Positions 1-42,273 of a stretch of DNA of 42,273 nt are shown in pieces. The position numbers and the translations under genes were made by a program. Within the stretch, counting starts at the first letter, position 1. Each line of letters begins with the position of its first letter. This DNA is from Bacteroidota bacterium (GTDB lineage Bacteria; Bacteroidota; Bacteroidia; AKYH767-A; JABDAW01), in NCBI GenBank assembly GCA_013288905.1, contig JABDAW010000004.1, forward strand, positions 1 through 42,273, read 5' to 3'. Under the pieces are notes generated by a model. That model was not told the origin of the DNA. It did not search any database and worked only from the letters and a program-made list of their open reading frames with translations.

Positions 1-3000
1 AAGCGTGCCATTGAGAACCAAGGTATCTCCGGTACAAAGAGATGTTGCATTAGCAGTGATTTGAGCCACGGGATTAGAAAGGACAACGGTAGCTGTGGCG
101 GAGGTAACGATATTACAGGAAGTAACAACACAGGTATAGGAGCCGCTAAGATGAACCCATTGCGTGAGGCTGTTTCCTGATAGCGGACTAAGCCAGTTGA
201 TAGTGCTCCCCTGGCTTGCTACAACGCTCAACTGCACCGAGTCTCCCGGACAAAACATGACATCCGGCAAGACCTCAACATAAGGAGTTCCGTACTGATC
301 AACTTCCACATCATTAGTAACCAACTGGCAACCACCGACATCAGAAAACAGACAATAATAATCTCCGGCAGTGGTGGCATAAACGGTATCATCATTCCCG
401 CCAAAAGGACCATTAGGACCTTGCCAATTATAGGTTCCTGTGCCATTACAAATCAACTGAACAGAATCATTAGGGCAGATTAATCCATCTGAAGGAGTCA
501 TGGTGATGAGGGGTTGGGGCATGGTTGTAATGGTTATAGTAGCTATAAAACTTTCTTGTGATCTACATCCATAAATATTAGTATCCATTTCATAGTATGA
601 AATTTCATAAACTCCAGTGTGGGTAGCATAAATACTATCGGTTGTTTTCCCTGTATTCCAATGATAGGAAGGCAATCCGCTACCGATTAATAAGATACTA
701 TCTCCTGGACAAAGTACCGTATTCCCTGTTATATTTGGGTAGTAAGGAATTAAGGTAGGGACTGGATTAACGATAATATAAATCCGCCTGGTAACAGTGT
801 CTATTGAAACAGGACCGCAAGAAGTTTGTCTTGTAATAATAGCAGTAATTGTGTACCAATTGGTTAATGCCGGATAAAATACATCATCATTTACTTGTGT
901 AAAAGGATTATAAGATAGTACAGGATTTGTTGACCATTGGATGCTTTCAGAATTACCTGCATAAGGGTCATAAGCTAATTGAATAGGATCATAAATTATT
1001 TGTCTTAAAGGATCAGAAATAGAATCGAATAAAATCATTTCAAAATAACCGTTGGCACATAAGGAAATCGTATCCTTATGAGAAGTATCATTAGGGCAAA
1101 TCATCCCTGGAATAATCGGAGTAAGCAAGCTATCAACAACAATCTGAACCTGATTGAAATTAATGCATCCGAAAGAGTCTGTAACTGTAATGCGTATATT
1201 CTCTGCATGGGTTACAGTGATCGTAGAATCATTTAGTGGACCACCTTGCCATTGGTACTTGACACTATCTAAATTTCCCGCATTTAATATAACAATAGAA
1301 TCAGGCTTACATAAAACAATTGCTGTTGTATTAGTAGCATTTATGTTGATATTATGATTATCGGTAATGGTAGGTATTGGGGGATCAGGATGTATAGTTA
1401 CATAGATAGAATCATGAGAAGTAAAGCATCCATCAGCAGTGGTCATGGTAACACTGTAATATCCTGGAGAATTAACATTGTAAATAACCTCCGAGTTAGA
1501 TAAAGTTGACCAATTAAAGAGAAGGGAATTATAATAATAGACACAAATGTTAGCATAGGCACTCAAAGTCCCTTCTACACAAAATGAAACAGAATCTATG
1601 CGTTGACCTGTTATATAATTCTCATCGATTACAACTCCTTTAAAATCACGATTACACGAGGAATCTGTTCTCCTATATAAATCTAAAGGTTGTCTTGCGG
1701 GATCAACAGCCCTTGCAATGAATATATCACTGTTTCCTGATGTGCCTATTTCAACATAATTATTATAACTACTATCTCCGCAATAAGGGATATGCGAACA
1801 ACCAAAATTGTTAACTCCTGTATTATATCCTAAGAAATGATTTTGTCTCATGGGGAAAAACAAATCTGGTGAATTGAAGCTTCCTGTAATTACTGCATTT
1901 TGTGAAGTATCTATCACAATCCCATTACCATAATCATTATCAACACCTCCTATTTGACGCGCCCACTGCCATGCTCCCGCAGCATTCCACTTCGAGACAA
2001 AGATGTCGGAATAGCCGACACTGTTGAAGATGCCTTGCCCATAAACATCGGCGTATTTGTTGAGGCGGCATCCGAAATCTCCTATTACATAGAGATTATT
2101 GGTGGCATCTATCGCTATGCCATGTGAGGTGAGGGCACCGTCAGAACTGCTGGCTGCATTCCAAAGCAGGTTCCCATTGGCATCATATTTTGCTACAAAG
2201 ATTCTGTTGAAATAAGGATCATTCAGCGTGAAGTTTGTAGGAGCAGCAAAGAAGATTAAGTTGCCCTGAAAGTCGCCAGTGATGATAGGATTGCCTGCAT
2301 TATCCAAGACAATTCCTGTAGGAAGGTCTTCGCCGCCGCCACCCGCCCTTCGAAACCATAATTCATTGCCATTGGCATCATATTTTATCAGGAAAATAGC
2401 ATTGTACATCGGGTTGTCATGAACAAATTCAAAGGTGATGGTATCAGAGAATTGCCCGGTAACATAAATATTCCCAGTGCCATCGGCAGCCACACCCAGC
2501 CCGCGATCCACATAAGGTGCCGCACCTTGTTTCACCCAGAGGAAATTACCGTTAGCATCCAATTTCACTGTGAAGACATCTATGCTGCTATCCATACTTA
2601 TCAAATGATAGGGACCGAAGTTTGCCGAGTCTTTAAACTGCCCGGTAACAATGACATTGCCGCTATTATCAACAGTAATTGCATTCCCAATATCGCTCGC
2701 TGCACCACCGCAACTCGCCGCCCAGAGACAGGTTCCGGCACTGTCATATTTCGCAATGAAAACATCCTGAAGACCTTCCGAAGTAACGCTATGCGTCCCG
2801 AAGTGCGCCGTTCCATAAAAGAAGCCCGTAATATAACTGTTGCCTTGAGCATCCGCCTTGATGGCAGTGGGTTTGTCGGTGCCTCCGCCGCCCGCTCGTA
2901 CTGCCCAGATATATTGCCCTGCATGATTTAATTTGGTGATATAAATATCCGTAGAACCCGCCGAACTCAAAGTCGTAGTGCCAAAGGTGGCGGTGGTAGT

Positions 3001-3162
3001 GAAATATCCTGTGGAATAGGAATTGCCATTGACATCGGTGGAGATGCTGATGCCTTCATCAATCGTGGAACCGCCGGCGCGCTCGACCCAGAAGGTTTGA
3101 GCATCACAATTGATAATTGACAATTGACAATTGATAATCAGGAAGAGGATGGTTCTTTTCAT
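1..3162 (-). CDS. SBBP-repeat / Ig-like-repeat secreted surface protein (partial, C-terminus beyond window)
   Basis: Open minus-strand frame from the ATG at 3162 to the window edge: 1054 codons and no stop. The N-terminus MKRTILFLIINCQLSIINC looks like a signal peptide. Residues ~20-500 hold about seven SBBP-type beta-propeller-like repeats, each with a 'D..GN.Y.TG.F' core and an 'ANG..LW....GG' turn. From ~residue 540 come repeated Ig/PKD-like modules marked by CPGDSILL, CPNDSVQL, CPGDSVQL and CTGDTLVL. Such Bacteroidota proteins are usually exported by T9SS and end in a sorting domain; that end is outside the window, so T9SS export is inferred. A full Bacteroidota promoter lies just upstream. 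Part of the signal peptide is encoded by the low-complexity word CAATTGACAATTGATA. Probable role: adhesion or another surface function; substrate unknown. Confidence 0.85.
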   Translation of the reverse strand, partial: MKRTILFLIINCQLSIINCDAQTFWVERAGGSTIDEGISISTDVNGNSYSTGYFTTTATFGTTTLSSAGSTDIYITKLNHAGQYIWAVRAGGGGTDKPTAIKADAQGNSYITGFFYGTAHFGTHSVTSEGLQDVFIAKYDSAGTCLWAASCGGAASDIGNAITVDNSGNVIVTGQFKDSANFGPYHLISMDSSIDVFTVKLDANGNFLWVKQGAAPYVDRGLGVAADGTGNIYVTGQFSDTITFEFVHDNPMYNAIFLIKYDANGNELWFRRAGGGGEDLPTGIVLDNAGNPIITGDFQGNLIFFAAPTNFTLNDPYFNRIFVAKYDANGNLLWNAASSSDGALTSHGIAIDATNNLYVIGDFGCRLNKYADVYGQGIFNSVGYSDIFVSKWNAAGAWQWARQIGGVDNDYGNGIVIDTSQNAVITGSFNSPDLFFPMRQNHFLGYNTGVNNFGCSHIPYCGDSSYNNYVEIGTSGNSDIFIARAVDPARQPLDLYRRTDSSCNRDFKGVVIDENYITGQRIDSVSFCVEGTLSAYANICVYYYNSLLFNWSTLSNSEVIYNVNSPGYYSVTMTTADGCFTSHDSIYVTIHPDPPIPTITDNHNININATNTTAIVLCKPDSIVILNAGNLDSVKYQWQGGPLNDSTITVTHAENIRITVTDSFGCINFNQVQIVVDSLLTPIIPGMICPNDTSHKDTISLCANGYFEMILFDSISDPLRQIIYDPIQLAYDPYAGNSESIQWSTNPVLSYNPFTQVNDDVFYPALTNWYTITAIITRQTSCGPVSIDTVTRRIYIIVNPVPTLIPYYPNITGNTVLCPGDSILLIGSGLPSYHWNTGKTTDSIYATHTGVYEISYYEMDTNIYGCRSQESFIATITITTMPQPLITMTPSDGLICPNDSVQLICNGTGTYNWQGPNGPFGGNDDTVYATTAGDYYCLFSDVGGCQLVTNDVEVDQYGTPYVEVLPDVMFCPGDSVQLSVVASQGSTINWLSPLSGNSLTQWVHLSGSYTCVVTSCNIVTSATATVVLSNPVAQITANATSLCTGDTLVLNGTL

Positions 3163-3188
3163 CAGCGCAGTATTTGTAATTAAGGCTA

Positions 3189-3219
3189 CAAAATTAGGTA
3201 ATAATTTATTAACATCAAA
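3189..3219 (-). promoter_or_regulatory. Bacteroidota sigma promoter (TTTG-N19-TAATTTTG)
   Basis: On the minus strand TTTG (3219-3216) is followed after exactly 19 bases by TAATTTTG (3196-3189). This matches the Bacteroidota -33/-7 consensus TTTG...TAnnTTTG. Transcription would start near 3182, about 20 nt before the ATG at 3162 of the SBBP-repeat protein. It is the most complete promoter I found in the window. Confidence 0.6.
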
Positions 3220-3431
3220 ATCGAGAAGCAGATTTTGGGGCTTGAAATGTTTAAGTAATTCGATAATAAAAAAGGACATTTTTAATTTATTCCCCAAAAT
3301 ATCTTTCCTCGAATGAAGAATAATGTCCGGAATAATACTGCTGTTTTATTCATGGCAGCTCCCAGAAAAAGGAGCAGCTATTAATAAATCAGCAAAGGAA
3401 ACAGTATGAAAGAAATAAATACGACCCTAAC

Positions 3432-3641
3432 TTCAATTGGGGTCGTACTTTCTTTAATTGGGGTCGTACTTTCTTCAATTGGGGTCGTACTTTCTTCAAT
3501 TGGGGTCGTACTTTCTTTAATTGGGGTCGTGCTTTCTTCAATTGGGGTCGTACTTTCTTTAATTGGGGTCGTACTTTCTTCAATTGGGGTCGTACCAACT
3601 TCAATTAGTATCATACCAACTGCAATTAGGGTGTGGTTAAT
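3432..3641. repeat. Tandem array of 21-bp units (8 good + 2 decayed copies)
   Basis: Eight nearly identical 21-bp units of the form TT(C/T)AATTGGGGTCGTACTTTC fill 3432-3599. They alternate TTCAATT and TTTAATT, and one copy has GTGC for GTAC. Two degenerate units follow (3600-3641). An inverted fragment TACGACCC lies just before the array (3418-3425). Because 21 is a multiple of three, frames stay open on both strands (SSIGVVL, KKVRPQL, EESTTPI heptads), but none has gene-like flanks. Apart from the promoter at 3189-3219 and the palindromic element at 3732-3787, I see nothing else in 3163-3810. Confidence 0.9.
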
Positions 3642-3731
3642 GTCTCCGGCGGTCGGATTTTAGGTGTAAAACCCTCTGAAAAGGATAAAATCATCAGTAA
3701 ATACTCCATTAAATAAGGCACATTTTTTCTA

Positions 3732-3787
3732 TCCTTTTATGACATTCCCCCTTTTCGGGGAATGCAATAAAAGGAAGATTGTCATAA
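3732..3787. repeat. 44-nt palindromic element, copy A, with overlapping outer stem
   Basis: TCCTTTTAT (3732-3740) pairs with ATAAAAGGA (3767-3775) around an inner hairpin ATTCCCC/GGGGAAT (3744-3750/3757-3763). A second perfect stem, TTATGACA (3737-3744)/TGTCATAA (3780-3787), shares bases with the first, so the two are mutually exclusive. The element lies about 25 nt past the rluD stop in rluD's transcription direction. A second copy with the same 44-nt length and the same ends is at 29165-29208, past the polA stop. It could be a 3'-UTR structure or a miniature repeat. Confidence 0.5.
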
Positions 3788-3810
3788 TTCCGATGAACCG
3801 GAATCATAAC

Positions 3811-4848
3811 TTATAACTCCTTATTTGTGGAATACGCTCTCCATTTCTCCAGCAATTCAAGGAAATCATCGGGCAGATCGCTCTCGAAGAAAACTTTCTT
3901 TTTAGTGGAAGGATGGATGAAGCCAAGGGACTTCGCATGAAGAGCCTGGCGGGGTAATATCTTGAAACAATTCTCGATGAATTGCTTGTATTTCGTGAAG
4001 GTGGTGCCTTTCAGAATCTTGTCGCCGCCATAAGTGGCATCATTGAATAAAGGGTGTTTCAGGTATTTGAAGTGCGCACGAATCTGGTGCGTCCTGCCGG
4101 TCTCCAGCTTGCATTCCACAAGGGTCACATAGCCGAAACGCTCGATGACTTTGTAATGAGTGATGGCTTCTTTGCCGTATTCCCCACCAGGGAAAACCTC
4201 CATCACGGTGCGGTCTTTAAGGCTCCTGCCGATGTGCCCGGTAATGGTGCCCTCATCCTCCTTGAAGTCTCCCCAAACCAATGCCTGGTAAGTCCTTTCG
4301 ATGGTATGATCGAAGAATTCCTTGGCAAGCATCTGCATGGCAAGTTCGGTCTTGGCAATGACCAATAACCCCGAAGTATTTTTATCAATACGATGCACCA
4401 AGCCAGGACGGATGCCATGTTCGTTACTTGAAGGCAGGTTCTGGAAATGATACACCAAAGCATTGACCAACGTGCCGGTATAGTTGCCATGCCCGGGATG
4501 CACCACCATTCCCGCCTCCTTATTGACGACCACTACCTCATGATCTTCATGCAATATATTCAAAGGAATATTTTCGGGATAAACCTCTGTATCCCTCGGC
4601 GGATGCGCCATCACGATAGAGATAATATCGGCAGGACGCACCTTGTAATTAGATTTTACAGGCTTCTCATTCACAAGAATGCTATCAGCCTCGGCAGCAT
4701 GTTGAATCTTGCTACGCGAAGCATTCTGAATATGATTCATCAGCCACTTATCAATCCTTAAAGGCGACTGCCCTTTATCAACCGTGAACCTGTGATGCTC
4801 GAATAATTCCTGGTCTTCCTGATCTGGAAGGTCGTGTTCGTTTTCCAT
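3811..4848 (-). CDS. rluD: RluD-family 23S rRNA pseudouridine synthase
   Basis: 345 aa, normal for the RluA/RluD family. Isomerises specific uridines in 23S rRNA; acts in the cytoplasm. An S4 RNA-binding domain covers ~26-80 (RIDKWLMNHI...ILVNEKPVKSNYKVRPAD). The catalytic domain has VHPGHGNYTGTLVNAL (~116-131) and the signature GLVHRIDKNTSGLLVI with catalytic Asp155 (HRID), then GRTHQIRAH. It lies at the end of the PASTA > T9SS > HEPN > MNT > RluD run, 55 bp behind MNT. PASTA-rluD proximity is common in Bacteroidota, so the three genes between them look inserted. The family call is solid; D versus another RluA-class specificity is inferred. Confidence 0.93.
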   Translation of the reverse strand: MENEHDLPDQEDQELFEHHRFTVDKGQSPLRIDKWLMNHIQNASRSKIQHAAEADSILVNEKPVKSNYKVRPADIISIVMAHPPRDTEVYPENIPLNILHEDHEVVVVNKEAGMVVHPGHGNYTGTLVNALVYHFQNLPSSNEHGIRPGLVHRIDKNTSGLLVIAKTELAMQMLAKEFFDHTIERTYQALVWGDFKEDEGTITGHIGRSLKDRTVMEVFPGGEYGKEAITHYKVIERFGYVTLVECKLETGRTHQIRAHFKYLKHPLFNDATYGGDKILKGTTFTKYKQFIENCFKILPRQALHAKSLGFIHPSTKKKVFFESDLPDDFLELLEKWRAYSTNKEL

Positions 4849-4860
4849 TTATTATTAGTT

Positions 4861-4894
4861 ATGAGTTTTGAATTATGAGCAGTGAAAAACTCAT
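4861..4894. repeat. Short low-complexity palindrome between MNT and rluD
   Basis: ATGAGTTTT (4861-4869) is perfectly inverted as AAAACTCAT (4886-4894). It uses the same ATGAGTTATGAG word family as the larger palindrome at 37613-37671. It fills most of the 55-bp gap before rluD. Confidence 0.55.
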
Positions 4895-4903
4895 AGTAAT
4901 TTA

Positions 4904-5221
4904 TTAAGCAACTATTTTGCTTTGATAGAATTTCTTAATCTGCGATTCTTCGTATTCAGAAGGAGTCATGTTTAAAATATCCATCGGCACCATAAACTTT
5001 CTTAAGGTTTGAACTTCAGGATTCATGGTCATTTTAGCCCTTTGGAATATATCTTTGTTTTCGAAGTCATCAGAAATAATGATTAAATCCAAATCACTTC
5101 CCGGTCGAATTTCTCCTGATAATGCCGAACCAAACAATGCGATTGAGTTCACTTTTAATCCACTTTGAATATAAAGACTTTTGAGATATTGAATGATTTC
5201 TTCTACTGTTGCTTTATCCAT
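4904..5221 (-). CDS. MNT-type nucleotidyltransferase (HEPN-MNT pair, likely antitoxin)
   Basis: 105 aa, a minimal nucleotidyltransferase of the pol-beta fold. The motif LFGSALSGEIRPGSDLDLII shows GS followed by the metal-binding D-L-D pair, as in MNT antitoxins. Its start overlaps the 3' end of the HEPN gene by 19 nt, so the two are cotranslated. In known HEPN-MNT modules the MNT protein neutralises or nucleotidylates the HEPN partner. This pair is distinct from the HepT/MntA pair at 21.8-22.5 kb: the order is HEPN then MNT in both, but the sequences are unrelated beyond the fold motifs. The substrate is not visible from sequence. Confidence 0.85.
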   Translation of the reverse strand: MDKATVEEIIQYLKSLYIQSGLKVNSIALFGSALSGEIRPGSDLDLIIISDDFENKDIFQRAKMTMNPEVQTLRKFMVPMDILNMTPSEYEESQIKKFYQSKIVA

Positions 5222-5586
5222 GATTGTAATTCTTTAGTTTGAGTTAATATATCTATCGTAATTTCTTTCGAATAGGTTGAAAATAGTTTTCTAAGGTCTT
5301 CCGGATATCTTGTAGGAATAGAAACTTTATTGAGGGTATTGATGAATTCAAAATCTTCTTCATTCATTTTAAGTTCTAACTTTTCAATAAAATAAATCAG
5401 GTTATGTGTTTTGGAAGGAAACTCGCCCGTCATCTTAATTAGCAATCCTTTCAAAGCTTTTTCAAGACTCAAATGACACATAAAAATACAATAAACGTTC
5501 CTACCTGAAGTGAGCATATCATTTGCTGTTTCTAAATCATAATCGGATTGAAAATACCATTCTTCATAATCCTTCCACTTTTCCAT
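5203..5586 (-). CDS. HEPN-domain protein (partner of MNT)
   Basis: 127 aa, all-helical HEPN domain. Recognisable pieces are the early WYFQSDYDLETANDML helix, CHLSLEKALKGLLI, FPSKTHNLIYFIEKL and PTRYPEDLRKLF. The 'THNL' and 'RYPEDL' elements are typical of HEPN proteins paired with MNT. I do not see the RNase-type R-x4-6-H motif (no Arg at the right spacing before the His), so ribonuclease activity is uncertain. The ATG directly follows the TAA of the T9SS protein gene with no gap, and its 3' end overlaps MNT. It is transcribed with the PASTA-rluD run, an odd place for a TA-like module. Confidence 0.82.
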   Translation of the reverse strand: MEKWKDYEEWYFQSDYDLETANDMLTSGRNVYCIFMCHLSLEKALKGLLIKMTGEFPSKTHNLIYFIEKLELKMNEEDFEFINTLNKVSIPTRYPEDLRKLFSTYSKEITIDILTQTKELQSWIKQQ

Positions 5587-7593
5587 TTAACGATTGATGA
5601 TTAGCTTATCGGTAAAGGAAGTCAGCGTCTTGGTATCAGTTACCTTTATCAGATAAAACCCTTCGCTGACGGATGAAATATCAATTTGATTCTGGAAGCC
5701 AGCTTGTGAAAGAATCAATCGTTCCTGAGGGTCATATATCTGAACTAATAAATCATTGGCTTGAATATGATCCTGGGAAGTCCAGTTCAGATTGATTTTA
5801 TCAGAAGCAGGGTTAGGAAAGATAGACAACGAAGATGCTAATTGATTATTTATTTTCTTAATGCCTAAGTCCAGAGAACTCCCGAATACCGGGCGAATCA
5901 TGATAGTTCCCTGGACAGTCGAAGGGGACCATGCGCTATTCGTATTGATCCATAATTTCGTTGAATCCCAATTGCTGTTTTCATCAAGACCAATGGCTAA
6001 AGGATTAGAATTGTCAAACCAATCAATGCCATCAATGAATCCAAAGTAATAAGTTCCTGCCGTCAAGTAGGGAATACTAAAAATGGTATCTTGATTCAGT
6101 CCTCTAAAAACATTTACAGTATTAGAATCTAATCTGTAATAAGTAAATCCATTAAGTTCAGTTGAGTCATAATTCGGCAACAATCCTGATTTGACATAGA
6201 TAAGGTTTCCGGGCTGGCCACCCGCGTCACCCCATATAGCAATACTAAAATCATACTGCCTTGTGTCATATACCAGGTGAGGCCAGAAAATATATACTCC
6301 TTCACAAGTATCACTCTTTGTAGTAGTGAATTGCATAGCAATTTCTCCACCGGGAGCATTTACTAATCCTAAACCCCATTCCGCAGTGCCATCATCATAA
6401 GCATAAAAGTCCGAGAAACGCTGGACATTCTTGATAGTGTCATTTGATAAAACAGCATCGCCTGCAGTATTTTCAATGTAATGTATCACGGTGAACTCTG
6501 CAAAATCTGTATCGCTGACATTCGTTGGAAAAGCGAATGCTGAAGGTGCTCCATTTGCCTTAATAAGAATGAGTGAATCATTACTCATCGCATTAAAACT
6601 ATATCCGGCATTGCCAGTACCGGGATATATATATATCGGGGTAGGATTACCATATTCATAAATTTGTGAATGGAGGAAGATGACCGGGGAATCTATATAA
6701 TTATTCCTGATGACTAAAGGATATTGAATAACCATTTGGCTTGCCGTATCTGATGCCTTGTAATGGGTCCAGGGCATCTGACTATAATTCTTCAGGAAAG
6801 AAGGTCCCCGATATACAAATGCCATATCAAGCAATGTGGTATCCGATGGGCTTCGATTATTATTCATCACCACATAATCTATATTCCAAATAGCCTCCAT
6901 TCCAAAGCCTGAAACAAGATTCATGAACCTGAACTGGAAATACGAAGTCCTGAAAGTATCAACAAGGGTGTCGTATGTAAATCCATTAAAATAATAAATC
7001 GTATCGTAAACATGAACGAATACCTGCTGAAAATTAGTAGGTGATGAATTACCATCAGCTTCCCAAACAGTAACCCATACGCTGTCTTTATTCATGAATT
7101 GAAGAATAAGAGAATCCCCGTCATTAGGAGCAAGTGCTCTTCCGCCTGATTGATAAAAGAAACTTAAATAAATAGTAGAATCGGTGGCATAGGGAGCACT
7201 TAAATCAATAGGTCTGGAGGTAAGAGTATCAGCAGGATAATCACCGGAAGGAGCATTCAAATAAGGAACTCCGACGCTATCCAAACCATCAAAAGTCGCA
7301 ACTCCTATCGTAGGGGGATCAACAGGAAAATCTTCATTGATATATACACTCTTCCCGATCCATTTATTGGAATCAGGATAGACATAACTCGTTGAGAAAT
7401 CATCAAAGAAAGGCAAGCTCAATGCCGATTGGATATGTTTCTCCTGGTGCACTCGTTCAGGATGATCCTTGGCATATTGCTGAAGAAGGGCATTTCCTGC
7501 AATTGGGATTTTTGTTTCTTGAGCGACACTACTCAAGTTCATTAAAACAAGAATCAAGAAAAATGTGCGGGTTAAAAGTTTTATTAATTTCAT
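5587..7593 (-). CDS. Secreted protein with T9SS type A C-terminal sorting domain
   Basis: 668 aa. The N-terminal signal peptide MKLIKLLTRTFFLILVLMNL ends in SSVAQ. The body is rich in Asp, Tyr and Thr, with jelly-roll-like beta segments (LSAPYATDSTIYLSFFYQ, YDDGTAEWGLGL), but I recognise no catalytic domain. The last ~80 residues are a typical por-secretion sorting domain: SIFPNPASDKINLNW, a middle strand QIYDPQERLI, and GFYLIKVTDTKT...FTDKLIINR. The protein is therefore predicted to cross the outer membrane by T9SS and be anchored or released. Its ATG overlaps the PASTA stop as ATGA, and its stop abuts the HEPN start. Function beyond secretion is unknown. Confidence 0.85.
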   Translation of the reverse strand: MKLIKLLTRTFFLILVLMNLSSVAQETKIPIAGNALLQQYAKDHPERVHQEKHIQSALSLPFFDDFSTSYVYPDSNKWIGKSVYINEDFPVDPPTIGVATFDGLDSVGVPYLNAPSGDYPADTLTSRPIDLSAPYATDSTIYLSFFYQSGGRALAPNDGDSLILQFMNKDSVWVTVWEADGNSSPTNFQQVFVHVYDTIYYFNGFTYDTLVDTFRTSYFQFRFMNLVSGFGMEAIWNIDYVVMNNNRSPSDTTLLDMAFVYRGPSFLKNYSQMPWTHYKASDTASQMVIQYPLVIRNNYIDSPVIFLHSQIYEYGNPTPIYIYPGTGNAGYSFNAMSNDSLILIKANGAPSAFAFPTNVSDTDFAEFTVIHYIENTAGDAVLSNDTIKNVQRFSDFYAYDDGTAEWGLGLVNAPGGEIAMQFTTTKSDTCEGVYIFWPHLVYDTRQYDFSIAIWGDAGGQPGNLIYVKSGLLPNYDSTELNGFTYYRLDSNTVNVFRGLNQDTIFSIPYLTAGTYYFGFIDGIDWFDNSNPLAIGLDENSNWDSTKLWINTNSAWSPSTVQGTIMIRPVFGSSLDLGIKKINNQLASSLSIFPNPASDKINLNWTSQDHIQANDLLVQIYDPQERLILSQAGFQNQIDISSVSEGFYLIKVTDTKTLTSFTDKLIINR

Positions 7594-8393
7594 TTGGTTT
7601 TAGGTATTTTAGATAAATTTTGTGTTACGAATAAGTCCACTGATTCGCCCTGACTTATCCTTGTATCTGTTGAGGCTTCCGGCTTCTGTTTATAGACGCG
7701 GAATGCTGCTGTATCATTGATTGGAGAATCTGATACTACTACTCCTTTATTTAACGAGGATGCTTTCAATACAAACAAGGCTTCATCTAATGGCAAGCCT
7801 ATTAACGAAGGGACTTCTACTTTAGTATTTCCCAGCCCGTCGCCCAAAACGAGTGCAATCTCTGAACCTTTTGGGATTTTATCACCAGCTCTTAATAATC
7901 TGCCTTTAAAATAGGTATTCAACACCCTATTCTTAGCTAAATCGGGCTCATAAGAAAGAGTTCCTACTTTCAAACCATAGGTTTCCAGAAAAGCCACCAC
8001 GTAGGGATAAGAATAATCTTCCAAAGAAGGAAACTTCACTTGAGGAGGCACCCTTGCATTCACGGTAATATAAATTGTCCTGTTTTCTTTTACCTTAGCA
8101 TTTGGAATTGGGTCTTGTTCCAAAACGGAACCCTTTGGTTTTTTGATAACAAATATCGAGTCTGCGATTGCATATTTCAAATGTTTGCCATCAAGGAAAT
8201 CATCCAATTTATCAAGAGTCATTCCCTTCAAATCAGGGACGGTAATAGATTCCCCATGCTGGGTATAGCTGTCGAGATAATAATAGATGGAAGTCAGCAA
8301 ACCGAATATCAATACCAGTGCAGCGAGAATATTCAGCAATAGTTTTTTCTTTTGCTTAATAAATTCCCAAACCCTATTCAAGACCTTTTTCAT
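7590..8393 (-). CDS. PASTA-domain membrane protein
   Basis: 267 aa from the ATG at 8393. The longer frame to 8402 uses TTG inside the predicted -7 box and is less likely. One transmembrane helix (~18-40, LLLNILAALVLIFGLLTSIYYYL) follows a basic cytoplasmic tail. Three extracytoplasmic PASTA repeats follow, starting near ITVPDLKGMTLDKL, VKFPSLEDYSYPYV and VEVPSLIGLPLDEA. PASTA domains bind peptidoglycan or muropeptide fragments in other proteins; here there is no kinase or transpeptidase domain, so this is a stand-alone envelope PASTA protein of the kind common in Bacteroidota next to rluD. The stop overlaps the start of the next gene (ATGA). Confidence 0.88.
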   Translation of the reverse strand: MKKVLNRVWEFIKQKKKLLLNILAALVLIFGLLTSIYYYLDSYTQHGESITVPDLKGMTLDKLDDFLDGKHLKYAIADSIFVIKKPKGSVLEQDPIPNAKVKENRTIYITVNARVPPQVKFPSLEDYSYPYVVAFLETYGLKVGTLSYEPDLAKNRVLNTYFKGRLLRAGDKIPKGSEIALVLGDGLGNTKVEVPSLIGLPLDEALFVLKASSLNKGVVVSDSPINDTAAFRVYKQKPEASTDTRISQGESVDLFVTQNLSKIPKTK

Positions 8394-8399
8394 TGGCGG

Positions 8400-8407
8400 C
8401 AAAATTA
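8400..8407 (-). promoter_or_regulatory. -7 box (TAATTTTG) of the PASTA operon
   Basis: TAATTTTG matches TAnnTTTG and ends only 6 nt before the ATG at 8393, so the transcript would be nearly leaderless. I do not see a good -33 TTTG at 19 nt. It supports the 8393 start over the TTG at 8402. Confidence 0.35.
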
Positions 8408-8483
8408 GGAAATTCAGGGACTATTAGGATATGATTTTGGAGCTATTTATTTCTTTCGATCTTGTTTATAACTTACATGATAC

Positions 8484-9968
8484 TTATTTCACATCCTGCA
8501 TCAATCGCCTGATTAATGGAGAGAGAACGATCAATAAGACAACAAATACCAAGGCATATATTCCAAGATGAAGGTAACCGTCGGTATAAGAAAATAATTT
8601 ATCCATTAAGGAGGCATTCTCTTTTGGGGAAGTCATTCCGGCACCTAATATTCCTGCCGCATATTGTCCGTATGCACTTGCCAGGAATAGCATTCCCATC
8701 ATCACGCCTTGCATGGGTGCGGGGGATAATTTGGTGATGATGGAGAGGCTTATCGGGGATAAACACAACTCTCCAAAAGTTATTACAAAGTAGGCTAATG
8801 TGAAGACATCAAGTGAGGTGATTCCTTCTGCATTTGCAAAAAATCTTGTGGCATAAAAGATGAAGAATGCAAGTCCTAAAATCAGGAATCCCAAGCCAAA
8901 CTTCGTAACCGTATTCGGCTCCATTTTTCTCTTAGCCATCCATAGCCAAACCAAGCCTGTCAAGGGAGCAAAGATGATTACAAACAAGGCATTTGACGCA
9001 TTGTTCACGCCATTCGGGTCAAGTTTTATTCCAAGCACATGGTCATTCAAATTATTCGCTGCGAAGATGCTTAATGAACCTCCGCTTTGTTCATAAAATG
9101 CCCAAAAGAAAATGGAGATAAAGATGAATATCATTCCAGCCAGAATCTTCTTCCGTTCACTGGAATTATATTTCTTTGATTCGATATAAATATAGACCAA
9201 AGAACAGGGTCCGATGATGTACATAAACCAGTCTGTAAATTCTGTTTTGGATACCATTATCATGATTAATGGAATGGTGATTAAGGAACCTGCATAGACC
9301 AAATATTCATAGAGTTGCGACCGCTTCAAATTCTTGAATCTATGCAGTGGTCGCAAGCCAATGGGACCTAATGTTCTTTGTGTGAAAACGAATGTCAGCA
9401 GGCTGATGGTCATCACGATGGCAGCCATTCCGAATGCAAGATTCCATGAATAATTTTTACCGAGCCAGATGCAAATATATCCACCTAATAACGCTCCGAT
9501 ATTGATACCGGAATAAAAAATATAGAAGCCCGCATCGCGCCGGTGGTCGCCATCTTTGTACAAGCTGCCGACCATGGATGATATATTCGGCTTGAAGAAT
9601 CCGGTGCCGATGATGGAAAAACTTATTCCCAAAAAGAAAAATTCTTTAGGGTCTATTGACAATATCACACTGCCAGTTATCATCAGCAAACCTCCCCAAA
9701 ACAGTGATTTTCGCAAGCCCAAAATTTTATCTGCAAACAACCCTCCGATGAAGGTGAAGGCATAGACAAATGCCTGTGTTGCGCCATATTGCAAGTTGGC
9801 TACATCCTCTTTCATGAGCAATTCCTTGACCAAAAATACCGCCAGCATTCCTCGCATTCCATAAAAGCAAAATCGCTCCCACATTTCGCTCATAAATAAA
9901 TACCAAAGCTGTTTTGGATACTTGCCTTCAAAGTTTTGAATCTCCTCTATTGTTTGATTTTTATGCAT
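8484..9968 (-). CDS. POT/PTR2-family peptide:proton symporter (copy 1)
   Basis: 494 aa, about 12-14 transmembrane helices, major facilitator superfamily. The POT signature ExxERFxxYG is present as MWERFCFYGMRGMLAVF near residue 30. Other family marks are GGLFADKILGLRKSLFWGG, FFKPNISSMVGSLY and YSGINIGALLGGY. It imports di-/tripeptides driven by protons across the inner membrane. A second POT gene lies directly upstream on the same strand (10455-12050), separated by the 42-bp repeat array; the two are clearly divergent paralogs rather than a recent duplication. No own promoter is evident, so it may be read through the array. Confidence 0.92.
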   Translation of the reverse strand: MHKNQTIEEIQNFEGKYPKQLWYLFMSEMWERFCFYGMRGMLAVFLVKELLMKEDVANLQYGATQAFVYAFTFIGGLFADKILGLRKSLFWGGLLMITGSVILSIDPKEFFFLGISFSIIGTGFFKPNISSMVGSLYKDGDHRRDAGFYIFYSGINIGALLGGYICIWLGKNYSWNLAFGMAAIVMTISLLTFVFTQRTLGPIGLRPLHRFKNLKRSQLYEYLVYAGSLITIPLIMIMVSKTEFTDWFMYIIGPCSLVYIYIESKKYNSSERKKILAGMIFIFISIFFWAFYEQSGGSLSIFAANNLNDHVLGIKLDPNGVNNASNALFVIIFAPLTGLVWLWMAKRKMEPNTVTKFGLGFLILGLAFFIFYATRFFANAEGITSLDVFTLAYFVITFGELCLSPISLSIITKLSPAPMQGVMMGMLFLASAYGQYAAGILGAGMTSPKENASLMDKLFSYTDGYLHLGIYALVFVVLLIVLSPLIRRLMQDVK

Positions 9969-10014
9969 AATTATTATTGTTTAAGGATAGTTTCAGGTAA
10001 AAATTTTCATTGGC

Positions 10015-10388
10015 GAATTCGTCAAAATGCCTCCAAAACCGTTTTATGCCATTGAAGAATTTGTCAATGAAATAAGATGGTTCTCTATTCGTATTGTAGA
10101 ATTTGTCAATGATGGTTAATAATCGGTTTTTGACACCCTGAAATTTTCGGATGGCACAAAACGGTCGTTGGGAAGCATCCTGAAGTTTCAGGATGGAATG
10201 CAACGGTCGTCGGGTATCACCCTGAAGTTTCAGGATGGCAGAAAACGGTCGTCGGGTATCGTCCTGAAGTTTCAGGATGGTAGAAAACGGTCGTCGGGTA
10301 TCGTCCTGAAATTTCAGGATGGTATAAAACGGTCGTCGGATGTCACCCTGAAGTTTCAGGATGGCATCCGACGGATTTTGAAGGCAAT
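10015..10388. repeat. Tandem array of 42-bp units with palindromic core
   Basis: Units begin at 10137, 10179, 10221, 10263, 10305 and 10347, exactly 42 bp apart. Each carries CCTGAA(A/G)TTTCAGGATGG followed by AAAACGGTCGTCGG. CCTGAAATTTCAGG is a perfect 14-bp palindrome (one central mismatch in the G variants). Outer decayed copies at 10015, 10057 and 10099 keep the same 42-bp spacing through GAATTTGTCAATGA or GAATTCGTCAAAATG. The copies are near-identical in the middle and decay outward. The array fills the 486-bp gap between the two POT genes; nothing else is seen there. Confidence 0.88.
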
Positions 10389-10454
10389 TGCCAGATTTTG
10401 GAATTGAATTTTTGAACAATTTCAAAGGTTAGGAATAATTAATTCTTTCAAGAA

Positions 10455-12050
10455 TTACTTAACCCCGTGCATTCTCTTTTCCAGCCATTTATACATGCCG
10501 AAAAGAACAAGTGCAGCGGTTCCTGTTAAGGCAATAAATACGCAGAAAAAGGTGAAGAGATTATTGATTTCTATTCCAAGAAAATTGGGTAGAACAGCAC
10601 CTGGTTTTGCGGCTTCTTCGCCTGCACCGGGAGGGATTAATGCAGATAATGTTCCCGCGAATTTATTGGCGACAGCATTGGCAAGAAACCAAGTTCCCAT
10701 CAGCAAAGAGGAGAATCTAAGAGGAGCTAATTTTGAGACCATACTTAGACCGATTGGAGACAAACTTAATTCGCCCATGGTATGTAAAATATACAGGGCG
10801 ACGAGCCACCACATGCTGATTTTTGTTTGCGCATCAACGCCATGAACACCGAAGGCAATGACGACATATCCGATGGCGACGAGTAATAATCCGAATGCCA
10901 TTTTTAATGGTGAGGAAGGTTCGAGATTGCGCTTCGAGAGCATCCCCCAGAACATGGTGAAGATGGGAGCAAGGACGATAATTCCAAGAGGATTGATGGA
11001 TTGAAACCAAGAGGCTGGCATCGTCCAACCGCCGATGGTTCGGTTCGTTTGAGCATCTGCAAAGAGTGTCAATGATGCCCCCGCCTGCTCGAAACATGCC
11101 CAGAAAAATACCACGAAAAAGGCAAGAATAAAGATGACGGAAATTCTTTGTTTCTCGTCCTTTTCTAATGTCCTGTCACTGAAAATTATCAATGGCATAA
11201 TGATGATGGCAGAGTAAATAAGGTATCCTATCAAATCTATATGAGCGATGGCATAAGCCTTGCTATCAGTGTTTAATAACGCTTCATCACCGGCAAAGAA
11301 ACCAACGATTTTTGTGAAATTTAATAGCCCGAAAATTAATGCCACTGCACCAAGAATTGTAAGCCCTGTCTTAGGATCAAGCTTTGCTTTAGGCATCCCG
11401 ATTGGCGCGCCTTCAGAGGTAACGAGGTATTTATTTTTTAATATTTCAAAAGAAATAGTGCTAATGATCATACCGATACAGGCAGCAAGGAATCCATAAC
11501 GAAAATCGTGCATATTGCCCGTGTCACCCAAGCTTCCACATATCAATGGAGAGAAGAATGCGCCAAGATTAATGCCCATGTAAAAGATGGTGAAAGCCCC
11601 GTCAATCCTGTGATCGCTCTTTGGATAAAGTTGCCCGACCATAGTAGAAATGTTTGGTTTGAAGAAGCCATTACCTATAATAAGGAACGTCAATCCTGCC
11701 CACATCATGGAGATGGACGAGGCATTTTGACCTGCTTCAGCGACGGTGCTTCCACTCAAGAACATGAGGAATTGACCGATTGCCATGAGGCATCCTCCGA
11801 TTAAAATACTGCGGCGATTTCCCCAGAAACGGTCTGCAATATATCCACCCAGCAATGGCGTGAGATAGACCAAACCCGTGTAACTGCCATAGATATTCGA
11901 TGCCGATGCCTTGTCTATAAACAATGCTTTGGTCATAAATAAAATGAAGATAGCTCTCATTCCATAGTAGCTGAATCGTTCCCACATCTCGGTGAAGAAC
12001 AAAAGATAGAGACCCTTTGGGTGTCCTTGTTTAACGTTTGAATTTTCCAT
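10455..12050 (-). CDS. POT/PTR2-family peptide:proton symporter (copy 2)
   Basis: 531 aa MFS transporter. EMWERFSYYGMRAIFILF carries the POT ExxERFxYYG motif near residue 20. Also GGYIADRFWGNRRSILIGG, FFKPNISTMVGQLYPKSDHR and YMGINLGAFFSPLICG. It is longer than copy 1 because of an extra loop near the C-terminus (LIPPGAGEEAAKPGAVLPN). It imports short peptides with protons; the inner membrane location follows from the family. It starts divergently from the TMTC-like gene at 12267. A TATTTTCG sequence upstream resembles a -7 box but is imperfect. Confidence 0.92.
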   Translation of the reverse strand: MENSNVKQGHPKGLYLLFFTEMWERFSYYGMRAIFILFMTKALFIDKASASNIYGSYTGLVYLTPLLGGYIADRFWGNRRSILIGGCLMAIGQFLMFLSGSTVAEAGQNASSISMMWAGLTFLIIGNGFFKPNISTMVGQLYPKSDHRIDGAFTIFYMGINLGAFFSPLICGSLGDTGNMHDFRYGFLAACIGMIISTISFEILKNKYLVTSEGAPIGMPKAKLDPKTGLTILGAVALIFGLLNFTKIVGFFAGDEALLNTDSKAYAIAHIDLIGYLIYSAIIIMPLIIFSDRTLEKDEKQRISVIFILAFFVVFFWACFEQAGASLTLFADAQTNRTIGGWTMPASWFQSINPLGIIVLAPIFTMFWGMLSKRNLEPSSPLKMAFGLLLVAIGYVVIAFGVHGVDAQTKISMWWLVALYILHTMGELSLSPIGLSMVSKLAPLRFSSLLMGTWFLANAVANKFAGTLSALIPPGAGEEAAKPGAVLPNFLGIEINNLFTFFCVFIALTGTAALVLFGMYKWLEKRMHGVK

Positions 12051-12235
12051 ATTGTCGTTTATATATTTATTTTTGAGGGGACGAAAATAGGAAAAATAAT
12101 TATGATTCTTTTGAATCGAATGAATCGAGTTTCATAATTCGTTAAAATGATTGCCCATTTTCACCCTAATTTTGTTGAATACTTTTCTTTAAACTTAGGA
12201 AAGGAATTTTGTGGATTATATTGAAGATGAATTTA

Positions 12236-12243
12236 TAGTTTTG
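12236..12243 (+). promoter_or_regulatory. -7 box (TAGTTTTG) of the TMTC-like gene
   Basis: TAGTTTTG fits TAnnTTTG and lies 23 nt before the ATG at 12267. The nearest upstream TTTG (12208-12211) is 24 nt away, longer than the usual 19, so only the -7 part is convincing. Confidence 0.4.
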
Positions 12244-12266
12244 CATCCTTCATAATCTAAATTGTA

Positions 12267-14291
12267 ATGAGCAAAAAGCAAATCCCCTTTAAACATACAG
12301 CAAAGCCAATCAGTCCTATTGATCCTAAAGATTCAAGGAAATTGAAATTAATATTAGGGATAATTATTGCTGCATTTGCTTTCCTGCTTTATGCTCAAAG
12401 TATTTCTTTTGATTATGTTCTTGATGACATTACCGTGACAAAAGATAATAAATTCGTTACACAAGGAATCGCTGGGATACCGGAAATTTTAATAACAGAC
12501 TACTGGTACGGTTATAGCGTTGATTTAAGATGCCCTGAATATCGTCCGGCTTCAGTAGTTATGTTCGCTATTGAGTGGCAATTGTTCCCACATAACTCTC
12601 ATGTTAACCATTTCATGAATGTATTGTTATTTGCTTTGACATGTCTTATATTATTTCTTGTCCTTTGTAAACTTTTTGACAATCAATCCATCCTGTTTCC
12701 CTTTGTTTGCAGCCTCCTTTATGCTGCTCATCCTATTCATACAGAGGTGGTGGATTACATAAAAAGCAGAGATGAAATCCTTTGTTTTCTCTTTGGAATT
12801 TCAGCTATTTATTTTGCTTTCAAATATATTTTCTCTAAGTCAAATTTATCCTTGATTCTGTTATTCGTTTTATATTTTCTTTGTTTAAGTTCCAAAGAAA
12901 CAGGTATTACATTTCTAATTATTATTCCTCTGGCAATATTTTTTTTCACTAAAACAGAACCCAAAAGGATTGGAATAATTTTTTTACTGTTAGCAATAGA
13001 AACAACCCTATTCTTATTGATTCGCCATAAGGTCTTGGAAGGTGTGGATTCAAGTATTTTTAATACTCCGATTAATAATACTTTGTTTTCAACAAGAAAT
13101 TTTATTGAACAAAGAGCAACTGCGTTTTATGTTTTATTGAAGTATGTTTTACTCTTAATTTTTCCTTATTCATTAAGTTCAGAATATGGCTATTTACAAA
13201 TACCTATTCAGAATCTTAGCAATATTGCTGTAATCATAGCTATTGCCGTTTACTTTGGAATAGGAATTTACGCTGTTATTAATATTCGAAGAAAGAGTGT
13301 TGCAGCTTTTGCCATTTTGTTTTATCTTGTTACCTTGGCACCTGTTTCAAATATTTTTATCTTAATCGGAAGTGTGATGGCAGAACGGTTTCTGTACATT
13401 CCATCGCTTGGCTTTTGTATTTTACTTACTTATCTTTTATTGCAGATTAAAATCTTTAAAAGCGATAAAAATAATTTCAAAACAGTAAAGGAATTCTTCA
13501 CGTTGAATTCAAGATTATTCCTGATAGTAATCATCATTACAGGATATTATTCCATCAGGACAATTATTCGGAATGCGGATTGGGAGAATGATGTAACAAT
13601 ATCAAGCAAGGATGTAGTAAGCTCTCCAAACAGCGCAAGAGAGCATAGCAACTGGGGTACGGAAATATTGATGGACTTATATTTTGAGGCAAAGACCCGT
13701 GATATTCAAAATGTGATGCTTGACAGTGCCATAGAAGAATTTAATAAAGCGATAAATATTTTTCCGAATAATGATAAAGATTATTTGGAATTAGCCATCG
13801 CTTATCAGTATAAAGGGGATTCTATAGATGCTATAAAGAATTATGAAAAGAACTTATTATTTCACAAGAAACCTGCCAAGGATATCTATCGAAATTTAGG
13901 AAGATTATATCAGAAAACGGGGCAATACGATAAAGCATTATCCCTTGCCGATACAGCATTGAAATATATTCCTGATTCAAATGTATATAATAACAAAGGT
14001 GCGGCTTTGGTAGCATTAGGGCGGTATGAAGAGGCTATCCAGATGTTTCAAAAGGCAATTGATATTAGTGATAAAGATACTGCCGTTTATCAGAATATGG
14101 GAAGTGCTTATGGAAATCTTAAGAATTTTCCAAAAGCAGTGGAATGTTTTCTGAAGGCATATAATCTTGATTCAACCGATGCAGATAATGCATACTTTAT
14201 TGGGGTAACCTATAATAATATGGGTGATCAAATTAAGGCAAAATATTATCTCGAAAAAGCTAATAAACTAAAAGTAGGGCAGGCGAAGTAG
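12267..14291 (+). CDS. TMTC-like polytopic membrane protein with C-terminal TPR repeats
   Basis: 674 aa. After a short basic N-terminus there are about ten or more transmembrane helices up to ~residue 430, then a soluble tail. Early FDYVLDDITVTKDNKFV, then CPEYRPASVVMFAIEW, HPIHTEVVDYIKSRDE and MAERFLYIPSLGFCILL resemble the TMTC/DUF1736 GT-C group (O-mannosyltransferase-like). The last ~190 residues hold about five TPR repeats (NKGAALVALGRYEEAIQMFQKAI is the clearest). The acidic D-D pair in the first loop (VLDDIT) is where GT-C enzymes place catalytic acids. The sugar and acceptor are unknown; bacterial members are often just called tetratricopeptide repeat proteins. Confidence 0.75.
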   Translation: MSKKQIPFKHTAKPISPIDPKDSRKLKLILGIIIAAFAFLLYAQSISFDYVLDDITVTKDNKFVTQGIAGIPEILITDYWYGYSVDLRCPEYRPASVVMFAIEWQLFPHNSHVNHFMNVLLFALTCLILFLVLCKLFDNQSILFPFVCSLLYAAHPIHTEVVDYIKSRDEILCFLFGISAIYFAFKYIFSKSNLSLILLFVLYFLCLSSKETGITFLIIIPLAIFFFTKTEPKRIGIIFLLLAIETTLFLLIRHKVLEGVDSSIFNTPINNTLFSTRNFIEQRATAFYVLLKYVLLLIFPYSLSSEYGYLQIPIQNLSNIAVIIAIAVYFGIGIYAVINIRRKSVAAFAILFYLVTLAPVSNIFILIGSVMAERFLYIPSLGFCILLTYLLLQIKIFKSDKNNFKTVKEFFTLNSRLFLIVIIITGYYSIRTIIRNADWENDVTISSKDVVSSPNSAREHSNWGTEILMDLYFEAKTRDIQNVMLDSAIEEFNKAINIFPNNDKDYLELAIAYQYKGDSIDAIKNYEKNLLFHKKPAKDIYRNLGRLYQKTGQYDKALSLADTALKYIPDSNVYNNKGAALVALGRYEEAIQMFQKAIDISDKDTAVYQNMGSAYGNLKNFPKAVECFLKAYNLDSTDADNAYFIGVTYNNMGDQIKAKYYLEKANKLKVGQAK

Positions 14292-14418
14292 GTTGTCGAA
14301 TATGGAATTCCGATGATGTTGAATTGTACAAAGTTTTGCAGTCCAGGATGGAAAGGCAAGTCAATACTGGTATATCTATATTTTATTAAATTTACACCCT
14401 TAATTTAAAACATTTATT

Positions 14419-15057
14419 ATGTCTGATAAAATTAATTGGAAGGAAGCAATGAAGCCGCTTCTAAAAAAGTATAAAGGGAAAAAGCACCCTCTTGATTATG
14501 AAAACACATACCAGCTTTTAGTATGTGTAGTCCTTTCGGCACAAGATTCGGATAAGCATATTAATGAGATTTCACCAAAGTTCTTTGAAGCTTATCCAAA
14601 TCTTGAATCCCTCTCTCGCGCATCTGAGGAGTCGCTTTTTAAATACATTGGCAAAGTAAGAAATTTTGGTAATAAAGCGAAATGGCTTGTAGGTATTGCA
14701 CAACAATTAAAAAGCGATAAAAATATTCCAAAGACAATGGAAGAATTGACGGCGTTGCCTGGAATTGGAAGGAAATCTGCAAATGTTATCATGCGCGAAT
14801 CTGATATTCCGGCTGAAGGTGTGATTGTGGATCTTCATGTAGTAAGAGTAGCTCCAAGACTCGGAATAGCTTCTGGAACTGATCCCAAGAAAATAGAAAA
14901 ACAAATCATGGACGAAATCCCTTCCAATGATTGGGGAGAAATCGGGATGGCGATGTCTTTTTTAGGACGTGAAATTTGCAGACCAACAAATCCAAAGTGC
15001 TTAGAATGTCCGATGAATACAGTTTGTGAATATTACAAGGAAAATAATATGAGATAA
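14419..15057 (+). CDS. nth: Endonuclease III (DNA glycosylase/AP lyase)
   Basis: 212 aa, normal length. It removes oxidised pyrimidines and cleaves the AP site in base excision repair. The HhH motif LPGIGRKSANVIM (~113-125) contains catalytic Lys119, and the catalytic Asp is in VDLHVVRVAPRLG (Asp138). The [4Fe-4S] ligands follow the canonical C-x6-C-x2-C-x5-C pattern (Cys187, 194, 197, 203: CRPTNPKCLECPMNTVC). It stands 127 bp after the TMTC-like gene and is convergent with the sigma factor gene, with a 39-bp gap. Confidence 0.93.
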   Translation: MSDKINWKEAMKPLLKKYKGKKHPLDYENTYQLLVCVVLSAQDSDKHINEISPKFFEAYPNLESLSRASEESLFKYIGKVRNFGNKAKWLVGIAQQLKSDKNIPKTMEELTALPGIGRKSANVIMRESDIPAEGVIVDLHVVRVAPRLGIASGTDPKKIEKQIMDEIPSNDWGEIGMAMSFLGREICRPTNPKCLECPMNTVCEYYKENNMR

Positions 15058-15096
15058 GGCTATTGATTTATGCTTAACCCCAAGGTACAATCCAGG

Positions 15097-15870
15097 TTAA
15101 AGATAACTCTTTAATAGCGACTTGGAATAAAACAAAAGATGTCTTAAAGCCTTCACCTTCAACTGTCTGATTCTCTCCCCGGAAAGATTCATAATTTCAG
15201 ATATTTCTTCCAAAGTATGGGTTCTTTTTTCACCACCCACACCAAAGAATAATTGAATGACCAATCGTTCTTTAATATTGAGATGCTTCATAATTCTAGT
15301 CAATTCCTTGGCTAATGATTCATTCATTAGGTGTTCATCAGTATTATAAACATCGTCAGCTCTCATAGTATCAAGAAAACTAAACTCTTCACCTTCTTTT
15401 AAAGGAGCATCAATTGATACTTGTCTGCCATTAATTCTAAATGCATCTTTTACTTGTGTCTCTGTCAAATCTATAGATTCACACAACTCATCAATGGTCG
15501 GTTCTCTTTCAAATTCTTGTTCCAAAATTCGACTTGCACCATAAATTTTATTTATAATACCAATTTGATTTGCAGGAAGGGACACAATGCGACTTTGCCC
15601 TTGAATAGCAGTGATGATACATTGTCGGATCCACCAAACAGCATAGGAGATGAACTTGAAACCGCGTGTTTCATCAAACTTTGAGGCAGCCTTGATCAAC
15701 CCGATATTACCTTCGTTAATCAAGTCAGGCAAAGGGATTCCCTGGTTCTGATATTGTTTGGCAACGGATACCACAAACCTGAGATTGGCACGGGTAAGGG
15801 TTTGTAATGCTGTTGCATCGCCAGCCCTAATTTTCTTTGCGAGTTCACTTTCTTCCTCCGCGGTAATCAT
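15097..15870 (-). CDS. RpoD-type (sigma-70) factor, N-terminus frameshifted
   Basis: 257 aa in the open frame from ATG 15870. Region 2: LRFVVSVAKQYQNQGIPLPD, NEGNIGLIKAASKFDETRGF, FISYAVWWIRQCI. Region 3: LEQEFEREPTIDELCES. Region 4: ERLVIQLFFGVGG and the helix-turn-helix MNLSGERIRQLKVKALRHL. It is more divergent than the usual housekeeping Bacteroidota RpoD (region 4.2 and the SLPANQIG stretch), so probably a paralog. Bacteroidota RpoD proteins normally start about 29 residues earlier with a segment like MR.LKI......SL.KYLQEI. That segment is present at 15961-15887 but in another frame, broken at an AAAG x3 repeat; two repeats would give a 286-aa protein. Promoter-binding regions are complete. 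Confidence 0.85.
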   Translation of the reverse strand: MITAEEESELAKKIRAGDATALQTLTRANLRFVVSVAKQYQNQGIPLPDLINEGNIGLIKAASKFDETRGFKFISYAVWWIRQCIITAIQGQSRIVSLPANQIGIINKIYGASRILEQEFEREPTIDELCESIDLTETQVKDAFRINGRQVSIDAPLKEGEEFSFLDTMRADDVYNTDEHLMNESLAKELTRIMKHLNIKERLVIQLFFGVGGEKRTHTLEEISEIMNLSGERIRQLKVKALRHLLFYSKSLLKSYL

Positions 15871-15961
15871 TCTTTCTTTCTTTGTTGATTTCCTGGAGGT
15901 ATTTATTCAGTGAAATATTATCTCTTTCTGTAACATTTTTAGAAATCTTTAATGATCTCAT
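15871..15961 (-). pseudogene. Out-of-frame N-terminal segment of the sigma factor
   Basis: ATG at 15961 opens MRSLKISKNVTERDN followed by ISLNKYLQEINKERK, which closely resembles the N-terminus of Bacteroidota RpoD. The frame then runs into TGA inside the downstream ORF. The break falls at AAAGAAAGAAAG (three AAAG units). Removing one unit joins this segment to ITAEEESEL with exactly the five-residue spacing expected between QEI and ITAEEE. This could be a phase-variable switch, a recent mutation or a read error. Confidence 0.6.
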
Positions 15962-16098
15962 ATTTTTGTAGTATAGGTTATAATAAGTTTATTTAGCTGT
16001 TTGATATTTATTTGCGGATGTAAAATTAAGAATAATAATTGTGAGAAAACTTGGTGAACAAATAATACCATACCATAAAATAATTTCATTGCTCCCAA

Positions 16099-17268
16099 TT
16101 ATTTATGTGAATGGATGAGTCTTTCTAAGCTTTCATTCATAGCTTCCCAGGTGAAATTGGTGTTGATAAATTGAAAAGCATTTTCCGCAAGGTTATCCGC
16201 TTTCTCTTTGTTATCAAGCAATACGATAATGTGAGATACATATTCATTAAGATTTTCAGCTACCAGAATACTTTCATTAGGTATTGCATGAATAGCATTA
16301 TTTGCGAGCACAGAAGTGATCACAGGGATTTTCATTGCCATTGCCTGCAACAATTTATTCTGAAGCCCAATGCTAATTTGCATTGGTGCAACTAACATCT
16401 TAGATTCAGCAAAGCTTTCTCTGATGTCATCAATCCAACCTGCTATAGTAACATTATTAGATTGCAATGCCATGACTTTTGGAGATGGAGTTGCACCGGC
16501 AATCAAGATCTTTATATTGGGATGAGTAGGCAATAGTCGTGGAAGAATATCTTCAACAAGATAAACAGCACTATCAATATTAGGTGGATAAGACATGTTT
16601 CCACAGAACAAAATATCATATTTCTTTTCTCTAACTAATGGATGGAAATAGCCGGTATCCACTCCATTTGGAATAACTGCAATCTCATTTCTTTTGGGAT
16701 GATTAATGAAATTCCGATCTTGAACAGAGATAATAGTTTTATACGTAAAATCATCCAATACATCACCTTCATATTTTAAGAGCCGCCTATATTCCATTTT
16801 GAATATCGGCTTCAGATAAAATGGTACTTTATTAATTCTTCTTTCAATTCCTTTAGAGAAAACATCCATATAATCAATTAAAGTAGGAACCTCTTTAATT
16901 TCTCTGCAATATTCAGCCATTCGGATAAGTTGACAATAGATTAAATCTGGTTTTTGCTTCTTGATTTCATGATCAATAATCTTCCGGATCTTCTTTCCAT
17001 AAAAATAACCAACCTGCATCGGGAGTTTTGAAAACAAGGCATTACATAGATTATGAAGTAAATTTACTTTAGACAGTTGAATGAACTTTATATGTTTACA
17101 ATAAGGCTTTAATTCGTCTAATGCCTTGGGATGAAAAGGCTCGTCATTCAGTGCAATCAGTATAATTTCATTATTCTTGGACAGTTGTTTTATCTGATGG
17201 AAAGCCCGAAGTTTATCCCCTTTGTCGAGAGGATAAGGAACCCTGGAAAGAAGAACTACAATTTTCAT
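16099..17268 (-). CDS. GT4-type glycosyltransferase
   Basis: 389 aa, GT-B fold. N-terminal LSRVPYPLDKGDKLRAFHQIKQL is the start seen in TIGR03087-like (exosortase-associated) glycosyltransferases. The C-terminal half has IPNGVDTGYFHP, DILFCGNMSYPPN, KILIAGATP, VTIAGWIDDIRE and MAVAP-type QNKLLQAMAMKIPVITS, the nucleotide-sugar binding region with a conserved acidic/KLLQAM helix. It transfers a sugar from an activated donor to a glycan, probably surface polysaccharide. The next gene upstream (17299-18498) is a related glycosyltransferase 30 bp away, so they form a two-gene unit. No polymerase or flippase gene is nearby, so the target glycan is unknown. Confidence 0.82.
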   Translation of the reverse strand: MKIVVLLSRVPYPLDKGDKLRAFHQIKQLSKNNEIILIALNDEPFHPKALDELKPYCKHIKFIQLSKVNLLHNLCNALFSKLPMQVGYFYGKKIRKIIDHEIKKQKPDLIYCQLIRMAEYCREIKEVPTLIDYMDVFSKGIERRINKVPFYLKPIFKMEYRRLLKYEGDVLDDFTYKTIISVQDRNFINHPKRNEIAVIPNGVDTGYFHPLVREKKYDILFCGNMSYPPNIDSAVYLVEDILPRLLPTHPNIKILIAGATPSPKVMALQSNNVTIAGWIDDIRESFAESKMLVAPMQISIGLQNKLLQAMAMKIPVITSVLANNAIHAIPNESILVAENLNEYVSHIIVLLDNKEKADNLAENAFQFINTNFTWEAMNESLERLIHSHK

Positions 17269-17298
17269 CTGATATAATTTATTAAAGACTATCTGTAA

Positions 17299-18498
17299 TT
17301 ACAAAATGAGATCAGTATAAAATTGATTAAGCTCTTTGCCTAACGTTTTGTTGTTATGATTTCTCATCACTAATTCCTTAGAATTGTTTCCAATAGATTT
17401 GCATAGATCATAGTCTTTAATACAAAGGTCAATCATGCTGATGAAATCTTCCGATGTATCAGCAATGAGAATATTTTTTAGGCTTGAATATGAGATACCT
17501 TCAGCTCCTATTGTTGTAGAGATAATGGTTTTTCCTAAAGCCATTCCTTCAATAATCTTAACACGCATCCCGCTGCCTGAAAGCAATGGGACGATCATGA
17601 TGTCCTTCTCATTCATCCATTTCTTTGCATCCTGGACGGCATCAAAGATATAGAGACCTGGAGTATTACTTTTTAATATTCTTTCAGGCATTCCGCGACC
17701 TCCAAGATATAGTTTCAGAGCAGGATATTTCTTGTGAACATCACTCCAAACATTACTAAGGAACCAATCTACAGCTTCGAGATTTGGAAGCCAGTTCATC
17801 GAACCTAAATGAAACAACACGGGATAAAGATTATGATGTTCTGCTAAACTAAATTCATCCAAATTTATGCCTATAGGTGTTATATGAATCGGAACATTAC
17901 ATCCCATTTCCTGGAAGTCTTTTTTATCCTCGGGTGTGATAGAAACGATAGCGTCAAGATGATTAATAATATTCATTTCATACTTCCTCAATCTTTTGAT
18001 TTGGATATTGAGATAGCGTTTCTTAATCCCTGCTTTCATGCCTTCTAACATGCGCTCCCATATTTTAAATTCAATATTATGCGCTCTATAAACCACCTTT
18101 GCTTTTGAATGTTTACGAATGGCGGAAATATAAGGTGTCACGAATAGGCTTTCCATCTGTATGATATCAAAGTTTTCCTTTTGGAGCAATGCAATAAGTC
18201 CATTCTCAAATTCCTTGGAATAAAACCGTTGTATGTGATAAGATTGACTTGAAAAGAGGTTGATAAAGGCTGATGCAAAACGAATTGTAGTATCAATATC
18301 CATTGCACTCCATTGTGTCATCGAAAGTAAATCCGAAGGCAGGTTCTGTAATTCAAAATGATGCTTGGGAGTATTCACAGAAAGAACAAAAACAGCATTT
18401 CCTTCTTCGCATAAACATTGAGTAAGAGCAAGCATGGCAATGGATCCACCATTATTAGGGGGATAAGGAATCCGGCTGCACAATTGCAAAATCTTCAT
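17299..18498 (-). CDS. GT4-type glycosyltransferase (paralog of the neighbour)
   Basis: 399 aa, GT-B fold. It begins LCSRIPYPPNNGGSIAMLAL, matching its neighbour's RVPYPLDKGDKLRAF start, so the two are paralogs. ITPIGINLDEF, PVLFHLGSMNWLPNLEAV, LYLGGRGMPERIL and the donor-binding MRVKIIEGMALGKTIISTTIGAEG are visible. The Glu in IIEGMALGK corresponds to the E of the EX7E-like GT4 motif. Probably acts in surface glycan synthesis with the downstream gene. Its promoter must lie in the repeat-rich region 18499-19180. Confidence 0.82.
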   Translation of the reverse strand: MKILQLCSRIPYPPNNGGSIAMLALTQCLCEEGNAVFVLSVNTPKHHFELQNLPSDLLSMTQWSAMDIDTTIRFASAFINLFSSQSYHIQRFYSKEFENGLIALLQKENFDIIQMESLFVTPYISAIRKHSKAKVVYRAHNIEFKIWERMLEGMKAGIKKRYLNIQIKRLRKYEMNIINHLDAIVSITPEDKKDFQEMGCNVPIHITPIGINLDEFSLAEHHNLYPVLFHLGSMNWLPNLEAVDWFLSNVWSDVHKKYPALKLYLGGRGMPERILKSNTPGLYIFDAVQDAKKWMNEKDIMIVPLLSGSGMRVKIIEGMALGKTIISTTIGAEGISYSSLKNILIADTSEDFISMIDLCIKDYDLCKSIGNNSKELVMRNHNNKTLGKELNQFYTDLIL

Positions 18499-18584
18499 CC
18501 GGCAAAGTAAAGAATTGCCTGGGTAAGTTTATCAGGTTTATTATTTATTAGAGCTCTTTCATATTTAATCCCTATTTGTCAGAT

Positions 18585-18726
18585 AAAAAGTCCAGAGGGA
18601 CTACCTTTCCCATTAGTTAGAATTAATTACCAAAAGATCGTCCCTATGAGACTTTATTCTTTTTATAAGCGATTTATTACCAAATAAAGGAATGAAACCT
18701 GACAGCAGCGGGGGGTAGCTGTCAGG
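18585..18726. repeat. Short palindromic repeats (GTCC...GGAC and CCTGACAGC hairpin)
   Basis: AGTCCAGAGGGACT (near 18588) is a small palindrome and GTCCCTATGAGACT follows about 50 nt later. CCTGACAGC (18698-18706) is inverted as GCTGTCAGG (18718-18726) with an 11-nt G-rich loop. They lie in the 682-bp gap between the glycosyltransferases and the lipoprotein gene, together with two other palindrome families. No U-run follows, so I do not call a terminator. Confidence 0.5.
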
Positions 18727-18840
18727 ATTCATCCCCAAAATATGATTTTTGAAGGAAATAAAAAGATTGTTCTTAATTAAAATATAGAAAATGATTGTCG
18801 GTTTATATACACCAAAAGAATTTGAAATGGATTCAATCGA

Positions 18841-18940
18841 AATAGGAACGCAGATGACGCGGATTTTTATGATAAAATATGATTTGTTACTTGAAAGATC
18901 ATATTTTATCATAAAAATCCGCGTCATCTGCGTTCCTATT
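18841..18940. repeat. Perfect 43-bp inverted repeat with 14-nt loop
   Basis: Bases 18841-18883 are the exact reverse complement of 18898-18940, with a 14-nt spacer. The arms contain GATGACGCGGATTTTTATGA. A weaker extension continues outward (AAATGGATTCA versus TGATTCCATTT). The palindrome keeps frames open on both strands with the same peptide (IGTQMTRIFMIKYDL), which explains the two false ORFs here. From memory this sequence type ('GCGTCATCTGCGTTCC') recurs as an intergenic palindrome in Bacteroidota genomes; not verified. Confidence 0.92.
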
Positions 18941-19011
18941 AGCATATCTGATTCCATTTTTTATCTTGGTTTAAACAACCCGATAGTCATTATGAATAAA
19001 GCATCATCACA

Positions 19012-19109
19012 AAAATCCCGAAGGGATGGTATTATTATGTCATCCCTTCAGGATTTTGGAATATCTTATAATAACCTATGCTATAATAATAGCATCCCTT
19101 CGGGATTTT
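19012..19109. repeat. Three copies of the CCCGAAGGGATG palindromic word
   Basis: AAAATCCCGAAGGGATG (19012-19028) is inverted at 19041-19057 with one mismatch and at 19093-19109 perfectly. The spacers are 12 and 35 nt of AT-rich sequence. Two alternative hairpins can form. This word is familiar from Bacteroidota intergenic repeats (recollection, not checked). Confidence 0.8.
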
Positions 19110-19180
19110 GGATGCTACTCCTATATGATAGGTATCAATCAGCACTCGAAAGAAGAAAGGGAGGGGAGGAGGGAAGGAAT

Positions 19181-19810
19181 CTATTGTTTAAATATGGAAG
19201 GCATGGAATCAAGCTTGTCAATATTTCCATAATCCTTTGTTGTCATTGTTCCATCATAATCCCAATATTTCCAAATCCCAATTTTTTCGCCATTATATCT
19301 TATTCCTTGTTCCATAAGTTTTCTTTTATCACAATATGCCCACCAAGTTGATAGACCATAACAAGCCCCTTTATAAACAATACCTTCAGATAGAATAGTA
19401 TCATTAGGGCAAATTTCTCGACCAAATATAAACTCTCCATTCGTGCTATAATAAGAATCTGCCCCTCCTTGCCAATCCCCTCTTTTTCTACTACTATCCC
19501 TAAACAAATGACCTTTTGAAAATAAATGTGCATGGAACCAAATACTATCTTTGTCAAATGTATAGGTAATGCTATCTGCATTGAGATTAGCTTGTTTCAA
19601 TATCTCTGCTTTGGTATCATTATACCATTCTTGACTATCAATATGCTTCTTGTTACAACCAGTTTGTAGAATAAGAGATAAGAAAGATATACAAAGAATA
19701 AAGGTCTTGAATTCCTTCCAGCAATAGGAAAGAAAGATGTTCGGTATTTTATCGGTAGCAGCCAACAGTGTTTTATTTAAGGAGACAAAAGTGCTACTTA
19801 GAGAAAGCAT
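19181..19810 (-). CDS. Lipoprotein with MORN-like C-terminal repeat, function unknown
   Basis: 209 aa from ATG 19810, whose first 17 nt overlap the end of thiL. A hydrophobic stretch FILCISFLSLILQTGC ends in a lipobox with Cys52, so the protein is a predicted lipoprotein. The 30 residues before it are long for a signal peptide, and a TTG at 19765 is a possible alternative start. The C-terminus GIRYNGEKIGIWKYWDYDG resembles one MORN/YwqK-type repeat. It is probably cotranscribed with thiL. No enzymatic motif is seen. Confidence 0.65.
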   Translation of the reverse strand: MLSLSSTFVSLNKTLLAATDKIPNIFLSYCWKEFKTFILCISFLSLILQTGCNKKHIDSQEWYNDTKAEILKQANLNADSITYTFDKDSIWFHAHLFSKGHLFRDSSRKRGDWQGGADSYYSTNGEFIFGREICPNDTILSEGIVYKGACYGLSTWWAYCDKRKLMEQGIRYNGEKIGIWKYWDYDGTMTTKDYGNIDKLDSMPSIFKQ

Positions 19811-20837
19811 CCCAGCCCTGCGCTTTTAAAGCTATTTGGGAGCCGGATGCAGTTATTAGATTAAGCCCTTCGCTCTTGTCAGTAATATGTCCGATGAGGG
19901 AAATATCCATAGCATTGCGCACCTTCTCGAAATCAGTAATATTAATGGTGAATAAAAGCTCGTAATCCTCGCCACCACTCAAGGCGCAGACGGTTGGGTC
20001 GAGGTTGAATTCCTGGGCAAGATTATAAGTCTGCGGGTCAATGGGAATCTTGTCTTCATAGATGGCGCAACCGACATTGGATTGTTTGCAGAGATGAAAC
20101 AACTCGCTGGAGAGACCGTCTGAAACATCAATCATAGCAGTGGGTTTCACACCAATGTCTTTTAATAGCTGGATGATTTCCTTCTGGGCTTCGGGCTTTA
20201 ATTGCTTCTCCAAAACATAATCATTGCCGCCAAGATCAGGTTGGATATTAGGATTCTCAAGGAAGATTCTCTTCTCTCTTTCCAATAATTGAAGTCCGAT
20301 ATAGGCACCGCCAAGGTCGCCGGAAACACAGATCAAATCAGTCTCTTTGGCACCATCACGATAGACTAAATCTTCCTGATTTGCCTCCCCAATGGCAGTA
20401 ACCGAAATAATGAAACCATGCACCGAAGAAGAGGTATCGCCACCCACCACATCAATGCCATACTTCTCACATGCCAAGGCTACGCCTTCATAAAATTCTT
20501 CCACAGCCTCCAATGAAAAGCGATTGCTGATAGCTATGGAAACAGTGATTTGCTTGGGGGTGGCGTTCATGGCATAGATGTCAGAGAGATTGACGGTAAC
20601 TGCCTTGTATCCCAAATGTTTCAGAGGCACATAACTCAAATCAAAATGGATATTCTCTAATAACATATCAGTACTGACGACAGTCATCTTGCCGCTATTA
20701 TCAATCACTGCAGCATCATCGTTAATGCCTTTTATTGAAGAGGAATTCCTTAATTTGATAGATTGAGAGATGTAATCTATCAATCCAAACTCCCCGAGTT
20801 GACTTAGCTCCGTTCTATTTTGTTTATTCTCAAGCAT
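19794..20837 (-). CDS. thiL: Thiamine-monophosphate kinase
   Basis: 347 aa, PurM/ThiL fold, cytoplasmic. It phosphorylates thiamine monophosphate to thiamine pyrophosphate, the last step of TPP synthesis. LGEFGLIDYI opens the protein; IKGINDDAAVID (~35-46) is the nucleotide/Mg loop, followed by VSTDMLLENIHFDL, LGYKAVTVNLSDIYAMNATP, DVVGGDTSS and MIDVSDGLSSELFHLC. SGGEDYELLFT closes the active site. Length is normal. It lies 81 bp downstream of tRNA-Val on the same strand. Its start region contains ATTCGTTA-type low-complexity words. Confidence 0.93.
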   Translation of the reverse strand: MLENKQNRTELSQLGEFGLIDYISQSIKLRNSSSIKGINDDAAVIDNSGKMTVVSTDMLLENIHFDLSYVPLKHLGYKAVTVNLSDIYAMNATPKQITVSIAISNRFSLEAVEEFYEGVALACEKYGIDVVGGDTSSSVHGFIISVTAIGEANQEDLVYRDGAKETDLICVSGDLGGAYIGLQLLEREKRIFLENPNIQPDLGGNDYVLEKQLKPEAQKEIIQLLKDIGVKPTAMIDVSDGLSSELFHLCKQSNVGCAIYEDKIPIDPQTYNLAQEFNLDPTVCALSGGEDYELLFTINITDFEKVRNAMDISLIGHITDKSEGLNLITASGSQIALKAQGWDAFSK

Positions 20838-20917
20838 CGTTATTCGTTAATTGTTATTTGTGTAATCGTTATTCGGAACATTCCTAATTTATAATTCCTA
20901 ATTCCTAATTGATTTCG

Positions 20918-20992
20918 TGGGATGTACTGGACTCGAACCAGTGACCCCTGCCTTGTCGAGGCAGTGCTCTAAACCAACTGAGCTAACATCCC
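20918..20992 (-). tRNA. tRNA-Val (anticodon GAC)
   Basis: 75-nt cloverleaf on the minus strand with every stem perfect: acceptor GGGATGT/ACATCCC, D stem GCTC/GAGC, anticodon stem CTGCC/GGCAG, T stem ACTGG/CCAGT with loop TTCGAGT. Discriminator A; CCA is not encoded. The anticodon loop is TCGACAA, giving GAC (Val) at 34-36. Position 33 is C instead of the near-universal U, which is unusual. It is followed by thiL, and its 5' side faces the accessory island. Confidence 0.88.
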
Positions 20993-21010
20993 TTTTTGAT
21001 TTTAAGGGTG

Positions 21011-21039
21011 CAAAGTAAGTCATTCTTTTGGTAATTCAA
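21011..21039 (-). promoter_or_regulatory. Promoter of tRNA-Val (TTG-N18-TTACTTTG)
   Basis: On the minus strand TTG (21039-21037) is followed after 18 nt by TTACTTTG (21018-21011), 18 nt before the tRNA 5' end. TTACTTTG differs from TAnnTTTG at one base. The same TTACTTTGC also precedes hepT (21764) and the rhomboid gene (36839), which suggests that this variant is used in this genome. Confidence 0.45.
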
Positions 21040-21189
21040 CATAAGTATCTTTGAGAAAGACGTAAAGGTTAGTATTTTAAAGAGGAAAGGAAGACAGGGT
21101 AATGCTTTTTAATAGCAAGCTATCGGGTAGAAGTAATTATGAATGGTGAATTATACATTATGAATTGTGATTGAGGATTTATGAGACAG

Positions 21190-21546
21190 GATGCAAGAAC
21201 AACCAACCCGATCGCAAGAACAATGCGCCCGGATGCAAGAACAATGAAACAGGATGCAAGAATAACCAATGCGGTTGTTAGAACAATGCGCCCGGATGCG
21301 ATAACAACTGGCGCGGATGCTTAACTAATGCCCGTGAGTGCTTAAACAATGAAACCGGATGCTTAACCAACCGCCGCGACTGCAAAAACAATCGCTGCGG
21401 GTGCTCCACCAACGGACCCGACTGCAAAAACAATCGCCGCGGATGCTCTACCAACGGACCCGGATGCAAGAACAACGAAACAGGATGCTCCACCAACCGC
21501 CGCGACTGCAAGAACAACCGCCGCGACTGCTCCACCAAGCAAAAAT
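21190..21546. repeat. Tandem array of 17 units of 21 bp
   Basis: Seventeen consecutive 21-bp units run without a phase slip from 21190 to 21546. The general form is GATGC(AAGAACAA or TCCACCAA)C..CCG; the later half tends to alternate AAAAACAAT/AAGAACAAC and TCCACCAAC types, a 42-bp higher-order pattern. Units are only moderately similar (CCAACCCG, GCGCCCG, GAAACAG, CGCCGCG endings). Frames stay open on both strands (LFLQSRRLVEHP; RLQKQSPRMLYQ). It sits in the 793-bp gap between tRNA-Val and hepT. Outside the array, the tRNA promoter, the direct repeat and the hepT -7 box I see nothing in the gap. Confidence 0.88.
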
Positions 21547-21604
21547 CCTGAAATGAAAACAGTGATTGTAACTTGTTGATATTCAATTAAAATACCATTT
21601 TTTT

Positions 21605-21697
21605 GAGGGTAAATATCGGGGATTTTTGTGTTTTTTATTTTGTAAATTTTTTCGGTGGGGTTTTCTGGATTTTTTTAGAAATGGTTCTTGAGAAATT
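21605..21697 (+). repeat. ~90-bp direct repeat, left copy (upstream of hepT)
   Basis: Begins GAGGGTAAATATCGGGGATT and contains a 36-bp core (21631-21666) identical to 22534-22569; the rest matches at roughly 80%. It ends about 90 bp before the hepT start. The right copy starts at the mntA stop codon, so the TA pair is bracketed by the two copies, 903 bp apart. Confidence 0.85.
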
Positions 21698-21763
21698 TTG
21701 GGAAACTTGAAAATTGCGAGATTTTGATTTACTTTAATATATCATCATCTCCATAAGTTTTAG

Positions 21764-21771
21764 TTACTTTG
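21764..21771 (+). promoter_or_regulatory. -7-like box (TTACTTTG) of hepT/mntA
   Basis: TTACTTTG followed by CA lies 14 nt before the ATG at 21786. Same variant as at the tRNA-Val promoter. No TTTG at 17-23 nt upstream. Confidence 0.35.
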
Positions 21772-21785
21772 CACAAATTAAAACT

Positions 21786-22187
21786 ATGGACGAAATAAAT
21801 ATTCGCTGGCAATTGAGGCTTGAGAAATTTGTTGATGCTCTCAAAACTATCGAAGATGTTTTGCCTCGATATAAGGAGATGAATGAACTGGAAAAAGACG
21901 GATTGATTCAACGTTTTGAATTCACTTTTGATATTGGATGGAAAGTTATGCAGGACTACCTCAAGAGTGCCGGATACATTGACAAAAAAGGTCCAAGACT
22001 GGTTCTTGAGCAGATGGCAAAAGACGGGTTCATTGATCCTTTTATTTGGGCAGATATTTTGGTAGCTCGCAATGACTTCTCTCACACCTACAATCAATCT
22101 TTAAGCCGCAGTCATCTTGATAAAATAGTTTATGATTTTGTCCCTGCTTTCATTGAGTTTAAAACCAAAATGCATGAATTGATATGA
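21786..22187 (+). CDS. hepT: HepT-like HEPN toxin (HI0074 / NTase substrate-binding family)
   Basis: 133 aa, all-helical. The motif RNDFSHTY (Arg95, His100, Tyr102) is the R-x4-H-x-Y signature of HepT HEPN ribonuclease toxins, and the body (IQRFEFTFDIGWKVMQDYL, GPRLVLEQMAKDGFID) matches the HI0074 nucleotidyltransferase-partner family. In characterised type VII systems the MNT partner AMPylates the Tyr of this motif to silence the toxin; all three key residues are present. Its stop overlaps the mntA start as ATGA. It is bracketed by ~90-bp direct repeats and precedes the GHKL operon on the same strand. Confidence 0.88.
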   Translation: MDEINIRWQLRLEKFVDALKTIEDVLPRYKEMNELEKDGLIQRFEFTFDIGWKVMQDYLKSAGYIDKKGPRLVLEQMAKDGFIDPFIWADILVARNDFSHTYNQSLSRSHLDKIVYDFVPAFIEFKTKMHELI

Positions 22188-22510
22188 TAACTTATCAGAC
22201 AAATGAATACGGTTTGCGAGACAAGGATATGGAATTCATGCTTCGTTTGTATGAATCAATGCCTGCTATCGAAAAGGTCATTCTCTATGGCAGCCGTGCC
22301 ACAGGAGCTTATGAAAAAGGGTCGGATATAGATTTAGCTATCGTGGGACATGAAATTTCAAACAATGATATTTCCAAAATAAATACTCTTTTGGAAAATG
22401 ACAAGCCATCACTTTTATCCTATAGTGTAATTCACTACGACACAATAAATAACGAAAAACTCAAACATCAGATAGATAAGTTTGGTAAAATTATTTATCA
22501 AAAAGATTAG
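22184..22510 (+). CDS. mntA: MntA-like nucleotidyltransferase antitoxin
   Basis: 108 aa, minimal nucleotidyltransferase. VILYGSRATGAYEKGSDIDL carries GSRATG (36-41) and the catalytic Asp pair D48/D50. Translationally coupled to hepT by a 4-nt overlap. From the family, it should AMPylate and neutralise HepT. The stop codon (22508-22510) is the first part of the right-hand direct repeat. Confidence 0.88.
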   Translation: MITYQTNEYGLRDKDMEFMLRLYESMPAIEKVILYGSRATGAYEKGSDIDLAIVGHEISNNDISKINTLLENDKPSLLSYSVIHYDTINNEKLKHQIDKFGKIIYQKD

Positions 22511-22598
22511 GGTAAATACTGGTGATTTTTTTATTTTTTATTTTGTAAATTTTTTCGGTGGGGTTTTCTTGAATTTTTGGAAATAGTTCTGGAGAAAA
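22508..22598 (+). repeat. ~90-bp direct repeat, right copy (upstream of the GHKL operon)
   Basis: Starts with the mntA stop (TAGGGTAAATACTGGTGATT) and includes the 36-bp core 22534-22569, identical to 21631-21666. Each copy lies at a similar distance upstream of a module: 120 bp from the core to hepT, 135 bp to the GHKL gene. It may be a duplication or insertion boundary, or a shared upstream sequence. Confidence 0.85.
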
Positions 22599-22678
22599 CA
22601 TGTTATAGCTCTTTAGACGCAATATGTTTTTATAGATAATAAAATCAATAGGCATAATCTCATTTGTTTTGGTTTGCG

Positions 22679-22686
22679 TATTTTTG
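22679..22686 (+). promoter_or_regulatory. -7 box (TATTTTTG) of the GHKL operon
   Basis: TATTTTTG fits TAnnTTTG and is followed by CGACC. The start of transcription would be near 22693, which lies after the ATG at 22674 and before that at 22704. This is why I take 22704 as the translation start. The best upstream TTTG (22663) is only 12 nt away, so the -33 part is unclear. Confidence 0.45.
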
Positions 22687-22703
22687 CGACCTATAAAATA
22701 AAT

Positions 22704-25250
22704 ATGGCTAAAATATCCTTTACGGTTTCGGCAAGAGCAGCAAGGCTTATAGGCAGAGAAAATGTTGCTAACGCAGAAGGTGCAGTAACAGAATTGGTTA
22801 AAAATGGATATGACGCTGATGCAAATGTTTCTTTAGTTTATTTTGACAATAAATATTACACACCTCCTGAAGAAATAACTATCTCCGATTTTAAGAAATT
22901 AAAGTCAGAGTTAGAGTTAGAAAATGAACCTGAGATTTTTGTTCTGCTTGCAAGTACTTATACAAATGCAAATTTTGGAAAGTATATTCTTAATGATAAT
23001 ATTGACGATGCAAAATGGGAAAGATTGAGTAAATTATTTAAGAGTAGGTGTTCTATTTATATATTTGATAGTGGACATGGAATGACGCAAGAAGTAATAC
23101 AAAATTATTGGATGACAATTGGAACAGATAATAAAGAAAATAATATTACAAGCGATTTGGGTAGGGTAAAAACCGGAGCTAAGGGTATTGGGAGATTTGC
23201 ATTAGATCGCCTTGGAGATAAATGTAAAATGATAACAAAAACAACTTTGGGGGAATATTGTGATATTGAAACTAAAAAACTGTTTGAAATTGAAGGATGT
23301 ATATGGGAGGTTGATTGGAATGAATTTGAAGGTAATCAGAAACCTATTAATGAAGTAAATGCAGAATTACAATTATCCTCCAACGTAAATATTCCCCTGT
23401 ATTTAAAAGAGGTTATTAATGAGTTTTCTGAATGTGAAAAATTAGTTTCTCATTTTAGTAATAACTCTGGTACGGTTTTGAAAATAACAGGACTTAGAGA
23501 TGATTGGAACGATACTGCAATTGAAAAAATATACGAAAGCTTAGAAACATTAGCACCTCCACAAGAAGATAATAGTTATAAAGTATTTTTATTAAGTTCG
23601 CTTTACAAAAACAAGTATGGAGAAGTTAAACCTCCAATTGTTGAAGACTATGATTATAAATTGTATGCAAAATATAATAAAGATCATACTATTGATTTAA
23701 CAATTTATAGAAATGAACTCTTATATAGTAAAATTGATAAAGATGTATTCAATTTAGACAGGATGAAAGTTGATCAATTTTTACCTAAAACATTTATTGA
23801 TGGAAAATATTCTTATAAAAAACATGTTGGGGAACTTTTACCAGGGTTATCTGAATCATTCAAAAAATATAAACTTGACAATATTGGTGAATTCGATTTC
23901 TCATTTTATTTTGGAAAATTTGGGGAAGGACCAGATGAACGAGGGACAAGTAAATTTCCATATAAGGGTGTCAATTTAGGAGCAAGAAAAGAGTGGTTTA
24001 AAAAATTTGGTGGAATAAAAATTTATAGAGACGGATTTAAAGTAAAACCTTATGGTGAAGCGACTGGAAATTCTTTTGATTGGTTAGGATTAGGTCAACG
24101 GAGTTCGCAAAGTCCAACAGTAACTAAAATAGGTTATCATGTTCGACCAAATCAAGTTTATGGTATTATTAATATTTCACGAATAGAAAACTTAGATTTT
24201 AGTGATAAATCAAGCAGGGAGGGGATACAAGAAAATCCAGTTTTTCTTGTTTTCAAGGAATTGATAAAAAAAATAATTGAAGAATTTGAGCGAGATAGAA
24301 ATACAGTGATGATGTCAATTAAAGACATTTTTGATGAAAAAGACAAGGAAGAGATATTAAAGAATAGAGCAGATTTAATTGTTGAAAAAACAAATTCATC
24401 AAACAAAGAAGGGGAGTGCGAGGATGAAAAAAGAATATTGGCTCAAGCAGTTATATATTATAAAGATAGAATATCTGCTTTTGAGGAAGAACAAATGCTA
24501 TTAAGAGTGCTCGCTAGTACAGGATTGATTATTACTTCTTTTGCCCATGAACTTAATAACTTAACAGATAGAATTATTCCAAGAACAGATAAATTAAAGG
24601 AAATTCTTATTAAAGTCATTGATAAGATAAAATTAAAGGAATTGCAGGAGTTTGATAATCCGTATACTATTTTAGAAGATTTTAGAAATCAAGATGTGAG
24701 ATTAAGTAGTTGGTTGGGGTTCTCATTAGCGGCTGTAAGAAAAGATAAACGTGAACTTAAAACAATAGAAATTATAAGTTATACAAAGGAATTAGAAAGA
24801 TTATGGCATACGACAATGGAAACAAGAGGTATTGAATTTATAATAAATAGAAACATATTTGCTGAATTATACGTTGAAGGAAATCCTATAGACTTTGATG
24901 CCATTTTTAATAACCTCATAACAAATTCAATTGATGCATTTAAACGGAAAAAGAAACATAGTCCAATCGCAAGAAAGATTACAATCACCTTCAATTTAGA
25001 TAAAAATATTAATATTATTTATGAGGACACTGGACCAGGATTGGATGAAGAAATAACTGACCCGAATATGATATTAAGACCATTCTACACAACTAAAAGA
25101 AATGATGAGGGTGAAATTACAGGAACTGGGTTAGGAATGTATATTGTAAAAACAGTTATAGATCAATATAATGCGGAATTAGAAATTTCAAATAATCGCC
25201 CAGGATTTAAAGCCTTAATCAGGATACCCTCAAAAAGAAATCATGAATAA
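22704..25250 (+). CDS. Double-GHKL ATPase / histidine-kinase-like sensor of a putative defence operon
   Basis: 848 aa from ATG 22704; the in-frame ATG at 22674 falls within the promoter. N-terminal GHKL ATPase of the Hsp90/MutL/MORC kind: N-box ELVKNGYDAD (30-39), G1 box IFDSGHGM (120-127), G2 box TGAKGIGRFALDRLG (157-171). A long middle region (~200-530) probably includes an S5-like domain. The C-terminal kinase-like part has H-box ITSFAHELNNL (His615), N-box NNLITNSIDAF (736-746), EDTGPGLD (774-781) and GTGLGMYIVK (807-816). It lacks transmembrane helices and so is cytosolic. The next gene is a receiver-domain protein overlapping by 8 nt, which argues for phosphotransfer from His615. GHKL ATPases linked to restriction-modification genes are known (Iyer, Abhiman and Aravind). 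Exact role inferred. Confidence 0.85.
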   Translation: MAKISFTVSARAARLIGRENVANAEGAVTELVKNGYDADANVSLVYFDNKYYTPPEEITISDFKKLKSELELENEPEIFVLLASTYTNANFGKYILNDNIDDAKWERLSKLFKSRCSIYIFDSGHGMTQEVIQNYWMTIGTDNKENNITSDLGRVKTGAKGIGRFALDRLGDKCKMITKTTLGEYCDIETKKLFEIEGCIWEVDWNEFEGNQKPINEVNAELQLSSNVNIPLYLKEVINEFSECEKLVSHFSNNSGTVLKITGLRDDWNDTAIEKIYESLETLAPPQEDNSYKVFLLSSLYKNKYGEVKPPIVEDYDYKLYAKYNKDHTIDLTIYRNELLYSKIDKDVFNLDRMKVDQFLPKTFIDGKYSYKKHVGELLPGLSESFKKYKLDNIGEFDFSFYFGKFGEGPDERGTSKFPYKGVNLGARKEWFKKFGGIKIYRDGFKVKPYGEATGNSFDWLGLGQRSSQSPTVTKIGYHVRPNQVYGIINISRIENLDFSDKSSREGIQENPVFLVFKELIKKIIEEFERDRNTVMMSIKDIFDEKDKEEILKNRADLIVEKTNSSNKEGECEDEKRILAQAVIYYKDRISAFEEEQMLLRVLASTGLIITSFAHELNNLTDRIIPRTDKLKEILIKVIDKIKLKELQEFDNPYTILEDFRNQDVRLSSWLGFSLAAVRKDKRELKTIEIISYTKELERLWHTTMETRGIEFIINRNIFAELYVEGNPIDFDAIFNNLITNSIDAFKRKKKHSPIARKITITFNLDKNINIIYEDTGPGLDEEITDPNMILRPFYTTKRNDEGEITGTGLGMYIVKTVIDQYNAELEISNNRPGFKALIRIPSKRNHE

Positions 25251-25731
25251 ATATAAAATTGCCTATATAGATGAAGTATCCGAAGATATTAGAGATTTTC
25301 AAAGATTTGCGAGCGATATTTTTGATGTTATTCCCATTCTTCCCATTGGTGGTGAAGATGGTTTAGATAAATTGCTCAATAGCATTTTGGAAAACCACAT
25401 TGATGCAGTTGTCGTTGATCATAATTTAATCGAATTTGATAAAACAGCTACTATCAACTATCTTGGGAATGATGTCGTTAATATGATTCTCGAAAGACTA
25501 GAAGGTTTTCCTGTATTTGTTTTGACTTCTTATGATGAGGATGCAATTGATAATAATGAAGATGCTAAGATTGTTTTTGAAAAGAAATTAATGTACGCAA
25601 GTAAGGAACAACCTGAGTTATTTGAGTCAGGAATTAAATTCAAAAAACTTATAAATAAGCAAATTGAAAAATATAAAGTGAGGCTTGAAGAAGCTGAAAA
25701 AAAAATTATTAGAATTAATAAACCTGAGTAA
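25243..25731 (+). CDS. Response-regulator receiver protein paired with the GHKL kinase
   Basis: 162 aa in this frame. Receiver (REC) fold: acidic pair D10/E11 in IAYIDE, phospho-acceptor Asp59 in DAVVVDHN, Thr95 in VFVLTS, and Lys114 or Lys115 in VFEKK. These are the full set of REC active-site residues, so it should be phosphorylatable. After ~residue 130 the sequence becomes a helix (KLINKQIEKYKVRLEEAEKK) that is cut off by a stop soon after a run of nine A (25697-25705). In the +1 frame the helix continues smoothly as the next ORF, so the true protein may be ~225 aa. There is no DNA-binding domain; output is likely by protein contact. Its ATG overlaps the kinase stop by 8 nt. Confidence 0.8.
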   Translation: MNKYKIAYIDEVSEDIRDFQRFASDIFDVIPILPIGGEDGLDKLLNSILENHIDAVVVDHNLIEFDKTATINYLGNDVVNMILERLEGFPVFVLTSYDEDAIDNNEDAKIVFEKKLMYASKEQPELFESGIKFKKLINKQIEKYKVRLEEAEKKIIRINKPE

Positions 25732-25918
25732 GGAAAGGCAACTTGATGCATTTGAGGAACAGGAGTTGATAAAATTAGATGGCGAGATAGAAAGATCTTT
25801 AGACAAAGAAAGCCAAATACCTGATAAAGTCCGTAAAATGATTGAAGAAGACAAGCTATCGGAATTATTGAACAAGGTGGATGATTTAGCAAAGAAATTA
25901 GGCTCAACCAATGAGTGA
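25685..25918 (+). CDS. Coiled-coil ORF, probably the frameshifted tail of the response regulator
   Basis: 77 codons, opened by TTG at 25685 and without an ATG for the first 50 codons; it overlaps the receiver gene by 47 nt. It is charged and helical: KERQLDAFEEQELIKLDGEI, then IPDKVRKMIEED and KLSELLNKVDDLAKKLG. Read across the A9 run at 25697-25705 with one A fewer, RLEEAEKK joins directly to LLELINLSKERQ, a seamless coiled coil. I therefore think that this is not an independent gene but the C-terminus of the regulator, reached by slippage or separated by a sequence error. It overlaps the HNH gene start by 8 nt. Confidence 0.6.
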   Translation: MKKLKKKLLELINLSKERQLDAFEEQELIKLDGEIERSLDKESQIPDKVRKMIEEDKLSELLNKVDDLAKKLGSTNE

Positions 25919-26471
25919 ATTAGTATTTAGAAATATAGCCCCTAAAAGAACTTATGTGTCGAAAGAATTATCGAACTATAGACTTTATAAGGATTTTCTT
26001 GCAAAAGATTTCAATAAAAGATGCGGATATACAGATTGTGATCAATTTTGGTTTGGAGGTAAAAGAAATTTTCAAATTGATCATTTCAAACCAAAATCAA
26101 TACATCCTGAACTTGAGAGGTCATATTCCAACCTAGTTTATTCATGTTCCTATGTAAACCGTGCAAAGAGTAATATTATTGGTGATTTCATTGACCCTTG
26201 CGACACTGACTATAACGAACATTTTTACAGAGATAATTTTGGAAACATTTATCCTAAAGACAGTTCAGTACCTGCAAAATATATGTATTTAAAATTAAAA
26301 CTATATCTAAAAAGATATGGGATTATTTGGACTTTGGAGCAATTAGACAAAACAATGGAAAAATTGATTGATTTGATTGATAAAACTGGGAATGAAGAGG
26401 CTAAAGATCTCTTAGTTGAAGTTACAAAAAAGTACAGAGAATATAAGCATTATTTGAGAGCTGAACAATGA
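25911..26471 (+). CDS. HNH endonuclease
   Basis: 186 aa. The treble-clef HNH core is RCGYTDC (37-43), NFQIDHFKPKS (53-63, catalytic D57-H58) and YSNLVYSCSYVNRAKSN (72-88, the N...N/K part). Similar HNH proteins act as effectors in ATPase-HNH defence pairs such as Septu PtuB. The C-terminal ~90 residues are helical (WTLEQLDKTMEKLIDLID) and unrecognised. In this operon it is the likely DNA-cleaving component, with the downstream methyltransferase as modification partner. It overlaps the methyltransferase start by 4 nt (ATGA). Confidence 0.83.
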   Translation: MSELVFRNIAPKRTYVSKELSNYRLYKDFLAKDFNKRCGYTDCDQFWFGGKRNFQIDHFKPKSIHPELERSYSNLVYSCSYVNRAKSNIIGDFIDPCDTDYNEHFYRDNFGNIYPKDSSVPAKYMYLKLKLYLKRYGIIWTLEQLDKTMEKLIDLIDKTGNEEAKDLLVEVTKKYREYKHYLRAEQ

Positions 26472-28063
26472 AAAACAATAAACTCATAGGCTCCTTTTAT
26501 ACACCAAAAATTATAGCTGATTTTTTGGTGGATTATCTTTCAAAAAAAATGAAAGATGGTAAGTTGTCAATATTAGAACCAAGTTCGGGAGATGGTATTT
26601 TTATTCATGCCATATACAATCATAAAACCTTATCGCCCAAAATCAAAAAAGTAGTTGCTGTTGAAAGAGAGGAAATAGAACTAAAGAAAGTTAGAGAAAT
26701 TACAAAAAGTAAATCTCTTAAAACAATACATTCTGATTTCTTAGATTTTCAAAATGACAACAAACAAAAATTTGATCTTGTGATTGGTAATCCTCCTTAC
26801 ATAAAGAAGAATCATTTGGAGGAAAGTCAAATAAAAATCTGTGAAGATATACATAGAAATGCTTCATTAGCAAATCAAAAAATTAAAAACCTCTGGACAG
26901 CATTCTTAGTTCGATGCATTGAGTTCACAGCCAAGGATGGAATTTTAGCTTTCGTTCTTCCATCGGAATTACTTCAGGTTAAATTTGCTGCCGAATTAAG
27001 GGAGTTGATTCTTAACGAATTTGAAAGAGTTGAAATCTTTACCTTCAACGAATTACTTTTCAAAGATTGTAAAGGACAAGATACACTATTATTAATTGGA
27101 GAACGAAAGTCAAAGAACAAAGGCATTTTCTATTGTAACATTACAGAGCTATCGGAACTTAAAAATGGGAATTTTTCTCTTCTTCAAAATCTTAAATTAA
27201 AAGAATCCAAGTGGACACATAGCCACCTTAGTAATGATGAAATTGAACTGCTGGAAAAATTAAAAAACAAAATTAAAACTATTGATTATTATTGTTCTTC
27301 AAAAGCTGGTATTGTAACTGCTGCTAATGATTTTTTCATTGTGAATAATGAAACATCTGAAAAATATTCATTGAATGGTTATACAAAGGAAATTATTCAA
27401 AAAGGGGTTTTTGTAAATGGCAGTGTAGAAATTACAAGGAACGATTTTAATAAATTAATAAAGGATAATAAACCTACTTATCTTTTGGATTTTACTAAAG
27501 GTATTCATAAAGAAGATAAGAGATCAATTAGCCAATATTTTGATATTGGATTAGTAGATGACATTCACACAAGATACAAAACTTCAATTAGAGAAAAATG
27601 GTATGTTGTTCCAAACATAGGTAACCCTCCTCAAGGCTTTTTCTTTAAAAGATGTAATGAATACCCTAAACTAATTAAAAATTCTGCAAGGGTATTATCT
27701 ACTGATAGTGCTTATTGGATTACAATGAGGGATGGTGGCAAAATTGAGGATTTAATCTTTTCATTTTATAATTCATTAACCCTATCATTTGCTGAATTGA
27801 ATGGACGTTATTATGGCGGTGGAGTTTTAGAATTGACACCAAATGAGTTTAAAGAATTACCAATTCCAACCAAAGCAATTTCAAAGAATAAGTTTGATAG
27901 TTACGTTCTTAAGTTTGAAGGCAAACAATCCATAAAAGATATTTGCAAAAAGAACGATGAAGTTATTATAAAGTCAATTGACAAGGATATAGATAAAGAC
28001 ACCATAAATAAATTGTTTTCAATACGGGAAAAGTTGTATTTGAGAAGGATAAAGACAAATTAA
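26468..28063 (+). CDS. N6-adenine DNA methyltransferase (Eco57I/TaqI-like)
   Basis: 531 aa. N-terminal GSFYTPKIIADFLVDYL (motif X-like), motif I ILEPSSGDGIF (35-45), VERE (65-68), HSDFLDF (88-94) and motif IV VIGNPPYIKK (105-114) define a gamma-class N6-adenine methyltransferase. The C-terminal half resembles a TaqI-type target recognition domain: WYVVPNIGNPP, a SFYNSLTLSFAELNGRYYGGG segment and ELTPNEFKELPIP. It methylates adenine in a specific site, presumably protecting the host from the HNH nuclease. No helicase or separate specificity subunit is nearby. It is the last gene of the operon and converges on the 28118 gene. Confidence 0.9.
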   Translation: MKNNKLIGSFYTPKIIADFLVDYLSKKMKDGKLSILEPSSGDGIFIHAIYNHKTLSPKIKKVVAVEREEIELKKVREITKSKSLKTIHSDFLDFQNDNKQKFDLVIGNPPYIKKNHLEESQIKICEDIHRNASLANQKIKNLWTAFLVRCIEFTAKDGILAFVLPSELLQVKFAAELRELILNEFERVEIFTFNELLFKDCKGQDTLLLIGERKSKNKGIFYCNITELSELKNGNFSLLQNLKLKESKWTHSHLSNDEIELLEKLKNKIKTIDYYCSSKAGIVTAANDFFIVNNETSEKYSLNGYTKEIIQKGVFVNGSVEITRNDFNKLIKDNKPTYLLDFTKGIHKEDKRSISQYFDIGLVDDIHTRYKTSIREKWYVVPNIGNPPQGFFFKRCNEYPKLIKNSARVLSTDSAYWITMRDGGKIEDLIFSFYNSLTLSFAELNGRYYGGGVLELTPNEFKELPIPTKAISKNKFDSYVLKFEGKQSIKDICKKNDEVIIKSIDKDIDKDTINKLFSIREKLYLRRIKTN

Positions 28064-28117
28064 TTTTTCAATATTATGATACCTGGCAGCCGAAAAGGCA
28101 ACTTACAGGATTCATTC

Positions 28118-29041
28118 CTAAATCGTACCTTTCTTAGGTCTTGTAAAAGCAATACCGCTCACTCCTTTATATTCAGCAGTTTTTGGTCCGTAAGCAGAAC
28201 CTATCACGGCTTTGGCTGCCAGTGCTGTATCTACTACGCCTGTGGTAGCATCATAAAGAATATGGTTTCTGGCGATGCGGGCAGCAGTAACGGCGGGCTG
28301 GAGATTTATGACGGCTTGATTTTGTTCGAGCATGACAGCAAGGAGGGTCTGGAGAGCGGTTAATTTCACATCAGATATATTGGTAACATAGATGGAAGTG
28401 CCGGCAATAAAGGAAACCAAATCCTGAAAATGATCATAGAGATTGTCAAAAGATTGCTGTGATACAGAGATATAGTTAGGGTCTTCGATGGTAGGGTCTA
28501 TAGCCACTACCCGCACACTGCGCACTTTTCTTATCAAGGAAGCACATTTTTCTTTTTGAGCAGGAGTAACACCATTAGATGAGGCAAGGGCTTTTGCTAT
28601 TCTTGTCAAAAGTTTTTTCATACCTGCATTAGTTTCTTTACGGGCTTGTTGAGCAGGAGTATAAGGTCCTAAGGCAGTTCCTACAGCGGCTACAGCATCA
28701 AGAGCAGAATTGTATAATATCGTCATTGCTACAACAAACAACATAATATTTGCGGGATTGTATTTTATGCCAAGAGAGAGGCAATACTGAATGACCCGAT
28801 AGAAGTTTGCTACATTCTTTCCAAGCCCTGTGTCGGAGGTGGAAATCTTTTTAGTTAAAGTTGTCTTGGCGACATTATTAGTTGCTTCTTTGGCAGCTAC
28901 TTTCTTGGAAGTACCTTTTTGAGTTCCACCTTTTACAGGTGCCGAAACTCTTGATTTAGAAACTTTCTTGGCAGGTGTACTACCTGTAGAAGGCACTGTG
29001 GCGGGCTTGTTAGCGTTTTTCTTGGCTTTACGAATTGACAT
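28118..29041 (-). CDS. Hypothetical protein with Lys/Ala-rich basic N-terminal tail
   Basis: 307 aa. Residues 1-65 are a low-complexity basic tail (KKVSKSRVSAPVKGGTQKG, KKVAAKEATNN), reminiscent of histone-H1-like tails. The folded part starts near GLGKNVANFYRVIQYCLSLG and is helical, ending with AARIARNHILYDATTGVVD, then AKAVIGSAYGPKTAEYKGVS and GIAFTRPKKG. I know this C-terminal pattern ('Y..V..I.FTRPK') from Bacteroidota hypothetical proteins of unknown function. The basic tail would suit nucleic-acid binding, but that is inference. It is monocistronic and convergent with the methyltransferase. A TGTCTTTG upstream is a weak -7 candidate. Confidence 0.7.
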   Translation of the reverse strand: MSIRKAKKNANKPATVPSTGSTPAKKVSKSRVSAPVKGGTQKGTSKKVAAKEATNNVAKTTLTKKISTSDTGLGKNVANFYRVIQYCLSLGIKYNPANIMLFVVAMTILYNSALDAVAAVGTALGPYTPAQQARKETNAGMKKLLTRIAKALASSNGVTPAQKEKCASLIRKVRSVRVVAIDPTIEDPNYISVSQQSFDNLYDHFQDLVSFIAGTSIYVTNISDVKLTALQTLLAVMLEQNQAVINLQPAVTAARIARNHILYDATTGVVDTALAAKAVIGSAYGPKTAEYKGVSGIAFTRPKKGTI

Positions 29042-29164
29042 AATTTATGTATTTATTTTGTTTATTTACTATTTTTCAAATTGGCATTATTGCCTTAGCG
29101 GGCAAAGACAGCAAATAGTTTTGTTAAAGTCAATATTTCGTTTGTTGATATTTGTTAAATTTAA

Positions 29165-29237
29165 TCCTTTTATGATAACGACCTTTTTTGGGCGGTGCAA
29201 TAAAAGGATGAAGAAGTTTAATATTCTTGTCGTTATC
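29165..29237. repeat. 44-nt palindromic element, copy B, with overlapping outer stem
   Basis: TCCTTTTAT (29165-29173)/ATAAAAGGA (29200-29208) enclose a weak inner hairpin. GATAACGAC (29174-29182) pairs perfectly with GTCGTTATC (29229-29237). Copy A (3732-3787) has the same 44-nt core length and identical TCCTTTTATGA and TGCAATAAAAGGA ends, but a different outer stem that is again perfectly paired. Copy B lies about 20 nt past the polA stop. Confidence 0.5.
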
Positions 29238-29258
29238 CAAAACCTTGGACTTTAAACC

Positions 29259-32120
29259 TTAATGTGCTTCCAGCCAATTATTCCCTGTACCCATCTCCAC
29301 TTCGATAGGTACAGTCATGGGGATGGCTGATTTCATGCGATGTGCTATGATAGGTTTCACTGCATCCACCTCTTCTTTTGGAACATCAAAGACTAATTCA
29401 TCATGGACTTGAAGAGTCATCTTTGTCTTGAATCCCCCGTCTTTTAAATCTTTGTGAATATTGATCATCGCTATCTTAATCATATCGGCAGCAGTGCCTT
29501 GAATGGGGGCGTTGATAGCATTGCGTTCTGCAAAACCACGAACATTTGCATTGGCAGAATTAATGTCGCGAAGGTAACGACGACGACCCATCATGGTCTC
29601 CACAAACCCATGTTCGCGGGCATTGTTGATCGTGCCATCCATGTATTGTTTGATGGTGGGATATTGAGTAAAATAATTATCAATAATGGTTGCGGCTTCT
29701 TTACGGGGAATATTCAATCGCTGTGATAATCCGAATGCAGAGATGCCATAGATAATGCCGAAGTTCACCATCTTGGCATTGCGCCGCATCTCGTTCGTGA
29801 CGGCTTCTACAGCCACATTATAAACCTTAGAAGCGGTGGCAGTATGGATGTCAATCTTATTTTGAAAAGCCTCCAGCATACTTTGATCTTTGCTGAATTC
29901 GGCAACGATTCTTAATTCTATTTGGGAATAATCTGATGACAACAAAATCCAACGATCATTCCTTGCCACAAAAGCCTTACGAATCTCTCGACCACGCTCT
30001 GTACGGATAGGGATATTCTGTAGATTAGGATTGTTAGAACTCAACCTTCCGGTAGCTGCAACTGCTTGTGCGAAGGAGGTATGGACCCTTCCGGTGCGTG
30101 GGTTAATCATCGTGGGCAAAGTGTCCACATAAGTATTCTTGAGCTTCACCAATTCCCGATAATTAAGAACCATATCAACCACAGGATGCTTATGGGCAAG
30201 CTTGGATAAAACATCTTCGCCGGTGGCATACTGTTTGGTTTTGGTCATCTTGGCATTCGGGTCAATCTTCAAGACATCAAACAAAACATCGCCTAATTGT
30301 TTTGGAGAAGCAATGTTGAACTTCGTGCCGGATGCAGTATAGATTTCCTGTTCTACATCGGCAATATCTTTTTCCAATTCATGAGAGATTTCTTTCAAGA
30401 CATTCTTATCAATAGCCACGCCTTCAGTCTCCATACTTGCCAGCACCGGAACCAGCGGCATCTCTATCTCCTCAAACAGTTTTGAAACTTTAATATCTTC
30501 CATCAAAGGCTTTAAAGAATCTTTAAGCTGCCAAGTAATATCGGCATCTTCTGCGGCATATTCAGAGATGATTTCGATGGGCACGGTTCGCATACTTAGT
30601 TGGGTAGCTTTCTTTGCACCAATCAGGTTCTCAATAGGTACCGGAGAATAATTGAGATAGGTCTCTGCAAGGATATTCATGTTGTGCCGAGTATCAGGGT
30701 CTATCAGGTAATGCGCCAACATAGTATCGAACATTTTGCCCTTTACGGTGATGTCATACCACTTCAAAATGGTCATATCATATTTGATATTCTGCCCTAC
30801 CTTTTCTATGCTTTCATCTTCAAATATCTCCTTAAATTCATGAAGAATCTTATGAGCATCCGCATAGGTTTCAGGCATTGGAATATAATAAGCCTCATGC
30901 GGCTTGAAGGCGAATGAAAGCCCCACTATCTCGGCATCATTTGCATCAACATTAGTGGTTTCAGTATCGAATGAAATACTCTTTTGTTGCTTTAATTGCG
31001 CAATTAAATCCTTCCTCTTTTCGAGAGTATCAATAATGTGATACGTATGCTCGACAGTATTGATTGTTTGAAGAGAGGCATGGCTAATAACCCTTGGAAT
31101 AACAACTGTTTCCATATCTCCCTCAATCTCTTCTTTAGTGAAGTAATTAGTCTCTGGAGTATCAAATAAGGAACCAGTAATAGAAGATTTCTTACCCAAA
31201 GGTTTTGTCTCCTTTGGGGCAACAACTTCACCTCCTTCATCCCCAAATAATCTCTTGCCCAATGTCCTGAATTCCATCTCTGCGAAGATATTCCGAAGCA
31301 AATCCTTATCAGGCTCCTCCATGATTAATTTCTCTTCATCAAATTCAACAGGAGCATTGGTAATGATGGTTGCCAGCTTCTTGGAAAGCATTGCCTGGTC
31401 TGCGAAGGTGATGACTTTATCCCTTTGCTTATCCTTTAATTGATCAGCATTTGCAATCATATTTTCAATAGAACCGAATTGAGCAATCATCTGTTTGGCA
31501 GTCTTCTCACCAAAGCCAGGAATGCCGGGGATATTATCTGCTGCATCACCCCATATTCCCAATAAATCTCTTACCTGATCTACATTCGCAATCTCATATT
31601 TCTTCAATACTTCAGGGATGCCAAGAATCTCCAAGTCATTGAATTTACCTGCAGGTTTATAGATGAAAATATGTTCCGAAACCAATTGCGCAAAGTCCTT
31701 ATCCGGAGTCATCATATAGACCGTGAAACCCTTTTGTTCCGCCTCCTTTGCTAAGGTACCGATGATATCATCTGCCTCATAACCATCCTTCACCACAACA
31801 GGTATTCTAAAGCCTCGAATGATGTCTTTAATTATCGGAATAGACAAAGCCAAATCCTCTGGCATAGCTTCCCGATGTCCTTTATAATCTTCAAAGTCAG
31901 TATGCCGTTCAGTAGGGGCAGCAGTATCAAATGCCACTGCAATATGAGTAGGCTTTTCCTTCTTTAATAAATCAACAAGGGTGTTCGTAAAGCCAAACAC
32001 AGCAGAGGTATTGAAGCCTTTGGAATTCACGCGAGGGTTCTTGCTGAATGCAAAGTAGGCACGATATATTAGTGCCATTGCGTCAAGCAGAAAGAGTTTC
32101 TTTGGGTGGTCAGGAGTCAT
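29259..32120 (-). CDS. polA: DNA polymerase I
   Basis: 953 aa, complete three-domain Pol I. 5'-3' exonuclease/flap domain ~1-290 (LFLLDAMALIYRAYFAF, YEADDIIGTLA, DLLGIWGDAADNIPGIPGFG). 3'-5' exonuclease ~345-530 with intact catalytic acids (SFDTETTNVDAND, GQNIKYDMTIL, AAEDADITWQL), so proofreading is likely active. Polymerase domain ~560-953 with motif A LLSSDYSQIELRIVAEFS, motif B RRNAKMVNFGIIYGIS and motif C QVHDELVFDVP. It fills gaps and removes RNA primers in replication and repair. A TTAGGAATT palindrome lies directly upstream and the 44-nt palindromic element directly downstream. Confidence 0.97.
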   Translation of the reverse strand: MTPDHPKKLFLLDAMALIYRAYFAFSKNPRVNSKGFNTSAVFGFTNTLVDLLKKEKPTHIAVAFDTAAPTERHTDFEDYKGHREAMPEDLALSIPIIKDIIRGFRIPVVVKDGYEADDIIGTLAKEAEQKGFTVYMMTPDKDFAQLVSEHIFIYKPAGKFNDLEILGIPEVLKKYEIANVDQVRDLLGIWGDAADNIPGIPGFGEKTAKQMIAQFGSIENMIANADQLKDKQRDKVITFADQAMLSKKLATIITNAPVEFDEEKLIMEEPDKDLLRNIFAEMEFRTLGKRLFGDEGGEVVAPKETKPLGKKSSITGSLFDTPETNYFTKEEIEGDMETVVIPRVISHASLQTINTVEHTYHIIDTLEKRKDLIAQLKQQKSISFDTETTNVDANDAEIVGLSFAFKPHEAYYIPMPETYADAHKILHEFKEIFEDESIEKVGQNIKYDMTILKWYDITVKGKMFDTMLAHYLIDPDTRHNMNILAETYLNYSPVPIENLIGAKKATQLSMRTVPIEIISEYAAEDADITWQLKDSLKPLMEDIKVSKLFEEIEMPLVPVLASMETEGVAIDKNVLKEISHELEKDIADVEQEIYTASGTKFNIASPKQLGDVLFDVLKIDPNAKMTKTKQYATGEDVLSKLAHKHPVVDMVLNYRELVKLKNTYVDTLPTMINPRTGRVHTSFAQAVAATGRLSSNNPNLQNIPIRTERGREIRKAFVARNDRWILLSSDYSQIELRIVAEFSKDQSMLEAFQNKIDIHTATASKVYNVAVEAVTNEMRRNAKMVNFGIIYGISAFGLSQRLNIPRKEAATIIDNYFTQYPTIKQYMDGTINNAREHGFVETMMGRRRYLRDINSANANVRGFAERNAINAPIQGTAADMIKIAMINIHKDLKDGGFKTKMTLQVHDELVFDVPKEEVDAVKPIIAHRMKSAIPMTVPIEVEMGTGNNWLEAH

Positions 32121-32122
32121 AA

Positions 32123-32203
32123 TTCAATTAGGAATTAGGAATTAGGAATTAGGAATTACGAACTTAGGACATTTCCTAATTCGTAATTCGTAATTCCTAA
32201 TTA
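32123..32203. repeat. Low-complexity palindrome (ATTAGGAATT / AATTCCTAAT words)
   Basis: Four ATTAGGAATT words run into ACGAACTTAGGACA, followed by the inverse words CCTAATTCGTAATTCG and AATTCCTAATTAG. It can fold into a long imperfect hairpin. It fills the whole gap between the polA start and the stop of the 32201 lipoprotein gene, and the last bases overlap that stop. Single-strand words of the same kind occur at 20880-20910. Confidence 0.8.
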
Positions 32204-32608
32204 GTTCTTCGTTTCCATATTTTGGAAGGTTATCTTGTGTTTCCCTTCATCTTTTATAATAATGAAGGAATAATTCAAAGTCATGGTGCCATATTTCACC
32301 TTATAGGTAAGATTTAATGCTGGAACACCTTCTACTTGGTTGCTTTCTTTTGAATCTACAAATTCATAAGAATCAATATTACCAAGGGCATCTTTCATCT
32401 TCTGATATTTTTCTGTTTTCTTATCCAATGGTTCACTGTCATTGAAGGTATCCGTGTAATACAGATTCAGGTTCGCATAATTATTGGCTTTTAAATCTGC
32501 CAGTAGTTTCTCGACCAGTTCCTTGGCTTTAATAGGATCGGGTTTGTTCAATCCGCATCCGATGCTGAAGGAAATTAAAAGGACAATGATAAAATTTATT
32601 CTTTTCAT
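32201..32608 (-). CDS. Small lipoprotein (DUF4878-like size), function unknown
   Basis: 135 aa. Signal peptide MKRINFIIVLLISFSIGC with lipobox SIGC (Cys18). The mature part has a helix (KAKELVEKLLADLKANNY), then a YYTDTFNDSEP loop and beta strands (LNLTYKVKYGTMTLNYSFIII). That is the layout of small cystatin/NTF2-like lipoproteins, but I cannot assign a family with certainty. A TAGTATTG about 35 nt upstream is a weak -7 candidate. Confidence 0.72.
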   Translation of the reverse strand: MKRINFIIVLLISFSIGCGLNKPDPIKAKELVEKLLADLKANNYANLNLYYTDTFNDSEPLDKKTEKYQKMKDALGNIDSYEFVDSKESNQVEGVPALNLTYKVKYGTMTLNYSFIIIKDEGKHKITFQNMETKN

Positions 32609-32829
32609 AGCTAATGTATTTTGTTATATTTGTTAATGGTGCAATACTACAAAAAAAATGGTAGAGGTAAGTTATCTAAATTTGTCTGACATAGGATAAA
32701 ATTCATTTTAAATATCCTGGATCTGAAGATAGTTCGTCGTTTCTTTATAGTTCCGCCGTACATAAAAATAAAATTGAATAATGGAATTGAAATGCCAATT
32801 TTTTATCTCCTTTTCCAAAAAAAAATATT

Positions 32830-34656
32830 TTAAAACAAGTGATAGATGGCACTTATAAGAACCACCGCAAGCAACATGTATAGAACAGTAAGCCCGAACC
32901 CAACTTTGATATAATCAATAAATTTGTAGCCACCTGGACCATAGACCATCAGGTTGGTTTGGTATCCGAAAGGGGTCATGAATTCAGCACATCCGGCTAA
33001 GGCAACGCAGAGAATAAAGGGTGTCGGGTCAGTCAATCCTAGCTTCGTCATGGTAGCCATCGCTATCGGAAAAGTGATGGCTACAGCAGTCTTGTTGGTG
33101 GCAAACATGGCGAGGATATTCGTCATCAGGTAGATGCCCAGAAGGATGGCTGCCGTACTGTGGAATCTCTCGAAGCTGCCTATCAGCCAGCTTGCGAATA
33201 ATTCGTCGGCTCTGGAATTATGAATCGCCTTGCCGATGGCGAGAGACATGGCGAGGATGAGAAACAGTTCGAGGTCTGCGCTTTGCCTGATTTCATTGAA
33301 CTTTACGATCTTCAAAGGTACGCACATACAGAGGACTACGACTAATCCGATGAGCAGTATTCCGGGCATCACTTCCAAGGCTGAAAGTACAAAGGAGGCG
33401 ATGATTCCACCTATCAAGAGGGCTACTTTGAGCTTGTTGTAATTCTTGATTTCTTTTCCGACAGAGATAAAATAGAAGTCGTCAGATGCCTCCGCAATGT
33501 CTTTAAAATCTGTACCTGCAAGGAGCAATAATAAATCTCCCGAACGAAGATCAACCTCACCTATCTTTCCTGAAAGCCGCTCCCCATCACGGTTCACGGC
33601 GATGATGGCGGCATCATATTTGCCACGGAAATTAGCTTCCCTGATCTTTAATCCTACCAGATTTGAGCGATTCGAGATGACCACTTCCTTTACTTCCATG
33701 TACTCTCTTTCGGGCATGATGGAATATTTAGGAAGGGTTAAATCCTTAGGATTATTCATCAAATCAATGATAGTTTCCGTCTCTCCGGCGAATAGTAGGA
33801 TGTCGTTTTGTTCAATTATTTCTTCGGGTGAAACAGGTGATAGGGTTTCATCTTTCCTGACGATCTCGACTAAGAATAATCCACGAAGGTTACGAAGTTT
33901 AGCTTCTTCGATATTCTTCCCGATGAACGAAGAACCGCTTGGAACTTGGGTTTCCACCATGTACTCTCTCGTCTTCTCTTTAAAATCAGACAAGGCATCT
34001 TTTCGCGAAGGCAACAATTTACTGCCGATATATAATAGATATAGAATTCCAATAACAGCAATTGGTAATGCAACAGGAGTGAAGGAAAATATCGGCACTC
34101 CGGAAGGATGTATCAGTTTGTAATCAGCGAGGACTTTGAAGTTATTACAGTTTGCATTATCAATCGCCAAGCCATTAACGAACATATTTGTCGAAGTTCC
34201 TATCAGCGTCATTGCCCCTCCCAGCATGGTGGCATAAGATAAGGGCAGCATTACTTTGGAAGGAGATATTCCTTTCTTCTTTGCCCAATCATAGACATGC
34301 GGCATAGCTATGGCAACCACCGGAGTATTATGAAACCAAGGGGCGAGATTAGCAACCGTGAACATCATCCTTACCATGAAACCTTTGTAAGTCAAATCAG
34401 GTCGAAACAGCCTGCGTACAATAGCATTCAAAGCATTGGTCTTCTTAATGACATCACTTAATATCAGGAGCAATAGAATGATTATTAATTGTTCGTTTGC
34501 CAAGCCACCAATGACATCCTGAAGATTAATTATTCCAAATAAAAACAAGGCGATCACAGCAATAAGAAAGGTAAGCAACGGACGGAATAATTCCCTGTAC
34601 AAGCCTATAATCAGGAATGTTATGACACAGATAATAATTATTGTCTGGGAATTCAT
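32830..34656 (-). CDS. SLC13-family permease with two RCK_C (TrkA-C) domains
   Basis: 608 aa. Membrane helices cover ~1-200 and ~405-608; between them are two soluble RCK_C domains starting near TREYMVETQVPSGSSFIGK and REYMEVKEVVISNRSNLVG. The transport domain shows NLAPWFHNTPVVAIAMPHV, LGGAMTLIGTSTNMFVNGLA (SNT-type substrate motif) and TNKTAVAITFPIAMA, typical of DASS/ArsB-like sodium-coupled anion (dicarboxylate or sulfate) carriers. This helix-RCK_C-RCK_C-helix arrangement is the common bacterial one. The substrate cannot be told. A good -7 box lies 17 nt upstream of the ATG. Confidence 0.87.
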   Translation of the reverse strand: MNSQTIIIICVITFLIIGLYRELFRPLLTFLIAVIALFLFGIINLQDVIGGLANEQLIIILLLLILSDVIKKTNALNAIVRRLFRPDLTYKGFMVRMMFTVANLAPWFHNTPVVAIAMPHVYDWAKKKGISPSKVMLPLSYATMLGGAMTLIGTSTNMFVNGLAIDNANCNNFKVLADYKLIHPSGVPIFSFTPVALPIAVIGILYLLYIGSKLLPSRKDALSDFKEKTREYMVETQVPSGSSFIGKNIEEAKLRNLRGLFLVEIVRKDETLSPVSPEEIIEQNDILLFAGETETIIDLMNNPKDLTLPKYSIMPEREYMEVKEVVISNRSNLVGLKIREANFRGKYDAAIIAVNRDGERLSGKIGEVDLRSGDLLLLLAGTDFKDIAEASDDFYFISVGKEIKNYNKLKVALLIGGIIASFVLSALEVMPGILLIGLVVVLCMCVPLKIVKFNEIRQSADLELFLILAMSLAIGKAIHNSRADELFASWLIGSFERFHSTAAILLGIYLMTNILAMFATNKTAVAITFPIAMATMTKLGLTDPTPFILCVALAGCAEFMTPFGYQTNLMVYGPGGYKFIDYIKVGFGLTVLYMLLAVVLISAIYHLF

Positions 34657-34673
34657 GGTTTAAAATGTGCTTG

Positions 34674-34681
34674 CAAAATTA
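34674..34681 (-). promoter_or_regulatory. -7 box (TAATTTTG) of the SLC13 permease gene
   Basis: TAATTTTG on the minus strand, 17 nt before the ATG at 34656. TTTA lies 19 nt upstream, a 3/4 match to the -33 TTTG. Confidence 0.45.
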
Positions 34682-34728
34682 AGGAAATAAGGTCATAAGA
34701 TAAATGGGTTATCTTATCAATGAGATAC

Positions 34729-35394
34729 TTATATCGCGGAGGTATTGACTATATTTCCATCCCTCATCGTCAACTTTCTATCAGCCATATTAGCCAGCTC
34801 TTCATTATGCGTAACAATAACAAATGTCTGATTGAATTCTTTCCGAAGCTGAAAGAATAAATTATGTAATTCGGTAGCAGATTTTGTATCAAGATTGCCG
34901 GAAGGTTCATCAGCCATGATGACGGTAGGGTTGTTGATTAAGGCTCTGGCAGCGGCAACTCGTTGTTGTTCGCCGCCGGATAATTCCTTTGGCTTATGAT
35001 ACATTCTATCTTTCAAGCCGAGATATTCCAATAATTCCTGTGCTTTCTTTTCAGCCTCTTTCTTCCCGGTATTTCCAATGAAAGCAGGTACACAAACATT
35101 CTCCAAAGCAGTGAACTCCGGCAATAGATGATGAAACTGAAAGATGAAACCGATATTCTTATTCCGAAAAGCAGCGAGCTTCTTAGCATTTAATTCACCG
35201 ACCTTTACAGCATTGATTTCAACAGAGCCGGCATCAGCTTTATCAAGCGTTCCAATGATATGCAGGAGAGTGCTTTTACCTGCACCTGAAGGACCTACTA
35301 TAGAAACTATCTCACCTGTTTCAATACTAATATCAATACCCTGAAGAACTTTAAGGTCGTTGTAAGATTTAAAAATACCAGTAGCTTTTATCAT
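34729..35394 (-). CDS. LolD-type ABC transporter ATP-binding protein
   Basis: 221 aa from the ATG at 35394 ([11 protein letters not shown]). A longer frame to 35430 would add [12 protein letters not shown], which is only the translation of the neighbouring palindrome, so I reject it. Walker [11 protein letters not shown]-loop FQFHHL, signature [15 protein letters not shown], Walker [13 protein letters not shown] and switch VTHNEE are all intact. It belongs to the LolD/MacB-type ATPases that power lipoprotein release or substrate extrusion. No permease gene is adjacent, so the partner must be elsewhere, as is usual for lolD in Bacteroidota. Confidence 0.9.
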
Positions 35395-35401
35395 CCTTGA
35401 A

Positions 35402-35518
35402 AGGTATAGAGGTATAGGGTATAAAGGCATAAGGGTATAAGGTATAAAGATATAAAGTTACAATTCCTTATACCTTTATACCTTATACCCTTATACCCTA
35501 TACCTTTATACCCCATAC
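35402..35518. repeat. Low-complexity palindrome (GGTATAAAG / CTTTATACC words)
   Basis: About 55 nt of GGTATAAGG/GGTATAGGG words are followed, after a short AT-rich spacer, by about 55 nt of the inverse words CCTTATACC and CCCTATACC. The arms align imperfectly but throughout. The element lies between the LolD and TPR genes. It explains the spurious N-terminal extension of the LolD frame. Confidence 0.85.
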
Positions 35519-35527
35519 CTAATTTCT

Positions 35528-36757
35528 CTAATCACAATTCTTGACATAAGCACTGATAGCTTCCTCCAAACCCATATCGGCAGCCTTCTTCAAGTCAGCG
35601 CAACTCTCTGCTTTTTTATCCATGGCTATCTTCAACAGCCCTCTTTTAGAATAAGCCTCTGCATATTGAGGATTCATTTTAATTGCTTTATCAAAATCTT
35701 CCAAAGCATCATCATTTTTATTAATAGACATATAGGAGACACCCCTGTTGAAATACCCTTGTGGGAAGGCTTCTTTATCACCCTTTAAATTCAAACATTT
35801 TGTGAAATCAATGATGGCGCTCTCAAATTGTTTCTGCTTATTCATTACCAATCCACGAAAGAAATAAGCATCAGAATAATCTGATTTCAGACTGATTGCT
35901 TTGTTCAAGTTAGTGATGGCTTCAGCATATTTAGCGGTCTTGAATAATGAATAACCAAGATTACAATAAGCATCGGTATAGTCAGCTTTTAATTGAATGA
36001 CCTTCGTCAAATCAACAATTGCGAGACCATACTTCTCTAATTTATTATAGGTCAAACCTCTGTTATAATAAGCATCGGCATAGCTAATATCATAAGTAAT
36101 AGCTCTGGTAAAATCCTGAATGGCTGCTTCAAAATTATCAATGCTGTAATTGCACAAACCCCTGTTGTAATAAGCCTCTTTGTAAGCAGGCTTTGCAGTA
36201 ATTGTCTTGTCAAAGTCCGCAATTGCCGCCTCATATTTCCCCATCATAAAATAGGTAAGCCCGCGATTGAAATAAGCATCTGCCCTCTCTCCGCCAATGG
36301 TTATCGTCTTGCTGAAATCAAGAACGGCATAATCATATTTCTCTATCTGGTAATATCCCAAACCCCGCTTGTAATAGGCATCTACATAGTTTGGGTTGAT
36401 TTGAATGGCTCGTGTATAATCAGAAACAGAAGACTCATATTTATTCATTTTATCATATACCAAACCGCGATAATAAATCACCTCAGCGAAGTTTGGATTG
36501 AATTCTATAGCCTTGTTATAATCCGAAATAGCAGCATCATATTTTCCTAATTGATAATACGAAAGTCCACGTGTACAATAAGCAAGATATGCATCCGGTT
36601 TTTGTTGAATTATCTTGCTGCAAAGGGAGATCGCATTAACAAAATTAGAGTTCTTATATTCTGTAGATGCCTGTGTCATCAAGGCTTCCGGCGATTGCGC
36701 TTTTGTTAATATCGCTATTCCCACAACACACAACAATAGGGTAATTATCTTCTTCAT
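35528..36757 (-). CDS. Secreted TPR-repeat protein
   Basis: 409 aa with signal peptide MKKIITLLLCVVGIAILTKAQ. The rest is about eleven tandem 34-residue TPR units of regular form YYNRGLTYNKLEKYGLAIVD, with N-R-G replacing the usual A/G at the helix start. TPR solenoids are protein-protein scaffolds; after the signal peptide this one should be periplasmic or outer-membrane-associated. The last unit ends with SCADLKKAADMGLEEAIS. No partner gene is adjacent. Well-formed -7 box upstream. Confidence 0.88.
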   Translation of the reverse strand: MKKIITLLLCVVGIAILTKAQSPEALMTQASTEYKNSNFVNAISLCSKIIQQKPDAYLAYCTRGLSYYQLGKYDAAISDYNKAIEFNPNFAEVIYYRGLVYDKMNKYESSVSDYTRAIQINPNYVDAYYKRGLGYYQIEKYDYAVLDFSKTITIGGERADAYFNRGLTYFMMGKYEAAIADFDKTITAKPAYKEAYYNRGLCNYSIDNFEAAIQDFTRAITYDISYADAYYNRGLTYNKLEKYGLAIVDLTKVIQLKADYTDAYCNLGYSLFKTAKYAEAITNLNKAISLKSDYSDAYFFRGLVMNKQKQFESAIIDFTKCLNLKGDKEAFPQGYFNRGVSYMSINKNDDALEDFDKAIKMNPQYAEAYSKRGLLKIAMDKKAESCADLKKAADMGLEEAISAYVKNCD

Positions 36758-36777
36758 TAGTTATTTATTTAAGGGCG

Positions 36778-36785
36778 CAAATGTA
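36778..36785 (-). promoter_or_regulatory. -7 box (TACATTTG) of the TPR gene
   Basis: TACATTTG followed by CGCCC on the minus strand, 20 nt before the ATG at 36757. The nearest upstream TTTG is 26 nt away. Confidence 0.4.
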
Positions 36786-36838
36786 GAAAAATAGAAGTAT
36801 ATTTCTTTTGCCAAATATCCTGTTAATTAAATTTTCCA

Positions 36839-36846
36839 TTACTTTG
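36839..36846 (+). promoter_or_regulatory. -7-like box (TTACTTTG) of the rhomboid gene
   Basis: TTACTTTG followed by CA, 19 nt before the TTG start at 36866. The predicted transcript start near 36853 excludes any earlier start codon, supporting TTG. Confidence 0.35.
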
Positions 36847-36865
36847 CAATCTAAATTTTCTCATA

Positions 36866-37546
36866 TTGGACAGACAAGAAAAGAACAGAATATTCCTAAG
36901 CATTTATTTACCGGGCATCTTCATCTTATTGCTTTGGGTGATTCATTTATATCAATTCTTCATGGGCAATTTAGATGCTTTCGGATTGCTTCCCCGCAAG
37001 ACATCCGGGTTGATAGGCATTCTCACAGCGCCCTTAATCCATGCCGACTTCACGCATATCATCTCCAATTCTATTCCATTATATATCTGTCTCGCTCTGC
37101 TGTTTTATTCCTATCGAAGCCTCGCATACAAAACCTTTATAATCATCTACCTCGGCAGTGGAATATTAGTCTGGATATTCGCACGACCAAACATTCATAT
37201 TGGTGCAAGCGGCTTGGTATATGGACTCTTTGGCTTCTTGTTTTTAAGTGGATTGATTCGGAGAAATATCAATCTTCTTGCCATCACCCTGCTTGTCACA
37301 TTCCTTTATGGAAGCATCGTCTGGGGAATCATGCCGATGGATTTAAAGGTCTCCTGGGAGTCACATTTATTTGGATTGTTGATGGGATTTTTCTGCGCTC
37401 TCATCTTTCGGAATCAAGGTCCGCCACCGCCTATAGACCCCTTTGAAGATGAGGAAGATGAGGATGATAATTTATTGCCTCCCAATAATCCCGAAGAACC
37501 GCGAGTCATCTATATGTATCGCGAGAATGATCCGAATATTAATTAG
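36866..37546 (+). CDS. Rhomboid-family intramembrane serine protease
   Basis: 226 aa from a TTG codon; no ATG is in frame before IFMGN-type internal positions. Six transmembrane helices. Catalytic Ser in IGASGLVYGLFGF (GxSG motif) and catalytic His in WESHLFGLLMGF; the first loop has HADFTHIISNSIPL with the conserved H-x3-N-like residues. It cleaves transmembrane segments of membrane proteins. The tail is acidic and Pro-rich (PPPPIDPFEDEEDEDDN), a feature of many Bacteroidota rhomboids. It is divergent from the TPR gene. Confidence 0.88.
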   Translation: MDRQEKNRIFLSIYLPGIFILLLWVIHLYQFFMGNLDAFGLLPRKTSGLIGILTAPLIHADFTHIISNSIPLYICLALLFYSYRSLAYKTFIIIYLGSGILVWIFARPNIHIGASGLVYGLFGFLFLSGLIRRNINLLAITLLVTFLYGSIVWGIMPMDLKVSWESHLFGLLMGFFCALIFRNQGPPPPIDPFEDEEDEDDNLLPPNNPEEPRVIYMYRENDPNIN

Positions 37547-37612
37547 CATGCTCATCGTTTTGTTGCAGCACCGCGAGGGCGGATGCTATCACATAACGAT
37601 GGTAGTTATGAG

Positions 37613-37671
37613 TTATGAAGTATGAGTTATGAGTTTGTGGGAACTCATAACTCATAACTCATACTTCATAA
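37613..37671. repeat. Perfect 23-bp inverted repeat (ATGAGTTATGA words)
   Basis: 37613-37635 is the exact reverse complement of 37649-37671 with a 13-nt loop; the flanks extend the pairing with further TTATGAGTT words. The rest of the gap 37547-37833 holds a small hairpin GGGCA/TGCCC near 37705 and a CCGCACC direct repeat (CCGCACCCG, CCGCACCTA), then AT-rich sequence. This gap is where core genes give way to mobilization genes, so an element end could lie here; I see no clear att site or oriT. Confidence 0.85.
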
Positions 37672-37833
37672 TCCTCAATTCTCAATATCTCCCGTTATAA
37701 AAGGGCACTTTATGCCCACTTTAGCCTGCAAAAAGGCGCATTTCCGCACCCGTTTTCCGCACCTATTTGGTGAGGAATTCCTATGCCTGAAAGTATCATT
37801 AAAATATATATTAACAATTAAAAATTAAGTAAA

Positions 37834-38916
37834 ATGAAAAAATCAGAATTAGCATTAGCTAAGGTCGCAACCAACCCTGAACTTGAAAGGTTGATCAGTA
37901 AAAAAGATGCTGAATTGAAAAATTTGGCTCGTAAAAATGGCAAACATTTTGCCTCTAAAAATCTACCCGCAGCGACAGGGGATTCACTTGAAACCTATGT
38001 CGGGGAATTCAAAACCGGATATGAACAAACCGGATCAGATGCGCACCACTTCCTGCAACCAGGCACTCATTTGCCGGAAGGACAAGTTGAAGCGGACCAT
38101 GCAAAAGCAAAAATCAGACAATTGGAAGATCAGATTTTTCATTTGGAAGAGCAAAACAAACATGATGAGTATGAACTGCACAGCATTGATGGCAAAAGTG
38201 TCTGGAATCGCCTCTTTGTTGCCGTGCTCTTTACAGGCATTATCCTGCTCGGGGAAATCGTCTTTAATGCAAAAGCCTTTGAGTTTTCGGGGGACAATAT
38301 GCTCTTTGCATTGATTTCATCTATTTCGGTTTCCTTCTCGGTCTATGCCTTTTCCCATGTCGTCCCGATTAAGTATCGAAAGATTGAAACACCGGAAAAG
38401 AAGCGAATCTACATCTTCATCATTTTGGCAATCATGACGGGATTTTTCTCTGCGCTCGCCGTCCTTCGCTCTCTGCTCTTAGCTCAGGAAAATGTCTCAA
38501 TCAATCCTGTGTATTTTGTCATTATTAACCTGTTCCTCTTTACCGTTTCGGTCTTTCTCTCGTATTACCTTATGCCGTCATGGGAGGAAATCAAGGGTAC
38601 ATTCCATAACATTAAATTGCATCGTGCTAAAAACAAACGAAAAAAGGAAATAGCTGCGCTGCAAGCCCAAATAGAGGAAATTAAAAAGTATCTCAAAGAA
38701 TTGGCGCAACAGATTATCCGCATTAATTATTATACTGAATACACGGATAAACGGATTGAAAAAATGTACCATGAATCGGTTGCCATATTTAAAAATGAAA
38801 ACTTGAGATGTCGCACGGATCGAAAAGTGCCTGACTGTTTTAATCATGTAACTCCGCCAGCGAATATCCATAATCAATTTAACGCAACGAATTACCTAAA
38901 TAACAAACAGCAATGA
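37834..38916 (+). CDS. Coiled-coil membrane protein of the mobilization module
   Basis: 360 aa. N-terminal ~95 residues soluble, then a coiled coil (AKIRQLEDQIFHLEEQNKHD), four transmembrane helices (~125-150, 155-175, 190-215, 225-248) and a second coiled coil (KKEIAALQAQIEEIKKYLKE). The C-terminus is soluble with three cysteines. I do not recognise a family. It is coupled to the next gene by a 4-nt ATGA overlap and leads a run of same-strand genes ending in a coupling protein and a relaxase, so it probably belongs to the mobile element. Confidence 0.72.
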   Translation: MKKSELALAKVATNPELERLISKKDAELKNLARKNGKHFASKNLPAATGDSLETYVGEFKTGYEQTGSDAHHFLQPGTHLPEGQVEADHAKAKIRQLEDQIFHLEEQNKHDEYELHSIDGKSVWNRLFVAVLFTGIILLGEIVFNAKAFEFSGDNMLFALISSISVSFSVYAFSHVVPIKYRKIETPEKKRIYIFIILAIMTGFFSALAVLRSLLLAQENVSINPVYFVIINLFLFTVSVFLSYYLMPSWEEIKGTFHNIKLHRAKNKRKKEIAALQAQIEEIKKYLKELAQQIIRINYYTEYTDKRIEKMYHESVAIFKNENLRCRTDRKVPDCFNHVTPPANIHNQFNATNYLNNKQQ

Positions 38917-39629
38917 AAACAATAATCACCATTATCCTGTTCTTAGTTATTGCTGGACTCTCCCTGACAGTCTATCGGTCAGGGAACTCTACAATAAACG
39001 AAGTATCCGTTCTTCGTGATGTAACGGACCGACAACTTTCACAGCCGCAAGCGGGTGAAATAATCCCATTATTTGCCTTGAATTCTCACCTGTGGAATGG
39101 AGGGATTTTTCGCTTTGCCAATATTACCGACGTGAGCTATATGCCCGCACAGGAAGTGTGTATCGGCACAGCGAATCAGTGGCTTTCAAATCGGTATGAT
39201 CGTGAGAAGACCATAAAAGGATTTACTTCCCAAGTAACTCAAATTCTGGCGAATACCCAACACGATTCGATTGGAAAAATGCACTCATCAGTCTATATGC
39301 CGATTGCCAGCGAATTAAACCGTTTAAGCCGAAGCAAATCCTCGCGGCGCATCCTCTTGGTGTATTCTGATTTAATGGAGAATGATGTGGATTATTCCTT
39401 TTACAACTGCAAAACGCTTTCTCAATTGAAATCAAATTATGCCTTAGCCAGTTTGAAATTCAATCAAATGATGCCCCTGCAAAACCTTGTAGGGATTGAG
39501 GTACATTTGCTATATCAGCCGCCTACTGTTGAAAGTGATGGGCAGTACAGAATCGTATCTACCTTTTACCAAAGGTTATTGGAGAGCAAAGGAGCTACCG
39601 TGACCATTTCAGCAAATTTTATGCACTAA
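38913..39629 (+). CDS. VWA-like exported protein of the mobilization module
   Basis: 238 aa. An N-terminal hydrophobic segment (IITIILFLVIAGLSLTVYRSG) serves as signal or anchor. SVLRDVTDRQLSQP followed later by SSRRILLVYSDLMENDVDYS resembles the first and central strands of a von Willebrand A domain, though the MIDAS DxSxS is degenerate (DVTDR). It overlaps the coiled-coil membrane protein by 4 nt and precedes the 48-aa gene by 15 bp. Function unknown. Confidence 0.65.
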   Translation: MKTIITIILFLVIAGLSLTVYRSGNSTINEVSVLRDVTDRQLSQPQAGEIIPLFALNSHLWNGGIFRFANITDVSYMPAQEVCIGTANQWLSNRYDREKTIKGFTSQVTQILANTQHDSIGKMHSSVYMPIASELNRLSRSKSSRRILLVYSDLMENDVDYSFYNCKTLSQLKSNYALASLKFNQMMPLQNLVGIEVHLLYQPPTVESDGQYRIVSTFYQRLLESKGATVTISANFMH

Positions 39630-39644
39630 CAAAAAATTAAACAG

Positions 39645-39791
39645 ATGAAAGCAAAGAGTATTTTATGGGGAATATGTAAATTCATATTCAAGCTTTTTCT
39701 GTTGCTTTTAAGAGGAACATTTCGGCTTGCCGAAGTGTTCCTTCACGAAGTGAACGACTGGCTGCAAACCATTATCAAATCTATACACTGA
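39645..39791 (+). CDS. 48-aa small hydrophobic protein upstream of the coupling ATPase
   Basis: ATG 39645 to TGA 39791. It starts MKAKSILWGICKFIFKLFLL, then LLLRGTFRLAEVFLHEVNDW and LQTIIKSIH: one membrane-spanning helix followed by an amphipathic helix. It fills the gap between the VWA-like and TraG-like genes with 15 bp and 5 bp spacing, consistent with an operon member. Could be a small accessory of the coupling complex; no family recognised. Confidence 0.6.
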   Translation: MKAKSILWGICKFIFKLFLLLLRGTFRLAEVFLHEVNDWLQTIIKSIH

Positions 39792-39796
39792 ATAAA

Positions 39797-41245
39797 ATGA
39801 TCATGCTAATTCAATTTATCGAATTCATCTTCGGCTTGCTGGAGAGCATACTTAAATTTGCCTTTGAATTTATCTCTGAACTGTTCTCCCAAATCCCTGC
39901 TAAAAACCGTGAATTTAACGCTGAATTTGCCTCACAGGGAACCTTGTTATCCAGTAAGAATACAGGCTTTTGCTTGACAGGCAGAAGGAATTTAAGCCTC
40001 AAAGATTCCTACCAAAATGCCCTGATCACGGGGGGCACGGGAACGGGCAAATCAAGCGTGATACTGATTCCCTCCCTGTTTACCATGAAGGGTAGTTATA
40101 TTGTCCACGATCCTTCAGGTGAGCTTTATTTAAAGACTTCGGGCTTCCTATCACAAAAGGGATATGACGTTAAGGTGCTCAATTTTGCCCGTCCTGGGGC
40201 TTCTTCGGGATATAACCCGCTTGTAAGGGCAAATTCCTCTTCTGACATCCAAAAAATAGCTTCCTTGTTAATTGCCTGTGGGCTTGGCAAAGCCAAAGAC
40301 CCGTTCTGGAATATACAGGGTACTTCATTGCTCTCCATGCTTATTTCAATCCTGAAACAACAAGACAAAGAATTTCAGAATTTGTACAATGTCCGGTTGC
40401 TCTTAAATGCTCTGGGAGGCAACCCTGAAATGGTAGATAAACTATTCAGCAAACATGCGGACGATATTTTATTTGCCGAATACAAATCGTTCCTTTCCTA
40501 TGATACCAAAGTAGCACAAGGAATTATTGCCACATGCAAGGCGGCACTCCAATTATTCAGTGATGAATCGGTAGCACAGGTAACCTCGTTTGACAACTTG
40601 GATTTTCAGGATTTCAGAAACAAACCTACCGTATTGTATATCCAAAATTCCGTTGCCGATCAAAAGTATTATAGCGTTCTTACCTCACTATTCTTTGAAC
40701 AGTTCTTCTCGTATGTTCTGGGTCGTTTTCCAAAAGATAAAGAACAAGACATTTTCCTCTTGATTGACGAAGCTTCTTCTCTGAACCTGCCAACACTTCC
40801 GCTTGCTGTTGCGAATGTCCGCAAACACCGGAGTGGAATCATGCTGTTGGTGCAGGATTTCAGCCAGTTGATACATCACTACGGCAAGTATGATGCGGAC
40901 GGAATCAAGTCTAATTGCTTTGCCAAAATGTTCTTTACTGGACAAAGTTTAGAAACATCAAAGGAACTGGAACAAACATTAGGCAAGTACCAGTATGAAG
41001 ATGCGAAAGGCTCAAAAGTAGTCAGACCTCTTATGACCAATGATGAGATCAGGACAATGGAAAAGAACCGCGCCTTGCTCATTTCTGGGCATCATAAGCC
41101 CATTTTTGCCAAGTTACGACCGTATTATAAAAGCCCTTTATTTACGCAATACAGCAAAATCGAACCGCCATTAATGAATAGGGAAGTATCTTTTGAGAAT
41201 ATTCCTTCAATATTATCCACTAACATTCTTTCTTCACATGAGTAA
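39797..41245 (+). CDS. VirD4/TraG-type coupling ATPase (mobilization)
   Basis: 482 aa. A short N-terminal hydrophobic region (MLIQFIEFIFGLLESILKF) is followed by a FtsK/HerA-type ATPase: Walker A ITGGTGTGKSSVILIPSLF (~77-95), YIVHDPSGELYLKTSGFL (TraD/TraG signature), Walker B DIFLLIDEASSLNLPTLP, and VRKHRSGIMLLVQDFSQL. It links the relaxosome to a type IV secretion channel. It is smaller than conjugative TraG and lacks the usual N-terminal two-helix domain, as in mobilizable elements of Bacteroidota. The stop overlaps the next start by 8 nt. Confidence 0.87.
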   Translation: MIMLIQFIEFIFGLLESILKFAFEFISELFSQIPAKNREFNAEFASQGTLLSSKNTGFCLTGRRNLSLKDSYQNALITGGTGTGKSSVILIPSLFTMKGSYIVHDPSGELYLKTSGFLSQKGYDVKVLNFARPGASSGYNPLVRANSSSDIQKIASLLIACGLGKAKDPFWNIQGTSLLSMLISILKQQDKEFQNLYNVRLLLNALGGNPEMVDKLFSKHADDILFAEYKSFLSYDTKVAQGIIATCKAALQLFSDESVAQVTSFDNLDFQDFRNKPTVLYIQNSVADQKYYSVLTSLFFEQFFSYVLGRFPKDKEQDIFLLIDEASSLNLPTLPLAVANVRKHRSGIMLLVQDFSQLIHHYGKYDADGIKSNCFAKMFFTGQSLETSKELEQTLGKYQYEDAKGSKVVRPLMTNDEIRTMEKNRALLISGHHKPIFAKLRPYYKSPLFTQYSKIEPPLMNREVSFENIPSILSTNILSSHE

Positions 41246-41717
41246 AAAAAATAACAACGCAATGTGGGATTACCTTGAATCCATCGGCATTCTGGAGCAT
41301 GGGACGGATGAGGAAATTAAGGAAGCAAAAAAGATATATCGCAAAAAATACTTGTTGAAATATAAGCAAACGCAACGGGCGGACAAGCCGGAATTCAATA
41401 TTAGTTTTTCAGATAAGAATGGGGAATATACAAGAGTAGAATCATCAGCTACAAAACACAATTTGACCGTAACTGCTTTCATTAAAAAAGCCACCCTTGC
41501 ATACATAGAGAACAAATATGTGGTTCCTAATACACTGCAAATTTCCAAACTGGAACAAGTGCTTTCGGAGTGTCTCAATGAAGTACAGAAGATAGTCAAA
41601 ACCAAAGAACGGTTTATGTTTGATAGGGAAGATAAATACAAGGCAATTGAAAAGAGAATTGAAAAATTAGAAGTACAAATTGACAGCATCTTTCGGCATC
41701 CTCCTTTAGCACAATGA
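41238..41717 (+). CDS. MobC-like relaxosome accessory protein
   Basis: 159 aa from ATG 41238 (MSKKNNNAMWDYLESIG); the frame extended to 41193 lies inside the coupling ATPase. The middle EFNISFSDKNGEYTRVESSA followed by TKHNLTVTAFIKKATLAYIE is a ribbon-helix-helix-like DNA-binding segment, as in MobC proteins. The C-terminus is a coiled coil (KYKAIEKRIEKLEVQIDSIF). It overlaps the relaxase start by 4 nt, the classic mobC-relaxase arrangement. Assignment rests on context plus fold pattern. Confidence 0.75.
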   Translation: MSKKNNNAMWDYLESIGILEHGTDEEIKEAKKIYRKKYLLKYKQTQRADKPEFNISFSDKNGEYTRVESSATKHNLTVTAFIKKATLAYIENKYVVPNTLQISKLEQVLSECLNEVQKIVKTKERFMFDREDKYKAIEKRIEKLEVQIDSIFRHPPLAQ

Positions 41718-42273
41718 TCATAAAATACAAGTCATTCAAGAAACCGCAGTTTGGTAATTTATTAAAATATATGACCGATGAAAAGAAACGTCTGTTTGAT
41801 GGCAAGGGCGGGTCTTTTGCTATTACTCATAACCTTAAAGGATTGAGCATTGATATATGGGAAAAACAATTTTTGGACAATGACAAATTTCGTAATGTCT
41901 CAAGAAAAGACAGTATTTATCTTAGCCATGAAATTCTATCTTGGCATAAAGATGATGCAAAAGAATTGACATTGGAAAAAATGCAGGAAATTGCATATGA
42001 ATACATACAACAAAGAAACCCGAATGGCATGTATGTTGCCATTCCTCACTTCGACAAAGATCATTATCATATTCACATCTGCGCCTCTGGTATTGAATAT
42101 CGCACGGGCAAGGCACTTCGGCTCTCTAAAGCTGACTTTGGAAATCTTAAAAAGGATATTCAAAACTACCAACTGGAAAAATTCCCTGAACTATCAAAAT
42201 CGGTTGTCGAGCATGGCAAAAAAGGTAAGGGTCGAATGACTGAAAAAGAGTTTCAAATGAAGCGAAGGGCGGG
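41714..42273 (+). CDS. Relaxase/mobilization nuclease (partial, continues beyond window)
   Basis: ATG 41714, open to the window end (186 codons). It starts MIIKYKSFKKPQFGNLLKYM. The three-histidine metal site is visible in PHFDKDHYHIHICASG (HxxxxxHxHxH form), typical of MobP/MobA-like HUH relaxases that nick oriT. A Tyr in the first 20 residues (Y5 or Y19) could be catalytic. The later helix MTEKEFQMKRRA ends at the edge. Overlaps mobC by ATGA. It marks the right part of the window as a mobilizable element. Confidence 0.85.
   Translation, partial: MIIKYKSFKKPQFGNLLKYMTDEKKRLFDGKGGSFAITHNLKGLSIDIWEKQFLDNDKFRNVSRKDSIYLSHEILSWHKDDAKELTLEKMQEIAYEYIQQRNPNGMYVAIPHFDKDHYHIHICASGIEYRTGKALRLSKADFGNLKKDIQNYQLEKFPELSKSVVEHGKKGKGRMTEKEFQMKRRA

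Follow-up and report, generated by a model that had tools for sequence, protein, structure and literature searches.

We analysed a 42,273-nucleotide stretch of DNA, hereafter the window, from a Bacteroidota MAG of 2.6 Mb that is 58.7% complete, so that all copy counts given below are minima. The window carries two short genes, hepT and mntA, the start of mntA overlapping the hepT stop by 4 bp, which are identified by family membership and motifs as a HepT/MntA type VII toxin-antitoxin (TA) pair (Table 1). The predicted proteins contain the RX4HXY and GSX10DXD motifs that define this system (PMC7641770), the second of them met by GSRATGAYEKGSDID, and the gene order and family membership are those of the HEPN/MNT system as well; as in that system, MntA would be predicted to adenylylate and neutralise HepT. 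The direct repeats that bracket the pair are a feature of the window, and the sections of PMC7641770 consulted make no mention of such a bracket. Searching genome_contigs by peptide patterns returned no close HepT relatives. GC content is ~35% around hepT/mntA, compared with ~40% in host genes and 29-30% in the operon downstream.

On the left, the site borders on the host gene for tRNA-Val, and the putative hepT promoter motif TTACTTTGCAC is also matched in inverted orientation at 21008-21018, upstream of this tRNA gene. On the right, the first three genes of the downstream operon (GHKL ATPase, 162-aa protein and HNH endonuclease) recur in the same order in five other, unrelated Bacteroidia genomes (L185-L189), with the methyltransferase sequence reached in three of the five; HepT/MntA stands beside them in none. 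Given this recurrence without HepT/MntA, we regard the operon as a unit independent of the toxin-antitoxin pair, and, as a whole (22704-28063), it is probably a defence or restriction-modification (R-M) system.

Table 1. Features of the HepT/MntA locus, in window coordinates.
Feature	Position	Strand	Basis
tRNA-Val(gac), host gene left of the site	20917..20992	-	ARAGORN; Rfam tRNA; thiL/tRNA-Val arrangement also in congener G001
Tandem array of 21-bp period, forming the left of the resident element	21181..21538	.	TRF; paralogous array on C97
Spacer between array and R1	21539..21605	+	95% identity with the C97 element over the initial ~56 bp, no conservation in the final ~12 bp
Repeat copy R1, right flank of the array element	21606..21695	+	repeat comparison
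TTACTTTGCAC, putative hepT promoter motif, close to the Bacteroidota -7 consensus	21764..21774	+	read from sequence, consensus
hepT, HEPN toxin, 133 aa, motif RNDFSHTY = RX4HXY	21786..22187	+	PF08780 E 5e-28; TIGR01987 above cut-off; solved HEPN toxins 8xdj/8yuf E ~1e-20
mntA, adenylyltransferase antitoxin, 108 aa, motif GS-X10-DID	22184..22510	+	PF18765/PF01909 above cut-off; NCBIfam MntA model NF047752 only below cut-off, E 7e-9; solved MNT antitoxins 8xeh/8xeo/7ae2
Repeat copy R2, without array or spacer	22509..22597	+	repeat comparison
TATTTTTG, match to the TAnnTTTG promoter motif, for the downstream operon (putative)	22681..22688	+	read from sequence
GHKL ATPase, first gene of the R-M-like operon	22704..25250	+	profile matches; homologues in L185-L189
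162-aa protein (RR of the GHKL-RR-HNH-MTase set), conserved second operon gene	25243..25731	+	tblastn in L185-L189
HNH endonuclease, PtuB-like	25911..26471	+	profile matches; L185-L189
M.Eco57I-type N6-adenine methyltransferase	26468..28063	+	profile matches; L185-L189

The apparently intact HepT/MntA pair is tightly bracketed by two direct repeats, R1 and R2, whose period is exactly 903. The initial annotation had described a ~90-bp repeat of ~80% identity; the length stands, but identity is better than claimed, at 87.8% over 90 bp (BLAST E ~1e-23 to 1e-26). Its 36-bp identical core (21631-21666 and 22534-22569) is an exact match and the longest exact repeat, compared with at most 16 bp in 500 dinucleotide shuffles of 21539-22720. 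The hepT ATG (21786) lies 120 bp beyond the end of the R1 core and the ATG at 22704 lies 135 bp beyond that of the R2 core, in agreement with the 120-135 bp given before, and R2 itself opens on the final two bases of the TAG that ends mntA (22508-22510).

The repeat, R, contains no gene-sized open reading frame, no terminator and no match to an Rfam family, and its RNA folding is not significant on either strand (z between -0.9 and +0.5); a known RNA or terminator was rejected as its identity. The initial annotation had noted that no transposase is present, which holds, as does the absence of an integrase, among the proteins scanned around the site, and no recombinase gene is encoded in the ~0.8 kb between R1 and R2. 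An IS or composite transposon, which would show a transposase or IS copies as repeats, was likewise rejected, R being without a gene-sized open reading frame, present in three copies only and matched in no phage, plasmid or viral contig.

A third copy, R3, which had escaped the initial annotation together with the larger element that ends in R1, lies on another contig of the same MAG (C97:4987-5077). No more copies turned up in other sampled genomes: searches of 60 relatives and 395 class members gave nothing but short T-rich chance matches, and the exact core had no match in genome_contigs. R3 and R1 form the right ends of two paralogous elements of ~480-520 bp each, composed of a 21-bp-period array, a spacer and R, beyond which the surroundings of the two loci differ altogether, whereas R2 has neither array nor spacer. 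On its right, each of R1, R2 and R3 is followed by sequence unrelated to that at the other two, and the sequence to the left of R2 is likewise unrelated. R3 is followed by a DUF4160/DUF2442 pair instead of HepT/MntA, an adjacency that depends on scaffolding across a 10-N gap immediately right of R3, and is thus a paralogous site without the module. Sites at which a single copy differs number six for R1, five for R2 and two for R3, and R3 is nearer to R1 and to R2 than these are to each other; the three copies thus stand in a star-like relation, and R1 and R2 are not a recent pair. Beyond R3, a fragment of the chaperonin (GroEL) C-terminus (L004:3523-4023) sits between the DUF4160/DUF2442 pair and a GHKL/C5-methyltransferase/Vsr set and may reflect either a duplication or an assembly effect.

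The initial annotation had also called for empty sites with a single copy. The only site of this kind seen is the paralogous R3; an orthologous one was found in neither of the congeners G001 and G002, both of which are without R, and their thiL/tRNA-Val and polA regions have rearranged neighbourhoods from which R is absent. It had further held that its reading would fall if R were widespread as ordinary intergenic sequence unrelated to module boundaries. This is not what we observed: there are three copies, all at the upstream edges of modules, although R1 does belong to a broader class of dispersed array elements.

This class is abundant. In the 1.52 Mb sampled of the genome that holds the window (G000), 190 tandem arrays were counted in all; at least 154 of these, each 100 bp or longer, show a period of 21, 42 or 63. 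They are mostly ~140-260 bp long and mainly intergenic, with their own unit sequence at each locus. Two further arrays of the exact 21-bp (42, 63) period class lie in the window, at 3431-3632 and 10137-10366. Array density per 10 kb is 1.0 in G000 and 1.9 and 1.1 in two congeners; beyond the genus such arrays are nearly absent, the corresponding figures being 0 for a family neighbour (93 kb) and 0.06 for other members of the order. At least 45 arrays fall into families with common flanks, with many pairs 77-97% identical, and one flank family is also found beside arrays in a congener (L092, G002), so that array and flank behave as dispersed elements in which the array sequence changes fast. 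A conserved right flank (consensus near AATGTCTCC...) accompanies different arrays at L147:6685-6951, L109:9258-9524, L072, L114 and L117, and likewise at window positions 3431-3673 and at L075, L107, L116, L158 and L092 (G002). Inverted arms of at least 15 bp were present at the edges of 15 of 146 arrays and of none in shuffles; in some cases the array stands between long inverted repeats that match perfectly over as much as 56 bp (L123:8594-8798, L137:10941-11132, L120:17745-17863, L141:867-1061), and such arrays could be invertible or form hairpins. These genus-wide 21-bp arrays look like a non-coding repeat class, of which the literature searched contained no description. The array element accounts for what R1 belongs to, not for the position of R2 at the mntA stop.

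We then asked how often HepT/MntA modules are bracketed in this manner. The survey took in 45 complete modules from Bacteroidota, that of the window among them, and looked for direct repeats with one copy to the left and one to the right. A long, tight bracket is a minority pattern, present in three of the 45: the window, L196 from another family (repeats of ~112 bp, 87% identity, spacing ~898) and L058 from congener G002, which belongs to the same repeat-rich genus (133 bp, 86% identity, spacing 930). The bracketing repeats of the three are unrelated to one another. Of the control windows, 0 of 356 from other genera satisfied the strict definition; within the genus 3 of 897 did so, and two or more of these three fall in one repetitive stretch. 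With the index window left out, the comparison is 2/44 modules versus 3/1253 controls (Fisher p = 0.011), and outside the genus alone 1/42 versus 0/356 (p = 0.11). As the strict definition was chosen after the window had been seen, the excess of brackets around HepT/MntA is suggestive, short of conclusive. A fourth module, L200, has a weaker bracket (757-804 / 2309-2352; 48 bp, 81%) and further repeats downstream.

The L196 repeats are informative about their own past. Upstream of the module, the repeat coincides with the 3' end of a long gene that occurs in 141 of 150 members of the family; downstream, it is another such gene end, carrying a frameshift. Since 8 of 10 differences between the copies in the coding stretch are synonymous (20% expected, p = 7e-5), the two gene ends diverged mostly as working genes before being brought together, which suggests that one of them came from another lineage together with the module. 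The L058 copies are without such a coding-type signal (8 synonymous, 8 non-synonymous differences).

Several known systems resemble this layout in part. Islands and prophages integrate at gene 3' ends, phage 21/e14 at icd being an example, and they share with L196 an incoming ~100-165-bp copy of the gene end, mostly synonymous differences and the two copies left behind; however, they encode an integrase and are far larger, whereas the interval here is ~0.8 kb and holds the TA pair only. TA cassettes also occur in integrons, whose gene cassettes are similarly compact one- or two-gene units beside a recombination site. In contrast to these, we found no structured attC-like site and no integrase nearby, and the repeat is a different one at every HepT/MntA locus; an integron-like or otherwise structured recombination site was rejected on the folding and protein scans described above. 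The nearest known kind is the insertion with long target duplication of R-M genes in Helicobacter pylori, for which PMC1643837 and PMC3031569 cite Nobusato et al. 2000. Both are small selfish or defence modules between long direct repeats, without a transposase, the repeat belonging to the insertion site. The window differs in carrying a type VII TA pair, in being from Bacteroidota and in that the copies are only 86-88% identical across cases; in addition, the coding-type divergence in one case, L196, points to a donor-derived homologous block and away from a fresh duplication, and the empty allele was not seen here, only the paralogous single-copy R3.

Taking these results together, we lean towards reading R1 and R2 as the junctions left by a non-autonomous HepT/MntA cassette that recombined into an intergenic site. 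The resident site would have been the right end, R, of an array-spacer-R element, and the module would either have brought with it a ~90-bp block with homology to R or have made a copy of R as it inserted, yielding R1-hepT-mntA-R2. On this account, the most economical one, integration would proceed by recombination of a ~100-bp block with the homologous sequence already in place; because no recombinase is encoded between R1 and R2, host homologous recombination or a recombinase supplied in trans is assumed as the enzyme, and the same repeats could excise the module. The bracket and its boundaries, R3 without the module, the independence of the operon and two analogous loci with unrelated repeats are observations; the direction and timing of the event, the passage through R and the capacity for excision we infer.

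The initial annotation had offered two readings of the repeats: they could be what the insertion or duplication of a cassette leaves behind, or a control sequence common to the upstream regions. An insertion footprint is the better supported, since R is rare (three copies) and always at the upstream edge of a gene module, since the sequences after the three copies are unrelated and the downstream operon is independent, and since two other HepT/MntA modules are bracketed likewise by unrelated repeats. Counting against it are the missing orthologous empty site, the restriction of the bracket to 3 of 45 modules and the fact that R1 flanks a dispersed array element, so that R2 could be an independent copy. 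The main rival builds on this last point: R2 would be a solo copy of a dispersed non-coding repeat, an array flank that landed between mntA and the GHKL operon or was left there after loss of its array, and the bracket would say nothing about the arrival of hepT/mntA. The abundance of arrays, many in families with common flanks, and the fact that R1 and R3 are themselves array flanks speak for it; yet R has three copies only in the genome, two other flank families are array-adjacent in 10 of 10 copies (these being the search seeds), which makes solo flanks atypical, the start of R2 coincides exactly with the mntA stop, and brackets also occur around other HepT/MntA modules. We therefore consider it unlikely.

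Recruitment of R before each module as a shared control or leader sequence strikes us as quite improbable, even though each of the three copies precedes the start of a module and all are oriented alike. Promoter-like TAnnTTTG motifs, identified by eye, follow R1, R2 and R3 at unequal distances (~69, ~84 and ~124 bp, the R3 figure spanning the scaffold gap), so that R probably lies outside the hepT transcript and is probably no part of a fixed-distance promoter. R also lacks significant RNA folding, a terminator and an Rfam family, and the brackets of the other HepT/MntA modules are unrelated to it, that of L196 being a coding 3' end. The duplication half of the original proposal, in which a classical target-site duplication or an in-situ tandem duplication of R would have produced identical copies that drifted later, matches the layout of the R-M insertions as cited in PMC1643837 and PMC3031569, but R1 and R2 differ by 12%, and the closer affinity of R3 to both of them disfavours duplication in situ. 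The mostly synonymous differences in L196 are, in turn, not what drift after duplication would be expected to leave, and we give this scenario very little credence.

It is conceivable, though rather doubtful, that HepT/MntA pairs, and perhaps other small TA modules, form a class of integrase-less cassettes spreading by recombination at homology blocks of ~90-130 bp that are specific to the locus; every cassette would bring along a donor-derived copy of its site, with bracketing repeats marking recent arrivals and decaying later. The turnover of TA and defence modules between genomes is rapid, yet many of them carry no mobility genes. Should the proposal hold, tight ~100-bp direct repeats with coding-type divergence would be a footprint for finding recent arrivals and their donors and for testing excision, and a phenomenon reported for R-M genes would extend to a HEPN/MNT TA system. 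Finally, congener G002 has another kind of R-M-like pair downstream of polA (L050:4131-6139), with a 21-bp array after it, so that defence systems may have a hotspot on the 3' side of polA.
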